A DNA stretch of 64,000 nucleotides from Lachnoclostridium sp. (GTDB lineage Bacteria; Bacillota; Clostridia; Lachnospirales; Lachnospiraceae): NCBI GenBank assembly GCA_021770065.1, contig JAETRR010000005.1:1-64000 (forward strand). Direction: 5' to 3'. Below the pieces are notes generated by a model. The model was not told the origin of the DNA. It worked only from the letters and a program-made list of their open reading frames with translations, and ran no database searches. Below are positions 1 through 64,000 of the stretch, one piece after another. Made by a program: the position numbers and the translations under genes. Numbering within the stretch: position 1 is the first letter of the stretch; every line of letters starts with the position of its first letter.

Positions 1-15
1 CAAACTCTCATGTTT
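1..15 (-). rRNA. rrs: 16S rRNA, first bases only (cut by window edge)
   Basis: Read on the minus strand, the first 18 bases end in ATGAGAGTTTG, the conserved start of bacterial 16S rRNA (the 27F priming site begins AGAGTTTGATC). A consensus promoter and a structured leader lie directly upstream, so this is the beginning of an rRNA operon running off the left edge. The exact mature 5' end is an estimate. Confidence 0.85.
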
Positions 16-227
16 AAGTGTTTGTCTGGTCAGAAACTACTGCTGGTAATTTCTTCCCGTTCTTACTGTTTTCAGGTCGCTTATCTCTAAGCTGTTCTTG
101 AATGATAACTGCTTTGATCCTTTCAGAACCAAAACCTTTATCCATGATTCTCTTTTAGAATTTTCAAGGTTTTCACACTGTTTAGTTATCAAGGTTCGCT
201 TGTGCTGTCTCTTGCGACAGCTTTTAT
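16..227 (-). other. rRNA operon leader (pre-16S 5' region)
   Basis: This transcribed leader lies between the rRNA promoter and the 16S start. Just after the expected start site it carries a hairpin, GCTGTC-GCAAGA-GACAGC (204-221). The following tract, TTGATAACTAAACAGTG then TGAAAACC, resembles leader and spacer sequence of clostridial rRNA operons. The short open frame across 37-237 has no ribosome binding site and is not taken as a gene. Confidence 0.7.
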
Positions 228-256
228 ATATTACCATGCCTTTTTTTGGTTGTCAA
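228..256 (-). promoter_or_regulatory. Consensus sigma-A promoter of the rRNA operon
   Basis: On the minus strand a perfect -35 TTGACA (251-256) is separated by exactly 17 bp from a -10 TAATAT (228-233). The upstream flank (257-300) is extremely T-rich on the plus strand, giving A-tracts on the transcribed side like an UP element. The strength fits an rRNA promoter. Confidence 0.92.
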
Positions 257-315
257 TACCTTTTTTTGTTTTTTTGACATTTTTTTAATTTTTTTTGCAT
301 TTTTATGGTTCCATG

Positions 316-1200
316 TTATGTCGTCCGTGCATACTCTCCTTCAAATACTGCCACTACCAGAAAACGATTCCTTGGCGCTCCCCCTATGCAGGTAGACATA
401 GTCAAAAGGCGGCTTCCGGGCGGCACCTCCATGTTTTCCCTTATGTGTCCGGGAGAATCTTTTACCTTCTCAATAAAGCCCGCGAAAGATTCCTCATCCT
501 CAAAATCATAAGCACCCGGAAGGTATGCATCGGAAAACCGTACTGCGGCAAATATCCGGTACAGCAGAGTCCGATCCGGCAGGTGAATATATACATAGGG
601 CTGCTCCTCAAAAAAAGCAGCATTTTCATAATCGTGAAGGCTTCCGAACATGGTGTCATTCTTCATATTATGACCATAAAGGATTGTCTGGGAAGCGGAA
701 AAATCCTTCGGATGTATATGCTCCGAATAAATGCTTCCCGGCAGACCGGATATATGATCTATGGTATGGTTCAGATAATATTCATCCCGAACAGGATGCT
801 GCAGAACCGGGTAGTCCACTTTTGTTTCCGGAATGAAAATCCAGGCATAGGCATCATGGTTCTGTTTTTTCAAAGCCGTAAAATCTACTGTATTTTCTAT
901 GCGAAGGGACGGATCCACCTCTTTTGTTTCTTCCGGCAGAGCTTTCTCCTCTTCTTCGGCCCGCGCCGCTGCTTCTGCCTTTGCCTTTTGTACTTTTGCC
1001 GTCATCGCCGCCTGTGAACCGGCTCCCTCCCGAAGCGTTCTGCCTTCTTCCTGCCGGAGCGCCTCAAACAGCATCTCCGCCCGGCCGCTCTTTACTCCAA
1101 AACAGGCCGCAGAAATCAGCGAGACCATAAGAACGATCCCAAAAATGATAAAAGCCCGGTTTCTGTTCTGCCTTCTTTTCTGTCTGATTCGTTCGTTCAT
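316..1200 (-). CDS. srtB: Class B sortase
   Basis: Predicted membrane-anchored cysteine transpeptidase that attaches proteins to the cell wall. The 294-residue product has a basic N-terminus, one membrane segment at about residues 16-36, an Ala/Glu-rich linker, then a sortase domain. The catalytic triad is visible: His177 in LYGHNM, Cys271 in MSTCIGG and Arg279 in PRNRFLVV. The domain's size and the STC motif point to class B rather than class A. The start follows a GGGGGTG ribosome binding site. No LPXTG- or NPQTN-like substrate gene lies beside it, so it probably acts on proteins encoded elsewhere. It sits just upstream of an rRNA promoter but is not part of that operon. Confidence 0.88.
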   Translation of the reverse strand: MNERIRQKRRQNRNRAFIIFGIVLMVSLISAACFGVKSGRAEMLFEALRQEEGRTLREGAGSQAAMTAKVQKAKAEAAARAEEEEKALPEETKEVDPSLRIENTVDFTALKKQNHDAYAWIFIPETKVDYPVLQHPVRDEYYLNHTIDHISGLPGSIYSEHIHPKDFSASQTILYGHNMKNDTMFGSLHDYENAAFFEEQPYVYIHLPDRTLLYRIFAAVRFSDAYLPGAYDFEDEESFAGFIEKVKDSPGHIRENMEVPPGSRLLTMSTCIGGAPRNRFLVVAVFEGEYARTT

Positions 1201-1251
1201 GGCACCCCCGCTGCTGTTGTTATCAGTTCAACAATGAAAGGCTTTCTGCTT

Positions 1252-3849
1252 CTATACGATCTGCTTCTGCTTCCTGAGCCTGCCCATGGCCTTGAGCATT
1301 TTCCGGATATCCACCGGCTTTGCCAGATGCTCATTCATTCCGGCATCCTTTGCCATTGCAATGTCTTCTTCAAATGCATTGGCCGACAGCGCTATAATGG
1401 GCACGGTCTCTGCATCCGGCCTCCTAAGCCCTCGAATCACACGGGTCGCCTCATATCCGCTCATAACCGGCATCATCAAATCCATAAGCACGCAGTCAAA
1501 GGTTCCGGGAGCGGATGCTGCAAAAGCCTCCACAGCAGCTTTTCCGTCGTTTGCGGTTACGACCTCCACGCCTGCCTCCCTAAGCATAAATTCTACGATC
1601 TCGCAGTTGATCTCATTATCCTCTACCAAAAGAACCTGCATCCCGGCAACATTGCCCTCCGCATTTCTTTCCCCGTCCGCAGGCTGTGCATTCCATGCCT
1701 CATCCACCTGAATGGGCAATGTAATCTGAAACATGCTCCCCTTGCCCACCTGGCTGTCCACCTCGATGCTCCCCTTCATCTGATCCACCAGTTTTTTCAC
1801 GGTAGCCATGCCAAGCCCGACGCCGTTATAGTTGGTTCTTGCATCCTGATGCTCCTGGGTAAACGGCTCAAAAATATGCTTCTTAAAGTCCTCTCCGATG
1901 CCGATTCCGGTATCTTTAATCTCAAACTGATAATATGCAGTTTTGTTGTGACAGGTATTCTCCCTTACTTTTACAAATACGGAACCCTGAGGCCGGTTAT
2001 ACTTGAGGGCATTGTCAATAACATTCAACAGAATCTGCTTTAAGTGCAGCGGATTCCCTATCAGTCTTTTGTGCTGCAGACAGACTTCCTCCAGCACCAG
2101 ACGGATTCCCATTTCCTCTGCCTCTGCGGACAGGATTGAGATGCAGTTTTCTAATATATCCTGAAGATCAAAGGATTCCTCCACCACCGCCAGGCTTCCG
2201 CTTTCCAGCTTGCTGACTTGCAGAACATCATTCACCAGGGACAGCAGATGTTCCGTTGACACGCGTATTTTCTTCCGGCACTCGCTCTGCCGCTTTGGAT
2301 CATCCTGGCTTTTTTCCATGATAGCCAGCATTCCCATAATCCCGTTGATGGGTGTCCGCAGGTCGTGGGACATATGGGAAAGGAATTCACTCTTTGCCGA
2401 GTTTGCCCGTCTGACTTTCTCCAGAAGCTCCATGATGGCCTGTTCCTGTTTTTTCCTGGTCATCATGGTATCCGTGATATCCTGATGATACCCGTTCAGA
2501 CAGTCGCCCGTCTTTTTAAATGTTTTGTCCGGCACACCGCCGCAGCGTACATAAATTTTCCCCAGTTCCGGATGATTCCAGGGGTAAATAACCTCGGAAC
2601 GCCCGGTTTCCAGTATTTCTCTTACTGCCTCCTGTACCATCTCCACATAGTCTGGTTCAATATTTTTATACCAGTGCTGATAGCACTCCTCCGGCCCGAT
2701 ATCATCCGATACTCCCAAAAGGATCCGCATGGTCCGATCCGTATACATCCTTGGCCGGCAGCCCTCCTCCAGCTCGATCGTCCAGATACCGGTTCTGGCA
2801 CCCTCCAGAATATCCTCCAGGCTTTGTCTTGCCTCCAGCTTGTATTTCTCTTCCTGCTCCACCACGGCATTAATGTCGCGCTGGGCAAAAATCGCACAGT
2901 TTTCCTCCTCTGTCTTTTCCGTGGCAGAAAAATGAATCTCCAGATGTTTCAGCCCATGGAAACTGTCTTTCACCTGGTACCGGACAGAGAATTTCTTCTT
3001 TTCTTTAAGCTGGGCAAGCACATAGTCTTTTTTGGTCATGGTACGGAGCCGTTCCTGATCCCGAGGAACGACATACCAGGAAATATACCGCTCCATAGCC
3101 GTCTGGTAGCCGTCCTTAAAATTGGCGGCCCAGTCCATATCAATCCACTCACTGTTCCGATATATCTCGCATTCACCTGTGTCGAAATTCACCTGATAGA
3201 TACCCAGATAGTCCACGCTGAGGGCGTGAAGGACATTATAGCTCCTCTTTTGAAGTTCACGGACTAAGTTGCGCCGTTTCAGCGAGGACACAATAAAATA
3301 AGCCGCAGTGTGGAGCATATTGGATGCATACTCCAACGACTTTACCGGCGGATTGTCCACACCGTAAAAACCGATAATATTTTTACCATCATATAAGGGA
3401 ACCACCACAAGAGACTGAATATTCTGCCGCTTTAAATTCTCATACTGAAGCGGGTCCGTCTCCCGGATGTCTTCTATACTTTCAATGACAATATGCCTGC
3501 CGTTGACGAACTTCCGGTACCAGCTTGCACATACATCCGGGGGAACATTTTGAAGATTGTCCTTTTCCGGCTCCACGCCGTCTGCTGCCCACTCATAAGT
3601 GTTGTCGTCCCCGCCGGACTCATTCTGTTCAAATATGTAGGTCCGTTCCCCGTTCAGCGCCTTCCCCAGGTGCTCCAGCAGCACCTCAAGCGACTGATCC
3701 GGTGTCTCTTCCATCAATGCAACCCGAAGCCCCTCATTGATGACAATCTCCAGATTCTGAACACTTTGTATGCCTTTATGCTGTTCACGGCCCTTGACGG
3801 CCGGCTCGTCTTCTCCGGTCCGTTCAAAAAAATCCTTTGAATAATCCAT
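1252..3849 (-). CDS. Hybrid sensor histidine kinase / response regulator
   Basis: Signal-transduction protein of 865 residues. An N-terminal GAF-type domain (about 40-190) is followed by two PAS-like regions (about 200-330 and 345-460), a dimerisation/phosphoacceptor domain with His495 in SHMSHDLRTP, an HATPase domain (DNALKYN, DTGIGIG, GVGLGMATVKKL) and a C-terminal receiver with Asp790 in VLMDLMMPVMSGYEA. No membrane segment is evident, so it probably senses a cytoplasmic signal. No DNA-binding output domain is present; phosphate likely passes to an Hpt protein elsewhere. The start follows GGAGGG. It is divergent from the bacteriohemerythrin gene, with its own promoter and a leader of about 155 nt. 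The sensed ligand cannot be read from the sequence. Confidence 0.88.
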   Translation of the reverse strand: MDYSKDFFERTGEDEPAVKGREQHKGIQSVQNLEIVINEGLRVALMEETPDQSLEVLLEHLGKALNGERTYIFEQNESGGDDNTYEWAADGVEPEKDNLQNVPPDVCASWYRKFVNGRHIVIESIEDIRETDPLQYENLKRQNIQSLVVVPLYDGKNIIGFYGVDNPPVKSLEYASNMLHTAAYFIVSSLKRRNLVRELQKRSYNVLHALSVDYLGIYQVNFDTGECEIYRNSEWIDMDWAANFKDGYQTAMERYISWYVVPRDQERLRTMTKKDYVLAQLKEKKKFSVRYQVKDSFHGLKHLEIHFSATEKTEEENCAIFAQRDINAVVEQEEKYKLEARQSLEDILEGARTGIWTIELEEGCRPRMYTDRTMRILLGVSDDIGPEECYQHWYKNIEPDYVEMVQEAVREILETGRSEVIYPWNHPELGKIYVRCGGVPDKTFKKTGDCLNGYHQDITDTMMTRKKQEQAIMELLEKVRRANSAKSEFLSHMSHDLRTPINGIMGMLAIMEKSQDDPKRQSECRKKIRVSTEHLLSLVNDVLQVSKLESGSLAVVEESFDLQDILENCISILSAEAEEMGIRLVLEEVCLQHKRLIGNPLHLKQILLNVIDNALKYNRPQGSVFVKVRENTCHNKTAYYQFEIKDTGIGIGEDFKKHIFEPFTQEHQDARTNYNGVGLGMATVKKLVDQMKGSIEVDSQVGKGSMFQITLPIQVDEAWNAQPADGERNAEGNVAGMQVLLVEDNEINCEIVEFMLREAGVEVVTANDGKAAVEAFAASAPGTFDCVLMDLMMPVMSGYEATRVIRGLRRPDAETVPIIALSANAFEEDIAMAKDAGMNEHLAKPVDIRKMLKAMGRLRKQKQIV

Positions 3850-4010
3850 ATACTACCCTCCATACAGGCCGCCAGCATAGCTGCTGCACATATATATTCT
3901 GACGCAAAAGTCTCTTTCTCTGAAAACCCTGTATCGGAATATTGGTACAGTTCTGCATTGCTTTTATATAGCCCAAACAGCTCTGCCGAAAAGACTGCTG
4001 TTCTTGTGTC

Positions 4011-4039
4011 ATAATACCATATGCCGCCAATCGCGTCAA
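4011..4039 (-). promoter_or_regulatory. Promoter of the hybrid kinase gene
   Basis: On the minus strand TTGACG (4034-4039) is followed after 17 bp by TATTAT (4011-4016), with a TGG extended -10 element. It faces the kinase gene, leaving a leader of about 155 nt. Confidence 0.75.
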
Positions 4040-4084
4040 TACAGAGCTTGCGACAGCCCCATCTTCTGAAGGCTAAAAATAAGA

Positions 4085-4113
4085 TAGTATTTTTTATACG
4101 GATATGCTATAAT
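4085..4113 (+). promoter_or_regulatory. Extended -10 promoter of the bacteriohemerythrin gene
   Basis: A perfect TATAAT (4108-4113) is preceded by TGC, an extended -10. The -35 position (TAGTAT, 4085-4090) is weak. The hemerythrin start codon is about 30 nt past the expected transcription start. Confidence 0.7.
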
Positions 4114-4150
4114 GGGAAATCATAAAAGCCAAGACAAAGGAGGATTTAAC

Positions 4151-4561
4151 GTGGTACATTATATGGAATTTACAGATGATCTGGTGACAGGAAATGCCTT
4201 GATCGACGGACAGCATAAGGAGCTGATCGGAAAGATCAACGATCTGCTGCGGACATGCGAGACGGGCGACGGCAAGGTAAAGGCCCTGAACACCCTTGAT
4301 TATCTGGAGGAGTACACCAATTATCATTTTACCCAGGAAGAAGCACTGCAGGAGGAGATCGGATATCCGGGCCTTAAGGAGCATCGGATCAAACACCAGG
4401 AGTTTGTGCAGAGCATAAAGGAACTGTACGAGATGCTGGAGGAGCAGGAAGGCCCGACAGATGCCTTTGTGCAGCAGGTGAATAAGAATGTGGTAGACTG
4501 GTTTGTCAATCACATCCAGGGCTTTGACCGTGCCGTGGCAGAGTATAAGAATCAGAAATAA
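4151..4561 (+). CDS. Bacteriohemerythrin
   Basis: Small non-heme diiron oxygen-binding protein of 136 residues, the usual family length. The iron-ligand pattern is present in order: His in DGQHKEL, His in YHFTQEE with its Glu, HRIKH, and His/Asp in VNHIQGFD. The GTG at 4151 is chosen because AAGGAGG lies 7 nt before it; an upstream ATG would overlap the -10 region and has no ribosome binding site. In anaerobes such proteins are thought to scavenge or sense oxygen. The divergent hybrid kinase could be functionally linked, but that is only inferred from position. Confidence 0.9.
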   Translation: MVHYMEFTDDLVTGNALIDGQHKELIGKINDLLRTCETGDGKVKALNTLDYLEEYTNYHFTQEEALQEEIGYPGLKEHRIKHQEFVQSIKELYEMLEEQEGPTDAFVQQVNKNVVDWFVNHIQGFDRAVAEYKNQK

Positions 4562-4589
4562 CAGAATAAGTCTTATATAAGATTTGAAG

Positions 4590-4640
4590 ATAAAAAATAA
4601 GGGCCGGCCAAACCCTCATTACGGTTTGATCAGCCCTTAT
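4590..4640 (-). terminator. Intrinsic terminator, usable from both sides
   Basis: A two-part stem, AAGGGC (4599-4604)/GCCCTT (4633-4638) and CAAACC/GGTTTG, lies between the convergent hemerythrin and GGGtGRT genes. Minus-strand reading is followed by TTATTTTTTA. Plus-strand reading has a weaker T-rich tail. Confidence 0.8.
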
Positions 4641-4651
4641 ATCATGCCTTT

Positions 4652-5662
4652 TTAGAATTTCCCGGCATCTGCCGCTTCCTGCACGGCCACAGCCACAGCT
4701 ACAGTCATACCAACCATCGGGTTGTTGCCCGCGCCGATGAGACCCATCATCTCTACATGAGCCGGTACGGAAGAGGAACCTGCAAACTGTGCGTCGGAAT
4801 GCATACGTCCAAGAGTATCGGTCATACCGTAGGAAGCCGGTCCTGCCGCCATGTTATCCGGATGAAGGGTACGGCCCGTACCTCCGCCGGATGCAACAGA
4901 GAAGTACTTCTTGCCTGCCTCCAGTCTCTCCTTCTTATAGGTACCTGCTACCGGATGCTGGAAACGTGTGGGATTGGTGGAGTTGCCGGTGATGGATACA
5001 TCCACGTTCTCTTTCCACATGATGGCAACGCCCTCCGGAACGCTGTTTGCGCCGTAGCAGTTCACCTTTGCACGAAGGCCCTCGGAATAAGCCTTGCGGA
5101 ATACTTCCTTAACTTCGTTGGTGTAAGGATCATACTCGGTCTCTACATATGTAAATCCATTGATTCTTGCGATAATCTGAGCGGCATCCTTTCCAAGGCC
5201 ATTCAGAATAACACGCAGCGGTTTCTGACGAACCTTGTTAGCTTTCTCTGCGATACCGATAGCGCCCTCTGCGGCTGCAAAGGACTCATGGCCTGCCAGG
5301 AATGCGAAGCACTCTGTCTCCTCCTCCAGAAGCATCTTGCCGAGGTTTCCATGTCCCAGACCTACCTTACGTGTGTCTGCAACGGAACCGGGGATACAGA
5401 AGGACTGAAGTCCCTCACCGATCGCTGCTGCTGCGTCTGCGGCCTTGCGGCAGCCCTTCTTGATTGCAATAGCGGCGCCTGCGATGTAAGCCCAGCATGC
5501 ATTCTCAAAGCAGATCGGTTGAATGCCCTTGATCTGATTGTATACATCAAGGCCGGCATCCTTGGTAATCTTCTCTGCCTCTTCCAGGGAAGCGATGCCG
5601 TAGCTGCCTAATACCTCATTGATTTTATCAATTCGTCTTTCATATGATTCAAATAATGCCAT
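4652..5662 (-). CDS. GGGtGRT family protein, function unknown
   Basis: 336-residue cytoplasmic protein carrying the signature ASGGGTGRTLHPDN near residues 257-272, which names the family (common in clostridia). Other conserved-looking stretches include SITGNSTNPTRFQHP and VEMMGLIGAGNNPMVGM. No catalytic motif of a characterised enzyme is recognised. The start follows GAGGAGG. It is encoded 18 bp downstream of an iron-sulfur scaffold-like gene on the same strand, and the two normally travel together, so a role linked to Fe-S or metal handling is plausible but unproven. An intrinsic terminator closes the pair. Confidence 0.85.
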   Translation of the reverse strand: MALFESYERRIDKINEVLGSYGIASLEEAEKITKDAGLDVYNQIKGIQPICFENACWAYIAGAAIAIKKGCRKAADAAAAIGEGLQSFCIPGSVADTRKVGLGHGNLGKMLLEEETECFAFLAGHESFAAAEGAIGIAEKANKVRQKPLRVILNGLGKDAAQIIARINGFTYVETEYDPYTNEVKEVFRKAYSEGLRAKVNCYGANSVPEGVAIMWKENVDVSITGNSTNPTRFQHPVAGTYKKERLEAGKKYFSVASGGGTGRTLHPDNMAAGPASYGMTDTLGRMHSDAQFAGSSSVPAHVEMMGLIGAGNNPMVGMTVAVAVAVQEAADAGKF

Positions 5663-5680
5663 CTTCGTCTACCTCCTCGC

Positions 5681-6415
5681 TTATTCCTGTCTCGGGTCGA
5701 TGATCTTCACTGCGTCATCCACACGACCGTACTGTCCCTGTGCCTTCTCCCAGGCTGTGTTGGCATCGTCACCCTTCTTGATGAAGTCGGTCATCTTGCC
5801 AAGGTTCACAAACTTGTAGCCAATGATCTGATCCTCTGCATCCAGAGCGATTCCGGTTACATAGCCCTCTGCCATCTCCAAGTAACGAGGTCCTTTTTTC
5901 AGAGTTCCATACATAGTTCCTACCTGGCTTCTAAGACCCTTTCCAAGATCCTCAAGGCCTGCGCCGATGGGAAGTCCGTCCTCGGAAAATGCAGACTGGG
6001 TTCTTCCATATACGATCTGCAGGAACAGCTCTCTCATAGCCGTATTGATTGCATCACAGACAAGGTCGGTATTCAGTGCCTCTAAAAGGGTTCTTCCGGG
6101 AAGAATCTCGGATGCCATAGCTGCGGAATGAGTCATTCCGGAGCAGCCCAGGGTCTCTACCAGTGCTTCCTGAATGATACCCTCTTTTACATTCAGAGTC
6201 AGCTTACAGGCACCCTGCTGAGGTGCACACCAGCCTACGCCGTGTGTCAAGCCGGAAATATCTTTGATCTCTTTTGCCTGTACCCACTTTGCTTCTTCCG
6301 GAATCGGAGCAGCGCCATGATTTACGCCCTGTGCTACCGGACACATTTTCTCAACTTCGTGTGAATATTGGCGAATGCCGCGAGGGTCAATCCCCCGCCC
6401 CTTGGGGCATATCAA
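5681..6415 (-). CDS. NifU-like iron-sulfur cluster assembly scaffold protein (start uncertain)
   Basis: Resembles the NifU/IscU-type scaffold family paired with GGGtGRT proteins. Conserved cysteines appear in KMCPVAQG, GVGWCAPQQGAC and TLGCSGMTHS. The N-terminus is odd. The family-like region begins near YSHEVEKMC, but the only ordinary start codon upstream in frame is TTG at 6415, and residues 1-13 would be translated from a palindromic repeat. The first in-frame ATG (6346) removes part of the conserved start. An ATT at 6376 sits where homologues, as I recall them, would begin. None of the three has a clear ribosome binding site. The body of the gene is confident; the start is not. Confidence 0.78.
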   Translation of the reverse strand: MICPKGRGIDPRGIRQYSHEVEKMCPVAQGVNHGAAPIPEEAKWVQAKEIKDISGLTHGVGWCAPQQGACKLTLNVKEGIIQEALVETLGCSGMTHSAAMASEILPGRTLLEALNTDLVCDAINTAMRELFLQIVYGRTQSAFSEDGLPIGAGLEDLGKGLRSQVGTMYGTLKKGPRYLEMAEGYVTGIALDAEDQIIGYKFVNLGKMTDFIKKGDDANTAWEKAQGQYGRVDDAVKIIDPRQE

Positions 6416-6450
6416 ATTTCATGTCCGCTGCTTGCGGCGGGGTTATTGAC
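6386..6450. repeat. Palindromic intergenic element abutting the NifU-like gene
   Basis: Imperfect inverted repeat with arms GTCAATCCCCCGCC (6386-6399) and GGCGGGGTTATTGAC (6436-6450). A smaller CCCC-AAG-GGG-type hairpin lies inside. It runs straight into the 5' end of the NifU-like reading frame. Confidence 0.65.
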
Positions 6451-6474
6451 TTCTAAACAGCATATGTCCAATCT

Positions 6475-7170
6475 TTAAGACGTGCTCCGCTTTTTTCTCT
6501 GTGCCGCAAAAATATTCTGCGTGATTGCCCTCTGATCCTCTTCGGTCAGCTCTAAAAACTGGCAGCCGTATTCAAAACAGGAATCCTCTCTCTCAATAAT
6601 ACGCAGCACCTGGCAGAGCATGGCGGATTCCGGCCTGTCCTCAAGCAGCCGGACTTTCAGCAGGAACTTATCACCTTTGTGGTACTGATACTCCGAACCG
6701 ATGCAGGCTCCTCCCACGCTGATATTCAAGAGCTTACACGGCTTTTCCCCGGCCCCCAGGCCGCTGAAGGTGGTGGCCGTCGCAGCCAGATCCGTAGTCA
6801 GGCGGAAAAAAGCCCTGGCATTTTCAATCCTGGTAACAACCAGATCCTCAACCTGCCAGATATGTTCCGGCAAAGGTGTGATATTTCCCTCCATATAAAC
6901 CGCTTTTTTCTCGTGGTCACTGTACCCGCGGATTTTAACAGACAGGGATTCGTCATCCTTCAAAGCCCTCGTCTCCGAATACTGATAAAGCTGCGCCCTG
7001 TTCCCCTGAAGTCCCTGAAGCTTTGCCACAAAGAGCAGACGCTCGTCAGGAGTTGTCACTTCCACCCTCATGCCGGAATATACGACAAGCTCCTTCTGGG
7101 TATTCCCTCCGTCCGTTTTCCCGGGAACCTCTTCCTTTGCCTTCCGGCCAAATAAATGAAACAAACTCAC
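6475..7170 (-). CDS. PilZ domain protein, YcgR-like c-di-GMP receptor
   Basis: 231-residue cytoplasmic protein with an N-terminal YcgR-like domain (about 20-110) and a C-terminal PilZ domain. The c-di-GMP binding signature is visible as RAFFR (RxxxR) followed by NISVGGACIG (the D/NxSxxG motif). GTG at 7170 is chosen because AAGGAGG precedes it by 7 nt; the upstream in-frame codons lie in the spacer. The adjacent upstream gene is a receiver-GGDEF diguanylate cyclase, so the pair likely forms a maker/receptor c-di-GMP circuit. No flagellar genes are nearby, so the output is not known. Confidence 0.86.
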   Translation of the reverse strand: MSLFHLFGRKAKEEVPGKTDGGNTQKELVVYSGMRVEVTTPDERLLFVAKLQGLQGNRAQLYQYSETRALKDDESLSVKIRGYSDHEKKAVYMEGNITPLPEHIWQVEDLVVTRIENARAFFRLTTDLAATATTFSGLGAGEKPCKLLNISVGGACIGSEYQYHKGDKFLLKVRLLEDRPESAMLCQVLRIIEREDSCFEYGCQFLELTEEDQRAITQNIFAAQRKKRSTS

Positions 7171-7200
7171 AATATGCCTCCTTGACACCACAGCCAATCA

Positions 7201-7232
7201 GCAGGACGGACATGACTGCATGTCCATCCTGC
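7201..7232. repeat. Perfectly paired 14-bp hairpin between cyclase and PilZ genes
   Basis: Arms 7201-7214 and 7219-7232 (GCAGGACGGACATG and its partner) pair fully in RNA if one G-U pair is counted, with a 4-nt loop. There is no T-run on either side, so it is more likely an mRNA stability or processing hairpin than a terminator. Confidence 0.6.
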
Positions 7233-7255
7233 GACGGCCTGTTCCATAATCTCTT

Positions 7256-8173
7256 TTATTTTTCTCTTAACTGCTCCATGCTTTCATTGGCCCACACCAC
7301 GCGGTTGCGCCCGAGCTTTTTAGCGTCATACAGCATAGCGTCCGCAACCTTCAAATGGAAATCATAAGAGCTGTCTACCCGGGGAATAACGGTAGTTCCG
7401 CCGATGCTTATCGTTACCCACTGTGACTGCGAAGGCGCATGGGGAATATGCAGATCTTCTACCGCCTGCCGGATTTTTTTCAAATATTCAAATGCTTTGC
7501 GTGAAGTATCCCCTATCAGAAAGGCTACAAATTCCTCGCCTCCGTAACGTGCCAGAAAATCCGTACTGCGCTTTAACCCGGAAGAGATTGTTTTTGCCAC
7601 GGCTGCAATCACCTTATCTCCGGCCGGATGCCCATAGGTATCATTGTAAGCTTTGAAATGATCAATATCAAACATGCAGATGGAAAAAGGTACCTGAAGC
7701 CTTACGGCTTCCTTCCATTTGACAATACTGTACTCATCATGCTGCCGCCGGTTCGGAATTCCGGTCAGCTGATCCGTTCTGGACTGGTATTCCACCTGCC
7801 GCCGGTAATTATACAGCTTTATATGAGTATTGACCCTGGCCTTAACAATCAGCGGATTAAAAGGCTTTGCAATGTAATCAACTGCACCCAGGATAAGGCC
7901 GCGCTGTTCATTCTGTACATCGGAAAGACTGGTAATCAATATGACCGGAACACTCTGGGTAATAATCTCCTCCTGCAGTTTTTTCAACAGCTCAAACCCG
8001 TCCATCCCCGGCATGATCACATCCAGCATAATCAGAGAAAAGCTTTCCGTACTTGCAAGCCTCAGACCGTCTTCCGCCTCCTGCGCAATGACAACGTCAT
8101 ATTCATCCTCCAGGATGGATTTCAGCTGTGCTGCCTGTAAGCAGCTGTCATCAACAATTAATATTTTTTCCAT
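7256..8173 (-). CDS. Response regulator diguanylate cyclase (REC-GGDEF)
   Basis: 305-residue protein that makes cyclic di-GMP. The receiver domain (1-120) has acidic residues D8/D9 and phosphoacceptor Asp51 in MLDVIMPGMDG. The GGDEF domain (about 135-300) carries the active-site loop RYGGEEF at 211-215 together with FDIDHFKAYND. The ATG at 8173 follows GGAGAACGG; a longer frame to 8227 has no ribosome binding site. The cognate kinase is not adjacent; the hybrid kinase 4 kb away is a candidate only by proximity. The PilZ gene downstream is the likely effector. Confidence 0.9.
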   Translation of the reverse strand: MEKILIVDDSCLQAAQLKSILEDEYDVVIAQEAEDGLRLASTESFSLIMLDVIMPGMDGFELLKKLQEEIITQSVPVILITSLSDVQNEQRGLILGAVDYIAKPFNPLIVKARVNTHIKLYNYRRQVEYQSRTDQLTGIPNRRQHDEYSIVKWKEAVRLQVPFSICMFDIDHFKAYNDTYGHPAGDKVIAAVAKTISSGLKRSTDFLARYGGEEFVAFLIGDTSRKAFEYLKKIRQAVEDLHIPHAPSQSQWVTISIGGTTVIPRVDSSYDFHLKVADAMLYDAKKLGRNRVVWANESMEQLREK

Positions 8174-8276
8174 AACCGTTCTCCTTACCCGGGCATAGTC
8201 TGTCCCCCAAAAAGGGATATTCATCAAGATATAACCGTAGTATATGAATGATGTATCAAATTGTGCATGGAACTCC

Positions 8277-8306
8277 GGCTTGTGAATAAACGTTTATTTA
8301 CAAGCC
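8277..8306. promoter_or_regulatory. 30-bp palindrome between TetR and cyclase genes, possible operator
   Basis: Arms GGCTTGTGAATAAAC and GTTTATTTACAAGCC form a gapless 15+15 palindrome with one mismatch. It lies after the TetR stop and upstream of the diguanylate cyclase. It has no T-run, so an operator is more likely than a terminator. The bound regulator is unknown. Confidence 0.5.
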
Positions 8307-8340
8307 TGCTAAAAACAAACTACCTTGCAGCAGTGAACCT

Positions 8341-8964
8341 TTACCGTCTTTTTTCTTTTTTCGTTTTCTCCGGCTTCAGATAACCGCTCAAGCCTGTAGT
8401 AAGAAGCTTGAATACCGTATCTTCCGTCTCCTGATTGTCGGGAAGCGTTCCCTCCACCACATACTTTGCATACAGTACGGTGGATGTAAGTACATGAAGC
8501 CACAATAGAGACTGATTCATCCTGACCAGACCGGGAAACGCCCTGCGGAAGACGCGGACTATTCCGACAAACGAATCGAAATAGTCCACTTCCCGCGTCT
8601 TGTCATATTCCGGAAAAAAGGCGCTGTCACGGAACCGATGGTAAAAGACGGTTTCATCCGGATGTGCCACCCAGAACCGGAAATAAGGCAGCCACAGGCT
8701 CTTTACCGTCCCCATTGGATCCGTAAGCACTGTCAGCGGATTGAACTTCAAATGATCAAAAACCGCTGCCGCCTGCATATCTATATAGATAAAGCATTCT
8801 ATCAGCAATTGCTCCTTGCTGTCAAAATATCGGTACAGTGCACCGGGCGAAATTTCTGCCAGTTTACTGACATTCTGAACGCGCACTCCTTCAAGGCCAT
8901 ACTGACGCACTGCCTTCATTGTTGCGGAAATAATTCGAGTTTTCGTATCATCCGGAACAGGCAC
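8341..8964 (-). CDS. TetR/AcrR family transcriptional regulator
   Basis: 207-residue one-component repressor. The N-terminal helix-turn-helix covers about residues 8-55 (TRIISATMKAVRQYG, then SPGALYRYFDSKEQLL). The C-terminal ligand domain (60-200) is variable and gives no substrate. The GTG start follows GGGGGG by about 7 nt. A good promoter lies upstream with a short inverted repeat in its spacer, suggesting autorepression. The next gene upstream on the strand is a flavoprotein oxidoreductase, which could also be a target. Confidence 0.88.
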   Translation of the reverse strand: MPVPDDTKTRIISATMKAVRQYGLEGVRVQNVSKLAEISPGALYRYFDSKEQLLIECFIYIDMQAAAVFDHLKFNPLTVLTDPMGTVKSLWLPYFRFWVAHPDETVFYHRFRDSAFFPEYDKTREVDYFDSFVGIVRVFRRAFPGLVRMNQSLLWLHVLTSTVLYAKYVVEGTLPDNQETEDTVFKLLTTGLSGYLKPEKTKKEKRR

Positions 8965-9009
8965 CTGGCATCCCCCCTGAATTTATATGCGCTCTGTGTT
9001 CACCTTAAA

Positions 9010-9038
9010 ATTATACACTGACAGGTTTCAGTTGACAA
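9010..9038 (-). promoter_or_regulatory. TetR gene promoter with operator-like inverted repeat in the spacer
   Basis: TTGTCA (9033-9038) and TATAAT (9010-9015) are 17 bp apart. The inverted repeat ACTGA-n6-TCAGT (9017-9032) fills almost the entire spacer. Bound repressor there would block RNA polymerase, fitting autoregulation by the TetR protein. Confidence 0.75.
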
Positions 9039-9068
9039 TACCTTTTTCAAAAACAGGCAGAATATCCT

Positions 9069-10478
9069 TTATTCCTCTTCCGATAATCTTCGTCCCATAA
9101 GAACTCCCATCATGGATGCCATCATCAGCCCTCTTGTCCATCCGCTGGAATCGCCCAGGCAGTATAGGCCTTTGATGTTTGTGGTGAGGTCCGGCGTCAT
9201 TTGAATCCGGTTGCTGTAGAATTTCAGCTCCGGGGAATAGAGAAGGGTCTCGTTTGCGGCAAAACCGGGAACCACATGATCCACTGACTGGATAAAGTTG
9301 ATAATATTTATCATGGCGCGGTAGGGCATGGCAGCGGTAATGTCGCCCGCCACCGCATCGGGAAGGGAGGGACGTACATTGGACTGGGCCAGTTCCTTCT
9401 GCCAGGTCCGCTTTCCCCCCAGGATATCTCCATAGCGCTGTACCAGAATCTTTCCGTCTCCCAGCATGTTTGTGAGCTCGCCCACTTTTTTTGCATAGGC
9501 TATGGGCTGGTTGAAGGGATGCGTGAAGTTGTGGGAGCATAAGATGGCCAGGTTGGTGTTGCTGGACTTCAAATCCTTGTAGGAATGGCCGTTTACCACT
9601 GCCAGATCGTCGTCGTAATTTTCCTGGCTGACAAAACCTCCCGGGTTCTGGCAGAAGGTGCGGACCTTGTTCTTAAAAGGCAGAGGGTAGCCGATAAGCT
9701 TGGATTCATAAAGAATGTTATTGACATCCTCCATAATTTCATTGCGCACCTCCACGCGGACGCCGATATCCACGGTTCCCGGCTGATGGGCGATCCGGTG
9801 CTGCCCACAGAGCTTCTCCAGCCAGTCCGCTCCCTTGCGCCCGGCAGCTATTACTACATGATCCGCATAGACAGTCTCTTCTTCTGTTCCGGTTCCGGCT
9901 TTTTCGATGACAACGCCTCTGCAGATCTCCTGTTCTACCAGAATGTCTCTGCAGTGACGGCCAAAGAGGATCTCTACTCCGTGATTCAAAAGATACTGCT
10001 CAATCTGGTAATAGATTTCCTGAGCCTTCTCTGTTCCCAGATGACGGATGGGGCAGTCTACCAGTTTTAAGCCGGCCTGAATGGCACGCTTACGCACATC
10101 CTTGACACCTTTTTCATTGCCTACACCCTCCACCTTTGTGTCAGCGCCGAATTCCAGATAAATCTTATCCGTGTAATCGATCATTTCCTGGGCAAAGTCC
10201 TCCCCGATGAGCCTTGGCAGATCACCGCCCACCTCATAGCTTAAGGAAAGCTTTCCGTCGGAAAATGCTCCGGCCCCGGAAAATCCGGTGGTAATGCTGC
10301 AGTAGGGCTTGCAATTGACGCACTCCTTTGTCTTTGACTTGGGGCAGTTCCGCTTCTCCACCGGTTTTCCCTTCTCCACAAGCAGTATTTTCTTTTTACT
10401 GTTCTGTTTCAGCATCTCAAGCGCTGTAAAAATTCCGGCCGGTCCGGCCCCGATGATACAAATGTCTGTTTTTCTCAT
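9069..10478 (-). CDS. FAD-dependent dehydrogenase-like flavoprotein (COG2509 type)
   Basis: 469-residue cytoplasmic flavoprotein. It opens with a Rossmann FAD-binding motif IIGAGPAGIF and has FSDGKLS and a C-terminal FAD motif YCLGDSSGWTRGLM. A cysteine-rich stretch (KECVNCKPYC, about 50-60) follows the first beta-alpha-beta unit. The family is conserved in anaerobes but its substrate is not established. A longer relative (59917-61536) lies in the same window. The start follows AATAGGAG. The 3' neighbour is the TetR gene. Confidence 0.8.
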   Translation of the reverse strand: MRKTDICIIGAGPAGIFTALEMLKQNSKKKILLVEKGKPVEKRNCPKSKTKECVNCKPYCSITTGFSGAGAFSDGKLSLSYEVGGDLPRLIGEDFAQEMIDYTDKIYLEFGADTKVEGVGNEKGVKDVRKRAIQAGLKLVDCPIRHLGTEKAQEIYYQIEQYLLNHGVEILFGRHCRDILVEQEICRGVVIEKAGTGTEEETVYADHVVIAAGRKGADWLEKLCGQHRIAHQPGTVDIGVRVEVRNEIMEDVNNILYESKLIGYPLPFKNKVRTFCQNPGGFVSQENYDDDLAVVNGHSYKDLKSSNTNLAILCSHNFTHPFNQPIAYAKKVGELTNMLGDGKILVQRYGDILGGKRTWQKELAQSNVRPSLPDAVAGDITAAMPYRAMINIINFIQSVDHVVPGFAANETLLYSPELKFYSNRIQMTPDLTTNIKGLYCLGDSSGWTRGLMMASMMGVLMGRRLSEEE

Positions 10479-10561
10479 AGACAGCTCCTATTCTAAGTTC
10501 TGCAGAATACATTCCGCTGTTTTCAAGTTCCTTCTCTTGTCTGCGGCTTTCCCGTCCGTCC

Positions 10562-11299
10562 TCACACAAAATTCACCAGCAAAAATCTCCCGATCACCCA
10601 CAACACCAGCAAATGCACCGGATAAAACCCATAGAAAAAATACTTCGGCTGCCGCCCTCTCTCCCCATTATAAAGCGCAATCAGCAGAAAAGAAAACACC
10701 GTCGGCCACTCCAGAGAATGAAAGGTCACAAGGACAAACACGCAGACAACTGCCCGAATCCACGGCATCTCCCGAAAAAGGTACATAAGCACGATCACCA
10801 GAACCCCCACGGCTCCATAATCCGTCTGCAGAAGCTGCGCAGCAAAAGCCGGCAGCAAAAGCCCGACAGGAAGCCTCCACTTCTTTGTCTCCCATCCTTT
10901 CAATATCCAAACGGCCGCCAGCCCCAGGGCTAGAGTCAGATACACATTCTGGCTCCCTGTAAAAATAAGCATATTATGAAAAGCCAGATCAAAAGGCACT
11001 TCCGACAAAAGGGCAAACAATGCCAGGCGAAACATATATTTCCCCATATTCCGGGTATGCACGGCCCCCTCCACTAACAGGAAGCAGAAGATGGGAAAAG
11101 CAATCCTTCCAATCAGACGCAGATAAACGTCAAAATTATACCACGCCATAATCTGCTCTCCGGTAAGCCGCCCGGCCAGGGGTGATGTGCCATAAGCATT
11201 CATCACAAACACTTCGATAAGACATGCTCCCGCATGATCAATCAGCATAGTAAGAATGGCAATCCATTTAAGCGCACTTCCGGTCAAAGGCTTTTTCAT
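10562..11299 (-). CDS. TraX-like integral membrane protein
   Basis: 245-residue polytopic protein. It begins LTGSALKWIAILTMLIDHAG, the signature of the TraX/acetylation-related membrane family, with about eight hydrophobic segments following. TraX itself acetylates F-pilin in E. coli; chromosomal homologues in Firmicutes have no known role and no conjugation genes are near. ATG at 11299 is preferred because GAGGTGA lies 9 nt upstream; a GTG at 11311 overlapping the previous stop codon is an alternative. It is translationally close to the beta-helix gene upstream. Confidence 0.75.
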   Translation of the reverse strand: MKKPLTGSALKWIAILTMLIDHAGACLIEVFVMNAYGTSPLAGRLTGEQIMAWYNFDVYLRLIGRIAFPIFCFLLVEGAVHTRNMGKYMFRLALFALLSEVPFDLAFHNMLIFTGSQNVYLTLALGLAAVWILKGWETKKWRLPVGLLLPAFAAQLLQTDYGAVGVLVIVLMYLFREMPWIRAVVCVFVLVTFHSLEWPTVFSFLLIALYNGERGRQPKYFFYGFYPVHLLVLWVIGRFLLVNFV

Positions 11300-11307
11300 G
11301 GGAACGT

Positions 11308-11973
11308 TCACCTCTTCTCTGCTACCTCTCCCTGCTTTTTATAAATGGAATTCGATGCCACTACGCCGCGGACAGAGGAAAGCGGATAAATATTGCTGTT
11401 CTTCCCTATCACCGTACCAGGATTCAGCACGGAGCCGCAGCCGACCTCCACCTCATCTCCGATCATGGCCCCAAACTTCTTAATCCCCGTCTCAATATCA
11501 CCTTCCGCTGTATGTACCTTCACCAGCAGCTTATCGGACTTCACATTGGAGGTAATGGATCCTGCACCCATATGGGACTTAAAGCCTAAAATGGAATCCC
11601 CCACATAATTGTAATGAGGCACCTGCACCTTATTAAACAGAATCACATTCTTAAGCTCCGTGGAGTTCCCCACCACAGCGCCCTCCCCTACCAGGGCATT
11701 TCCCCGGATAAAGGCACAGTGGCGGACCTCCGCATTCTTCCCGATAACAGCAGGCCCGGTAATGGACGCCGTGGGAGCCACCTTTGCGGAACGGGCAATC
11801 CAGATATTCTCTCCCCGTTTCTCATACTCCTCCTCACTTAAGGATGCACCAAGCTCCAGAATAAAAGCGCCGATCTTCGGCAGAGCCTCCCAGGGATAAG
11901 TAACCTGGGACAGCAGGGGCGCTGCAAGGGTCTCCGTCAATGTATACAAGCTTTTTACCTCTAATTCTTTCAT
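11308..11973 (-). CDS. Left-handed beta-helix protein, GlmU C-terminal-like
   Basis: 221-residue protein made largely of hexapeptide repeats (IWIARSAKVAPTASITGPAV, EGAVVGNSTELKN, EVGCGSVLNPGTVIGKNSNI). It matches the acyltransferase half of UDP-N-acetylglucosamine pyrophosphorylase but lacks the nucleotidyltransferase half. A transferase acting on a nucleotide sugar is likely; the substrate is unknown. It overlaps the start region of the TraX-like gene and lies 16 bp downstream of topB, so the three are probably cotranscribed. Confidence 0.75.
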   Translation of the reverse strand: MKELEVKSLYTLTETLAAPLLSQVTYPWEALPKIGAFILELGASLSEEEYEKRGENIWIARSAKVAPTASITGPAVIGKNAEVRHCAFIRGNALVGEGAVVGNSTELKNVILFNKVQVPHYNYVGDSILGFKSHMGAGSITSNVKSDKLLVKVHTAEGDIETGIKKFGAMIGDEVEVGCGSVLNPGTVIGKNSNIYPLSSVRGVVASNSIYKKQGEVAEKR

Positions 11974-11989
11974 AATCTTTCACTCCTTA

Positions 11990-13987
11990 TCATTTCTTAT
12001 AAAATCCCGAAGCCGCGTCAAAGCAGGGCTTAAGGGCCCTCCGGTAATCGGCTCCCATTACGGCCCGTGTCTTATCGGTAATAAACTTCTCCAGCTTCTG
12101 CATATAAAACTCTTCCGTAATACTGCCCTCCGCCATCTGGGTCAGTCCCTTCTCCCAGCTTGCCGTCAGTTCCGGATTCAAAAGACTGTAAATAGAAGCC
12201 CGGACCACATCGTAGATCATCTCCCCCAGCAGTGTAGGCGTAATGACCTGGGTCTTTGCATTTAAGGCTATGTATTTATTATTGACAAGCTTTTTCAAGA
12301 TCTCTGCCCGGGTGGCGCTCGTTCCGATGCCGCTCCCCTTGATCTGTGCCCGGAGCTCCTCATCCTCAATGAGCTGTCCGGCATTTTCCATGGCAAGAAT
12401 CATGGAACCGGAATTGTACCGCTTGGGAGGCGAGGTCTCTCCTTCCTTGATAACAAAGTCCCGGACCTCCACCGGATCGCCCTTTTTAAGTCCTTTTATA
12501 ATCTCGAGAAATTCGGCATCACAGCGGACATCCTCGGCCTCCTCTCCCTTTTTCCTGCTGCCGTCCCCGGCGCCTCCCGGCATCACCTTCAGATACCCCT
12601 CGGACAGCAGAATCTTAAAGCTGGAAAAAAACTTTTCTCCACGCACCGCTGTCACAAGCTGTACCTTCTGGTACTCTGCAGCCGGATAAAAAACTGCCAG
12701 AAACCGCCGGGCAATCAGCTCATAGATCTGCTCCGACAACTGTGACAGGCTCTTTAAAGCCCCAAATCCCTGGCCCGTGGGAACAATGGCATAGTGATCC
12801 GTAATCTGTTTATCATTCACGTACCGGGTCTTTGCAAGATTTTTCCATGCCGTCCCGGCCAGAATCTCCCCTGCAAAAGCCGACAGCTTCTGGTAATTCC
12901 GAAGCCCTCCGATATTCCGTCCTATCTCCTTGGTCGCCGCGGTGGAAAGCACACGGGCATCTGTCCTGGGATAAGTTACAAGCTTTTTCTCATAGAGCTC
13001 CTGAACCACCCGGAGTGTCTCATCGGGACTGATTTTATAACGGCGGGAGCACTCATTCTGAAGCTCCGCCAGATTAAACAAAAGCGGCGGATTCTTCTTC
13101 TCCTTTTTCCGTTCTACGGAAAACAAGGCGGCCCTGACAGGCTGCTCTTCCTTCAAAAAGCGAATCAGTTCCTGCGCATCCTCTTTTTTCTTAAAGCCGT
13201 TTTCCTTATAGAGCCTGGGGGACTGAAAGTAAGCGGAGCCCTCCTGGGCCCTCCACTCGCCTCTGGCCTCCCGGCCTTTCAGGGTGAATTCCTCTTCCAC
13301 CCGGTAAAAAGGCGTCTTTACAAACTCCCGTATCTCACGCTCACGCTTTACCACCATCCCCAGGACACAGGTCATAACCCGGCCCACAGAGATCACGGTC
13401 CGGTTTACCTTGAGATAGCCGGAAATGGTATCTCCGTATTTTAAGGTCAGCAGACGGGAAAAATTAATTCCCATCAGATAATCCTCCTTGGCCCTGAGAT
13501 AGGCGGCGCTGGAAAGATTGTCGTACTCTGACAGATCCTTTGCCTCCCGGATTCCCCGCAGGATCTCCTCCTCCGTCTGGGAGTCGATCCATACCCTGCG
13601 GCGCTTTTTGCCCTTCACGCCGGACATCTGCTCCACCAGACGGTAAATGTACTCTCCCTCCCGTCCCGAGTCGGTGCAGACATAGATGGTCTCCACATCC
13701 GGCCGGTTTAAGAGGCCCTTCACGATCTCAAACTGCCTGCTCACGGAAGGAATGATCTCATATTTGAATTCCTTCGGGAGAAACGGCAGGGCGGCAAGGC
13801 TCCACCGCTTTAATTCCGGGTCGTAGGCCTCCGGATAGCTCATGGTCACCAGATGGCCCACGCACCAGGTTACAATGCTGTCCTCTCCCTCCAGATAACC
13901 GTCCCGGCGAGAAGTGTTAAGTTTAAGCACCTTGGCAAATTCCTGGGCCACACTGGGCTTTTCCGCAATATAGAGTGATTTTCCCAT
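11990..13987 (-). CDS. topB: DNA topoisomerase III (type IA)
   Basis: 665-residue type IA topoisomerase that relaxes negative supercoils and decatenates DNA through a 5'-phosphotyrosine. The Toprim domain is N-terminal (YIAEKPSVAQ, then CTDSGREGEYIYR). The catalytic tyrosine is Tyr339 in VTYPRTDARVLS. Length is near the family norm, without the long zinc-ribbon tail of TopA. ATG at 13987 is chosen after AGAGGAATT; an upstream in-frame ATG (14011) has no ribosome binding site. Confidence 0.93.
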   Translation of the reverse strand: MGKSLYIAEKPSVAQEFAKVLKLNTSRRDGYLEGEDSIVTWCVGHLVTMSYPEAYDPELKRWSLAALPFLPKEFKYEIIPSVSRQFEIVKGLLNRPDVETIYVCTDSGREGEYIYRLVEQMSGVKGKKRRRVWIDSQTEEEILRGIREAKDLSEYDNLSSAAYLRAKEDYLMGINFSRLLTLKYGDTISGYLKVNRTVISVGRVMTCVLGMVVKREREIREFVKTPFYRVEEEFTLKGREARGEWRAQEGSAYFQSPRLYKENGFKKKEDAQELIRFLKEEQPVRAALFSVERKKEKKNPPLLFNLAELQNECSRRYKISPDETLRVVQELYEKKLVTYPRTDARVLSTAATKEIGRNIGGLRNYQKLSAFAGEILAGTAWKNLAKTRYVNDKQITDHYAIVPTGQGFGALKSLSQLSEQIYELIARRFLAVFYPAAEYQKVQLVTAVRGEKFFSSFKILLSEGYLKVMPGGAGDGSRKKGEEAEDVRCDAEFLEIIKGLKKGDPVEVRDFVIKEGETSPPKRYNSGSMILAMENAGQLIEDEELRAQIKGSGIGTSATRAEILKKLVNNKYIALNAKTQVITPTLLGEMIYDVVRASIYSLLNPELTASWEKGLTQMAEGSITEEFYMQKLEKFITDKTRAVMGADYRRALKPCFDAASGFYKK

Positions 13988-14097
13988 AATTCCTCTTTTA
14001 CTGTGCTTCACATGCCCCGGGCTTCTGCATGAAGTACAGCTTCTTTTATATACTTACTTGGCGGTATCTCTGTCCTATAACCAGAGACTTTCTTATT

Positions 14098-15087
14098 CTA
14101 ACACAAAAAAGCAGAGGATGGCAACGATAAATCAGAAAGAAACACTCTCATGTCCTCCGGGACAGGTGCCTCCGCCCACAGCTCTTCCCCTGTAAAGGGC
14201 TGCAGAAAATGAATCCGCTGCGCATGCAGAGCCGTCCGCGCCATCCCGGGAACCGCCCCGTTTCCATACAGGGGATCTCCCAGAAGCGGACATCCGATAG
14301 AAGCCATATGTACACGAATCTGATGCGTTCTGCCTGTCTCCAGGCGAAGACGGATCAGCGAACAGCTCTTTTCCGGTTCCTGCCGCCCGTATCCGTCCGA
14401 TACGTCACAGCCGCTGTTTCTCCTCCATGGTCCGGCGGTCCTCATCAGGGTATAACAGGTAACCGCCCGCTTTCCCTCCGGGTCCACGCGCATACGGTTT
14501 CTCTGTCCGGGAACGTGTGCGAGCGGTTTGTCGATTCTCCCCTCCCCCGGCTCCGGCACGCCTTCCGCAATCGCAAGATAGCTCTTAAAAAGCAGCCCCT
14601 GTTCCCTCTGCCGCTCCAGCCGGACGGCTGCTCCCCGGTTTTTTGCCGCCAGGATTACCCCGGAGGTATCCTTATCCAGCCGTCCCACAATGCGAATTAC
14701 CGAATCCTCCCCTTTTTCCCTCAGATATGCCGCCAGACGGTTCGCCAGCGTATCCGCATGTCCCCGGCCTGCCGGATGGACCGCCAGACCCGAAGGCTTG
14801 TCCGCCGCAATCACATCCTGATCCTCATACAGCACCGTAAGCTCCCTGCGGACGGACTCAATTCCTCCGGAAATCTTATCTCCCGTCTCAAGCAGTACCT
14901 CCACATAATCCCCGGTCTTAAGAACCGCATTCACTTTCCTGCGCTCTTTGTTTACACAGATCCCTCCCCTGCAAAACTTCGCGCGGCTGATCTCATTTTT
15001 TGTCAGATGCATTCTCCTCTTTAGAAAATGCTCCAGCCGAATCCCCTCATCCTCATTTTCCACCACGCCGCTTACCCTTTTCTCCAA
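14098..15087 (-). CDS. RluA family pseudouridine synthase
   Basis: 329-residue RNA-modifying enzyme. An N-terminal S4 RNA-binding region (about 10-75) precedes the catalytic domain. The catalytic aspartate is Asp138 in GRLDKDTSG (usually HRLD; the His is Gly here, which is tolerated in some subfamilies). RTHQIRVHMASIG and PLLGDPLYG are present. The start is TTG at 15087 behind GAGGTGATCGG. It is distinct from the RluD-type gene at 42643. The RNA target cannot be told. Confidence 0.87.
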   Translation of the reverse strand: MEKRVSGVVENEDEGIRLEHFLKRRMHLTKNEISRAKFCRGGICVNKERRKVNAVLKTGDYVEVLLETGDKISGGIESVRRELTVLYEDQDVIAADKPSGLAVHPAGRGHADTLANRLAAYLREKGEDSVIRIVGRLDKDTSGVILAAKNRGAAVRLERQREQGLLFKSYLAIAEGVPEPGEGRIDKPLAHVPGQRNRMRVDPEGKRAVTCYTLMRTAGPWRRNSGCDVSDGYGRQEPEKSCSLIRLRLETGRTHQIRVHMASIGCPLLGDPLYGNGAVPGMARTALHAQRIHFLQPFTGEELWAEAPVPEDMRVFLSDLSLPSSAFLC

Positions 15088-15134
15088 CCGATCACCTCAT
15101 TTTTATCTCCGCAAACCCGGCATAACTAAGAATT

Positions 15135-16529
15135 TTATAAAGATTTCAAAATATCCGGATACGTCACCAGCATCACATTTCCCAGTCCGTCCGCCATATC
15201 CATGCAGCCTTTTGTGAATCCATTTTTAGAAAACAAATATAGCTGGGTCTTCTCATAGTGGAACAGCCGGCTTCGTCCCACTAATTTTTCTAATATTCCC
15301 ACATCCACTTTCTCATTTGTCCACTTACATTCGCCAAACAGAGCGCAGTTCTTATCCTGTTCTCCCATGATATCAATCTCCGATTGGCCATGGGTGGATG
15401 GATCTGTCCCCCACCAGCGCCCAAGCTCATGGAACTCCACCGGTGCCTCTCCGCAAAGCAGCAATTTCCAAAGATACTCCTTACATATCTCCTCAAATAC
15501 CTTTCCCATATAATCCGACAAATATGGTTTTATTCGCCCATAGGCCAGATCCGCAGCTCCACGGGCAATAATGGAATGATTCTCAGGAACAAACCGGTAC
15601 CAAAACCGGAACATATTATCAGCAATCTCATAGATTGACTTTCGAGACGCCTTTTCTCCATAAGGCGTCTCTTTTTGAATCAATCCCAGCCCTATCAGAT
15701 TTTTCATATAAACAGAACAAACACTGGTATCCTCCCCCACCTTTGTAGAGATTTCCGCCATACGGGAAGCCCCTGTTGCAATTGCCGTAATAATGGCATT
15801 GTAAAGCGCCGGTTCACGCACTTCCTGCTTCAGCAGATTTTCCGGTTCCTCAAAAAGAAAAGAAACTGGATTTAAAAATGTATTTTTAATGTTATCCTCA
15901 AGGCTCAGTTTGTCATCCATTTGCAATAAATACTGAGGCGTTCCTCCCACGATTCCATAAATACAGGCTTTATCTTCATCCGAAAAGTTTTTGAAATACT
16001 GACAGGTATCCGCAAAATCAAAAGGCTGAATCTTCATCTGCGCCGTCCGCCTGCCATAGAGGGGCGCTTTGTAGGATAACACGTGATCTTCCATATACGA
16101 CATGGATGAGCCGCAGAGAATCAGCATCAGTTTCGAATGCTCTTTGTACTGATCGATCAGGAGCTGAAGTGTGGAAGCAAAGCTTTTGTAAGAATGGGCG
16201 ACATAAGGATACTCGTCAATGGCCAGCACAAGGCGTTCTTTTTCTGACAACTGAAATACGTATTCCAAAGCTGCCTGGAAAGACAGAAAAGTGGTCTCTG
16301 CCTGAAGCCCTGTCTCATATTCCAGAATATTTTTACTGAAGTTTTCCAGGTTCTGCTTGGCATTGCTCTCGATACCCATAAAATAGATTGCCTTTTTATC
16401 TCTGATAAATTGGTTAATAAGCGCAGTTTTCCCCACACGGCGGCGGCCATAGATAACCGCAAATTCAAATTTATCGGATGTATATAGCTTATTCAAAGAA
16501 GCTAGTTCTCTTTTTCTTCCAATAAACAT
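15135..16529 (-). CDS. ATP-binding protein, archaeal ATPase / DUF234 type
   Basis: 464-residue ATPase. It starts MFIGRKRELASL; the Walker A is YGRRRVGKTALI (about 26-37) and the Walker B-like LVLAIDEYPYV is near residue 105. The C-terminal half matches the DUF234-type region with a nuclease-like CKW motif (ALFGECKWTNEKVDVG). Such proteins are widespread in anaerobes and often part of the mobile accessory gene pool, with no known function. ATG at 16529 follows TTGGAGGAAAAGT; a longer frame would begin within the promoter. It is a single-gene unit with its own promoter. Confidence 0.82.
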   Translation of the reverse strand: MFIGRKRELASLNKLYTSDKFEFAVIYGRRRVGKTALINQFIRDKKAIYFMGIESNAKQNLENFSKNILEYETGLQAETTFLSFQAALEYVFQLSEKERLVLAIDEYPYVAHSYKSFASTLQLLIDQYKEHSKLMLILCGSSMSYMEDHVLSYKAPLYGRRTAQMKIQPFDFADTCQYFKNFSDEDKACIYGIVGGTPQYLLQMDDKLSLEDNIKNTFLNPVSFLFEEPENLLKQEVREPALYNAIITAIATGASRMAEISTKVGEDTSVCSVYMKNLIGLGLIQKETPYGEKASRKSIYEIADNMFRFWYRFVPENHSIIARGAADLAYGRIKPYLSDYMGKVFEEICKEYLWKLLLCGEAPVEFHELGRWWGTDPSTHGQSEIDIMGEQDKNCALFGECKWTNEKVDVGILEKLVGRSRLFHYEKTQLYLFSKNGFTKGCMDMADGLGNVMLVTYPDILKSL

Positions 16530-16557
16530 ACTTTTCCTCCAATCTACTCTATCTCTA

Positions 16558-16586
16558 TATATACCACCGTTTTGTCTTTTAGTCAA
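16558..16586 (-). promoter_or_regulatory. Promoter of the DUF234-type ATPase gene
   Basis: TTGACT (16581-16586) and TATATA (16558-16563) are separated by 17 bp. The transcript would start about 20 nt before the ribosome binding site. Confidence 0.8.
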
Positions 16587-16668
16587 TTATGATTTACTAG
16601 TTTATGTTTTACTAAATATTTTTGGCTCCTTATTCACGCCAAAAAACTGCCAGTAAAAAAAAGAACTG

Positions 16669-16682
16669 TCGGTTAATACCGA
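16669..16682 (-). terminator. Second hairpin terminator after the cellobiose operon
   Basis: A short stem TCGGT/ACCGA with loop TAAT is followed on the minus strand by CAG then TTC and a run of eight T. It backs up the hairpin at 16707. Confidence 0.55.
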
Positions 16683-16706
16683 TTTTTGCCTCTGATATCT
16701 GAAAAG

Positions 16707-16748
16707 ATAGGGGATGCAGCGGCTCATATGAGTCTCTGTATCCCCTAT
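16707..16748 (-). terminator. Intrinsic terminator of the cellobiose PTS operon
   Basis: A long stem, ATAGGGGATnCAG paired with CTGnATCCCCTAT, lies 80 bp after the glucosidase stop. It is followed on the minus strand by ATCTTTTC. Confidence 0.75.
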
Positions 16749-16828
16749 TCAAGACCATCTATTTCCCGGTATCCTTTTTTGTGTGAATGTTCCGGCTCCA
16801 TCTGTTTGCTATCGTTTAACAGCGCTGA

Positions 16829-19608
<2,780 letters not shown>

Positions 19609-19626
19609 TTTCTTTCCCCCTATTCT

Positions 19627-19743
19627 AAGTCGCTGCGCGACAGCACTAAAGGGTAAAGCCGCTTCGACACACCGGTATTGAGAGAAACTTTCATTCGAAA
19701 GGCACTCATGAAAGTTTCTCTCGTGCGCCTTCCCGGCTTTACC
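19627..19743. repeat. Family-2 structured intergenic repeat
   Basis: About 117 bp, nearly identical to 47353-47470. It contains a small hairpin GTCGCTGCGCGAC, an outer stem GGTAAAGCCG (19652-19661)/CGGCTTTACC (19734-19743) and an inner 15-bp stem (19680-19694/19708-19722). Compared with the other copy both stems differ at matched positions, keeping pairing. It sits between EIIA and EIIC, ending just before the EIIC ribosome binding site. Confidence 0.88.
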
Positions 19744-19803
19744 GTCCAGCAATAATATTTCTAATAGGCACTTGACATTTCTTAGCTGGACTATAGATTT
19801 TGT

Positions 19804-20112
19804 TTATTTCATATTCTTATATACATCAATAAATTCTTCCGCAAGAATCCGAAATCCTTCTGCGCTCATCAGCTGATCCTCTGCATGCATTAAAAGCAGT
19901 GAGAAAGGGACGGCTTCTTCGGACGCTTCTTTCTGAATAAGGCCTGCATGTGCATGGTGGCCTTGATTGAAAGAGGCTTCTCCCTCTTTGATAAGCTCTG
20001 CGGCCTTTTCAAAATTTCCATTCTTGGCTTCCTGTATTGCCTCAATATACAGGCTCCGTGCATTTCCCACGGCAGTGATGATTTCAAAACAAACCAATTC
20101 CATTCCTTCCAT
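19804..20112 (-). CDS. celC: PTS lactose/cellobiose-type EIIA
   Basis: 102-residue cytoplasmic phosphocarrier that takes phosphate from HPr and passes it to EIIB. The helical sequence has the conserved LLMHAEDQLMS near the C-terminus. By comparison with lactose EIIA (His78/Asp81) the active histidine is His76 and the metal-ligand Asp79. The ATG shares its A with the EIIB stop codon, indicating coupling. Confidence 0.9.
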   Translation of the reverse strand: MEGMELVCFEIITAVGNARSLYIEAIQEAKNGNFEKAAELIKEGEASFNQGHHAHAGLIQKEASEEAVPFSLLLMHAEDQLMSAEGFRILAEEFIDVYKNMK

Positions 20113-20411
20113 TATTCCCCGATAACTCCTTTCACATGATCGATTACTTTTTTGCCGTTCATTGTGCCGTAAGCAGCCATATCAATTGCTTCTGCCGGGC
20201 AGCTTACAAGGCTCTGTACCTTTGCCAGCTGAAACCGCACCTGGGGTCCAAGAAGAACGATATCGGCGTCCTTTCCGACTTCCTCTACTTCTGCAATCGG
20301 ATGCGCCTCAATGGTACACTCATAATTGTCGGCCTTTGCCGCCGCCTGCATGTTCTTGACCAGCATACTGGTAGACATTCCTGCAGCACATACTAATACG
20401 ATTTTTTTCAT
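20112..20411 (-). CDS. celA: PTS cellobiose-type EIIB
   Basis: 99-residue cytoplasmic phosphotransferase. The phosphorylated residue is Cys8 in VLVCAAGMSTSMLV, the P-loop-like site of this family. It is the first gene of the operon, divergent from an AraC regulator across a 200-bp AT-rich region. Its stop overlaps the EIIA start by one base. Confidence 0.92.
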   Translation of the reverse strand: MKKIVLVCAAGMSTSMLVKNMQAAAKADNYECTIEAHPIAEVEEVGKDADIVLLGPQVRFQLAKVQSLVSCPAEAIDMAAYGTMNGKKVIDHVKGVIGE

Positions 20412-20534
20412 GATTTTTTCCTCTCTTTCTTTGTTGGTATTACGCTGTTTTGTTTATGACTTTATTCTACGATTTACGGGCAGTTTATTCTTTTTCTTTT
20501 TGAAACAATAAATGTCGATTTTTTAATCTTTTTC

Positions 20535-20563
20535 TTGTGATATTGATACAATCAAAGTAAAAT
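20535..20563 (+). promoter_or_regulatory. Promoter of the cellobiose AraC gene
   Basis: TTGTGA (20535-20540) and TAAAAT (20558-20563) are 17 bp apart, about 50 nt before the AraC start. The divergent PTS promoter must lie in the same 200-bp region but no clear -35/-10 pair was found for it. Confidence 0.6.
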
Positions 20564-20612
20564 ATAAGACAAAGATACTTCGTCCTTATATACAAAAAAA
20601 GGGGGAGCAGTC

Positions 20613-21461
20613 ATGAAAGAAAACGAGCTTAGAACATATCAGAAGATTAGCCAGAACAAATCATTTGTAATGACAGATACGGAAAGTATACAGGAATATT
20701 CCGAGCAGCTCCATTGGCATACAAGTATTGAATTTCTTTATGTGTATCAAGGGACTCTGAATCTCCAGCTTGATTTACAGACCTATGCGCTGAAGACGGC
20801 GAATATTGTTTTTATCGATTCTGCAAGAAACCATGCTTTAAATTACGCCCCGAACACCCGAGTTCTGTCATTAAAAATCAGTGCAATATGGCTTCATTAT
20901 ATTATTCCTGAATTTTTCAAGGAAGATCTTGTACTATGCACCCCCACTATCACAACAATTGAAGAAAGAGAGGCAGCCGAGGATTTCTGCCGCACCCTTT
21001 TACTGTTAAAGGATACTTTTTTCTCTGATGAAATTTATGCGGATATCGGAATTAATGGATACATTTTCAGCCTATTATATAAATTGATGTCCAACTTCCG
21101 TGGAAAAAGCAGCATAGCTTCCCAATATAAGTATGACAGCAGATTAAAACAGACGATACAGTATCTGCATACACATTACAAAGAGGAAGTCTATCTTCAG
21201 GATATAGCAGATATGCTGTATGTGAGTCCGCAATATATTTCCAGGCTGTTTCATAATTACTACTCTATGACATATAAACAGTATTTGACGAAAATCCGTC
21301 TGGAACATGCTGTGTATGAAATACTGCATACCGACGATAATTTCCTTGAAATTGCCATGAACTGCGGCTTCAGCAGCCAGCATAGTTTCATTGACGCATT
21401 TAAAAAATGTTATCATATGACACCGTCGAAATACAAAGAAGAAAATTGGGGAAGAGGGTAG
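20613..21461 (+). CDS. AraC family transcriptional regulator, likely of the cellobiose PTS operon
   Basis: 282-residue regulator. An N-terminal cupin-like sensing region (about 15-110, with HWHTSIEFLYVYQG) precedes a C-terminal double helix-turn-helix (about 180-280, QDIADMLYVSPQYISRLF and EIAMNCGFSSQHSFIDAFKK). The start follows AAGGGGGAG. Divergence from the PTS genes suggests it activates them in response to a beta-glucoside signal. This is inferred from position. Confidence 0.87.
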   Translation: MKENELRTYQKISQNKSFVMTDTESIQEYSEQLHWHTSIEFLYVYQGTLNLQLDLQTYALKTANIVFIDSARNHALNYAPNTRVLSLKISAIWLHYIIPEFFKEDLVLCTPTITTIEEREAAEDFCRTLLLLKDTFFSDEIYADIGINGYIFSLLYKLMSNFRGKSSIASQYKYDSRLKQTIQYLHTHYKEEVYLQDIADMLYVSPQYISRLFHNYYSMTYKQYLTKIRLEHAVYEILHTDDNFLEIAMNCGFSSQHSFIDAFKKCYHMTPSKYKEENWGRG

Positions 21462-21491
21462 TTTTTCATGGCAGCTCCGCCCCCACTGCCA

Positions 21492-21695
21492 GGGGAAGCC
21501 GCAAAATAAGCCTCCCGGCTGTTCCGATATCAAGTGTCCGGCTGTTCACGCACACACTGTCTGATATGGGCGAACATTACACCACTCCCAGTTACCCAAA
21601 ACAAAAAACAATGTTCGTCCAGAGCAGACAGTGTGTGCGTGAACCGTCCGAACACGGATATGGAACAGCCGGGAGGCTTATTTTGCGGCTTCCCC
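21492..21695. repeat. Very long inverted repeat (about 87-bp arms, 31-bp loop)
   Basis: Left arm 21492-21578 and right arm 21610-21695 are near-complementary, starting GGGGAAGCCGCAAAATAAGC and ending GAACATT, with a few mismatches in the middle. The loop (579-609) is A/C-rich. It fills most of the 324-bp gap between the AraC gene and tmcAL, both on the plus strand. No protein-like frame is present and no transposase is nearby. It could be a strong transcription barrier, a mobile hairpin or the source of a structured RNA. Confidence 0.9.
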
Positions 21696-21784
21696 GTCCC
21701 TCCCCCCTTTACTCCCCGCCCCACCCATGCTAAAATACCCCCATACCCCAACATAAAAAATCACTCCCCCAGAAAGGCCATGCC

Positions 21785-23062
21785 ATGAAAATCCTAGGAA
21801 TCATCGCCGAATACAACCCCTTCCACAAAGGCCACGCCTACCACCTCCAAAAAGCAAAGCAGCTCACAAACGCAGACTACACCGTCATCGCCATGAGCGG
21901 CCCCTTCACCCAGCGCGGCCTGCCCGCCCTGACAGACAAATACACCCGGGCCAGGGCAGCCCTGGAAAACGGAGCCGATCTCGTTTTAGAACTCCCCGTT
22001 CCATACGCATCCGGAAGCGCCGAAGCTTTCGCCGGGGGCGCCGTCTCCCTTTTCGAAGAACTCGGCTGCACAGACACTCTCTGTTTCGGAAGCGAGTCCG
22101 GTGATATAGAAGAACTCATGTCCTGCGCAAAGCTGTTCGAAGAAGAACCGGAAGACTATAAAAACCTGCTGAGATACTACCTGAAACAGGGATTCCCGTT
22201 CCCCGCCGCCCGAAGCCGAGCCGCCGAAGAATATCTCCATTACACGGATCACGTCTGCGTCTGCTCCCGTGACGATGTCGACTGCCGCCAGGAATCCGCT
22301 CTTCTTGCGCACCCCAACAACATCCTGGGAATCGAATACTGCCGTGCCATCATAAACCGCGGCAGCAGAATCCGCCCCATAACTCTCTGCCGTGCATCCG
22401 CCGGCTACCACGACACTGCCATGGATGCCGAATTCGCCTCTGCCTCCGCCATCCGGGAAGCCGTCATCCGAGAGGGTCTTTCCGAATCCGTAAAATCCCA
22501 GCTTCCGAAAGCCTCATTCTCAATATTAAAAGAGGCTTTGACATCCTGCCCGCCCCTCACCATGGACGCCTTCTCTTCCGTCCTCCTGTACCGCCTCCTC
22601 ACTCTCTCCCGGCAGGAACTGGCCGCCTTCCAGGATGTCTCCCCGGATCTGGCCGCCCGTATCGAGAACAGCAGATTCCGGTTCACCTGCTGCTCCGCCT
22701 TTGCCGATCTTTTAAAAACAAAGGAGCTGACCCACAGCCGCATTACCCGTGCCCTCTGCCACATCCTGTTAAATCTTCGCCAGGCAGATCTGGAAAAGCT
22801 GAAAGCAGACCGCTGGCCCGTCTATCTGAAACCTCTGGGCTTCCGGAAAAGCGCCTCGCCGCTTCTGTCCGCCATCAAACAGAAAAGCGCCTCACCGCTT
22901 CTTGTAAAAGCGGCAGACGCCCCGAAAATCCTCACACCTGTCCAATATTCACTTTTTGAGAAGGATGTTCTTGCAGCCCATATTTACGAATCCGCAAGGG
23001 TATGCCGATACGGCACAGACTTTATCCATGAATACACCCGCTCACCCGTCATACTGCCGTAA
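21785..23062 (+). CDS. tmcAL: tRNA(Met) cytidine acetate ligase
   Basis: 425-residue nucleotidyltransferase-like enzyme that forms N4-acetylcytidine at the wobble base of elongator tRNA-Met using acetate and ATP. The N-terminus has GIIAEYNPFHKGHAYH with the HxGH nucleotide-binding motif. The later RPITLCRAS and SASAIREAV stretches fit the family (formerly YlbM). The start follows GAAAGG. Third codon positions are unusually C-rich compared with neighbours. It is one of few plus-strand genes and stands alone. Confidence 0.87.
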   Translation: MKILGIIAEYNPFHKGHAYHLQKAKQLTNADYTVIAMSGPFTQRGLPALTDKYTRARAALENGADLVLELPVPYASGSAEAFAGGAVSLFEELGCTDTLCFGSESGDIEELMSCAKLFEEEPEDYKNLLRYYLKQGFPFPAARSRAAEEYLHYTDHVCVCSRDDVDCRQESALLAHPNNILGIEYCRAIINRGSRIRPITLCRASAGYHDTAMDAEFASASAIREAVIREGLSESVKSQLPKASFSILKEALTSCPPLTMDAFSSVLLYRLLTLSRQELAAFQDVSPDLAARIENSRFRFTCCSAFADLLKTKELTHSRITRALCHILLNLRQADLEKLKADRWPVYLKPLGFRKSASPLLSAIKQKSASPLLVKAADAPKILTPVQYSLFEKDVLAAHIYESARVCRYGTDFIHEYTRSPVILP

Positions 23063-23103
23063 ACGGGCCTTAAAGCGGGATACCTGCCGGCAGGCTTTTG
23101 GAT

Positions 23104-23748
23104 TCAGCCCCTGCACTCCTTCACAAAACCCGGGATCTCCTCCGGCCTCTCCAGACGGTAGTCAGCCTCAATCCCATCCGGCATCAGGCTGCCCCAGAGA
23201 ACCAGCGCATGATCCACCCCGGCTGCCCGGGCGCACTCCATATCATGGACACTGTCCCCAAGATAAAGAACCTCTCCCGGATCCGCTCCCGTCCGCTTCA
23301 GATACTCCAGCATAGGCTCCGGAGAGGGCTTTCCTCTCTTTGTGTCACTGGATGTCACAACGCAGGAAAAATACTGCTTAAGCCCCCTGCCGCGGAAATC
23401 TTCCTCATATTCGTCTCGTGTTTTGGAAGTGATAATCCCCAGAGAAGCTTTTGTTTCTCTAATCTTATCCAGGGCTTCCTTTATTCCCGGAAACAGCGGG
23501 CCCCGGCTCTTTTGGGCACAGGCCAGGTACTCCCTCTCCCATTCCCTGTAAGCCTCTTCCGGGTCCGGAAGCTTCAAAGCCTCCATAGCCGCTCTCCCGG
23601 GTATACCGAAAGTAAACCTGAGATCCGGAAGCTCCGCATCTTCACCCCAGTATCTTCTTAAGGTTTTTTCCAGAGAAACCATATGAATTTTCACCGTATC
23701 TATTAATGTACCGTCAATATCAAACACCAAATGCGAATAAACTTTCAT
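23104..23748 (-). CDS. HAD family phosphatase (phosphoglycolate phosphatase-like)
   Basis: 214-residue haloacid dehalogenase-superfamily hydrolase. Motif I is VFDIDGTLIDT with nucleophile Asp10 and acid/base Asp12. Motif II appears as LGIITSK and motifs III/IV as KRGKPSPEP and LYLGDSVHDMECARAAG. An alpha-helical cap lies between. The substrate is not identifiable. The start follows AAAGGAAG. Confidence 0.85.
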   Translation of the reverse strand: MKVYSHLVFDIDGTLIDTVKIHMVSLEKTLRRYWGEDAELPDLRFTFGIPGRAAMEALKLPDPEEAYREWEREYLACAQKSRGPLFPGIKEALDKIRETKASLGIITSKTRDEYEEDFRGRGLKQYFSCVVTSSDTKRGKPSPEPMLEYLKRTGADPGEVLYLGDSVHDMECARAAGVDHALVLWGSLMPDGIEADYRLERPEEIPGFVKECRG

Positions 23749-23791
23749 AGACGCTTCCTTTTATCCTTTCGACACTTTTGGGACAGCAGGA

Positions 23792-25156
23792 TTAATTCTT
23801 AAAAGAATGAATCGGTGCCGGAATCCGCCCGGTCCGCCCCACAAAGGCCTCACAGGAAAACCGGTTCACCGGCATAATGGGAGCATATCCCAGAAGGCCG
23901 CCGAACTCTACCATTTCTCCCACATCTTTCCCGATCACCGGAATCAGACGCACGGCCGTGGTTTTCTGGTTCACCATACCGATGGCCATCTCATCCGCAA
24001 TAATCCCGGAAATAGCAGAGGCCTTCGTATCTCCCGGAACAGCAATCATATCCAGTCCTACCGAGCACACACAGGTCATGGCCTCCAGTTTTTCCAGGGT
24101 CAGCGCCCCGGCCTGTACCGCATCAATCATGCCCTGATCCTCGCTGACCGGTATAAAGGCACCGCTTAGTCCCCCTACATAAGAGGAAGCCATCACACCG
24201 CCCTTCTTTACTTGATCGTTCAAGAGCGCCAGTGCCGCCGTAGTTCCCGGTGCACCGCAGCGCTCCAGGCCGATTTCCTCCAGGATCTCCGCCACGCTGT
24301 CCCCGATGGCAGGCGTGGGGGCCAGAGAAAGATCCAGAATTCCAAAGGGAATCCCGAGTCTTTTGGAAGCCTCCTGGGCCACAAGCTGCCCCACGCGCGT
24401 CACCTTGAAAGCCGTTTTTTTGATGGTCTCACAGAGTACCTCGAAGCTCTCTCCCCGTACCTTTTCAAGGGCGTGCTTCACCACGCCGGGACCGCTGACA
24501 CCCACATTAATAATGGCATCCGCTTCCGTCACTCCATGAAATGCTCCTGCCATAAAAGGATTGTCATCCGGCGCATTGCAGAATACCACCAGCTTGGCAC
24601 AGCCCAGAGAGTCCTGCTCTTTCGTATACTCCGCAGTCTTCAAAATCACTTCTCCCATAAGCCGGACGGCATCCATGTTGATTCCGCACCTGGTGGAACC
24701 CACATTGACAGAGCTGCACACCCGGTCCGTGCCCGAAAGAGCCATAGGGATGGAACGGATTAAGTTCTCCTCCCCCTTTGTCATGCCCTTGGATACAAGG
24801 GCGGAAAAGCCACCGATAAAGTTCACCCCCACCTGCTTGGCCGCCCGGTCAAGAGTCTCGGCAAGGGTTACATAATCCTCCGGCGAACGGCAGGCCGACT
24901 CTCCGATCAGGGCAATGGGCGTTACGGAGATCCGCTTATTTACAATGGGGATTCCAAAATCACGCTCAATGGCCTTTCCGGTTGCCGCCAGATCCTTTGC
25001 CACTGTAGTGATTTTATCGTAAATCTTCTGATTGAGCCTGTCCAGGTCGGAGTCAATGCAGTCCAGAAGACTGATTCCCAGTGTAATGGTACGCACATCC
25101 AGATTGTCCTGCTCAATCATCTGATTGGTTTCTCTAACTTCGTATAAATTAATCAT
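23792..25156 (-). CDS. PFL family protein (UPF0210 / DUF711)
   Basis: 454-residue cytoplasmic protein of a conserved family with a pyruvate-formate-lyase-like fold but no known activity. Recognised from [33 protein letters not shown] and the C-terminal [10 protein letters not shown]. It lies 23 bp downstream of a small ACT-domain gene, the arrangement seen in many Firmicutes and archaea, suggesting the ACT protein is its regulatory partner. Confidence 0.87.
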
Positions 25157-25179
25157 AAATACATTTCCCCCTTGATCGT

Positions 25180-25449
25180 CTAGATGCGGTGCATCCGGTC
25201 AAAAATTTCCTCATGCTGGCACTTAATCACCACGCCGATCTCCTCTCCGATCTGTTCCAGCTCCAGGGAAAGATTTTCAAAGGACTTCACCTTTCCCGTA
25301 TCAACCACCATCATCATATTAAAAAATCCCTGTACAATCGTCTGGGAAATGTCCAGAATATTCACTCCGTTCTGCGCCAGGTATGTGCACACCTTCGCAA
25401 TAATTCCCACAGTGTCCTTTCCTACTACAGTAATAATCGTTCTTTTCAT
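25180..25449 (-). CDS. ACT domain protein (UPF0237)
   Basis: 89-residue protein consisting of one ACT fold ([20 protein letters not shown]). ACT domains usually bind amino acids and regulate partners. It precedes the PFL family gene and is probably its regulatory subunit. The start follows TAGGAGGATC, and that ribosome binding site is joined to the end of a family-1 repeat. Confidence 0.88.
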
Positions 25450-25464
25450 AATGATCCTCCTATT

Positions 25465-25571
25465 CCAGTTCCGTAATATCCCTCCCAGTACACTTTAGCC
25501 TAAATCAATTTCCAGTCACAGATACATGTGCCTGTAAATTGATTTGTGCACTGTGAGGGATATTACTGTTT
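25465..25571. repeat. Family-1 palindromic leader repeat, copy A
   Basis: Bounded by CCAGTTCCG and CTGTTTT. Outer stem TAATATCCCTC (25474-25484) pairs with GAGGGATATTA (25555-25565); the inner stem is AAATCAATTTCCAG against CTGTAAATTGATTT. The minus-strand end CGGAACTGGAA touches the ACT gene's ribosome binding site. Nearly identical to copy B at 47245. Confidence 0.9.
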
Positions 25572-25572
25572 T

Positions 25573-25650
25573 AAGTCGCTGCGCGACGGCACTAAAGGGT
25601 AAAGTCGCTTCGACACACCTTAGCCTAAATCAATTTACAGCCGCAGGAAC
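25573..25650. repeat. Truncated family-2 repeat joined to a half family-1 copy
   Basis: 25573-25618 matches the first 45 bp of family 2 (AAGTCGCTGCGCGAC onward). It then switches at CACACC to TTAGCCTAAATCAATTTACAG, which is the inner part of family 1. The block reaches almost to the metallo-hydrolase stop codon. Confidence 0.75.
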
Positions 25651-25664
25651 ATGCGTCTGTCTCT

Positions 25665-26462
25665 TCAAATCTCAATACAAGGCGACATCTCATCTCTGCG
25701 GGCCACACGGATCGGGAAATCTTCCGGCTGATAGGGTGTGTCGCCAAGCTGTACCTCGAGCTTTACCGTCTCCCGGGCCAGCTCCGCATAGTTGTTCTCC
25801 TTGCTCAGATGCCCCAGAAACACCGCCTTCAGATTATCGTGGAGGATCCGGCAGAGGAGCTTTCCCGCTGATTCGTTGGACAGATGTCCCCTCTCCCCGG
25901 CAATCCGCCGCTTCAGATAATAGGGATAGCCCCCCACCTCAAGCATATGGATATCGTGGTTTGCTTCCAGCAGCAATGCGTCAAGCCCCCGCAGGTTATC
26001 CACCGTGTAGTCCGTATAAACGCCCAGATCCGTAGCCACAGCCGCAGAATGCCCTTCACAGGCCACCCGGTAAGCCACCGGCTCCGCCGCGTCATGGGAA
26101 ATCCGAAAAGGCGATATCCTCAGATCGCCAATCGCAAAGGGCACATCCGCCCCGATCTCCACAAACAGCCCCTCATCAATCCGGCCCAGGCCGTCCATCT
26201 CCCGGATGGCAGCTGCCGTCCCGGGCGTGGCATAGATGGGAACCTCGAATTTCCGGGCCAGCACCCCAAGGCCGCGGATATGATCGGAATGCTCATGAGT
26301 GATCAGAATCCCGTTCACATCCGTCCCCTTAAGCTGCAGTTCCTTAAGGCCTGCCTCCACCCGTTTTCCGCTGATTCCTGCATCAATCAGAATATGGCTG
26401 CTCCCGGAACCAATGTAAATACAGTTGCCGCTGCTTCCGCTGGCGATACTGCACATTCTCAT
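25665..26462 (-). CDS. MBL fold metallo-hydrolase (YycJ/WalJ-like)
   Basis: 265-residue metallo-beta-lactamase-fold enzyme. The metal site is ITHEHSDHIRG (HxHxDH), with further ligands in RISHDA, ATDLG and FLGHLSKENN. It resembles YycJ/WalJ, linked in other Firmicutes to DNA repair or the WalRK cell-wall system, but no walRK genes are here. The start follows AGGAGAACAAAAGAT. Confidence 0.85.
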   Translation of the reverse strand: MRMCSIASGSSGNCIYIGSGSSHILIDAGISGKRVEAGLKELQLKGTDVNGILITHEHSDHIRGLGVLARKFEVPIYATPGTAAAIREMDGLGRIDEGLFVEIGADVPFAIGDLRISPFRISHDAAEPVAYRVACEGHSAAVATDLGVYTDYTVDNLRGLDALLLEANHDIHMLEVGGYPYYLKRRIAGERGHLSNESAGKLLCRILHDNLKAVFLGHLSKENNYAELARETVKLEVQLGDTPYQPEDFPIRVARRDEMSPCIEI

Positions 26463-26481
26463 ATCTTTTGTTCTCCTAATT

Positions 26482-26528
26482 CAGTCCCGCAATTTTCCTT
26501 CCGCCGCCGGAAGGGGAATTGCTTTTTT
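26482..26528. repeat. Minimal family-1-like hairpin
   Basis: Begins CAGTCCCG, then a 15-bp stem GCAATTTTCCTTCCG/CGGAAGGGGAATTGC, then six T. It has the same position and boundary (CGGGACTG next to the ribosome binding site of the minus-strand gene) as family 1 but lacks the inner domain. On the plus strand it would also serve as an intrinsic terminator. Confidence 0.65.
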
Positions 26529-26565
26529 CAGCTTCTTCTAAAGATACGTTATTTCAGCAGACTTG

Positions 26566-27174
26566 TCAATCTTCCTTTGCAGGCCCGCAACCCAGAAGTT
26601 TCCGGATCTGCTCATAAGCCGCCTCTATCGGACCGCTGTTGTCAATCACCGCCCGGCAGTGCTTCCGAAACTCTCCGTCCGAAAGCTGGCTGGCAAATAC
26701 CGCCGAAACTTTTTCATCCGAATACCCCCGTGATACCCTTAAGCGCTCCCTGCGCACCTTTGGATCCGCATAGACATACCACAGCTCGTCACAGATTTTT
26801 TCATAATGATCCTCAATCAGCAGAGCCGCCTCAATCACAAAAAGCGGATATCTGCCTTCTTCCCGTGCCCCTGCAATCTCTTCCAGGGCCATAGCCTTTA
26901 CCGCCGGATGAATAATCTCATTCAGGGCTTCCCTTTTTTCCCTGTCGGAAAATACCACCGCCCCCAGGGCCCCCCGGTCAATCCTTCCGTCCTGCCCCAG
27001 AATCCTTTTGCCGAACAGCCCGGCAATCCGCAAAAAAGCATCCGTCCCAGGCTCCATCACCTTATGTCCGGCCTTGTCCGCCTCGAACACCCTGGCACCG
27101 TACTTTTCTTCCAGAAAGGCCAGGATCTCGCTCTTCCCCGCTCCTGCGCCTCCCGTGATTCCGATTACCCTCAT
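26566..27174 (-). CDS. coaE: Dephospho-CoA kinase
   Basis: 202-residue enzyme performing the last step of coenzyme A synthesis, ATP-dependent phosphorylation of dephospho-CoA. It has the P-loop GITGGAGAGKSEIL, FEADKAGHKVMEPG and NEIIHPAV. ATG at 27174 (MRVIGITGG) is the usual family start, with AGGG 11 nt upstream; GTG 27192 and ATG 27183 are in-frame alternatives. It directly follows polA, as in many Firmicutes. Confidence 0.92.
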   Translation of the reverse strand: MRVIGITGGAGAGKSEILAFLEEKYGARVFEADKAGHKVMEPGTDAFLRIAGLFGKRILGQDGRIDRGALGAVVFSDREKREALNEIIHPAVKAMALEEIAGAREEGRYPLFVIEAALLIEDHYEKICDELWYVYADPKVRRERLRVSRGYSDEKVSAVFASQLSDGEFRKHCRAVIDNSGPIEAAYEQIRKLLGCGPAKED

Positions 27175-27191
27175 AATCCGCATATCCCTCA

Positions 27192-29831
27192 CTAATGAGC
27201 CTCATACCAGTTCTTCCCCTGCTTCATATCAATCTCCAGAGGCACCGAAAGCTCGGCCGCGCCATGCATTTCCTCGGCCAGAATCTTTTTCACCTGTTCC
27301 ACCTCCTCCAGATGCGCCTCCACCAGAAGCTCATCGTGCACCTGGAGCAAAAGCCTTGAACGCAGCCCCTCTTCCCTAAGCCGCCTGTCCACACGAACCA
27401 TGGCAATCTTAATAATATCCGCCGCCGTTCCCTGTATCGGGGCATTCATGGCAACACGCTCCCCAAAGGACCGCTGCATAAAATTCGAGGACTTCAGCTC
27501 CGGCACCTGCCGCCGCCGGCCGAACATAGTGGCCACATATCCCTTCTCCTTCGCTTCCTTCACACAGCCGTCCAGGAATTCCTTAATCCTGGGATACGTC
27601 TCGAAATACTTCTCAATATATTCCTGAGCCTCCTTCCGGGTAATGCTCAGATCCTGTGACAGACCGAAGGAGCTGATGCCGTACACAATCCCAAAGTTCA
27701 CTGCCTTGGCATTGCGCCGCTGCAGGGCCGTCACCTCATCAAAGGGGACATGGAACACCTGGGAGGCCGTCAGCCGGTGAATGTCCTGGGCCTCCCGGTA
27801 AGCCTGAATGAGGTTTTCATCCCCGGACATATGGGCCAGAACACGAAGCTCAATCTGGGAATAGTCCGCATCCAGAAGGGTATATCCCTCTGCCGGAACA
27901 AAAACCCTGCGGATCAGACGTCCCAGTTCCATGCGGATGGGAATATTCTGCAGATTCGGCTCCACACTGCTTAAACGGCCCGTAGCCGTGATGGTCTGCT
28001 GAAAAGTGGTATGAATCCGCCGATCCGCTCCGATATAACCTGCCAGGCCGTCCGCATAGGTGGATTTAAGCTTTGTAAGCTGCCGGTACTCCAGGATATG
28101 GGAGACAATTGCATGCTCGGGCGCCAGCTTTTCCAGCACTTCCGCCGAAGTGGAATAGCCGGTCTTGGTCTTTTTTCCGCCCTTCATGCCCATTTTATCA
28201 AACAAAATGACACCGAGCTGCTTGGGAGAGTTGATGTTGAACTCCTCCCCGGCCTCCCCGTAAATCTCCTTTTCCAGTTCCCCGATCCGCACAGCCAGGG
28301 CATCGCCGTAGCTCTTCAGCTCCTCTGCCTCCACCTGCACGCCCGCCTCTTCCATGGCATGGAGGGTAAATACCAGAGGCATCTCCATATCCCGGTAAAG
28401 CTCTTCCATTCCCTCATCCCGAAGCCGCTTCTGTACAGGAGAAAATACTTCATAGAGCACATAGCTTAAATACCCTGCATAAATGCGGAACTCCTCCGGC
28501 TTTTCCCAAAGAACCTCACTTAGGGGCTGTTTTGCGAAAAGCTCCGCCTTAGAAGGCACGCTGAGATCTAAGAACTCTCCTGCAAGCTCCTCACAGGAAT
28601 AGCTGTCTTTCAGAGGATTCAGAAGATATGCCCCAATCTCCATATCGTAGAAAGCCCCGGAGGCCTTTACCTCCAGAAATTTCAGCTGCTCCTTAAGGCT
28701 CAAGCATACGATCTCCTTCACCTGTGTAAGGGCCCTGGACAGCCGATCCACAAGCCACCCTTCCGTAAGAAGCCCCTGTACCGGGAAAATGTATACCTCC
28801 CTCCCGGATAATGCCAGAGAAAGGGCGAGTACCTTCCCTCCCTCCCGGAGCAGTTCAAAAGCCAGACGATTCTGTTTTTCTGCCTTTTCAAATATATTTT
28901 CCGCCTCTCCCAGATCCGCCGCCGTCAAAAAGCACTTTTCAATGGCTTCATTGGCCGGGGCCTCTGCCGAAAAACGCGGCAGCATATTTTTAAATTCCAG
29001 CTCCTTTAAGATTTCATAGGCTTCCCTGGTGTAAATGTTCCCCAGCCGGGCAGCCTCCCAGTCATAATCGTAGTCACAGTCCGTGTTGATGGTTGCAAGG
29101 GTTTTACTGAGCTGTGCCATATCGTAATGACTGCGCAGGGCCTCCTTTGCCCGGTTCGGTGTGATCTCCTCCACGTGGGCGTAGGCATTTTCAATGGTTC
29201 CGTATTTTACTACGAGGTTCGTGGCCGTCTTTTCCCCAATGCCCGGAACGCCGGGAATATTGTCGGAAGCATCGCCCATAAGGGCTTTCAGCTCTATCAC
29301 CTGCAAAGGGGTGATCTGATAGCGGTCTATCACATCCTGGGTGTTGTAATTTTCAATCTCCGTCACGCCGCCCTTCGTCTTGGGCATACGGATACGGATA
29401 TGCTCTGTGGCGAGCTGCAGAAGATCCCGGTCGCCGGAAAGAACCGTAACCTCCAGGCCCTTCTTTTCACTGCGCTTTGCCACCGTTCCCAGGAGGTCGT
29501 CCGCCTCCAGGCCCGCCTTTTCCATAGTGGGAATTCCCATGGCATGAAGCAGCTTCTTTAAAACCGGCACCTGCTCATGGAGCTCTTCGGGCATGGGCTT
29601 CCTTGTTCCCTTATACTCCGCATACATTTCATGGCGGAAGGTGGGAGCCTTGACATCGAAAGCCACCGTGATATAATCCGGCTTTTCCTCCTCCAGAACC
29701 TTGAACAGCGTATTCAGGAAGCCGAAAATGGCGTTGGTGTGGAGCCCCCGGGAGTTCGAAAGACTGGTTACTCCGTAAAAGGCCCGGTTGATAATGCTGT
29801 GTCCGTCAACAAGTAAGATTTTTCCGCTCAT
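27192..29831 (-). CDS. polA: DNA polymerase I
   Basis: 879-residue repair and Okazaki-fragment polymerase. The 5'-3' exonuclease domain is N-terminal (LLVDGHSIINRAFYG, GLEADDLLGTVAK, LSGDRDLLQL). The central 3'-5' exonuclease domain is present but looks degenerate (DMEIGAYLLNP). The polymerase domain is C-terminal (DADYSQIELRVLAHMSGD, RRNAKAVNFGIVYGIS, QVHDELLVEA). Its ATG overlaps the stop of the zinc-finger gene upstream by 4 bp, so the two are coupled. Confidence 0.96.
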   Translation of the reverse strand: MSGKILLVDGHSIINRAFYGVTSLSNSRGLHTNAIFGFLNTLFKVLEEEKPDYITVAFDVKAPTFRHEMYAEYKGTRKPMPEELHEQVPVLKKLLHAMGIPTMEKAGLEADDLLGTVAKRSEKKGLEVTVLSGDRDLLQLATEHIRIRMPKTKGGVTEIENYNTQDVIDRYQITPLQVIELKALMGDASDNIPGVPGIGEKTATNLVVKYGTIENAYAHVEEITPNRAKEALRSHYDMAQLSKTLATINTDCDYDYDWEAARLGNIYTREAYEILKELEFKNMLPRFSAEAPANEAIEKCFLTAADLGEAENIFEKAEKQNRLAFELLREGGKVLALSLALSGREVYIFPVQGLLTEGWLVDRLSRALTQVKEIVCLSLKEQLKFLEVKASGAFYDMEIGAYLLNPLKDSYSCEELAGEFLDLSVPSKAELFAKQPLSEVLWEKPEEFRIYAGYLSYVLYEVFSPVQKRLRDEGMEELYRDMEMPLVFTLHAMEEAGVQVEAEELKSYGDALAVRIGELEKEIYGEAGEEFNINSPKQLGVILFDKMGMKGGKKTKTGYSTSAEVLEKLAPEHAIVSHILEYRQLTKLKSTYADGLAGYIGADRRIHTTFQQTITATGRLSSVEPNLQNIPIRMELGRLIRRVFVPAEGYTLLDADYSQIELRVLAHMSGDENLIQAYREAQDIHRLTASQVFHVPFDEVTALQRRNAKAVNFGIVYGISSFGLSQDLSITRKEAQEYIEKYFETYPRIKEFLDGCVKEAKEKGYVATMFGRRRQVPELKSSNFMQRSFGERVAMNAPIQGTAADIIKIAMVRVDRRLREEGLRSRLLLQVHDELLVEAHLEEVEQVKKILAEEMHGAAELSVPLEIDMKQGKNWYEAH

Positions 29832-30157
29832 ATTATTACGATCTCCATTATTATAATTACAGTCAGTGCCGCCATAGCCAGTATCTGGGACAGTACATAG
29901 TATACATTAAAAATCTTTCTTCCCCGAATCTGCAGCTCCGACAGCCGTAAGGATTCTTCCAGGAGCCTGTGCAGGTTCTGATCCTCTCCGCCCTCCTCCA
30001 GCTGTGCAAGACCGGTGTAGATGGTGTAATAGATCTCCAGTTCCTCATAACAGTCACGGCATGTGTGTATATGGGACAAAAAAGCACTTAATTCCTTATC
30101 CGTCAGCTCTTTATTGATGTAAGGCATTACCATCTGTTCCGCTTCTTTACAGGTCAT
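29828..30157 (-). CDS. Zinc-finger (zf-HC2) anti-sigma-like membrane protein
   Basis: 109-residue protein with an HxxxCxxC zinc-binding motif (SHIHTCRDCYEEL, about 30-42) and a single C-terminal membrane helix (about 85-107). This is the layout of small anti-sigma factors and their zinc-finger domain. No sigma factor gene is adjacent, so its partner is unknown. ATG at 30157 follows AAAGGAGCCTGCCC. It leads the polA-coaE operon from its own promoter. Confidence 0.75.
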   Translation of the reverse strand: MTCKEAEQMVMPYINKELTDKELSAFLSHIHTCRDCYEELEIYYTIYTGLAQLEEGGEDQNLHRLLEESLRLSELQIRGRKIFNVYYVLSQILAMAALTVIIIMEIVII

Positions 30158-30189
30158 GGGCAGGCTCCTTTCATTCGATTTCTCCAAAT

Positions 30190-30218
30190 ATTCTATCATC
30201 CCCGCTTATAAATTACAA
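30190..30218 (-). promoter_or_regulatory. Promoter of the zinc-finger/polA/coaE operon
   Basis: TTGTAA (30213-30218) and TAGAAT (30190-30195) are 17 bp apart, with the ribosome binding site about 20 nt beyond the expected start. Confidence 0.7.
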
Positions 30219-30232
30219 CCTTACTTTTTCTG

Positions 30233-30303
30233 CAAAAAAACAGAGATACGCCTCAAACCTTATTGTCCACTCCGTGAACAGCAGCCCTCAGACATACCTC
30301 TGT
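30233..30303 (-). terminator. Terminator of the rhamnose operon
   Basis: An 11-bp stem including two G-U pairs (ACAGAGGTATG at 30303-30293 with CGTATCTCTGT at 30250-30240) is followed on the minus strand by seven T. It lies just after the class II aldolase and before the polA-operon promoter. The large loop can fold further. Confidence 0.75.
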
Positions 30304-30352
30304 CTCCTCATCCGCAGGAATCAATATATTTAATGTATTTTCTCCCGGCCCT

Positions 30353-31420
30353 TTACGCCTGTTTCTTCCGGTAAGACTCCGCCTCCCAGTGAGTGATAAA
30401 GTACGTCAGCTCATCTGTCATAGGCAGAATTCCGCCGAACTTCTCTGCATAGTAAGCCACCTTCATGGCATCCGCCAGGAGAAGTTCCGCATTCCTGATC
30501 TCCTTTTCACTCTGGCAGAGGGCAAAGGCTCCCTCATTCTGCAGAAGGACAATCTTCGGATAATCCCCTTCTTTCTCCTTAAATGCATTCAGAGCCGCCT
30601 CCAAATCCTCGTCTGCTCCCACAAACAGGGGAAATGCGCCGCAGTATACAATGTGATCCGGGGTAAACGGCTTTAATAGCGCCTCTGCCTTCTCCCTGCT
30701 GCTCACAAAATAAACAGCCTCACGAATAGGCAGGAACTCTGCCGCCCGGCCGGTAATGGAGTGAAGCCTGGCCGTCAGTTCCTCTTTGCCCTCTGTACGC
30801 ACATAAGCCTCCAGCTTATCTATCACATCCGCCAGAATCCGGTCAATTTCTTCTGTAGTCTCTGCTGCAATAAAGATACCATGGTTCTGCAGAAGCACCA
30901 CCTGTACCTCCCGGCCGTGCTCCTCCTTATAAACTTTCATGGCCTCATTGCAGAGTTTTCCAAGAGTATAACCCGGACGGCAGATGGAAACCCAGATCAT
31001 CTGGGAGCCGAGAATCTCTCTCGCCAGTCCTTCTCCTCCCTTCGAGCAGGTAAGGCCGTTGATCAGCGCCGGATGAATGTGAAGTACATACGTCTGCGGG
31101 AACAGGCTGTGAAGCAGGGCTTCCACACTGGGACGCTTACTCTGATCCTCGTCACACCGGGCATCCATCACATCCTTAAGAAACGCCGCTTCCCTGGCCG
31201 CATCTTCCGCCGGATAGTCCTTCTCCATGAGTGCCGTAAGCTTCGCAATATCCATGGCTACAAAGCCTTCCGCCGTAATGGTTCCAAGACTGGTGCCGGA
31301 GCATTTTACATAGAGAACTCCATCCTTCTTATAGGAGGTATTGCCGCCGCCGGCCAGTACCAGATCCGGATTCTTTCCGTGTTTGTTTGACATCTCTACT
31401 AATTTCGTTAAATCTATCAT
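30353..31420 (-). CDS. Class II aldolase, probable rhamnulose-1-phosphate aldolase
   Basis: 355-residue class II aldolase/adducin-family enzyme. It has SGTSLGTITAEGF, the zinc-ligand stretch VLHIHPALINGLTC and LLQNHGIFIAAE. It resembles the aldolase half of the bifunctional RhaD/RhaE enzymes without the dehydrogenase half. With rhaB upstream it should split rhamnulose-1-phosphate to dihydroxyacetone phosphate and lactaldehyde. A fuculose-type substrate is not excluded by sequence alone. Confidence 0.82.
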   Translation of the reverse strand: MIDLTKLVEMSNKHGKNPDLVLAGGGNTSYKKDGVLYVKCSGTSLGTITAEGFVAMDIAKLTALMEKDYPAEDAAREAAFLKDVMDARCDEDQSKRPSVEALLHSLFPQTYVLHIHPALINGLTCSKGGEGLAREILGSQMIWVSICRPGYTLGKLCNEAMKVYKEEHGREVQVVLLQNHGIFIAAETTEEIDRILADVIDKLEAYVRTEGKEELTARLHSITGRAAEFLPIREAVYFVSSREKAEALLKPFTPDHIVYCGAFPLFVGADEDLEAALNAFKEKEGDYPKIVLLQNEGAFALCQSEKEIRNAELLLADAMKVAYYAEKFGGILPMTDELTYFITHWEAESYRKKQA

Positions 31421-31518
31421 ACGTTCCTCCTAAGATTTCCGGAGAAGCCGTCATCCATTCCCCGAAAGTCTGAATCATAATTATTAATTTCCGCTTTCCG
31501 GCTGCGTAATATTCCTGT

Positions 31519-32925
31519 TCAAGCCTTAAAAGAGCGTATCTCAAAGGAATTGCGGATGCACACCCTTGCATCCCAGATATCCTTAAGCTCCCCCGATGCA
31601 ATCATCTGTGCCGCCAGATTGCCAAGGGCCGTAGCCTCTCCCGGTCCTGCCAGAACTTCTTTTTTCGTATACCAGGCAGTCAGCTCATTGAGGTAATCCG
31701 CATTAGATCCGCCGCCCACCACATGAATCTTATCGTATGTCTTTCCGGTAAGCTCCTCAATCTCCCAGACCGTCTCCCCATAGCTGCGTGCCAGGTTTTG
31801 ATAAATAACTGCCGCCAGCTCTCCCGGTGTCTCCGGAACCGCCTGCTCATGCTTCCTGCAGTACTCTTTGATGGCTTCAATCATACTGTCCGGAGACAGG
31901 AAGCTCTGATCATTCACGTCAATCACTGTGGGGAAGTCCGAGACCTCCTCAGCCATCCTGCAAAGCTCTGCATAACTGTATTTCTCCGGAAGTTCCTTCC
32001 GGACAGACTGAATCATCCACAGTCCCATAATATTTTTCAAGAAACGGAACCTGTAATCCACACCGCCCTCATTGGTAAAGTTTGCCCTGCGGCTTTCCTC
32101 TCTGCAGTCAGCTTCCTTTAGCTCTGTTCCCATCAAAGACCAGGTGCCGGAGCTTATGTAGATCACATCTTCCTCCGTGGAGGGAACTGCCAGAACCGCA
32201 GAAGCCGTATCATGGGTAGCCGGCTGCATCACCGTACAGGAAAAGCCGACCTCGTCCGCCACTTCTTTTTTTAAGGGTCCTACCACAGTGCCCGGAAGGC
32301 TGATAGGCCCGAAGATTTCCTTTTTATAGCCCAAACGCTCAATCAATTCATAGTCCCAGTCCTTTGTCACAGGACTTACAAGCTGACCGGAGGTAGCATT
32401 CGTATATTCCGTCTTTGCCACGCCCGTCAGCAGATAATGAAAATAATCCGGAAGCATCAAAAGCTGCTCCGCTTTTTCCATCAGCTCCGGCTGCTGTTCT
32501 TTTACGGCCATCAACTGATAAATGGTATTGAAAATCTGCTTCTGGATTCCCGTCCTGCCATACAGTTCTTCCGGAGAAATAATCTCATAGACCTTATCGT
32601 CCATTCCCTCCGTCCGCTTATCCCGATAGCCCACTGCATCCCCCAGGCGCTCTCCGTTCTTATCCAGAAGAACATAGTCCACCGCCCAGGTATCCACACC
32701 CATACTTGCCGGAATCTTCCCCAGCTCCTTACAGCGCTTCATTCCGGCCTTAATCTCTCCAAACAGGCCGTCCGCATCCCAGCACAGGTGTCCGTTCTTC
32801 GGCTGCATCCCATTGTCAAAACGGTAAACCTCCTCCAGAACCATCTTTCCCTCTTCCAGATGTCCCAGGATATGGCGTCCGCTGGAAGCCCCGATGTCCA
32901 CTGCCAGATAATAGGTGTTGCCCAT
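31519..32925 (-). CDS. rhaB: Rhamnulokinase
   Basis: 468-residue FGGY-family sugar kinase that phosphorylates L-rhamnulose. Motifs include YYLAVDIGASSGRHI, MGVDTWAVDYVLLD, ATHDTASAVLAVP and IHVVGGGSNADYLN. The ADIGASSGR-type phosphate loop and VDYVLLD are typical for rhamnulokinase rather than xylulokinase. It lies between the ABC transporter binding protein and the aldolase. The start follows AAGGAG. Rhamnose isomerase is not in the window. Confidence 0.88.
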   Translation of the reverse strand: MGNTYYLAVDIGASSGRHILGHLEEGKMVLEEVYRFDNGMQPKNGHLCWDADGLFGEIKAGMKRCKELGKIPASMGVDTWAVDYVLLDKNGERLGDAVGYRDKRTEGMDDKVYEIISPEELYGRTGIQKQIFNTIYQLMAVKEQQPELMEKAEQLLMLPDYFHYLLTGVAKTEYTNATSGQLVSPVTKDWDYELIERLGYKKEIFGPISLPGTVVGPLKKEVADEVGFSCTVMQPATHDTASAVLAVPSTEEDVIYISSGTWSLMGTELKEADCREESRRANFTNEGGVDYRFRFLKNIMGLWMIQSVRKELPEKYSYAELCRMAEEVSDFPTVIDVNDQSFLSPDSMIEAIKEYCRKHEQAVPETPGELAAVIYQNLARSYGETVWEIEELTGKTYDKIHVVGGGSNADYLNELTAWYTKKEVLAGPGEATALGNLAAQMIASGELKDIWDARVCIRNSFEIRSFKA

Positions 32926-32948
32926 ATTTCTTCTCCTTCTTTAAAACA

Positions 32949-32970
32949 GGGGACTGCAGGTGCAGTCCCC
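32949..32970 (-). terminator. Intercistronic hairpin between binding protein and rhaB
   Basis: A perfect 10-bp stem GGGGACTGCA/TGCAGTCCCC with a 2-nt middle is followed on the minus strand by TGTTTTAAAG. It probably acts as a partial terminator or 3' stabiliser, keeping the binding protein more abundant than the kinase. Confidence 0.65.
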
Positions 32971-32995
32971 CAGTTTTCTTATAACCTTTTTACTC

Positions 32996-34204
32996 TTACA
33001 GCTTGTCAATCCACTCGGACATGTTGCCCTTGTAGAAGATGTACGGTGTGCCGGCCAGAACGAAGGTTCCGTCGCCCTGGGTATATACGGTGTAATCTTC
33101 CTCAGCATAGTCACGGAAAGCAGCCATGGTGAAGGTCTCGCCGTCAGTTCCTGCCCAGCCGTTGGTCAGAGCAGCGTCAATTGCAGCACCTGCTACTGCG
33201 CCAAGATGAATAACATCCCACAGCATCATGTAGGGGCATACGGAAGCGAATGCATCGTCATCAGCCTTGTTGGGCATGAAGGACTGCATCTCGGAAGGAA
33301 GTCCAAGACCTGTCAGCTTAATGTCGCTGTTAGCGCCCTTAAGAACCTGTCCTGCTGCCGCGATACCAACCGTAGTCGGGGAAATGATACAGTCAACCTT
33401 AGCCTCTGCTACGAAAGCATTTGCCTGAGTTGTGGACTCAACCGGGTCGTCATTTCCGTACTTCTTGTCAAGGTTCGGGCTGACCTTACCCTTGTACATA
33501 TCCTTTGCCAGCTCCTCTTCCATAGCTGCGATCCAGCTGTTCTGAACCGGAGTGTCGATACCTGCGGAAAGAACACCGAGAACGATCTCGTCGCCTGAGT
33601 AGCTTCCAAGCTGCTCTGCTACTACTTCTTCCATAGTCTTATCCTCGGGATAATCTACGCCAAGCGTAATCAGAACGGCTGCCTGTACCAGATAAGATCC
33701 GATATCCTGTACTTCTGCCTGGTTGATGTGAGCCAGACGATAGTCAACGCTTGCCTCAGAGTCGATGGAAACGATGGGGATTCCGGCATCCTTTGCCTTC
33801 TGGAAAATCTCATCATATCCGGTATCTCCATTGGTGGAAATAACGATAGACTTAACACCTTTAGTAATCCACTCGTCAAGCATCTGAACTTGAGCCGCTA
33901 CGGTTGTCTCGGCTGGACTAGTATACTCAGTCTCATAGCCAAGTGCGTTCATGTACTCGCTGTAACCTTCATACATCAGATCGCCGAACTTGTTACCGGT
34001 GGACTTGAACATAAAGATATGCTTTCCGCCTTCTGCATTTGATTCAGCAGGCGCCTCCGCCTGTGCATCGTCTCCGCCGGTCTCGGCCGGAGCTTCTGCT
34101 GCCGGAGCATCAGCTGCCGGAGCTTCTGTTTCCTTGGAACCGCAGGCAGCAAGTCCTGCAATCATGCTCACGCTGAGCATCAGAGCTAAAATCTTTTTCA
34201 TCAT
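32996..34204 (-). CDS. Sugar ABC transporter substrate-binding lipoprotein (rhamnose type)
   Basis: 402-residue secreted lipoprotein: signal peptide MKKILALMLSVSMIAGLAAC with the lipid-attachment cysteine in LAACGSKE, an Ala/Glu/Pro-rich linker (about 25-60), then a periplasmic-binding-protein fold (HIFMFKSTGNKFGDLMYEG onward). TGLGLPSEM and the neighbouring kinase and aldolase favour rhamnose as ligand, as in RhaS-type transporters; AI-2 or another sugar is the alternative. It is followed by a strong hairpin. The start follows AAGGAGG. Confidence 0.85.
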   Translation of the reverse strand: MMKKILALMLSVSMIAGLAACGSKETEAPAADAPAAEAPAETGGDDAQAEAPAESNAEGGKHIFMFKSTGNKFGDLMYEGYSEYMNALGYETEYTSPAETTVAAQVQMLDEWITKGVKSIVISTNGDTGYDEIFQKAKDAGIPIVSIDSEASVDYRLAHINQAEVQDIGSYLVQAAVLITLGVDYPEDKTMEEVVAEQLGSYSGDEIVLGVLSAGIDTPVQNSWIAAMEEELAKDMYKGKVSPNLDKKYGNDDPVESTTQANAFVAEAKVDCIISPTTVGIAAAGQVLKGANSDIKLTGLGLPSEMQSFMPNKADDDAFASVCPYMMLWDVIHLGAVAGAAIDAALTNGWAGTDGETFTMAAFRDYAEEDYTVYTQGDGTFVLAGTPYIFYKGNMSEWIDKL

Positions 34205-34283
34205 AATGAAATATCCTCCTTTTATTTTTGCTTTTATATATACGGGGCGCTCTAAACCCCGGATATACCGTCTTTTGCCGGGA

Positions 34284-34302
34284 CGGGCGGGTGCCCGGCC
34301 CG
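34284..34302 (-). other. GC-rich stem-loop between permease and binding-protein genes
   Basis: CGGGC-GGG-TG-CCC-G-GCCCG can fold on itself within the 139-bp gap. It has no clear T-run; it may limit read-through or protect an mRNA end. Confidence 0.4.
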
Positions 34303-34342
34303 AAATTCATATCTTTCACAGTACCCGGCCGCATTTGTCTCC

Positions 34343-35584
34343 CTAGGAGAAACGCTCCTTATTCTTCCGGGCATTCTCTTCTATCTCCGCTTTCATCTGG
34401 GCAGTCTTTTCCTTACAGGTATTCTGTAAGCTGGCAATCTTCTCCTCTGCCTTGCGGATCTTCCCGTCCGGATCGCCGGTCTTTTTAAGCTTTGCAATCT
34501 CTGCCTTAAGCTCTTTTACCTCGGCGGCCGTCTTGACATTGAGAGCTTCGATATTCTTATTGTTCTTATACAGAACCTTAAGCTTAATGTCCGCAATCAG
34601 CTGCCTGTTTACGCTGGGAATCAGTACGGCAATCAGAAGCACAATACCCGTTACAATCTTCCGGGTGTTGGCATCCACGCCGATCAGTCCCAGAGTATAC
34701 AGCAGGAAGGCCATAATAAAGGTGGAGATAAAGGGACCGTATACCTTGCCCTTGCCGCCGTTGGTGGACACGCCGCCCAGTACACAGATGGCGATGGTAT
34801 CCATCTCATAGCCCGTGCCCATGGAGGAGGAAAGTCCGCCGCCCATACGTCCTACAAAGAAAATGGAGCCGATTCCTGCCATTACGCCCATCAAGATAAA
34901 CACAATGAGCTTCACGCGCTCCACCCGGATGCCCGAATACTGCGCCGTGGTGGGATTATTTCCCACAATATACAGCTTCCGCCCAAAAGTGGAGCGATGC
35001 AGGATAAAGTAGAAAATCACAGTAATCAAAATGTACAGTACCATACAAATCGGTAAGATTCCCCAGTTTCTCCATCCGATGGCATTGTAGAAAGCCGGAA
35101 AATTCTTCAGGGAATTTACATCCAGGATAATCTCTACAATTCCGCGGAACAGCATGGAGGTGGAAATGGTTACAATAACCGCGGGCATCTTCACATACCC
35201 AACCAGAATACCGTTAAAGGCTCCGCAGACCGCTCCTGTAAGAATGCCTGCCAGCACGGCTGCAATGGCCGGCGCCCCGTTCTGGAACAGAAGTCCCGTT
35301 GTCATGCCGGAAAGCACCATGTTGGAGGCGATGGATACGTCAATGTCTCCAAGCATCAGCACAAACACCATGCCCATTACCATAGGCGACAGATCCAGTC
35401 CCGACTGAATAATGGACTGAATGGTACCGATGTTAAAATACAGTCCCGGCCTGGCAATTGCCAGAATCAGATTAATAAGAATTAATATGTAAACCAGGAT
35501 CATTTCCCATTTTACCAGAAACCTGCTTAATTGAAAACCCTCTTTAACAGTCAGATCTCTGACCGCTGCTTTATTCTCAGCCAT
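34343..35584 (-). CDS. Rhamnose-type ABC transporter permease with coiled-coil tail
   Basis: 413-residue BPD_transp_2-family membrane permease. About eight to nine membrane segments cover residues 28-325, with LGDIDVSIASNMVLSG and CVLGGVSTNGGKGKVYG typical of the RbsC/RhaP family. Unusually, about 80 residues follow the last membrane segment and form a charged, heptad-like helix rich in Lys and Glu (AAEVKELKAEIAKLKKTGD and onward). The ATG overlaps the stop of the other permease by one base. It pairs with that protein as a permease heterodimer. Confidence 0.87.
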   Translation of the reverse strand: MAENKAAVRDLTVKEGFQLSRFLVKWEMILVYILILINLILAIARPGLYFNIGTIQSIIQSGLDLSPMVMGMVFVLMLGDIDVSIASNMVLSGMTTGLLFQNGAPAIAAVLAGILTGAVCGAFNGILVGYVKMPAVIVTISTSMLFRGIVEIILDVNSLKNFPAFYNAIGWRNWGILPICMVLYILITVIFYFILHRSTFGRKLYIVGNNPTTAQYSGIRVERVKLIVFILMGVMAGIGSIFFVGRMGGGLSSSMGTGYEMDTIAICVLGGVSTNGGKGKVYGPFISTFIMAFLLYTLGLIGVDANTRKIVTGIVLLIAVLIPSVNRQLIADIKLKVLYKNNKNIEALNVKTAAEVKELKAEIAKLKKTGDPDGKIRKAEEKIASLQNTCKEKTAQMKAEIEENARKNKERFS

Positions 35585-36564
35585 TAGAGCAGTGCCCCCC
35601 TTTCTTTCAGGAAACGCTTCTCAGAAGAGCGTGTCATCGCCAGATTCAGGAATACGGCGGCAATAATGATAGCGCCCTGCAGAGCCTTCTGCCATACGGA
35701 CAGGCCCGGAAGCAGACTGATAAACTGGGTAATCACACTCATCATCAGCCAGCCGATAAGAACACCGTCCACCGTTCCGCGGCCGCCCGTAATGCTGACG
35801 CCGCCCAGGATACAGATAGCAATGGCCTGCAGCTCATAGCCGTCGCCGATGGTATAGGTGCACATTGCATAGTTAGCCGTGTAAAGCATGCCGGAAATAC
35901 CGGCCAGCGCACCGCAGATAACAAAGGCCAGAAAACGGATTCTTGCCTCCTTGATGCCGGCAACCTTCGCTGATTCCACATTGGTTCCGATTGCATAGAT
36001 ACGTCTGCCTGTGGTTCTGTAATTCAAGTACCAGGCTGCCGCGATAAAGACGATGGCCGCAATCCAGAGAATGCTGGGAATCCCGATAATCTGCTTCCCG
36101 GCCCACGCCTGGTATCCCTCGGAAATCTGATGGGGGAACCACCAGTTTCCGCCGCTTAAGAGGAATGCAAAGCCTCTGTATATGTACATGGTTCCGAGTG
36201 TCGCTATCATGGGAACCACCTTTAAGTAGCCTACCACAAATCCGTTAAAGGCTCCGCAGGCAATCCCAATCACAAGGCTTAAAAGCACCCACACAATGTT
36301 GGGAATCTCCATATGGCTGCTCATCAGCGAGGTGCAGACCACGCCGGACAGAGCCAGGATAGAACCCACCGACAGGTCAATGCCGCCCGTTACCAGAACC
36401 ACCATCATACCCATGGCCAGAAATACGTAAACCGCATTATTCCGCAGCATGGAAATAATGGTATTTAAGGAAAACATGGAGGGCGTAATGATCCCTGCCA
36501 GAACCAGAAGCCCGATCAGGCCGAATACTAGACCGATGTTGCGATATCCGAATACTTTTTTCAT
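35584..36564 (-). CDS. Rhamnose-type ABC transporter permease
   Basis: 326-residue membrane permease of the RbsC/RhaQ family. It has conserved TGGIDLSVGSILALSG and AICILGGVSITGGRGTVDG and about nine membrane segments, without the cytoplasmic tail seen in its partner. Its start overlaps the ATPase stop (ATGA), indicating coupled translation. Confidence 0.9.
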   Translation of the reverse strand: MKKVFGYRNIGLVFGLIGLLVLAGIITPSMFSLNTIISMLRNNAVYVFLAMGMMVVLVTGGIDLSVGSILALSGVVCTSLMSSHMEIPNIVWVLLSLVIGIACGAFNGFVVGYLKVVPMIATLGTMYIYRGFAFLLSGGNWWFPHQISEGYQAWAGKQIIGIPSILWIAAIVFIAAAWYLNYRTTGRRIYAIGTNVESAKVAGIKEARIRFLAFVICGALAGISGMLYTANYAMCTYTIGDGYELQAIAICILGGVSITGGRGTVDGVLIGWLMMSVITQFISLLPGLSVWQKALQGAIIIAAVFLNLAMTRSSEKRFLKERGALL

Positions 36565-38075
36565 GCCCTGGCCTCCTTCCTCTGCTCACCCAGTGAAGCC
36601 GCCATAATCATTTCCTGCGTTACCTCTTTGTTGTCAAATTCGCCGGTTACATGGCCGGACTTCATAACCACAATCCGATCCGCCATGCCGAGCACCTCCG
36701 GCATCTCGGAGGAAACCATGATAATCGCATAGCCGTTTGCCGCCAGCTCGTTCATAATCTCATAAATCGAATACTTCGCGCCCACGTCAATACCCTTGGT
36801 AGGCTCATCGAGAATCAGCACCTTCAGAGAACAGTTGAGAAGTTTTGCAAACACAACCTTCTGCTGATTACCGCCTGACAATGAGGAGGGCGGCGCACTG
36901 ATATCCTTGGCTTTCAGGGATATCTTCTGGCAGAGCTCAATCGCTTTCTGAATCTCGGCCTTTTCGTCTAACATGTTTGCCTTAGCAAACTGCTTCATAT
37001 CCGCAGAGGACACGTTCTGATAAATGGGAAGCTCGTTGATCAGCCCCTGCGTCTGCCGGTTTTCCGGGAGCAGGCCGATACCGTGCTGGAAAGCTTCCAC
37101 CGGGGTCTTCACATGAACCTCCTGTCCTTCCAGTACAATCCTGCCGCTGTCGGGATTCATAATCCCGAAAATAGTCTGGCAGACTTCCGTACGTCCGGCG
37201 CCTACCAGGCCCGTGAGAGCCAGAATCTCGCCCTTCTTCACCTCAAAGGAAATATTCTTGAAATACCCTTCTTTGGAGATATTCTCCACCTTCAGTACGG
37301 TTTCCCCGATTTTGGCCGTCTTTTCCGGATACATCTGATCCAGCTCACGTCCTACCATAGCCCCGATGAGCTTCTGGTTGGAAATCTTATCCACGTCCCA
37401 GCATCCTATGTACTGCGCGTCACGGAATACGGTTACCCGGGTTGCCAGGCGGTACATATCCTCAAACCTGTGGGAGATCAGAATAATCGACACGCCTTCA
37501 TCGCGGAGCCTCTCTGCAATGGCATAAAGCTCTTCGCACTCATTGGCTGTCAGCGAGGCTGTCGGCTCATCCATGATGAGGATCCTCGCGTCCCTGGAGA
37601 GCGCCTTGGCAATCTCCACAAGCTGCTGTGCCGCAACGCTTAAGGAGCCCATGGGCTTTGTCACGTCAATCTCCTTACTCAGCGGCTCGATCAGTTCCTT
37701 GGCTTTCTGGTTCATCTGACGCCAGTCGTACATGCCCAGCTTGTTCTTAATCTCCTGCCCCATAAAAATATTTTCAGTCACAGACAGATCCGGGAATGCC
37801 GTTACGTGCTGATAAATCGCCGCGATTCCAAGTTTTGCAGAATCCATGGTGTTCCGGGGAGTAATCCGCTCTCCCTCCAGCAGCATGATTCCGCTGTCCG
37901 GCTGATGAACGCCTGTGATAACCTTGATGAAGGTGGATTTTCCTGCGCCGTTCTCGCCCATCAACGCGTGTATTTCACCCTTCTTCAGTTGAAACTGCAC
38001 ACCTGCCAGGGCGGTGACGCCGCCGAAGGTTTTGACCACATCCTTCAGCTCGAGAATGTAATTTTGCTCGCTCAC
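36561..38075 (-). CDS. Sugar ABC transporter ATP-binding protein (two ATPase domains)
   Basis: 504-residue cytoplasmic ATPase with duplicated nucleotide-binding domains, as in RbsA/RhaT-type importers. The first has Walker A GENGAGKSTFIKV and Walker B RILIMDEPTASL. The second has the usual degenerate Walker A GLVGAGRTEVCQT and an intact signature SLSGGNQQKVVFAK with LILDEPTKGIDVG. The GTG start follows GGAAGGAG. It is the first gene of the rhamnose operon (ATPase, two permeases, binding protein, rhaB, aldolase). Confidence 0.92.
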   Translation of the reverse strand: MSEQNYILELKDVVKTFGGVTALAGVQFQLKKGEIHALMGENGAGKSTFIKVITGVHQPDSGIMLLEGERITPRNTMDSAKLGIAAIYQHVTAFPDLSVTENIFMGQEIKNKLGMYDWRQMNQKAKELIEPLSKEIDVTKPMGSLSVAAQQLVEIAKALSRDARILIMDEPTASLTANECEELYAIAERLRDEGVSIILISHRFEDMYRLATRVTVFRDAQYIGCWDVDKISNQKLIGAMVGRELDQMYPEKTAKIGETVLKVENISKEGYFKNISFEVKKGEILALTGLVGAGRTEVCQTIFGIMNPDSGRIVLEGQEVHVKTPVEAFQHGIGLLPENRQTQGLINELPIYQNVSSADMKQFAKANMLDEKAEIQKAIELCQKISLKAKDISAPPSSLSGGNQQKVVFAKLLNCSLKVLILDEPTKGIDVGAKYSIYEIMNELAANGYAIIMVSSEMPEVLGMADRIVVMKSGHVTGEFDNKEVTQEMIMAASLGEQRKEARA

Positions 38076-38140
38076 CTTATCTTCTCCTTCCTTGCTTGGT
38101 CTTTATGCTACTAGATAACCCTAAAAACGAAGAATATTCA

Positions 38141-38181
38141 ATATCAAATATTGTCTTTTCGATATCAAATATTGTTTTTCT
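38141..38181. promoter_or_regulatory. Tandem AraC-type operator
   Basis: Two direct copies of ATATCAAATATTGTnTTTnn occupy 38141-38160 and 38162-38181. They are 21 bp apart, two helical turns, placing both on the same face. They lie between the divergent rhamnose operon and AraC gene, with the second copy over the AraC -35 region. This is the usual arrangement for an AraC-family activator. Confidence 0.8.
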
Positions 38182-38200
38182 GACATTTTTGTGCTATAGT
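38172..38200 (+). promoter_or_regulatory. Promoter of the rhamnose AraC gene
   Basis: TTGTTT (38172-38177) and TATAGT (38195-38200) are 17 bp apart. The -35 lies within the second operator copy, so the regulator may control its own transcription. Confidence 0.6.
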
Positions 38201-38265
38201 TGGAAAAAAGAAGTGAATCATTTGTCAATTCGAACAATTATTCCCAGGAAAGGATATCATCGCGT

Positions 38266-39114
38266 ATGAAATTACCACAAAAAGAGTATCCCCCCAAATA
38301 TATCCATAAGTCAAATCTTCTGTCAGACAAGTCCGTGAACCTGCCTTTCCAAATCCTTGAATGCGGATATTCCAATGAACGGGAGCTGAAATGCAACGCC
38401 AACTATTCCGAATTTATTATTTTTTACCTTCTGGACGGAGTGGCACAGTATACAAAATATAAAGATATCCAGTATGTGCACAAGGAGCATATTATCATCT
38501 CTAACTGCAATACCCGGCTGCGGTTCAGTAAAGCCACGCCAAGCTGGAAATATTTTTATATTATTTTCTCCGGAACACATGCCAAGCTTTATTATAATAT
38601 GATACGGGGAAAGAAGGGCGTGATTCCTGTTACCCCTCTCCACAATATTTCCGTGCATTTTACTTCCCTGTGTTCCTATAATTATACGAAGGATTTGTTT
38701 GTTCAGATGGAGGCCTGCTATCTCGTTCACCAGATCATCCATGAGCTTTTGATAGTCACCCATGAGATCGATGAGGCAAGACTGCTTACTCCCGTTCAGC
38801 AGACTATTGTGAACACGGCCCTAAAGTATATTGACGAACATTATAAGGATGACTTATCCGTGGACAGCATCTGTCAGAAGGTGAATTTTTCTAAATATTA
38901 TTTCTGTAAGATTTTTAAGGAACATACGGGAAAAACCCTGTACCAGTATCTGACTGAATACAGGGTTAATAAGTCCAAGGAATATCTTACTTACTCCAAA
39001 CTTTCGATCCATGCCATTGCCACAGAGGTAGGCTTTAAGAACACGCTGGCTTACAGCCGCTCCTTTAAAAAATTCACCGACATGACACCGAGCGAGTTCC
39101 GGGAAGCTTTTTAG
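38266..39114 (+). CDS. AraC family regulator of the rhamnose operon
   Basis: 282-residue regulator with an N-terminal sensing region (about 20-150) and two C-terminal helix-turn-helix motifs (VDSICQKVNFSKYYFCKIFK and IATEVGFKNTLAYSRSFKKF). ATG at 38266 is chosen: it follows AAAGGAT, whereas an upstream TTG (38200) would start at the -10 region. It is divergent from the ABC/rhaB operon and close to a tandem operator, so it likely activates the operon with the sugar as inducer. Confidence 0.87.
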   Translation: MKLPQKEYPPKYIHKSNLLSDKSVNLPFQILECGYSNERELKCNANYSEFIIFYLLDGVAQYTKYKDIQYVHKEHIIISNCNTRLRFSKATPSWKYFYIIFSGTHAKLYYNMIRGKKGVIPVTPLHNISVHFTSLCSYNYTKDLFVQMEACYLVHQIIHELLIVTHEIDEARLLTPVQQTIVNTALKYIDEHYKDDLSVDSICQKVNFSKYYFCKIFKEHTGKTLYQYLTEYRVNKSKEYLTYSKLSIHAIATEVGFKNTLAYSRSFKKFTDMTPSEFREAF

Positions 39115-39149
39115 CTCTGCCCGTCAGTCCCTTAACAGGCAGAAGGCTT

Positions 39150-39401
39150 TTAAGATGCCTCCCTCTCTTCCAATTCATTGTTCTGTTCTTTTAAGCTTAA
39201 AAGAACATCCTGCGCAGAAAGCTCGTTCTCCTGCATGTAGATATAGAGCTCCTGCATTTCCTCGTCGCGTTTTGCTTTTAACAGCTCTTCTCTTTCCTTC
39301 TGAAGCACGGAAACTGCTTCCGTGTGCTTTCTAAGCTTTTCCTCGTTTTCTGCCAGCAGTTCTTCGTAGGTCTTTCTGGCTCTTGTTCTCGGCCTTGCCA
39401 T
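39150..39401 (-). CDS. Small charged coiled-coil protein, function unknown
   Basis: 83-residue protein. A basic N-terminus (MARPRTRARKTYEEL) is followed by a Glu/Lys-rich heptad pattern (about 18-55) and an acidic C-terminus with LSAQDVLLSLKEQ. It has a good ribosome binding site (TAGGAGGACAAACAC) behind a family-1 repeat. The basic head and coiled coil could suit a nucleic-acid-associated protein, but this is a guess. No family was recognised. Confidence 0.65.
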   Translation of the reverse strand: MARPRTRARKTYEELLAENEEKLRKHTEAVSVLQKEREELLKAKRDEEMQELYIYMQENELSAQDVLLSLKEQNNELEEREAS

Positions 39402-39420
39402 GTGTTTGTCCTCCTATTTA

Positions 39421-39525
39421 CAGTTCCGCAGTATCCCTCTCTGTGCATCTTTCTGAGAAGAATTTCCGACCGCACATTCATGCGCTCGTAAATCCTTCTA
39501 TGCACCTCGGGGATACTGCTGTTTT
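39421..39525. repeat. Family-1 palindromic leader repeat, copy E
   Basis: Bounded by CAGTTCCG and CTGTTTT. The outer stem GCAGTATCC (39428-39436) pairs with GGATACTGC (39511-39519) and differs from copies A-C on both sides together; the inner stem is GAAGAATTTCCGA against TCGTAAATCCTTC. It is followed immediately by a tiny second unit, CAGTTCCGCAGTTTTGCGG (39526-39544). Confidence 0.87.
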
Positions 39526-39584
39526 CAGTTCCGCAGTTTTGCGGTTATGCTACTAGGAGTATATGCCTTTTCTGGATAATTTAT

Positions 39585-39627
39585 GCAAAAAAAATCGCTG
39601 AAAGCTTCCGAATCTGGTCTTTCAACG
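39585..39627 (-). terminator. Terminator of the tRNA-Leu gene
   Basis: A 9-bp stem CGTTGAAAG/CTTTCAGCG (with one G-U pair) is followed on the minus strand by A and eight T, directly after the tRNA. Confidence 0.9.
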
Positions 39628-39636
39628 ATCTTATCC

Positions 39637-39719
39637 TGCCGGCAGCGGGACTTGAACCCGCACGTGGTTGCCCACAACAGATTTTGAGTCTGCCTCGTCT
39701 GCCATTCCGACACGCCGGC
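39637..39719 (-). tRNA. tRNA-Leu (anticodon CAA)
   Basis: Folds as an 83-nt tRNA. The acceptor stem is GCCGGCG/TGCCGGC with discriminator A. The anticodon stem GCAGA/TCTGT has loop CTCAAAA, giving anticodon CAA (codon UUG). A long variable arm (TGGGCAACCA) is typical of class II leucine tRNA, and the T-loop is GGGTTCAAGTCCC. CCA is not encoded. It has its own promoter and terminator. Confidence 0.96.
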
Positions 39720-39757
39720 CTGTTCGCAGGTCTTCTCTCTTCTCTGCAACGAAATTT

Positions 39758-39786
39758 ATTGTATCACAAGTTTAGGCAAATAGCAA
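39758..39786 (-). promoter_or_regulatory. Promoter of tRNA-Leu
   Basis: TTGCTA (39781-39786) and TACAAT (39758-39763) are 17 bp apart, about 40 bp before the tRNA 5' end. Confidence 0.7.
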
Positions 39787-39798
39787 GCAAAAAGTTCG

Positions 39799-39827
39799 TA
39801 GACTTTTCCTTTTTTATCCTATATAAT
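39799..39827 (+). promoter_or_regulatory. Promoter of the yfhO-like gene
   Basis: TAGACT (39799-39804) and a perfect TATAAT (39822-39827) are 17 bp apart, just before the ribosome binding site. Confidence 0.7.
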
Positions 39828-39857
39828 AGTAAAAAAAATATTACGAGAGGCACAGTT

Positions 39858-42665
39858 ATGAAACCTTTTACTTTCCGATTACATACCGCCGGACGGCGTT
39901 TTTATTTTCTCTGCTATACACTGATATTTCTCCTGCTGTCCGTTTTTATCTTTTCGCCTTTTCTTTTAAACGGTAAATCTTTCATCTGGAAGCCGGACGG
40001 ATTGACACAACACTTCAATTCCCTGGTGTATTTCCGAAACTGGGCGGTTTCTATCCTGCGCACACTGATTTGCGAACACCGGCTTTCCATACCTCTCTGG
40101 GACTCTTCCATCGGCTACGGTTCCGATATTTTAACGACGCTTCATTATTACGTAATCGGCGATCCCTTAAATCTCCTGTCCGTGCTGACGCCTGTGCGGT
40201 ATCTGGAATACCTGTACGGCTTTCTGGCCATTTTGCGCCTGTATCTTGCAGGGGCCGCTTTTTCCTGCTATTGTTTCCGGATGAAGCGCGAAGGCTCGGC
40301 CGCCCTTGCCGGAAGCCTGATCTATGCTTTCTCCGGTTACGGGATTGCCCTCGCCCCTGTCCATCCCTATTTTATCAATCCCATGATTTATCTTCCTCTG
40401 CTTCTGATCGGGGTGGAACGGGTACTTCACGGGGAAAAGGGCCATCTGCTCATTGCCGTGACCGCCCTCTCCTCACTGAGCAATTTCTATTTTTTCTATA
40501 TGATTGCGATTCTGACTGTCATTTACTTTATCATCCGCTTCTTCTCCATGAAGCACGAAAACCGGAAAAAGGAACTCGGAATCTGCCTGGGACGGACTGT
40601 GTTCTTTTCACTGACGGGAACTGCCATTTCCGCCTGCCTCCTGCTGCCCATGCTGCTGCGTTTTCTCTCCGACTCCCGTTCAGACACAAGCCTTACCTAT
40701 TCCCCTCTTTACAGATGGGATTATTATGCACATATTCCGGAGCAATTCCTCTCTCTGTCCTTCTCCTCTGCCTGGACTAACCTCTGCTTTGCCACGCCCG
40801 CCCTTCTCTGCGTATTCCTTTTATTCTTAAAACGGAAACGTCTTGGCGCCCTAAAGGCCGGCTTCCTGGTACTGACCGCGCTGCTGCTGATTCCCGCCGC
40901 CGGTTCTTTCCTGAACGGCTTTTCCTATCCGGCCAACCGCTGGGACTTTGGCTATTCCTTCCTCATTGCTTTTATTACCGTCTGTCTCTGGCCCGAACTC
41001 TTTTCCTTATGCGCGAAAGAAAAATTCCGGCTGTTCTTTCTGTTTCTGGCATATGGAATCCTGCTGATCGTGCTTCCCGGCTCGGGATCTGCCCACGCCT
41101 TTTTCTCCCTGTTCCTGCTGCTTCTGACGCTTTTTTTCACAGCAGATCTGCTTCCTCATGTCCAAAGATTTCCCAAAGGGGCCCAGATCTGCCTTCTCTT
41201 TCTGGTTTCCGTAAATATCTGTGCCAATTCTGTCTTCTATCATCAGAACGATGCGGACTCTCAGATGAACCGTTTTGTAGACAGAGGAGAAGGCTATGCC
41301 TCTCTGGAACGCTCTGCCTCCGGCATGGCCAGCGCCTTTCTCAATGACCCTTCAGAATTCTGCCGCTATGCCCAGGATATCGTCCCTCTCCGAAACGATA
41401 CGCTCAACCAGAAAGCCAACAGCATTCATTATTACTGGAGCCTTTCTGACGGAACCGTGACACAGTTTTTCAACGAACTGGCCCTTCCCTTTAAAGAACG
41501 ATCTTTTAAATACGACAGTCTGGACAACCGGGCACAGCTCCACGCACTGGCCGGCGTCCGCTGGTATATCCAGCATGATCCGAATAAATACCTTCCCTAT
41601 CCTTTTGACGGGGTAAAGGTTTACGACTACCAGGACGATCTCTACTACGTTTCCGAAACCGGAGACTACCTGCCCTTCGGCTATACCAGCAATAACCTCA
41701 TCTCCCGGGAAACCTACAACAGTCTCACCTATATCCAGCGCCAGCAGGCGCTGCTCCAGGGCATTGTCTGCGAAACGCTTCCTGCAGGCACCCCTTCCCC
41801 GAATCTTACCTTCCAGGACCGGGCACTCCCTTTAAGCATCTCCTGCGGCTCCGGTATCCGTGAACAGAACGGCACCTATTACGCCGTGAATGACGGCGCC
41901 GAACTGACCATAAGCTTCGAAAGCATCCCCGGCTGCGAAACTTATCTTCTGTTAGAGGGGTTGGAAGCCCGCAGCTTAAGCGAATGGGAACTCTATACCC
42001 AGGAACCCACCGCACAATTCTTTGAGGAAGAACGAGCCGCACTCAACACACAGGAGCTGCGCCAGAAAAAGAAAGAGCACCGGAATGCCCCTGACATTGC
42101 CCGATTTCCCCTCACCTGCACCTCCGAAGTATTGAGCACTGCTTTCTGCTGCTACAACCAGCTGACAGAGAGCTCCTATGACCGTTCCGACTTTCTGCTC
42201 AATATGGGTTATGCCCGGGAAAGCCAGCACACCATAACCATAACCCTGCCCTACCGCGGCGCCTATACTTTCCGGAATATCTCCGTCATCAGTCTTCCCC
42301 TGGAAGACCTGTCCGGCCGGATAGCTGCACTTGGCCGGGAGCATCTGGAAAATGTAACCTTCACCGACAACCGGATCACCGGCAGCATCACTGTGTCCGA
42401 GCCCTGCTGTCTTTGCCTGTCCATCCCTTACTCCGAAGGCTGGACGGCTCTGGCAGACAATACACCGGTGCCCCTCATCCAGGCCGACACCATGTACATG
42501 GCTCTCCCCCTGGACTCCGGAACCCACACCATAGAACTCCGCTACTGCACCCCCGGCCTGAAGCCCGGCCTCCTGATCACCGTCATCGGACTTGCCGCCT
42601 GGCTCCTGTACCTTTTATCGGAGCGCCGAAAAGCGCATAGCCCTAACCTTTTTTCAGCTTCTTAA
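39858..42665 (+). CDS. YfhO family membrane protein
   Basis: 935-residue polytopic membrane protein with about 12-14 segments, mostly in the first 480 residues, a large extracellular region (about 500-890) and a final membrane helix. FIWKPDGLTQHFNSLVYFRNW and the SIGYGSDILTTLHYY stretch fit the YfhO family, which glycosylates lipoteichoic acid in some Firmicutes. ATG at 39858 follows GAGAGG; a longer frame would run back through the promoter and tRNA. Its 3' end overlaps the convergent rluD-type gene by 23 bp. Confidence 0.83.
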   Translation: MKPFTFRLHTAGRRFYFLCYTLIFLLLSVFIFSPFLLNGKSFIWKPDGLTQHFNSLVYFRNWAVSILRTLICEHRLSIPLWDSSIGYGSDILTTLHYYVIGDPLNLLSVLTPVRYLEYLYGFLAILRLYLAGAAFSCYCFRMKREGSAALAGSLIYAFSGYGIALAPVHPYFINPMIYLPLLLIGVERVLHGEKGHLLIAVTALSSLSNFYFFYMIAILTVIYFIIRFFSMKHENRKKELGICLGRTVFFSLTGTAISACLLLPMLLRFLSDSRSDTSLTYSPLYRWDYYAHIPEQFLSLSFSSAWTNLCFATPALLCVFLLFLKRKRLGALKAGFLVLTALLLIPAAGSFLNGFSYPANRWDFGYSFLIAFITVCLWPELFSLCAKEKFRLFFLFLAYGILLIVLPGSGSAHAFFSLFLLLLTLFFTADLLPHVQRFPKGAQICLLFLVSVNICANSVFYHQNDADSQMNRFVDRGEGYASLERSASGMASAFLNDPSEFCRYAQDIVPLRNDTLNQKANSIHYYWSLSDGTVTQFFNELALPFKERSFKYDSLDNRAQLHALAGVRWYIQHDPNKYLPYPFDGVKVYDYQDDLYYVSETGDYLPFGYTSNNLISRETYNSLTYIQRQQALLQGIVCETLPAGTPSPNLTFQDRALPLSISCGSGIREQNGTYYAVNDGAELTISFESIPGCETYLLLEGLEARSLSEWELYTQEPTAQFFEEERAALNTQELRQKKKEHRNAPDIARFPLTCTSEVLSTAFCCYNQLTESSYDRSDFLLNMGYARESQHTITITLPYRGAYTFRNISVISLPLEDLSGRIAALGREHLENVTFTDNRITGSITVSEPCCLCLSIPYSEGWTALADNTPVPLIQADTMYMALPLDSGTHTIELRYCTPGLKPGLLITVIGLAAWLLYLLSERRKAHSPNLFSAS

Positions 42666-43557
42666 GCAGCTCCGCAAAATACCCGGGCAGCGGCGCCTCC
42701 ACCTCAATATACTTTCCGGTAGAAGGATGCACCACCCCAAGCACCATAGCATGCAGAACCTGCCCATGAAGCTCAAACGGCGCCTTCCCTCTCCCGTAAA
42801 CCTCATCTCCCAGAATCGGATGTCCCACGCTCGCCATATGCACCCGGATCTGATGCGTGCGCCCTGTTTCCAGCTCACATTCGATATACGTATACTTCCC
42901 GAATCTCTCTAAGACCCGATAATGCGTAACCGCATGCCTGCCCCCAGGCACCACAGCCATCCGCTTCCGCTCCACCGGGTGCCTGCCGATAGCTGCGTCC
43001 ACAGTTCCCGCATCCTCTTTCAGATTACCGCAGACAACCGCCCGATACCGCCGTGTAATGGAGTGCTCCTTAAGCTGCTCGGCTACCCTGTTGTGCGCCC
43101 GGTCATTTTTGCACACAACGAGAACCCCCGTAGTATCCTTATCAATCCGGTGCACAATTCCCGGTCTCATCACTCCGTTAATCCCGGAAAGCTCTCCCCG
43201 GCAGTGATACAAAAGCCCGTTCACCAGAGTTCCGGAAAAATGCCCGGCCGAAGGGTGCACTACCATATCCTTGGGTTTATTCACAAAAATCAGATCCGCA
43301 TCCTCATATAAAATGTCCAGGGGCAGATCCTCCGGCAAAACCTCCATCTCCACAACAGGAGGCATCTCCAATTGAATCACATCCCCTGGACTCACCTTAT
43401 AATTGGCCTTCAGGGGCTTTTCTTTAAGAGAAACCCCTCCATCCTTAATCACCTTCTGAATATAAGAACGCGAAAGATCCGGCAGCTCTTCCGCCAGATA
43501 CCGATCAAGCCGAAGCCCTGCCCTTTCCTTTACCTCAAAGCTCTTTTTTTCACTCAT
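42643..43557 (-). CDS. rluD: RluD-type 23S rRNA pseudouridine synthase
   Basis: 304-residue RluA-family enzyme. An S4 domain (about 10-65, LRLDRYLAEELPDLSRSYIQ) precedes the catalytic domain with Asp139 in VHRIDKDTTGVLVV and RTHQIRVHMASVG. It is the conventional last gene of the sepF-ylmH-lspA cluster, supporting an RluD-like role on ribosomal RNA. ATG at 43557 overlaps the end of lspA by 8 bp; a longer frame starts inside lspA. Confidence 0.88.
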   Translation of the reverse strand: MSEKKSFEVKERAGLRLDRYLAEELPDLSRSYIQKVIKDGGVSLKEKPLKANYKVSPGDVIQLEMPPVVEMEVLPEDLPLDILYEDADLIFVNKPKDMVVHPSAGHFSGTLVNGLLYHCRGELSGINGVMRPGIVHRIDKDTTGVLVVCKNDRAHNRVAEQLKEHSITRRYRAVVCGNLKEDAGTVDAAIGRHPVERKRMAVVPGGRHAVTHYRVLERFGKYTYIECELETGRTHQIRVHMASVGHPILGDEVYGRGKAPFELHGQVLHAMVLGVVHPSTGKYIEVEAPLPGYFAELLKKLKKG

Positions 43558-44077
43558 CCTCTGCCGCTTTCCCTTTCTTTCTGACAGCGAAAAACTCCAG
43601 CTCATCCTCCTTATAATAAAACAGGATCAAAACGGCAAGCAGGGCAGCCCCCACTGTCACATAACAATCCGCCACATTAAAAACCGGAAAATCAATCAGC
43701 TTAAAATAGAAAAAGTCCACCACGTACGAATTTGCCGCCCGGTCGATCATATTGCCGACAGCTCCGGAAGCCAGCAGAATTCCGACAAAACGTATGGGAT
43801 AAAAGCGCCTCCCTTCCGGAAGCCGCAGATAATAAAAAGCTGTCAGACCAAGAATCAGCACTGTGCATACCAGAAAAGCCGCCTTCTGTCCCTGAAAAAT
43901 GCCAAAGGCCGCCCCCCGGTTCTCCAGATAATTTAATTCAAATACTCCCTCCCACAGTACAAAGGGCTCCTGTCCCTTTAAGTGCAGGACCGCCAGACGC
44001 TTGGTCCACTGATCCAGCAGAGTGAGAAGGATTACGGACACAAGGCCTGCCAGATTATACTTTATCTTTTTTGTCAT
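43550..44077 (-). CDS. lspA: Lipoprotein signal peptidase (signal peptidase II)
   Basis: 175-residue membrane aspartyl protease that removes lipoprotein signal peptides after lipidation. Four membrane segments are visible. The catalytic aspartates are predicted as Asp112 in GNMIDRAANSYVVDF and Asp137 in FNVADCYV; NRGAAFG is also conserved. It lies one base after aroB. The lipoprotein at 32996 is one expected substrate. Confidence 0.95.
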   Translation of the reverse strand: MTKKIKYNLAGLVSVILLTLLDQWTKRLAVLHLKGQEPFVLWEGVFELNYLENRGAAFGIFQGQKAAFLVCTVLILGLTAFYYLRLPEGRRFYPIRFVGILLASGAVGNMIDRAANSYVVDFFYFKLIDFPVFNVADCYVTVGAALLAVLILFYYKEDELEFFAVRKKGKAAEDE

Positions 44078-44078
44078 C

Positions 44079-45185
44079 TCATCTATCCCCTAATATCCAG
44101 GAAACGGCATCCAGAAGTTCTTCCTCTGTAACAGTCCGATCTACATAAGCCTCCCCGATACTGCGCAGAAGAATAAATTTAATACTTCCTGCCTCCATTT
44201 TTTTATCTGATCGGGTGGTTTCCACCACTTTCCCGGCCTCAAGTCCCTCCGTGCTCACCGGAAGCGAAAATGCACGAAGCCCTCTGGTAATCTTCTCCAT
44301 CGCATCAATATCCAGAAGTCCGCGCTGCCAGGAAATAAAGCCGGCCGCAGCCATTCCCACGGCCACACACTCTCCGTGAAGCAGGCGGAAATCTTTGAGC
44401 TTCTCCACCGCATGGCCGATGGTGTGGCCGAAGTTCAAGAGAGCGCGTTCTCCCTGCTCCGTAGGATCTGCCTCCACAACTGCGCGCTTAATCCTGCAGC
44501 TTTCCGCTATCATGGGAAGCAGAGCCTTATACTCCCGATCCCGGATCGCATCCTGATCCTTAAGAAGCTGTTCATAATATGCCGCATTCCGGATCAGGCC
44601 ATGCTTCAGAATCTCTGCCATACCCGAAGCAAACTGCCGGTCGGGAAGGGTCTTCAAAACAGAGAGATTCATATACACCAGGCTGGGCATATGAAAAGCC
44701 CCTACCATATTTTTCCAGTTATCAAAATCTACTCCCGTCTTGCCTCCGATACTGCTGTCCACCTGAGAAAGAAGCGTGGTCGGAATCTGAATAAACCGGA
44801 TTCCCCTTAGATAGGTGGCTGCTGTAAATCCTGTCAGATCTCCCACTACACCGCCGCCTAAGGCTGCCAGTATATCTTTCCGATCAAAGTGCTCCAATAT
44901 CAGATGCTCATAAAGCCCCTTCACTGTATCCAGAGTCTTATGCTCCTCCCCGGCTTCTATTGTATAAGTCGTTACTTTTTTGCAAACCTTTAAGAGCTCC
45001 TGTTTTACAGCCTCCTTGTACAAAGGCCCTACCTGACTGTCCGTCACAATACAAATCCTGCGCTCCTCTGCCTCCAAAGGCCCCATCTCTTCCGCAAGCT
45101 GTTCAAAGCTGTCTTCCAGAACAATGGAATAGCTGAACTTCCCATTCATTTTTACCGGCAAAACGATTCTCTTCTCTTCTTCCAT
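44079..45185 (-). CDS. aroB: 3-dehydroquinate synthase
   Basis: 368-residue NAD- and metal-dependent enzyme of the shikimate pathway, converting DAHP to 3-dehydroquinate. Recognised from ALGGGVVGDLTGFTAATYLRG, LLSQVDSSIGGKTGVDF and NFGHTIGHAVEKL (metal-binding His). ATG at 45185 is preferred with GGGAG 5 nt upstream; GTG 45197 is possible. It is inserted between ylmH and lspA, where many clostridia carry divIVA. Confidence 0.94.
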   Translation of the reverse strand: MEEEKRIVLPVKMNGKFSYSIVLEDSFEQLAEEMGPLEAEERRICIVTDSQVGPLYKEAVKQELLKVCKKVTTYTIEAGEEHKTLDTVKGLYEHLILEHFDRKDILAALGGGVVGDLTGFTAATYLRGIRFIQIPTTLLSQVDSSIGGKTGVDFDNWKNMVGAFHMPSLVYMNLSVLKTLPDRQFASGMAEILKHGLIRNAAYYEQLLKDQDAIRDREYKALLPMIAESCRIKRAVVEADPTEQGERALLNFGHTIGHAVEKLKDFRLLHGECVAVGMAAAGFISWQRGLLDIDAMEKITRGLRAFSLPVSTEGLEAGKVVETTRSDKKMEAGSIKFILLRSIGEAYVDRTVTEEELLDAVSWILGDR

Positions 45186-45239
45186 CCTGTCTCCCACTCA
45201 TTCCTGTATCACACAAAATATCTGTTCTCTATAAATATC

Positions 45240-45995
45240 CTAAACATATTTCAGGATCGTCACATAACTTCTTCCCTTTTTAGACTGTCCGCCAATGCTT
45301 TGAAGGCGGAAACGCCCCATCCCCCGGACGGATATCAGATCTCCCTCCTTTGGCTGCGAGCCGTTCGATGTCACCAGCCTTCCGTTGACAAAAACCTTTC
45401 CGCCTTCAATCTGCCCTGTGAGACTGCTCCTGGATGCGCCGAAAGCCAGAGAAAGCAGACTGTCCAGCCGCACGGAAGCCATAGTTCCTGTCAGTTCCTT
45501 CACCTTAGGTTCGTAAGAAAAGCTTTCTCTCTCCACCCTGCATGCCGTAACAGAGGTATGCCGTATCCGTGTCAGATTCTCACAGATAAAATCTGCCAGC
45601 TTTTCGTGGCAGAACAAAAAGGCCTGTTCCTCTTCCGGCAGAATGTCTCCTGTCCTGGAACGTTCCAGCCCCAGATTCAGAAGCGCCCCCAGATAATCCC
45701 TGTGTGACAGGCCTTCCGCAAACTTTTTTTGAATCGGTTCTACTCTTACACAGGCAATGGGATATTCCGGACAAAACACGGGAGCATCAGGAATAAAGGC
45801 TGCCATCTGACGCTCCGCTGCTTCGTAGCCGCCAAAAGCCTCCGTCTTCAGATAAGACAGCTTTGGCCGGATACTGTGAAAAATATGCTGTTCATTCAGA
45901 TTCAAAAAATCCGTATAAGTTACGATTCCCCGTTGATAAGCCGTCTCTGCCAGATCCAGAAGACGCTTCTCAAACTGCTGCTCCTCCCTTGTCAT
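45240..45995 (-). CDS. ylmH: YlmH-like S4-domain RNA-binding protein
   Basis: 251-residue protein linked to cell division and ribosome rescue in Firmicutes. The N-terminal part (MTREEQQFEKRLLDLAETAY) matches the YlmH family, and a C-terminal S4 domain (about 175-245, LDSLLSLAFGASRSSLTGQI, VFVNGRLVTSNGSQPKEGD) binds RNA. ATG at 45995 is chosen, 4 bp after the sepF stop; the frame continues through sepF with no protein-like sequence. The ribosome binding site is weak, suggesting coupling to sepF. Confidence 0.88.
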   Translation of the reverse strand: MTREEQQFEKRLLDLAETAYQRGIVTYTDFLNLNEQHIFHSIRPKLSYLKTEAFGGYEAAERQMAAFIPDAPVFCPEYPIACVRVEPIQKKFAEGLSHRDYLGALLNLGLERSRTGDILPEEEQAFLFCHEKLADFICENLTRIRHTSVTACRVERESFSYEPKVKELTGTMASVRLDSLLSLAFGASRSSLTGQIEGGKVFVNGRLVTSNGSQPKEGDLISVRGMGRFRLQSIGGQSKKGRSYVTILKYV

Positions 45996-45999
45996 AGCG

Positions 46000-46527
46000 C
46001 TAGAACTTGCCGTACACCGAAGGAATATCAATGGAACCGCTGATGATATCCTGCAAATCACCGGAAATATCCACATTTCTTGGAGTCGCCAGGAAAATAC
46101 TGCCGGAAACCTTCTGCAGGTTGCCGCCGATAGCAAAACAGGATCCCGATGTGAAATCAATGATCCGCTGTGCCACATCCACATCCAATCCTTCAAAGTT
46201 TAATACCACCGTGCGGTTGCTGAGAAGTGTCTCGCCAATCTCTCTGGAATCATCAAAACTTGTAGGCTTGATCACACATACTTCCATATTGCCCTTCCCC
46301 TGCTTTCTTGAAGTCTGACGAATCGGGGTCACCTTAGTGCGTTCCCTGGAAGGCTCTTCTTCCTCGTAATCGTCGTAATCCTCTTCCTTTTTCCGTCGAA
46401 AAGGACTTTTTCTCTCCGGCTTTTCTTCCTCGTAGTCATCATCGAAATCATCATAGTCGTCATAATCATCGTAGTCGTCATCACCGCCCAGCTTCATGAC
46501 ATCTAGGAATTTATCGATTACACTCAT
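46000..46527 (-). CDS. sepF: Cell division protein SepF
   Basis: 175-residue FtsZ-associated protein that anchors and bundles Z-ring filaments. The N-terminal amphipathic helix MSVIDKFLDVMKLGG is the membrane-binding signature. A long Asp/Glu/Tyr-rich linker (about 16-70) follows, then the conserved SepF core (about 85-165, VLNFEGLDVDVAQRIIDFTSG). The linker is strikingly acidic and built of DDY repeats. Confidence 0.94.
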   Translation of the reverse strand: MSVIDKFLDVMKLGGDDDYDDYDDYDDFDDDYEEEKPERKSPFRRKKEEDYDDYEEEEPSRERTKVTPIRQTSRKQGKGNMEVCVIKPTSFDDSREIGETLLSNRTVVLNFEGLDVDVAQRIIDFTSGSCFAIGGNLQKVSGSIFLATPRNVDISGDLQDIISGSIDIPSVYGKF

Positions 46528-46542
46528 TTTACCGTCTCCAAT

Positions 46543-47232
46543 CTAACTATAATTACGTTCTCCAAAAATCCCCGTTCCAACGCGGATCATGGTAGCGCCT
46601 TCCTCAATCGCGACCTCATAGTCTCCCGTCATACCCATGGACAGGACACTCATAGATACATTATCAATGCTTTTCCTTTTTATGTCAACATTTAATTTCT
46701 TTAAATTGGCAAAATGTATCCTGTTTTCCTCCGGATCCTCCACAAATGGAGCAATTGTCATCAGTCCCTGAATCGAAACAGCCGGAAGCTCTGCGATTTT
46801 TCGGATAAGATCTTCTGTCTCCTCCGGCCTCACTCCGAATTTGCTCTCTTCTCCTGCCACATTGACCTCTATAAGTACAGGCACGGTTATCTGTCTTTTT
46901 ACTCCTTCCTCACTGATAGCCCTGGCAAGCCGGAGAGAGTCCACCGAATGAATGAGACAGGCCTTATCTATTACGTATTTTACCTTATTGCGCTGCAGGT
47001 GGCCGATAAGATGCCAGCGAATATCTTTCGGAAGCTGTTCGTATTTCTCACACAGCTCCTGTACCTTATTTTCGCCAAAATCTCTGATCCCTCCCGGAAG
47101 AAGCTCCTCAATCATGGAAACAGGCTTTGTCTTGCTCACTGCAATCAATGTTACTTCTTCCCTCTTCCGCCCGGAACGCCCGCAGGCGGCACAGATTCTC
47201 TTTTCCACCTCTGCCAGATTTTCAACTACCAT
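46543..47232 (-). CDS. PLP homeostasis protein, YggS family
   Basis: 229-residue pyridoxal-phosphate-binding protein of the YggS/PLPBP family, involved in PLP balance rather than catalysis. The PLP lysine is Lys34 in LIAVSKTKP. HLIGHLQRNK, NVAGEESKFG and LSMGMTGDYEVAIEEGATMIRVG are present. It stands just upstream of sepF, the usual position in Gram-positives. The ribosome binding site (TGGAGGAC) is fused to family-1 repeat copy B. Confidence 0.93.
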   Translation of the reverse strand: MVVENLAEVEKRICAACGRSGRKREEVTLIAVSKTKPVSMIEELLPGGIRDFGENKVQELCEKYEQLPKDIRWHLIGHLQRNKVKYVIDKACLIHSVDSLRLARAISEEGVKRQITVPVLIEVNVAGEESKFGVRPEETEDLIRKIAELPAVSIQGLMTIAPFVEDPEENRIHFANLKKLNVDIKRKSIDNVSMSVLSMGMTGDYEVAIEEGATMIRVGTGIFGERNYS

Positions 47233-47244
47233 ATGTCCTCCATT

Positions 47245-47351
47245 CCAGTTCCGTAATATCCCTCCCAGTACACTTTAGCCTAAATCAATTTCCAGTCACA
47301 GTTGCATGTGCCTGTAAATTGATTTGTGCACTGTGAGGGATATTACTGTTT
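47245..47351. repeat. Family-1 palindromic leader repeat, copy B
   Basis: Nearly identical to copy A: CCAGTTCCG, outer stem TAATATCCCTC/GAGGGATATTA, inner stem around AAATCAATTTCC/GTAAATTGATTT, closing CTG. The differences from copy A are mainly in the terminal loop. It lies between the HlyD-like gene and yggS. Confidence 0.9.
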
Positions 47352-47352
47352 A

Positions 47353-47470
47353 AAGTCGCTGCGCGACAGCACTAAAGGGTAAAGTCGCTTCGACACACCG
47401 GTATTGAGAGGAACTTTCATTCGAAAAAGCACTCATGAAAGTTCCTCTCGTGCGCCTCCTCGACTTTACC
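47353..47470. repeat. Family-2 structured intergenic repeat, full copy
   Basis: Contains hairpin GTCGCTGCGCGAC, outer stem GGTAAAGTCG (47378-47387)/CGACTTTACC (47461-47470) and inner stem 47406-47420/47435-47449. Relative to 19627 the outer stem carries a T-for-C with matching A-for-G, and the inner stem a matched G-for-A/C-for-T change. It is directly joined to family-1 copy B. Confidence 0.88.
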
Positions 47471-47477
47471 AGCACCG

Positions 47478-47494
47478 TAGCCTAAATCAATTTA
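47478..47494. repeat. Family-1 inner fragment overlapping a stop codon
   Basis: TAGCCTAAATCAATTTA matches the inner left arm of family 1. The HlyD-like gene's TAA stop (minus strand, 47492-47494) lies inside it. Confidence 0.6.
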
Positions 47495-48958
47495 ATCGTA
47501 AATTACTTCATCCTCGTCCACCGTATCTGCATTCAGAACGATGTGATCGTAAACAGAGAGGCCGTAGCTGGTTCCCTCCTTCACGATACAGTACTCCTCG
47601 TTTTCATACAGAATCTGTATCTGGCGGAATACGGTGTAACCTTTGTTGATATTGTAAACGCCTGTCAGCTTCGCCGTCTGCCCTACCTGGTAGAATTCTG
47701 CGGAATCTGTCCTAATCAGCAGATCCCCGTTCTGCAGCAGCTTCTCCGAAGTGCTGAAATTCTCTTCCTTCGGATCCACATAGGCGTACTCTTCATCCTG
47801 ATAATAAATGGTGCAGTTGACAAACTCAGCCTGGCTGCTTCCGTCCTCCCCTATAGTCTGCTTCATCACACCCATATTATTGCTGGAGCCTGAGGTTGTC
47901 ACATAATCCTTATCAATCACAAAAAAATCTTTTTCCGTCACAGCCGTCCTGGGGATCTTAAGTCCCGTAGTCTCATCACGAAGTACCTCAAAGGTCAGAA
48001 AGCGCTCATCCGCATAGCGAATCATGGAATTCACAAATTCCAGCACACCGTAGGCCTTTCCCTCACGGTACTCCACCGTTACCGACGGCCAGAGTTCCTC
48101 TTTGTCCTTATCCATCCGGATTTCAATATAGGTAGTATTCTGAATCACTGTGCCGTCTTCCGCCGTCTTCTGGTTCTCCTTAATCTTGTCCAGCAGATAG
48201 GTCTCCATCTCCTCATCAAGAGGGAACACCAGCTTCCATGTCTCCTCTGTAACCAGCTTATACACCGGCTCTCCCTGTCCCACAAGCTCTTCTGTACGGA
48301 GATTCGTTCTCTCATAAGCTTCCTCTTCAAACCAGGAACTGCTTAAATTTTCCAGAGAAGCATTTTCAAAACCGTCCAGGTAGTATTCCACTACCCCGGA
48401 TGCCCCTGCATTGTAGCGGGCAAATGTACTTCCTCCGCTTTCCGCAGCGCTGTCCAGCTGGGAAATCATATTCTGATTCATCAAATCCAGGATTGCCGCA
48501 TCTATACCCGTCTTAAAATTATATACTTCCCCAAAATTCATGTCGGAAATACTGCTCATATAAGCGGCTATCTCGCTGCGGAGCTGGCTGTAATCTTCCT
48601 CGCTTAAACTCATCTCACCGGCATTGTCCTTCATAAGCTGAGCCATACGGCCGCTCTCATCCACAGTATACACGGCAGAGTTTATGGAAACCTTCTCGCC
48701 CTCCCTGGCATAATAGCTGATATATCCCGGCTTTTCCGACTGAAAAACCTGCTCCGTGCGAAGAGCAATACCCGTATAATGATAATCCGCCGCCAGGTTG
48801 CCGGCAATCACTTCATATCCGGATATATGTGAGGAATTAAAAAACGTATAAACACAGACAATCAGATAGACCGCTATAAACCCAAAAAATACAACGCCGA
48901 TATTCATGGGGCGCCGGTATTTGATAACCTTTTTATTCTTTTTCCTGGAACCTGCCAC
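47492..48958 (-). CDS. HlyD-like membrane-anchored protein of the division cluster
   Basis: 488-residue protein with a short basic cytoplasmic head (KKNKKVIKYRRPMNIG), one membrane segment (about 18-40) and a long extracellular region with helical middle and beta-rich end, like HlyD/efflux adaptor subunits. No ABC exporter is adjacent. Its regular position before yggS-sepF in clostridia suggests a link to division or envelope assembly rather than export. The GTG start follows GAAGGAG. The family assignment is moderate. Confidence 0.7.
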   Translation of the reverse strand: MAGSRKKNKKVIKYRRPMNIGVVFFGFIAVYLIVCVYTFFNSSHISGYEVIAGNLAADYHYTGIALRTEQVFQSEKPGYISYYAREGEKVSINSAVYTVDESGRMAQLMKDNAGEMSLSEEDYSQLRSEIAAYMSSISDMNFGEVYNFKTGIDAAILDLMNQNMISQLDSAAESGGSTFARYNAGASGVVEYYLDGFENASLENLSSSWFEEEAYERTNLRTEELVGQGEPVYKLVTEETWKLVFPLDEEMETYLLDKIKENQKTAEDGTVIQNTTYIEIRMDKDKEELWPSVTVEYREGKAYGVLEFVNSMIRYADERFLTFEVLRDETTGLKIPRTAVTEKDFFVIDKDYVTTSGSSNNMGVMKQTIGEDGSSQAEFVNCTIYYQDEEYAYVDPKEENFSTSEKLLQNGDLLIRTDSAEFYQVGQTAKLTGVYNINKGYTVFRQIQILYENEEYCIVKEGTSYGLSVYDHIVLNADTVDEDEVIYD

Positions 48959-48985
48959 GAATACTACTCCTTCTATTCCTTAATT

Positions 48986-49050
48986 CCAGTTCCGCCGCTT
49001 CAATGTTATCTGTCATATCCCCTTCGGGGCGGACGGACTTCGTCCGTGTA
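48986..49050. repeat. Decayed family-1-like element with two small hairpins
   Basis: Starts CCAGTTCCGCCGC next to the HlyD-like gene's ribosome binding region, then has hairpins CCCC-TTC-GGGG (49019-49029) and ACGGAC-TTC-GTCCGT (49033-49047). No matching CTG end was found. Confidence 0.5.
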
Positions 49051-49058
49051 GAAAAGAC

Positions 49059-49084
49059 GGGGCTGCCGCGAATCAGACAGCCCC
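49059..49084 (-). terminator. Intrinsic terminator of the P-loop gene
   Basis: Stem GGGGCTG/CAGCCCC is followed on the minus strand by GTCTTTTCT, 20 bp after the stop of the gene at 49104. Confidence 0.85.
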
Positions 49085-49103
49085 TCTCTTATGTACTGTA
49101 GAA

Positions 49104-49523
49104 CTAACAGGAAATAAGGACCTGCTCTTTTGCAAAATCCGGCAAATCCTTCTCTTCTACAGAAATGCTGATACAGAAATCCACCTTGAACTGCTCGCTG
49201 ATGTGATTGAGCTGTGTCAAAGCATCGGTCAGATCCGCATGCTCCAGATATGCAATCTTCAAAAAGCTGTCCAGATATACCTGCTCCAAATCATAATCCT
49301 GAGAAATGATTCCGCAGATAAAGCCGATGAACTCATCACTGTTCTTTAAAGGATAATCCTTTACATTGATAAGGCGAACCTTATTGTTCAGTTCATGCAT
49401 ATGCTTTGTGTTTTTATCCAGATATACGATATTGCCCGATGCTGTTTTAATCTGACTGTTCACTCTATCCAGTAAATGCTTTGTCTTTCCATCTCCCTTA
49501 TTTCCGATGATTAACTGTACCAT
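49104..49523 (-). CDS. Small P-loop ATP-binding protein, function unknown
   Basis: 139-residue cytoplasmic protein with a Walker A at its very start (IIGNKGDGKTKHLLDRV) and a mostly helical rest. Similar clostridial proteins are sometimes labelled twitching-motility-like, but no type IV pilus gene is nearby and no secretion-ATPase motifs are seen. It has its own promoter and terminator. The start follows AAGGAGGAC. Confidence 0.75.
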   Translation of the reverse strand: MVQLIIGNKGDGKTKHLLDRVNSQIKTASGNIVYLDKNTKHMHELNNKVRLINVKDYPLKNSDEFIGFICGIISQDYDLEQVYLDSFLKIAYLEHADLTDALTQLNHISEQFKVDFCISISVEEKDLPDFAKEQVLISC

Positions 49524-49579
49524 AGCCTTGTCCTCCTTGGGTTTCTATATTATTTGTATACTGATTTCTATATGGTAAT

Positions 49580-49608
49580 ATTATAGTCCATCTGTATCGA
49601 AAAGACAA
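49580..49608 (-). promoter_or_regulatory. Promoter of the P-loop gene
   Basis: TTGTCT (49603-49608) and a perfect TATAAT (49580-49585) are 17 bp apart. Confidence 0.8.
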
Positions 49609-49619
49609 CCTCTTTCTAT

Positions 49620-50015
49620 TTATACATAAAGCTCTCTCCACTCCATGTCTCCTCTGTCCAGAGCCTTAATCAGCAGCTCTGCTGTGGCCAGATTCGTAGC
49701 CATGGGAATATTGTAAGTATCACAGAGACGTATCACATTGTTTACATCCGGTTCGTGCTTCTTCGGCTCCGACGGGTCCCTCAGGAAAATCAGAAGATCA
49801 ATCTGATTGTGCTCAATCTGTGCCGCAAGCTGCTGCTCTCCCCCAAGATGGCCTGCAAGGTACTTGTGCACGCTCAGATTCGTCACCTCGACGATGAGTC
49901 TTCCGGTGGTTCCGGTAGCGTACAGATTATGTTTACATAAAATTCCTCTGTACGCAATGCAGAAATTCTGCATTAATTTCTTTTTTGCATCATGTGCAAT
50001 TAATCCAATGTTCAT
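49620..50015 (-). CDS. mgsA: Methylglyoxal synthase
   Basis: 131-residue enzyme converting dihydroxyacetone phosphate to methylglyoxal and phosphate, a bypass of lower glycolysis. Recognised from IGLIAHDAKKKLM, YATGTTGRLI (phosphate binding), HLGGEQQLAAQI and LIFLRDP with its catalytic Asp. It is the last gene of the cell-shape operon, 15 bp after rodA, as in other clostridia. The rhamnose aldolase pathway also makes dihydroxyacetone phosphate. Confidence 0.95.
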   Translation of the reverse strand: MNIGLIAHDAKKKLMQNFCIAYRGILCKHNLYATGTTGRLIVEVTNLSVHKYLAGHLGGEQQLAAQIEHNQIDLLIFLRDPSEPKKHEPDVNNVIRLCDTYNIPMATNLATAELLIKALDRGDMEWRELYV

Positions 50016-50030
50016 GCGAACACCCCCAAA

Positions 50031-51155
50031 TTAATATTTTTTCGGCTGTAAGCCGACATTTAAAACAAAACCTATAGCCAGGAACAGAGTAACCAGGGAC
50101 GTCATCCCATAGCTGACAAATGGTAAGGGAATCCCTGTATTGGGCATAATTCCCGTAGCCACACAGATATTGACGAAACTCTGGAACCCGATGTAGCCTG
50201 CCACCCCACAGCAGATTAAGGTTCCGGAAAATTCCCTGGACCGTTTTCCTATCCATATACATTCTAACACAATCAGAGCCAATAGTAAAATAATTGTTGC
50301 ACAACCGATAAAACCAAGCTCTTCCCCTGTCACTGCAAAGATAAAATCTGTCTGGGGCTCTGCAATAAAGCTTCCGTTCTTAACAGAGGATACGGAATTG
50401 TTATTAAGGCCCTTCCCTGCAAGCTGTCCCGAACCGATCGCCATAATAGAATTTATCTGCTGATAAGCATCATCCGCATACTTTGCCGGCTCCAGCCAGG
50501 CCATAATACGGCGAAAAGCATAATCATCCAGGATCTTCTGATCCGGCTGAAGGATCAGGCTGATAAATACAATCGCGGAAGGAACGGCCACCGCAATCGC
50601 TGTTCCGATAATCTTATAACTCAGACCGGCAATAAATATCAGAACCAGAAAAATCACGATAATCGAAATAGTAGTGGAAAGATCCGGCTGTTCTTTAATA
50701 AAGAGCACCGGTATGCCAAACAGCACTGCCGAAGCCAGCAATACCTTCCAGGTGTTCAGCTGTTCTCTATACTTCTCAAAAAATCGGGCAAAAAACAAAA
50801 TCAGAAGCAGTTTTGACAGCTCAGAAGGCTGGAACTGAAATCCGCCGATATTCAGCCAGCGGTACGCCCCGTTCCTCAATACTCCAAAGGGCCGGACATT
50901 GATAAACGGAATTTGAACCAGCGAAAGCAATACAAGATTAAACACATAAATCAGCCAGTAAAACTTCAAAACCCAGATATAATCCATAAGAGAAACCACA
51001 AGCATGGCAGCCGTTCCCATAATGAGGCCCTGTATCTGGGAGCCCTGGACGGATTTGCGCGCGCTTCCGATGACCATAATTCCGATAATACTGATTGCAT
51101 ATACATATAACAAAAGTCTGAATCTGTAATCCCTCAGCTGATACTGTTTAAACAT
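50031..51155 (-). CDS. rodA: Rod shape-determining glycosyltransferase RodA (SEDS family)
   Basis: 374-residue polytopic membrane protein of the SEDS peptidoglycan polymerase family, with about ten segments. FQPSELSKLLLILFFAR, KEQPDLSTTISI, GSGQLAGKGL and PQTDFIFAVTGEELGF are typical. With the class B PBP encoded by mrdA it synthesises lateral wall. The start follows AAAGGAG. Confidence 0.93.
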   Translation of the reverse strand: MFKQYQLRDYRFRLLLYVYAISIIGIMVIGSARKSVQGSQIQGLIMGTAAMLVVSLMDYIWVLKFYWLIYVFNLVLLSLVQIPFINVRPFGVLRNGAYRWLNIGGFQFQPSELSKLLLILFFARFFEKYREQLNTWKVLLASAVLFGIPVLFIKEQPDLSTTISIIVIFLVLIFIAGLSYKIIGTAIAVAVPSAIVFISLILQPDQKILDDYAFRRIMAWLEPAKYADDAYQQINSIMAIGSGQLAGKGLNNNSVSSVKNGSFIAEPQTDFIFAVTGEELGFIGCATIILLLALIVLECIWIGKRSREFSGTLICCGVAGYIGFQSFVNICVATGIMPNTGIPLPFVSYGMTSLVTLFLAIGFVLNVGLQPKKY

Positions 51156-51168
51156 AATACTCCTTTAG

Positions 51169-51447
51169 TCAGCGTTCCAACCCGTGCTTCATATCCTTAA
51201 TGGGAATATTTGCACACAGGGCAGGCACTCGTCCGTTCTCTCCCTCCGATTCTGTCTGGGTAATCTGAATGTCCAGACCGTCACAGTCAATCTCCATATA
51301 TTTGGAAATCACCTTGATAATATCATTTTTGATAAGCTCCATAATCTCCGGGGAACAATTGGCGCGGTCTGAAATCAAAAGCAGTTTCAGACGGTCCTTC
51401 GCCACATCACCAGAGCTTTTTTTCCGGAAAAAATCCATTAAAGCCAT
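51169..51447 (-). CDS. minE: Cell division topological factor MinE
   Basis: 92-residue protein that drives MinD ATP hydrolysis and Min oscillation. The N-terminal helix MALMDFFRKKSS and KDRLKLLLISDRA contact MinD; the C-terminal half dimerises. Its presence means an oscillating MinCDE system rather than a DivIVA-anchored MinCD. Confidence 0.94.
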   Translation of the reverse strand: MALMDFFRKKSSGDVAKDRLKLLLISDRANCSPEIMELIKNDIIKVISKYMEIDCDGLDIQITQTESEGENGRVPALCANIPIKDMKHGLER

Positions 51448-51465
51448 TCTTCTTTCCCCCTTTGA

Positions 51466-52251
51466 TTATTTAAACAGCTTTGCAACTTTGGCAAAGAACC
51501 CATTATTGACCTCCAGATTCATCAGGGGAACTTCCTCACCCAGAATACGCTTGCAGATATTCATATAAGCAGTTCCCGCCATGGAAGAATCACCGGCCAG
51601 CGGCTCTCCCTGATTCGTGGCGATAACAATGCTCTCGTCGTCCGGAACGGCGCCGAGCAAATCAATAGCCAGTATATCGATCACATCCTCTATGGACATC
51701 ATGTCGCCCCGTTTCACCATATCCATCCGAAGCCTGTTTACAATCAGATCAATCTTGTGGATCTCATTGGCCTCCAGAAGCCCGATAATGCGGTCCGCAT
51801 CACGAATGGCGGATACCTCGGGAGTTGTCACAATGATGGCCCGGTCAGCAGCAGCTATGGCATTCTTAAAGCCCTGTTCGATTCCGGCCGGACAGTCCAG
51901 AAGTATGTAATCAAATTCACTGCGCAGTTCGTCAATAAGCTTCACCATCTGTTCCGGATTCACTGCCGTCTTGTCCCTTGTCTGAGCGGACGGAAGAAGC
52001 GCAAGATTCGGATAACGCTTGTCCTTAATGAGCGCCTGCTTAATACGGCAGTTGCCCTCTACCACATCTACCAGATTGTACACGATCCGGTTTTCCAGCC
52101 CCATGACTACATCCAGGTTCCGAAGACCGATATCCGTATCAATCATCACCACATTCTTGCCCAGCTTCGCAAGACCTGTACCTATATTCGCTGTGGAAGT
52201 GGTTTTTCCCACACCGCCTTTTCCGGATGTAATTACAATTACCTCACTCAT
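51466..52251 (-). CDS. minD: Septum site-determining ATPase MinD
   Basis: 261-residue ParA-type ATPase recruiting MinC to the membrane. The deviant Walker A is GKGGVGKTT (residues 10-18), with DTDIGLRNLDVVMGLE and LLDCPAGIEQG. The C-terminal amphipathic helix (FFAKVAKLFK) is the membrane-targeting sequence. The start follows TTGGAGG. Confidence 0.96.
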   Translation of the reverse strand: MSEVIVITSGKGGVGKTTSTANIGTGLAKLGKNVVMIDTDIGLRNLDVVMGLENRIVYNLVDVVEGNCRIKQALIKDKRYPNLALLPSAQTRDKTAVNPEQMVKLIDELRSEFDYILLDCPAGIEQGFKNAIAAADRAIIVTTPEVSAIRDADRIIGLLEANEIHKIDLIVNRLRMDMVKRGDMMSIEDVIDILAIDLLGAVPDDESIVIATNQGEPLAGDSSMAGTAYMNICKRILGEEVPLMNLEVNNGFFAKVAKLFK

Positions 52252-52282
52252 ACAATTTCTTCCTCCAACTCTTTTATTCCTG

Positions 52283-52975
52283 TTACAAATCTATCTCATT
52301 TAAAACCTCTTTCGTGATAGGTTCAATATAAATGTTTCCGTCCTCCACATAGGCGATCTTCGGCGTATCGGCCGCCTTTTTCTTTTTCTTCTCCGGCGCC
52401 CTGTCCGAACAGCGGGCAATCACGTCTCCAATGCGGATCTGCATAGGCTCCATAGACAGAGCCGCCACAAAAGCCGCCTCATTGCCTGCTGCTCCCACAA
52501 ACACATTGCCCTTTAAGCAGCCCAGCACAATCACATTGCCTTTTGATATCACCCGTGCTCCCGGATTCACATCTCCCAGGATGATCACGCTGGTCTCTGA
52601 TTCCAATACCTGGCCGGACCGCAGGGTTCCTTTATAGAAGCGCCCGTCCTGAAGGTTCATCAAATCCCCGGGTTCCTCTTCCTTTTGCTCCACCGCCCTC
52701 TGCATCTTCTCTTCCAGCTCTTTATCCTCATCCACGATGCTGACAATCTGGATCTGGCAGCTTTTCGATATGGTATCTGCCAGTTCCATCTCCTCCTCCA
52801 GGTTAAGGCTGCGTCCCTGAAAGCAGACCGCCATCTGCGCATCTCCAAAAAATTTGGCTGAGGACCGGAACTTATCCGCCACTTCTTCCTTTAATTCTTC
52901 AAAGGGCAGTTTTGAATCCAGTACTACAATCAAGCCGTATTTATTACTTTTTATAATAACCGGTTGGTTTGCCAT
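52283..52975 (-). CDS. minC: Septum site-determining protein MinC
   Basis: 230-residue FtsZ inhibitor. An N-terminal domain (about 1-100) is followed by the beta-helical C-terminal domain (VIILGDVNPGARVISKGN, IVLGCLKGNVFVGAAGNE). ATG at 52975 follows TTAGGAGTG, 12 bp after the mrdA stop. Confidence 0.94.
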   Translation of the reverse strand: MANQPVIIKSNKYGLIVVLDSKLPFEELKEEVADKFRSSAKFFGDAQMAVCFQGRSLNLEEEMELADTISKSCQIQIVSIVDEDKELEEKMQRAVEQKEEEPGDLMNLQDGRFYKGTLRSGQVLESETSVIILGDVNPGARVISKGNVIVLGCLKGNVFVGAAGNEAAFVAALSMEPMQIRIGDVIARCSDRAPEKKKKKAADTPKIAYVEDGNIYIEPITKEVLNEIDL

Positions 52976-52986
52976 GCTCTTCACTC

Positions 52987-55878
52987 CTAATCTGCAATAT
53001 TCTGTCCGGTTCCCTCGCTGGCAGTTCCGCTTATGAGCTCCTCTTCGTCAGTGAGATGGAAGTAATACTTCAAGATATCTGCCCCAAGCTCCGCTGCATT
53101 TCCGGAGGTATATCCGTTGGCAATCCGGACTGCCATGGCGATCTCAGGCTGTTCGTAAGGCGCGTAACTCACAAAGAGCGCATGGTTCGGATGGCTCTTA
53201 CTCTGCTGGGCCGTACCGGTCTTGCCTGCCAGGGTAATTCCCAGACTGTTCAGAGAAGTTGTATTCTCTGCCACCATACGCATACCGCTCTGTACCGCAT
53301 CCCAGCTGCTGTCGGAAATCTCTACCCGGTTAAAAAGCTCCGGCTCATATTTTTCAACCAGGGTCCCGTCTGTGGTCTCCAGATGGTCAAGAAGAGTCAG
53401 GTTATAGCAATTCCCCCGGTTGGCAACAGTGGCAATATACCTGGCAATATGGGATACGGAAAAGCTGTTGGTGCCCTGCCCGATGGAGGAACGCACCGGG
53501 TCAATATCGGAAATCTGAGGATCATACTCCGGAATCTCCAGCCCGGTCTTATCTCCAAGACCGAACATTCTGGCATATTTCTCCAGGGTGGAAAGGCCCC
53601 GATCCGTTGAATAGGTATTGGTTGTTCTTCCTCCTGCCAGCCGGTAGCCTACCTCGTAAAAAAAGTAGTTACAGGAATCCCGGATAGCTGTACTTACATT
53701 TTCGTCTCCGTGATGCCCGCCGTACTGGTTGTAGATCCAGCAGGTAGGCGGACGATCCGTGACATCCGTAAAAATGCCTCTTCCGTAAATATTCTCTGTC
53801 ACGGAGATTGCCCCCTCCTCCAGTCCCGCCACGGCGACCACCGGCTTAAAGGTGGAACCGGGAGCCAGATTTTCCTGTGTGGCCCGGTTTACAAAGGGCG
53901 ATGACAAATCCTGCTGGAGGCTGCCAAAGTATGCGGAATCCATCACATTGGTCAAACGGTTGTTGTCATAGCTCGGATAAGTGACGCAGGCCAGCGTCTG
54001 CCCTGTATTCACATCCACTATCACCACGCCCGCACTGCAGGGTTCCAATGCCAGCTGTGCCGGTGTGATCTCCAGATTCCGGATCTTTTCAATCATAAAA
54101 TTGTACGCGCTGAGCTGATTCGTATTCAATCTGGAAATTGTTTCCTCATCATATTCTAACACACCTTGCTCATATAATAAAAGAGAAATTTCTTTTCCTG
54201 TCACAAGATCGTCCAAAATCATATATTTGTAGAGCATTCTTGAGAAGGTATCGTCCTCCATCAGATATTCCTGTATATATTCCAGAACAGACTGGTATAT
54301 CTCCTGGGAGTCCAGATAAGGATTATCCCCGGAAATCTTAGTCACATCAATCCAGTTCATGGAAATGGCATACTTAAGATACTCCTGGAGGCTGATTACC
54401 TCATCGGTTGTCCAGGCTGTATAAGTGGGATCTGACGTGTCTACCTCACTTCCCATCAATACCTGGTTTTCTCCCATCAGCACATCGGATACCAGGTAGC
54501 TCATATAGTTCATCATTTCCTTGGAAAGGTTCTGATAAGCCGTGGGATTTTCCATATTAAGCTCCGACAGAATCGCGGCTATGGCGCTTTCCCGTTTGCC
54601 GAGGAAACGTTCATAGATGCTCCGCTCCAGCTCCGACGCATCTTCGCCCGAAAATCTTGTAATGTCAAGAATATGATTCTCAATGAGCGCATAGTATACA
54701 TCATAAACGGGAATACGGATCTTTTCCGCGCTGGCGCCCGGCCCCGGCACATACTCCTTCATATTGTCAATTTTGCTGATGAGAATCCCCGCAAGCTTCT
54801 GCTCAATCAAATTATAAACGGCTATCTGCAGATCCTTATCTATTGTCAGATATACATTATTGCCGGGAACCGGATCCTTGCTCTCTATAACCTCGAGCAC
54901 CCGTCCCACGCTGTCCACATACATCTTCTCATAGCCCTTGGAGCCCTGAAGCTGAAGCTCCATATACTGTTCAATTCCCGCCTTTCCCACAATATCGTTG
55001 AGCTCATAATCCGGATTCTCTGCCAGAAGGGCATCCAGTTCTTCCTGGGAAGCTTTTCCGATATAACCTATGACGGAAGAAAAGTACTCGCTGTCCGGAT
55101 AAATCCGGCGGCTGCTCTGGGCGATATCCGCTCCCTGGAGGCTGTCCTGATTCTCCAGCACGGCGGCTACCGTCTCCTCTGACACATTGACGGCCACGGT
55201 AGTTGCCACGTAGCGCTTATAGCTGTTGGAAGCCATGGAATAGCGGATGGTAGCTATCTTAAGCCGTTCTTCCGGCGTATAGCCGGATACCGTAAGTCCG
55301 TAATCCGCCTGCTCTTTTTCCGTGTAGGACGACTTGATGCCGTAGCGTTCCTCGCAGAGATACTCCATGACTGCCCCGGCATCCGCCAGCTCCTCTTCTG
55401 CTGTAAGGTCGCTGATCTTAGTTTTCCCATAAACATCCGCTTTCAGACGCAGAAGCGCATTTCCCTCCAAGGAAAAACTGTATTTCCCGTTTTCATAGAC
55501 AATCCCCAGATCATTGACTACCTGATCCCCATTCTTCTCAATCAGACGGATCAGCTGGTAAATGATCTCGTTAAGCTTCGCATTCTTGGTCTTATTGTTG
55601 GGATAAGTACCGTTGTCCTGAATCGTTACGGAATATGAGATCTCACTGTAGGCCAGCACATTCCCATTCCGATCATAAATATCCCCCCGTGTACTGGTTA
55701 AGGATAGTTCGCGCTCTGTCATCAGGGAAAAAGTTTTCTGGTATTCATCTCCCTTTACAATCTGCAGATAAAACACTCTCTGAAGCAGAACGGCAAACAT
55801 TGCTGCAAATACAGTCATCAAGAGAAAAATTCTTGATTTTATTATATTCCACAAAACTTCTCTGATATCTCTAAACAA
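52987..55878 (-). CDS. mrdA: Penicillin-binding protein 2, unusually long
   Basis: 963-residue class B penicillin-binding protein, the transpeptidase partner of RodA. One N-terminal membrane segment (about 15-38), a dimerisation domain, and a C-terminal transpeptidase with nucleophile Ser675 in PGSTFKP and KTGTAQQS near residue 900. It is longer than the usual 600-720 residues because of about 240 mainly helical residues (roughly 365-605) placed just before the transpeptidase fold. The start is TTG behind GAGGAGC, overlapping the end of mreD's ribosome binding context. Confidence 0.93.
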   Translation of the reverse strand: MFRDIREVLWNIIKSRIFLLMTVFAAMFAVLLQRVFYLQIVKGDEYQKTFSLMTERELSLTSTRGDIYDRNGNVLAYSEISYSVTIQDNGTYPNNKTKNAKLNEIIYQLIRLIEKNGDQVVNDLGIVYENGKYSFSLEGNALLRLKADVYGKTKISDLTAEEELADAGAVMEYLCEERYGIKSSYTEKEQADYGLTVSGYTPEERLKIATIRYSMASNSYKRYVATTVAVNVSEETVAAVLENQDSLQGADIAQSSRRIYPDSEYFSSVIGYIGKASQEELDALLAENPDYELNDIVGKAGIEQYMELQLQGSKGYEKMYVDSVGRVLEVIESKDPVPGNNVYLTIDKDLQIAVYNLIEQKLAGILISKIDNMKEYVPGPGASAEKIRIPVYDVYYALIENHILDITRFSGEDASELERSIYERFLGKRESAIAAILSELNMENPTAYQNLSKEMMNYMSYLVSDVLMGENQVLMGSEVDTSDPTYTAWTTDEVISLQEYLKYAISMNWIDVTKISGDNPYLDSQEIYQSVLEYIQEYLMEDDTFSRMLYKYMILDDLVTGKEISLLLYEQGVLEYDEETISRLNTNQLSAYNFMIEKIRNLEITPAQLALEPCSAGVVIVDVNTGQTLACVTYPSYDNNRLTNVMDSAYFGSLQQDLSSPFVNRATQENLAPGSTFKPVVAVAGLEEGAISVTENIYGRGIFTDVTDRPPTCWIYNQYGGHHGDENVSTAIRDSCNYFFYEVGYRLAGGRTTNTYSTDRGLSTLEKYARMFGLGDKTGLEIPEYDPQISDIDPVRSSIGQGTNSFSVSHIARYIATVANRGNCYNLTLLDHLETTDGTLVEKYEPELFNRVEISDSSWDAVQSGMRMVAENTTSLNSLGITLAGKTGTAQQSKSHPNHALFVSYAPYEQPEIAMAVRIANGYTSGNAAELGADILKYYFHLTDEEELISGTASEGTGQNIAD

Positions 55879-55880
55879 TC

Positions 55881-56447
55881 CTACGGCTCCTCTATATTAT
55901 TATCTGTCTGCCCTGTCATTCCCGATGCAGTATAGTAATCCCTTATAGATTCTCCTCCCAGGCGGTCCAGAAGCCCGTTAAACTTCTGAATGGGCCGGTA
56001 CAAAAGAATCGTCAGTGCCACTGTGTAAATCAGCTCCGGCAGAATAATATGGATAAAATAATAGCCGAACTCAAACTTACTGCGCATCAGAAACATAAAA
56101 AAGTAAACACTTAAGCCATAGACCAGCTCGCTTAAAGCTATCCAGACCATGGGCAGCTTGATATCCTCATCATAAAAAACCATATGAAACAGACCGCTCC
56201 CATACCCCAGAAACATATACAAAAGGGCATAAAACCCCAGCAGGCTTCCAAAGAAAATATCCAGCAGCAGGCCGCAGAAAAATCCGATTACCAGCCCTTC
56301 CCTCTCCCCTCTCATAAATCCCAGGGATGAAGTCACAATCAGAAGAAGGTTGGGTGAAATGGATGCCAGGGCCAGCGCTTTAAACACGGTACATTGAAGA
56401 ATAAAGCATACCATGATCAAAAGTGCAGTTACCAGCTTTTGTTTCAT
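55881..56447 (-). CDS. mreD: Rod shape-determining protein MreD
   Basis: 188-residue membrane protein with about six segments linking MreC to the elongation machinery. ATG at 56447 (MKQKLVTALLIM) is the family-like start; the frame continues upstream into the family-1 repeat. It is separated from mreC by that repeat, copy D, although the two genes are usually adjacent. Confidence 0.88.
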   Translation of the reverse strand: MKQKLVTALLIMVCFILQCTVFKALALASISPNLLLIVTSSLGFMRGEREGLVIGFFCGLLLDIFFGSLLGFYALLYMFLGYGSGLFHMVFYDEDIKLPMVWIALSELVYGLSVYFFMFLMRSKFEFGYYFIHIILPELIYTVALTILLYRPIQKFNGLLDRLGGESIRDYYTASGMTGQTDNNIEEP

Positions 56448-56462
56448 ATAATAGATCCCATT

Positions 56463-56567
56463 CCAGTTCCGCACATATCAATCTGTACCCTTTAACCTAG
56501 ATGTATTTCCGGCCGCAGAAGCATCCGTCCGTAAATCCATCTGGGTACTGTTTGATATGTGCTGTTT
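56463..56567. repeat. Family-1 palindromic leader repeat, copy D, inside the mre operon
   Basis: Bounded by CCAGTTCCG and CTGTTTT. The outer stem GCACATATCAA (56471-56481) pairs with TTGATATGTGC (56552-56562), unlike the stem of copies A-C yet fully paired. GTACCC/GGGTAC continues the stem. It lies between mreC and mreD, so it is transcribed within the operon. Confidence 0.88.
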
Positions 56568-56569
56568 TC

Positions 56570-56600
56570 CAGTTCCGCACTGTTTGAGCAGTGCTGTTTT
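56570..56600. repeat. Mini family-1 unit in tandem with copy D
   Basis: CAGTTCCG, then a 6-bp stem GCACTG-TTTGAG-CAGTGC, then CTG and five T. It has the same boundaries as family 1 with a minimal stem. Confidence 0.75.
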
Positions 56601-56620
56601 TGTATGTTCCAAAGCGCCGT

Positions 56621-57472
56621 TTACTCTACAACCTGTTTCAGGTCTGTAATGACAAGTACTGTGTGGAGGTGTTCAAAATCCACCGCCGGCGTCAGTGTGC
56701 CGGACTTTGTCAGATTGTTGGAATCCATGTCAAGTTCATTCACATATCCAATCAGTATCCCCTCGTGATACCGGTCGCTGACATGGGAGGTCACTATCTT
56801 CTCCCCTATGGCAATCTGATCATCCGGATCTTTGAGTTCCTCCAGACGGATAAAACCCTCATTCATCAGCTGCAGATCTCCTTTTACAAAGCACAGATCC
56901 GAAGTGGAAAGGGTCTTGGCGCTTATATTGCTCAAATCATCAATGATGGAACGGACCTGGGCCCAGTTATCGCCTGCCTTTGTGACGATTCCCACCAGGC
57001 CGCTGCCGGCAATGACATTCATGCCCTCGTCCACTCCGTCCTCTTTCCCTTTATCAATCACAAAGGTATTGAACCAGTTTCCTCCGTCCGTGGCAATAAT
57101 GTTAGCCGCCACCTTATTGAAATTCCCGTAGGTCTGATCCAGCTCATACAGCTCTTCCAGCTGCGCCAGACGGTACTGATTCTGAGTAAGAAGGCTGTTT
57201 TCCATAGTGAGCTCATCTACCATATCCTGCAGTTCCCGGTTATGTGCCTGGACTGCCGCCAGATCCTCCAGCGTATCCTTCTTTTCCCTCAGCCAGCCGC
57301 CGACTCCGTTAAGGCCCTGTTCAAAGGGTACAAAAATATAACCGGCAGCCCTGCCTAGCTCAGTGCCCCCCAGCCCTGTGCTGTAGGACACAAACATAAG
57401 AATCACACACAGGGCCGCAAGTACCGCAAATATATATTTAGTGGGTATGGAAAAATGGTTTCGTTTTTTCAT
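56621..57472 (-). CDS. mreC: Rod shape-determining protein MreC
   Basis: 283-residue bitopic membrane protein. One membrane segment (about 12-32), a coiled coil (about 60-105), then a beta-rich extracellular core (GLVGIVTKAGDNWAQVRSIID) typical of MreC. It bridges MreB to PBP2/RodA. Confidence 0.92.
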   Translation of the reverse strand: MKKRNHFSIPTKYIFAVLAALCVILMFVSYSTGLGGTELGRAAGYIFVPFEQGLNGVGGWLREKKDTLEDLAAVQAHNRELQDMVDELTMENSLLTQNQYRLAQLEELYELDQTYGNFNKVAANIIATDGGNWFNTFVIDKGKEDGVDEGMNVIAGSGLVGIVTKAGDNWAQVRSIIDDLSNISAKTLSTSDLCFVKGDLQLMNEGFIRLEELKDPDDQIAIGEKIVTSHVSDRYHEGILIGYVNELDMDSNNLTKSGTLTPAVDFEHLHTVLVITDLKQVVE

Positions 57473-57484
57473 AGTGCACCCGAA

Positions 57485-58492
57485 TTAATTGAAAACCTGT
57501 TCCTTCGTGTCAAAGGTCAGACTGCGGAACTCTTTCTCCTTAATGACACGTTCCAGGCCTCTTGCAACACATTCCTCCGGCCTGTCTACCATATTGACAC
57601 GGATGTTGGTTGCCCTGGCAATCTGTTCATCCAGACCCTTGAGATTCGCCACACCGCCCGTAAGGTAAATGCCGTTGCGGATTATGTCCACGCCGAGCTC
57701 CGGCGGCGTGCGCTCCAGAATCATCTTGATGGCATCCACGATAGACTTTAACTGCTCGGAAATAGCCTTTGCCACAAAGTCCGCCGTTATCTCCAGAAGC
57801 GCCGGAAGCCCCAGTGCCATATTGCGGCCGCAGATCTCACGCTTTGCCTCTGTGTTGCCCGGCATATAGCCCAGTTCATTTTTCAGGATTTCAGCCGTCT
57901 TATTGCCGATAAAGTAGCCATATTCCCTGCGGATAGCACTGGAAATCGCTTCATCTATCTTATTTCCGCCCGTTTTAATCAGCTTGCTTGTTACGGTTCC
58001 TCCCAGAGAGAGAATTGAGATCTCTGTGGTATCTGCTCCCACATCGACCACCATAACGCCCTGTGCCTGGGTCACATCCAGGCCGAGACCGAGGCCTGCT
58101 GCCACCGGCTTGTCAATCATCTGGATATTCTTGGACTTCAGCCCCGTCCCCTGAATCAACGTAGTAAACACACGATCCTGGACATCTGTAGGCAGAGCAA
58201 CCAGAAACTCTGCACCCTTTAGATTCCCTTTGGTATGGGATTCAAGAAAAGCCCTTAAGAAATCCTGCATATAAGTAATGCTTGCCACCGTACCAAAAGA
58301 CATGGGATAGAGCACCTCAATATTGGCGGGCGCTTTCTCATGCATATCAAAGGCTTCATCCCCATAGGCGATCATCCCCTTCTTTTCCTCAATGGCTACC
58401 ATATTTTTTTCACAGTAAATGGTATCGCTCTCCCTACTGTAGATTTTGATACTGCTCGTTCCAAAGTCACATCCAAAACTCTGTGCAGGCAT
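57485..58492 (-). CDS. mreB: Rod shape-determining actin homologue MreB
   Basis: 335-residue actin-like ATPase. The phosphate-1 loop is GCDFGTSSIKIY, phosphate-2 VVDVGADTTEISIL, the adenosine motif YLTGGVANLKGLDE, with DKPVAAGLGLGLD between. It is more diverged than classical MreB but keeps all nucleotide motifs and the operon position. The start follows GAGAGGAAAACGAA. Confidence 0.92.
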   Translation of the reverse strand: MPAQSFGCDFGTSSIKIYSRESDTIYCEKNMVAIEEKKGMIAYGDEAFDMHEKAPANIEVLYPMSFGTVASITYMQDFLRAFLESHTKGNLKGAEFLVALPTDVQDRVFTTLIQGTGLKSKNIQMIDKPVAAGLGLGLDVTQAQGVMVVDVGADTTEISILSLGGTVTSKLIKTGGNKIDEAISSAIRREYGYFIGNKTAEILKNELGYMPGNTEAKREICGRNMALGLPALLEITADFVAKAISEQLKSIVDAIKMILERTPPELGVDIIRNGIYLTGGVANLKGLDEQIARATNIRVNMVDRPEECVARGLERVIKEKEFRSLTFDTKEQVFN

Positions 58493-58516
58493 TTCGTTTT
58501 CCTCTCCTTCTTCTGT

Positions 58517-59245
58517 TCATCCGTCTGCCATGCAGGCCGCTTTTTCTTCCCGGGAATCCGGCAGAATCTTTTGTTCCCGGAGACTGCAGTAGCAGCCGTC
58601 TCCGATAATCACATGATCCAAAAGCCGTATTCCCAGAAGTTCGCCCGCATGCCAAATCCGTTTTGTGATCTGGACATCCTCTTTGCTGGGAGCGGGATCT
58701 CCGCTGGGATGATTGTGCACCAGAACCACATACACTGCATGTACCTCCAGGGCTTCCAGAAAAATCTCCCGGGGCGATGCCGGGGATGCATTCACTGTCC
58801 CCTTAAACATCAGCTTTTCTTTCAAAAGCCGGTTTCTCGTATCCAGAAACAGTACAATCAGCTGTTCCTGTTCCTGATAACGCAGCTCTTCCATAAAGTA
58901 ATCGGCGATAGTCTCCGGGGCTGCAAAGCAGAGCCGTTCTCCTGCTGCAGCCTTTGCCATCCTTGCCGCCAGCTCTGCGGCGCATTTCATCTGCACCGCT
59001 TTTACCTTTCCCACTCCCCGAAGCTTTAAAAGCCGCTCCAGAGGAATCCGGCCGAGCCCTGTCAGCCCCTGATACCCGGGCAGGCTTAAGATCCGGCCTG
59101 CCAGTTCGCCGGCCGTCTCTCCTACTGTCCCCGTCCGCAGCAGCACTGCCAGCAGCTCCCTGTCCGACAATGCCCCGGCTCCGCGGGACAGACACTTCTC
59201 ATAAGGCCGTTCGCCCTCATATAGCTCCTTCATAGTTGCCTTCAT
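58517..59245 (-). CDS. radC: RadC family JAB-domain protein
   Basis: 242-residue protein with an N-terminal helix-hairpin-helix region (LTGLGRIPLERLLKLRGVGK) and a C-terminal JAMM/MPN metal site (LVHNHPSGDPAPSKED). It is named for a doubtful DNA-repair role; the true function is not known. Its position before mreB is conserved in Firmicutes. Confidence 0.92.
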   Translation of the reverse strand: MKATMKELYEGERPYEKCLSRGAGALSDRELLAVLLRTGTVGETAGELAGRILSLPGYQGLTGLGRIPLERLLKLRGVGKVKAVQMKCAAELAARMAKAAAGERLCFAAPETIADYFMEELRYQEQEQLIVLFLDTRNRLLKEKLMFKGTVNASPASPREIFLEALEVHAVYVVLVHNHPSGDPAPSKEDVQITKRIWHAGELLGIRLLDHVIIGDGCYCSLREQKILPDSREEKAACMADG

Positions 59246-59333
59246 CCGATTCTTCCTTCCCGCTCTCCAGGCAGTCCGTTCTCCGGTTCCGGCAGCTGCA
59301 GATATTCACACAGCTTTACGGTGATTGCAGTTC

Positions 59334-59585
59334 TTAAAGCTTTCGATAAATAATGATTGCAAGCACAACACCGATAATGCTGGCAATGGAAATCTGAATT
59401 GTCAGGCCGAAGGTCAGCACCAGCAGACCCAGATCCAGGACAACGGGACTTTCCAGCCCGAAACTTTGTCCATAATTCAGCCAGCTTAAGCCTGATACAT
59501 TCGCTGTCAGCATCCCGATAAATCCTCCCAGGACAATCCCTGACAGCAGCATAATCAGGAGCACCCAGCCATTTTTCGACTTCAT
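59334..59585 (-). CDS. Small membrane protein, DUF4321 family
   Basis: 83-residue protein with two membrane segments (about 7-28 and 52-80) and a short loop (YGQSFGLESPVVLDLG). The family is known from clostridia at this position before radC/mreB and has no established function. The start follows GGAGGGGTT. It is the first gene of the cell-shape operon. Confidence 0.82.
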   Translation of the reverse strand: MKSKNGWVLLIMLLSGIVLGGFIGMLTANVSGLSWLNYGQSFGLESPVVLDLGLLVLTFGLTIQISIASIIGVVLAIIIYRKL

Positions 59586-59652
59586 AACCCCTCCGTCTTC
59601 TGCATCTCATCCGGGATTTTCCCGGTTTTTGTCTAGATAATTTTCTTCCATT

Positions 59653-59758
59653 CCAGTTCCGTAATATTCCCGCCGTACACCTTAGCCTAAATCAATTTCC
59701 AGCCGCTTGGGACTGTGCCTGTAAATTGATTTGTGCACGGTGGGAATATTACTGCTGG
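59653..59758. repeat. Family-1 palindromic leader repeat, copy C, in the cell-shape operon leader
   Basis: Bounded by CCAGTTCCG and CTG. The outer stem GTAATATTCCC pairs with GGGAATATTAC and continues CCGTACAC/GTGCACGG; the inner stem matches copies A and B. It lies between the operon promoter near 59800 and the DUF4321 gene, so it would form the mRNA leader. Confidence 0.9.
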
Positions 59759-59794
59759 AAACTTATTCCAATCCTTTGCATTACGTCAACTTAT

Positions 59795-59803
59795 ATAATA
59801 GCA
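59795..59803 (-). promoter_or_regulatory. Extended -10 promoter of the DUF4321-radC-mre operon
   Basis: TGC-TATTAT reads on the minus strand (-10 at 59795-59800). The -35 region is weak. The rest of 59804-59916 is AT-rich with no other clear feature. Confidence 0.5.
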
Positions 59804-59916
59804 TAAACAAAATCACTTGTATAGTGAAGAAATCTTAAGTTTTTCTATGATTTTTCGTCATATTTTAACAGCATTATACATATATTGTAAATTCTTTAAA
59901 GCCGGACCGGAAGCAG

Positions 59917-61536
59917 TCATCCTCTTAAATTTTCCGCTGCATACCGCATAATCACTGCCTCCGCTGTCCTGACACCGTCCATGGCCGCGGAAGTGATTCC
60001 TCCGGCATAGCCGGCACCCTCGCCGCAGGGATATAAGCCGCCCGCCGCGCTCTCCATATTCTCATTTCTGGGAATCCGCACCGGCGAGGAGGTGCGGCTC
60101 TCCACACCGCTTAAAACGGCATCCCCTCTGGTAAAGCCCGGCAGAATCTGCTCACAGCCCAGAATTCCTTCCTTAAGAGCCTCCTTAAGCTCCTCCGGGA
60201 AAATCCCTCCCACGTCACCGAATGTCCATGCCCCTTTCACAGAGGGCTCCACATTTCCAAGGCCTTTACTTGCCGTCCCTTTCTGAAAATCCTTAAGAAG
60301 CTGCACGGGTATACGGCCCTCACCGGCCCTGAAAGCGGCTGTTTCAAGCTTTCTCTGAAACTCTATGCCGGCAAGCACATCCGTGCTTTCAAAATCTTTC
60401 GGGCCCACGGTCACTACCATTGCGCTGTTGGCATTTCTTCCGTCTCTGGCCTGATAACTCATACCGTTTACCGCCAGTGAGCCTTTTTCAGAGGACGCAT
60501 TGACCACATAGCCGCCGGGACACATGCAGAAAGAATAAACGCCGCGTCCGCCGGAAACCTTCCTCGTAAGTTTATAGGAAGCGGCGGGAAGCTCCTTTAA
60601 ATAGTCTGTCCCGTATTGGCTTAAATTAATCATTTCCTGTGGATGCTCGATGCGGACACCCACGGCAAAGGGCTTCTGTTCCATGGGGATTCCCTTTTCC
60701 TTCAGCATTTGAAAGGTATCCCTTGCGCTGTGGCCGGGCGCCAGGATAAGAACGTCCGTCTTAAGCTCATAGCTTTCTTCCCTTCCGTCACGTCTGTGCT
60801 CCACACGGATGCCCTCTACCCTGTCCTCTTTAAGGACAATATCCGTCATCCGGTGCTCAAACCGGAACTGTCCTCCCAGATCTTCTATCCGGCGGCGTAT
60901 ATTCTCCACAATATCTATGAGAAGATCCGTCCCCAGATGCGGCTTGTTCTGCCAGAGAATCTCCTCCGGGGCACCGGCCTCCACAAAGGCCTTAAGCACC
61001 AGACGATTTCGGCCGGCCGTGTCCTTTACCAGCGTATTGAGCTTCCCGTCGGAAAAAGTTCCGGCTCCGCCCTCTCCGAACTGGACATTGGAGTTAAGCT
61101 CTAACTGCCCTGTACTCCAAAAATGCTCCACCAGCTTTTTCCGCTCCTGCGCCGTCTTTCCCCTCTCCAGAATAATGGGGCAGTAACCGCCTTTTGCCAG
61201 TATCAGGCCGCAGAAAAGTCCGGCAGGGCCGCTGCCCACTATTACCGGAGGACTGTAAAGGGGTTCTCTCCCCGGCTGCGGCAATTGATAAGAACAGATT
61301 TCCGCCCTGGATGCTTTTGGATTCCCTGCCCGCTTTAATACACGTTCTTCCCCGCGCACCTGCACGTCTACGGTGTAAACATATTGGACAGGCTTTTTTC
61401 TGGCATCGATGGATTGTCTGCGAAGCTCATAGCAGAGCAGGCTTTCTCTGGAAATCTTAAGCTCCCGGCACAGCTTCTGCTCCAATTCTTCCTTTGTATG
61501 GCCTGCGGCCAGCTTTACTTGTTGTATACGTATCAT
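59917..61536 (-). CDS. FAD-dependent protein (COG2509 type), long form
   Basis: 539-residue flavoprotein. An N-terminal domain of about 90 residues precedes the FAD-binding motif VIVGSGPAGLFCGLIL. FSDGKLNTLVKD, NVEPSVKGAWTFGDVGGIFP and YPCGEGAGYAGGITSAAMDG follow. It is related to the 469-residue protein at 9069 but carries the extra N-terminal domain. Substrate unknown. The start follows AATAGGAATATCGATT, again preceded by a hairpin (CCCGGC/GCCGGG at about 61561). Confidence 0.87.
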   Translation of the reverse strand: MIRIQQVKLAAGHTKEELEQKLCRELKISRESLLCYELRRQSIDARKKPVQYVYTVDVQVRGEERVLKRAGNPKASRAEICSYQLPQPGREPLYSPPVIVGSGPAGLFCGLILAKGGYCPIILERGKTAQERKKLVEHFWSTGQLELNSNVQFGEGGAGTFSDGKLNTLVKDTAGRNRLVLKAFVEAGAPEEILWQNKPHLGTDLLIDIVENIRRRIEDLGGQFRFEHRMTDIVLKEDRVEGIRVEHRRDGREESYELKTDVLILAPGHSARDTFQMLKEKGIPMEQKPFAVGVRIEHPQEMINLSQYGTDYLKELPAASYKLTRKVSGGRGVYSFCMCPGGYVVNASSEKGSLAVNGMSYQARDGRNANSAMVVTVGPKDFESTDVLAGIEFQRKLETAAFRAGEGRIPVQLLKDFQKGTASKGLGNVEPSVKGAWTFGDVGGIFPEELKEALKEGILGCEQILPGFTRGDAVLSGVESRTSSPVRIPRNENMESAAGGLYPCGEGAGYAGGITSAAMDGVRTAEAVIMRYAAENLRG

Positions 61537-61596
61537 AATCGATATTCCTATTCTGGTTTCCCGGCTTCCGGCCGGGCGCCGCCGTCTCTTTTTTCG

Positions 61597-62844
61597 TTAC
61601 TGTTCACACATCACTATTCCGCGAGGTGTTTCTGCACTGTGATATCCGGCCAGCCAGCCGCTTGTCCAGGCCCACTGCAGATTATAGCCTCCGCATGCCC
61701 CGTCCACGTCCAGAATTTCCCCGGCAAAATACAGGCCCGGCATCTGCAGGGATTCCATAGTCTCCGGATTCACTTCCCTGGTATCCACGCCTCCGCAGCA
61801 GACCTGGGCGCGATCAAAGCCGTTGCAGGCCGATATCTTTACCTCAAAAGCGGTGCAGGCCGAAAGAAGGGCTTTTTTCTCACAGTCTGTGAATGCTGCC
61901 GCAGGCCGATCCGCAGAAATTCCCGCTCTTTTTAACAGACAGTCTGCCATTTTTTTCGGAAAGAGCCCGACCAGAAGCTGCCCGGCGCTTTTGCCGGATC
62001 CGATGCGGATCCTCTCCTCCCAGAAGGCCTCTGTTTCCTCCTCTTTCAGAAACGGAAGCAGATTTAATATAACTCTCACCTCTCTGCCTTTATGGAGTTC
62101 TTTCACTCCATAGCGGCTTACCTGAAAGATCGGGATTCCGGAAAGGCCGTATTCCGTAAACTGCACCTCACCCCTGTCCTCTGCCAGCAGACGCTCCTTT
62201 GAAAAAAGAGAAACCCGGGCCTCCATGCGGAGTCCCTTTAATTTCGGAAACGCCGGATCGGGAGAGCGGAGCTGAACCAGGGCCGGAAGAGGCTCTATAA
62301 CCGTATGCCCCATGGCTCTTGCAAAGCGGTAGCCGCTGCCGTCAGATCCGGTCTCGGGAGCCGCACAGGAGCCGGCCGCCAGAATCAGCGCGTCACCCTC
62401 ATAGGTCCATCCCGGGGTCTCTGCCAGATAACGTCCATTTTCCCGGCAGATCCTCTGTACTTCTGTGTTCAATGCCAGCTTTACCCGGTAATGTTCCGCC
62501 TCCATACGCAGAGCCTCGGCCACAGAGGATGCCTGATCGCTGTAGGGGTAGAGATAACCGTCCCGGTCTCTGATCACAACTCCCAGACTGTGAAAAAGCT
62601 CCAGTGTTTCCGAAAGTCCGAAAGCATTCAGCGCTTTTTGTATAAATTCCGGAGAGCCGCCCCGGTAATGGGACAGGCTCTGATCCCGGTTCGTCAGATT
62701 GCAGCGGCCGTTGCCTGTAACCAGCAGTTTTTTTCCAATCTGCCTGTTGTGCTCTAGCACGGCCACCTTTGCACCTGCACGGGCGGCGCTTACAGCGGCC
62801 GCCAGGCCGGAGGCTCCGCCTCCTATAATGAGTACCCGTCTCAT
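61597..62844 (-). CDS. NAD(P)/FAD-dependent oxidoreductase, HI0933/BaiN-like
   Basis: 415-residue flavoprotein with VLIIGGGASGLAAAVSAARA at the N-terminus, KLLVTGNGRCNLTN and the C-terminal LYFAGEILDVDGACGGYNLQWAWTSG. The HI0933 family includes BaiN, proposed in bile-acid reduction in some gut clostridia; that activity cannot be assigned from sequence. The start follows AGAGGTG. It lies next to another flavoprotein on the same strand. Confidence 0.88.
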   Translation of the reverse strand: MRRVLIIGGGASGLAAAVSAARAGAKVAVLEHNRQIGKKLLVTGNGRCNLTNRDQSLSHYRGGSPEFIQKALNAFGLSETLELFHSLGVVIRDRDGYLYPYSDQASSVAEALRMEAEHYRVKLALNTEVQRICRENGRYLAETPGWTYEGDALILAAGSCAAPETGSDGSGYRFARAMGHTVIEPLPALVQLRSPDPAFPKLKGLRMEARVSLFSKERLLAEDRGEVQFTEYGLSGIPIFQVSRYGVKELHKGREVRVILNLLPFLKEEETEAFWEERIRIGSGKSAGQLLVGLFPKKMADCLLKRAGISADRPAAAFTDCEKKALLSACTAFEVKISACNGFDRAQVCCGGVDTREVNPETMESLQMPGLYFAGEILDVDGACGGYNLQWAWTSGWLAGYHSAETPRGIVMCEQ

Positions 62845-62894
62845 GCCTCTTGTTTCACCTCTTTTCTGGCTGTTTTTCTTTTTCTTTTAAAGCT

Positions 62895-64000
62895 TTACAG
62901 CTTCACCAGTCCCGATTCATACAGCTTCTGCAGAGACATTAAAATTCCGAATTTTGCATGGTACCAGGTAAGCCCTCCCTGAAAGTACACTGCATAGGGC
63001 GGTTTAACAGGTCCGTCCGCCGAAAGTTCAATGGAAGACCCCTGTACAAAGGCTCCCGCCGCCATGATCACGTCGCTGTCGTATCCGGGCATGGCCCAGG
63101 GCTCCGGGGTTACATAACTGTCAACCGGGGCTGCCGCCTGAATCCCCTTACAGAAGGCAATCACTCCTTCCGCTGTTCCAAAGGTTACTGCCTGAATAAT
63201 GTCATGGCGGCTCTCCGCCGCGCCGGGCACAACGGGAAAGCCCAGCTTCTCATAAATATCAGCCGCAAAGACGGCTCCCTTCAAAGCGCCTCCCACCACA
63301 GAGGGAGCCAGAAAGAATCCCTGATAAAAGCTGGTCATAACTCCAAGGGATGCCCCCACCTCTTTTCCGAGGCCGGGTGAAGTCAGGCGGTAAGCTGCCC
63401 GTTCCACACATTCCTCTTTTCCTGCAATATAGCCGCCGATAGGGGCAAGGCCGCCGCCGGGATTCTTGATAAGAGAACCCACACAGAGATCCGCCCCTGC
63501 ATCCGTAGGCTCTGTCCGCTCCACGAATTCCCCGTAACAGTTGTCCACCATACAGATCACATCCGGCTTTCGTTCTTTAATAAAGGCAATAAGCTCCCCG
63601 ATCCGTTTTACGGAAAGGGTAGGCCTGGTCTGATAGCCCTTGGAGCGCTGGATCGTCACCAGACGGGTACGATCATTTAAGGCCTTTTCTATGTTGGGAT
63701 AATCAAAGCTTCCGTCCTCCAGAAGATCCACCTGGCGGTAGGTAACTCCATATTCTGCAAGAGAGCCTGTGGACGGGCGGATTCCGATAACCTCTTCCAG
63801 CGTATCATAAGGCTTTCCCACCGGCGATAACAGTTCGTCCCCCGGCCTTAGGTTGCCGGAAAGCGCAACTGCCAGAGCGTGAGTGCCGCAGGCAATCTGG
63901 GGCCGCACCAAAGCCGCCTCTGTGTGAAACACATCCGCATATACGGCTTCCAGCTTATCCCGTCCCAGATCGTTGTAGCCATAACCGCTGGTAGAAGCAA
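62895..64000 (-). CDS. Methionine gamma-lyase family protein (YnbB-like), 5' end cut by window
   Basis: PLP-dependent Cys/Met-metabolism-like enzyme (once called aluminium resistance protein). At least 368 residues are visible; the frame stays open to the window edge, where STSGYGYNDLGRDKLEAVYA precedes PQIACGTHALAVAL. The PLP lysine is probably in DLCVGSLIKNPGGGLAP. The reaction is unproven. The C-terminus is complete (YESGLVKL). Confidence 0.88.
   Translation of the reverse strand, partial: ASTSGYGYNDLGRDKLEAVYADVFHTEAALVRPQIACGTHALAVALSGNLRPGDELLSPVGKPYDTLEEVIGIRPSTGSLAEYGVTYRQVDLLEDGSFDYPNIEKALNDRTRLVTIQRSKGYQTRPTLSVKRIGELIAFIKERKPDVICMVDNCYGEFVERTEPTDAGADLCVGSLIKNPGGGLAPIGGYIAGKEECVERAAYRLTSPGLGKEVGASLGVMTSFYQGFFLAPSVVGGALKGAVFAADIYEKLGFPVVPGAAESRHDIIQAVTFGTAEGVIAFCKGIQAAAPVDSYVTPEPWAMPGYDSDVIMAAGAFVQGSSIELSADGPVKPPYAVYFQGGLTWYHAKFGILMSLQKLYESGLVKL

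What the first reader, a model, noticed from the sequence alone, without database searches (positions are those of the whole stretch)
25465..25571. Family of long hairpin repeats placed directly before ribosome binding sites (family 1)
Five full copies (25465, 39421, 47245, 56463, 59653) share the boundaries CAGTTCCG...CTG, an inner domain around ATTTCC/GTAAAT and a length of about 105 bp. In every case the gene on the minus strand starts right after CGGAACTG, often as GGAACTGGAATnGGAGG. The outer stem differs between copies (TAATATCCC, TAATATTCCC, GCACATATC, GCAGTATCC) yet stays paired on the opposite side. That covariation suggests selection on structure, not sequence. Such elements could be leader RNA regulators, mRNA stabilisers or mobile hairpins that target translation start regions.
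Basis: seen in the sequence. Interest (0 to 1): 0.78.

Follow-up and report, generated by a model that had tools for sequence, protein, structure and literature searches.

The report
Mobile hairpins docked at ribosome-binding sites
A gut bacterium carries at least a hundred copies of a spreading, hairpin-forming DNA element, nearly all sitting exactly in front of the signal where ribosomes start reading unrelated genes, a landing pattern for which we found no published precedent in the papers we could search.

Summary
The window's draft genome (family Lachnospiraceae) holds at least 109 strong copies of the ~103-nt hairpin, one per site or in tandem. Sixteen run into a further copy; of the other 93, 88 are followed by a Shine-Dalgarno (SD) core and start codon, against 7-11% of control positions and 0 of 108 antisense flanks. 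Downstream genes are unrelated. Across 62 diverged copies, 29 of 32 pairs show double changes and slid partners destroy pairing. Gain or loss is plain: empty orthologous sites, tandem arrays, patchy occurrence (8 of 16 same-genus genomes, 8 of 397 across the family). The 3' edge abuts the host SD; short 3' stubs do too. No mobiliser was found: IS200/REP-type transposase is missing from 4 of 9 carriers, reverse transcriptase from 4 of 15, and the transposase loci carry no copy. Best reading: a non-autonomous, REP-like mobile hairpin targeted to SD sequences, which then becomes a leader of about 90 genes. Enzyme and effect on expression are unknown. CsrA co-occurs (14 of 15 carriers, 1 of 8 same-genus non-carriers), uncorrected for ancestry.

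The parts
25466..25568 (-). family-1 element, full copy; followed by AGGAGG (25456-25461) and the ATG of an ACT-domain gene (25183-25449)
   Evidence: (126.3 bits)
39421..39524 (-). family-1 element, diverged full copy with changed outer stem; followed by TAAATAGGAGG and ATG (ORF 39153-39401)
   Evidence: (93.4 bits); site shared with G002, G005, G007, G012, empty in G013
39526..39544 (-). short hairpin with the same GGAACTG tail just upstream of the copy at 39421
   Evidence: by eye; folds
47246..47348 (-). family-1 element, full copy; followed by GAATGGAGG and the ATG of a YggS-family gene (46546-47232)
   Evidence: (124.6 bits)
56464..56565 (-). family-1 element, diverged full copy; weak SD then ATG of the ORF ending at 55881
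   Evidence: (93.9 bits)
56569..56596 (-). short hairpin (CAGCACTG..CAGTGCGGAACTGG) upstream of the copy at 56464
   Evidence: by eye; folds
59654..59755 (-). family-1 element; the one window copy not at a gene start (followed by GAATGGAAGA); clean empty site in five relatives
   Evidence: (101.2 bits)
25456..25461 (-). host SD core AGGAGG against which the element ends

Best explanation
A family of small non-autonomous mobile elements (unit CAG-[bulged hairpin]-CGGAACTGGAA(T), about 107 bp). SHOWN: copies end flush against the 5' side of a purine-rich SD-type core, in the sense orientation; relatives lack them at orthologous sites; copies stack head to tail; the hairpin is kept by compensatory changes. 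INFERRED: a trans-acting enzyme recognises the folded single strand by its bulged stem and the conserved CGGAACTG flank and joins it next to AGGAGG; on the other strand this is insertion just 3' of CCTCCT, which resembles IS200/IS605 or REP logic. The landing is tolerated because the host SD and its spacer stay intact. The element then becomes a hairpin in the leader, or between genes, of about 90 transcription units, and later decays to, or arises as, 3' stubs and short hairpins.
For: At least 109 dispersed copies, 45 of them 87-100% identical, in exact 107-bp arrays. 88 of 93 non-tandem copies at SD + start; core 4 nt after the element in 67 and 5 nt in 13 of 88; controls 7-11% and 0 of 108. 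In loci fetched by model from relatives, 38 of 50 directly at SD + start, 10 in tandem, 1 with the SD ~20 nt on, 1 at a contig edge. Empty sites with the host SD and spacer kept and a ~104-bp clean insertion without duplication. Patchy occurrence. Covariation. In two cases the copy closes the upstream gene with its own CAG-TAA, so the SD and not the intergenic gap seems to be the target. A second, unrelated repeat (B) docks at the same place.
Against: No mobiliser found: Y1 transposase missing from 4 of 9 carriers and its loci hold no copy; reverse transcriptase missing from 4 of 15. No transposition was seen; fossil insertions only. Some copies may be vertical. The 59654 copy shows that the core need not be a gene's SD. 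Nearest-neighbour support for species-specific sets is weak outside the own genome (23 of 43 relatives' copies).
Confidence: 0.6

Rival explanations
1. A cis-acting leader RNA module: hairpin and GGAACUGGAAU tail are kept because they control translation or mRNA life of many genes, most plausibly as a docking site for a global RNA-binding protein such as CsrA (GGA cores beside the SD). Spread is then partly selected.
For: Always in the sense leader; covariation; tail GGA kept in 102 of 109 own copies and a second GGA in 73 of 93; CsrA in 14 of 15 carriers and 1 of 8 same-genus non-carriers, 7 of 8 against 203 of 389 in the family draw, one-sided p = 0.048. In E. coli glgC CsrA binds a hairpin just upstream of the SD and the SD itself (PMC7652899, passages).
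Against: Unrelated genes; recent amplification; the tail does not fit the SELEX consensus RUACARGGAUGU and its GGA is not in a hairpin loop; CsrA is common in the family (210 of 397) and ancestry is not corrected for; the strand test is inconclusive.
Confidence: 0.2
2. An ordinary REP/REPIN system whose RAYT was missed in draft genomes.
For: Bulged palindrome with a conserved flank on one side, high copy number, tandem copies, one strand: as described for group 2 REPs (PMC8266576, Introduction).
Against: No GTAG tag, no inverted pairs, ~100 nt instead of 20-50; Y1 gene absent from 4 of 9 drafts, and 19 Y1 loci show no convincing R2 match (best E = 0.07); [quoted passage not shown]
Confidence: 0.1
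3. RNA-templated spread: the leader transcript's AGGAGG anneals to CCTCCT at a nick and a reverse transcriptase copies the element in, giving 3'-anchored, 5'-truncated copies.
For: 3' edge exact, 5' edge variable in 25 stub-type junctions, many ending near the base of the hairpin.
Against: The pattern fixed the 3' end, so the asymmetry is partly by design, and deletions that must spare the SD would look alike; no PF00078 match in own genome, G006, G028 and G212.
Confidence: 0.07

Closest known systems
REP / REPIN / BIME elements with TnpA-REP (RAYT)
   Same: short dispersed bulged palindromes with a conserved flank on one side, high copy number, tandem clusters, intergenic
   Different: no GTAG, ~103 nt, single orientation, flush with SDs, no linked transposase found
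Non-autonomous IS200/IS605-type elements
   Same: folded single-strand ends and insertion beside a fixed short target without duplication
   Different: no autonomous relative with these ends found; the 19 Y1 loci read hold no convincing copy
CsrA-regulated leaders (e.g. glgC)
   Same: GGA beside or at the SD and a hairpin just upstream
   Different: GGA is not in the hairpin loop; copies of one dispersed sequence instead of independent sites; binding untested
Riboswitch-like leader RNAs
   Same: conserved structure upstream of genes with covariation
   Different: no Rfam match, unrelated genes, species-level amplification

Membership tests
REP/REPIN with RAYT | GTAG-type tag at the foot of the palindrome | tested here: not met
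   foot reads CAG / CGGAACTG in the aligned copies
REP/REPIN with RAYT | palindrome of 20-50 nt, often in inverted pairs | tested here: not met
   ~103 nt; arrays are head to tail
REP/REPIN with RAYT | RAYT/Y1 transposase in the genome, flanked by REPs | tested here: inconclusive
   absent in 4 of 9 drafts; 19 Y1 loci without a convincing copy; drafts 83-97% complete
REP/REPIN with RAYT | conserved irregular zone in the stem | tested here: met
   one-sided bulge and inner mismatch kept
IS200/IS605-type non-autonomous element | no target duplication, fixed target next to one end | tested here: met
   site 59654; AGGAGG at the 3' edge
IS200/IS605-type non-autonomous element | mobilised by a TnpA with matching ends | tested here: inconclusive
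   no matching ends at 19 Y1 loci; activity not testable
MITE of a DDE transposase | target site duplication and terminal inverted repeats matching an autonomous element | tested here: not met
   no duplication at the one clean empty site; autonomous partner not searched for
known Rfam RNA | match to a covariance model above gathering score | tested here: not met
   only a tRNA in the window
CsrA leader target | CsrA binding to GGA sites | not testable with these tools
   only co-occurrence examined
LINE-like / target-primed retroelement | reverse transcriptase in the host | tested here: not met
   none in 4 of 15 carriers, own genome included; drafts incomplete

The most novel reading that the evidence does not exclude
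A class of mobile element that homes to Shine-Dalgarno sequences, perhaps through its own leader transcript, and so turns a mobile hairpin into a shared translational leader of about a hundred unrelated genes, possibly putting them under one RNA-binding regulator such as CsrA.
Probability: 0.22. Interest if true: 0.93.

Novelty: new variant of a known kind. Interest (0 to 1): 0.79.

Why it matters
Dispersed repeats in bacteria usually persist where they do little harm. Here about a hundred copies sit at one of the most sensitive spots of a gene, directly before the SD, without disturbing SD or spacer, in front of genes such as era, prfA and glyS. If the targeting is real it is a new insertion logic that docks a structured leader onto ribosome-binding sites. 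If the hairpin acts in mRNA, it is a gene set assembled by a mobile element. Both can be tested by RNA-seq and ribosome profiling in culturable gut Lachnospiraceae.

Tried and rejected
Known RNA or riboswitch: no Rfam match in the window except a tRNA; no common gene theme among ten downstream genes profiled or in the list. Intrinsic terminator: the hairpin ends in GGAACUGGAAU without a U-run and precedes genes. Promoter module: 64 of 91 arrays analysed (92 in all, 1 too short) lie after the stop codon of a co-directional gene, 39 of the 64 within 60 nt. RAYT/IS200 mobiliser. Reverse transcriptase. Phage or plasmid carriage: exact tail in no viral contig; no distant match in plasmid or phage records. 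Strand test: cell counts favour folding of the sense strand (own copies 86 G-T against 29 A-C, loops biased the other way; A2 144 against 50), but rare events give 21 against 12 (p = 0.16) and 18 against 17, so I treat it as inconclusive. Vertical inheritance at site 39421: the copies there are 61-64% identical to the own one, less than their median to all own copies (69-81%), but the own copy at that site is itself diverged. An upstream stub could pair with the 5' arm as a switch: seen by eye, not tested. Literature: searches listed no report of SD-docked repeats; one search was swamped by repeat-disease papers and is uninformative; subscription journals are mostly not held.

Full report
What is there. 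Read in gene sense (minus strand) each is CAG-[hairpin]-CGGAACTG, about 103 nt, and folds as one long hairpin with a one-sided bulge (AGGYTAA in most) and a conserved mismatch in the inner stem. Three have a good SD directly after them, 56464 a weak one, and 59654 no gene start. The copies at 39421 and 56464 have a short hairpin with the same GGAACTG tail just upstream (by eye).

Genome-wide. BLAST of the 25465 copy against the own genome (4.14 Mb draft, 145 contigs, 92% complete) gave 79 matches; 45 are full or nearly full sense copies at 87-100% identity, some in exact 107-bp head-to-tail arrays. Covariance model R1, from 26 of those loci and the 5 window copies (it finds these by construction), gave 145 matches at E <= 1. 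Of these, 109 are sense copies of at least 72 bits; the rest are mostly antisense echoes of the same hairpins. R2, from diverged copies, gave 125 matches at E <= 0.001. Only 150 candidates were scored each time, so these are lower bounds.

Position. I read the flanks of all 109. Sixteen run into a further copy. Of the other 93, 88 are followed by an SD-like core and a start codon with at least 40 open codons. The same loose test passes at 564 of 5179 downstream and 100 of 1404 upstream control positions, and at 0 of 108 antisense flanks. The core lies 4 nt after the final CTG in 67 of 88 and 5 nt in 13; GAATAGGAGG is the commonest start of the flank, 37 of 93. The five others: C94:47736 is followed by a 3' stub and then an SD, C102:20175 by a further copy, C119:20029 by repeat B and then an SD and gene, window 56464 by a weak SD and ATG, window 59654 by GGAAGA without a gene start. 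In two of four cases where the upstream frame stays open up to the element, the element's own CAG-TAA closes it. Ten downstream genes profiled are era, ftsY, prfA, a lon-type protease, glyS, yajC, ftsH, ung, nifU and pyrF (200-aa pieces were given for eight, so ftsY, prfA, lon, glyS and ftsH stay below whole-protein cut-offs). That several of these are essential in other bacteria is recalled. Of 91 arrays analysed, 64 follow a co-directional stop codon, 23 have an antisense frame upstream and 4 an open frame (longest-frame method, no gene caller).

Relatives. With R1, 9 of 61 genomes have copies: 8 of 16 of the same genus, own included, and one other genus (scored candidates capped at 65 per genome). 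With R2, 8 of 397 genomes across the family, in 8 of 334 genera (strict filters, 10 candidates scored per genome, so weak carriers can be missed). Of 50 loci fetched by model from relatives, 38 are followed directly by SD and start, 1 has its SD ~20 nt on, 10 run into a further copy, 1 ends at a contig edge (11 rows that the script misread or could not read were judged by eye; some loci overlap). That many are mouse-gut isolates or MAGs is recalled. The archaeal hit (L218) shows no such hairpin. No viral contig, plasmid or phage record matched.

Mobility. Site 25466, 15 same-genus relatives: the eight non-carriers and G004 have no element and read (A)AGGAGG or CAGGAGG after a gap of about 5 to 110 nt; G002 has only a 3' stub; G005, G007 and G012 carry repeat B; G013 has a degenerate copy (34.6 bits); G006 has a ~90-nt gap without a clear element. 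Site 39421: G013 reads AAAGC|AGGAGGACAAACATATGG, four other species have a copy with AAT|AGGAGG and the same spacer and gene. Site 59654: G002, G005, G007, G012 and G013 align without the ~104 bp and without a duplication. For 105 of 109 own copies the closest copy is another own one, but own copies are 109 of the 152 compared; among 43 relatives' copies it holds for 23.

Structure. In an alignment of 62 diverged copies (58 of the 94 matches plus 4 window copies; antisense echoes and a number of sense matches, mostly tandem siblings or weaker ones, left out), the 32 pairs give 88.6% of cells paired against 70.8% in shuffles, 29 pairs with double changes, 390 against 135 such cells; slid structures drop to 32-48%. 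The rows were found with R1, which leans to its structure, and the 58 loci were fetched by the tail, so tail invariance there is by selection. In the 109 own copies, not chosen by tail, the tail GGA is kept in 102.

Stubs. GGAACTKNAATNGGAG occurs 73 times in the own genome, its reversed control 0 times. I read 25 junctions without a strong R1 copy; one of them (C87:20637) is a diverged full copy. By eye the others have an exact 3' edge at the SD and 5' edges from ~7 to ~80 nt; some are short hairpins that keep CAG; one is a micro-array of a 20-bp unit. The pattern fixes the 3' end, so the asymmetry is partly by design.

Who moves it. PF01797 is absent from 4 of 9 carriers (G004, G006, G007, G028) and the 19 Y1 loci fetched hold no convincing copy (best R2 E = 0.07). 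PF00078 is absent from 4 of 15 carriers (G000, G006, G028, G212) and from 4 of 8 same-genus non-carriers. Those carriers are drafts 83-97% complete, and repeated genes drop out of assemblies, so this lowers but does not kill either idea.

CsrA. Present in 14 of 15 carriers (missing in G284, 77% complete, 2 matches) and 1 of 8 same-genus non-carriers; in the family draw 210 of 397, carriers 7 of 8 (one-sided p = 0.048). Ancestry is not corrected for. A lead, not a result.

Verdict. The most economical reading is a REP-like, non-autonomous mobile hairpin whose landing site is the Shine-Dalgarno sequence. It fails REP membership on tag, size and arrangement, and no linked transposase was found. 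Effect on expression and the enzyme are open. No report of SD-docked repeats was found in searches. Of the papers used I saw: PMC8266576 abstract and Introduction, PMC3733652 and PMC7652899 passages, the others search listings only.

Noticed in passing
window ~19580-19700, ~25572-25625, ~47352-47500 (minus strand); also L073/L164: A second, unrelated composite repeat ('B', starting AGTCCAGCTAAG and ending GTCGCGCAGCGACTTAAAT) also docks directly before AGGAGG-type SDs, e.g. AGAATAGGGGG at window ~19615 and in G005, G007, G012; it lies directly upstream of 30 of the 109 own family-1 copies and once follows one.
   Followed up: partly
window 21492-21695: Large nested inverted repeat: 34-nt arms with 100% complementarity (136 nt apart) enclosing 42-nt arms with 86%.
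   Followed up: no
L031 (G000:C140), around 1340-1860: IS200-type Y1 transposase gene with an internal TAG; CCTCCTAT upstream could pair with its own AATAGGAGG.
   Followed up: no
G000, G002, G004-G007, G012, G013, G028, G319, G409: CsrA of these carriers scores only ~70-75 bits against PF02599, while G212, G223, G310 and many non-carriers reach 87-95: a diverged CsrA in some lineages.
   Followed up: no
L384 (G000:C119:9650-10150): Micro-array of a 20-bp unit CAGCTATACGGAACTGGAAA directly before an SD: an ultra-short form of the element stacked at least twice.
   Followed up: no
window ~59600-59655 and relatives: In relatives the empty 59654 site is followed by a conserved ...AAAATTATGTAA-like start-stop (ATG-TAA) stretch in a leader ~70 nt before a gene; lost in the own genome.
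   Followed up: no
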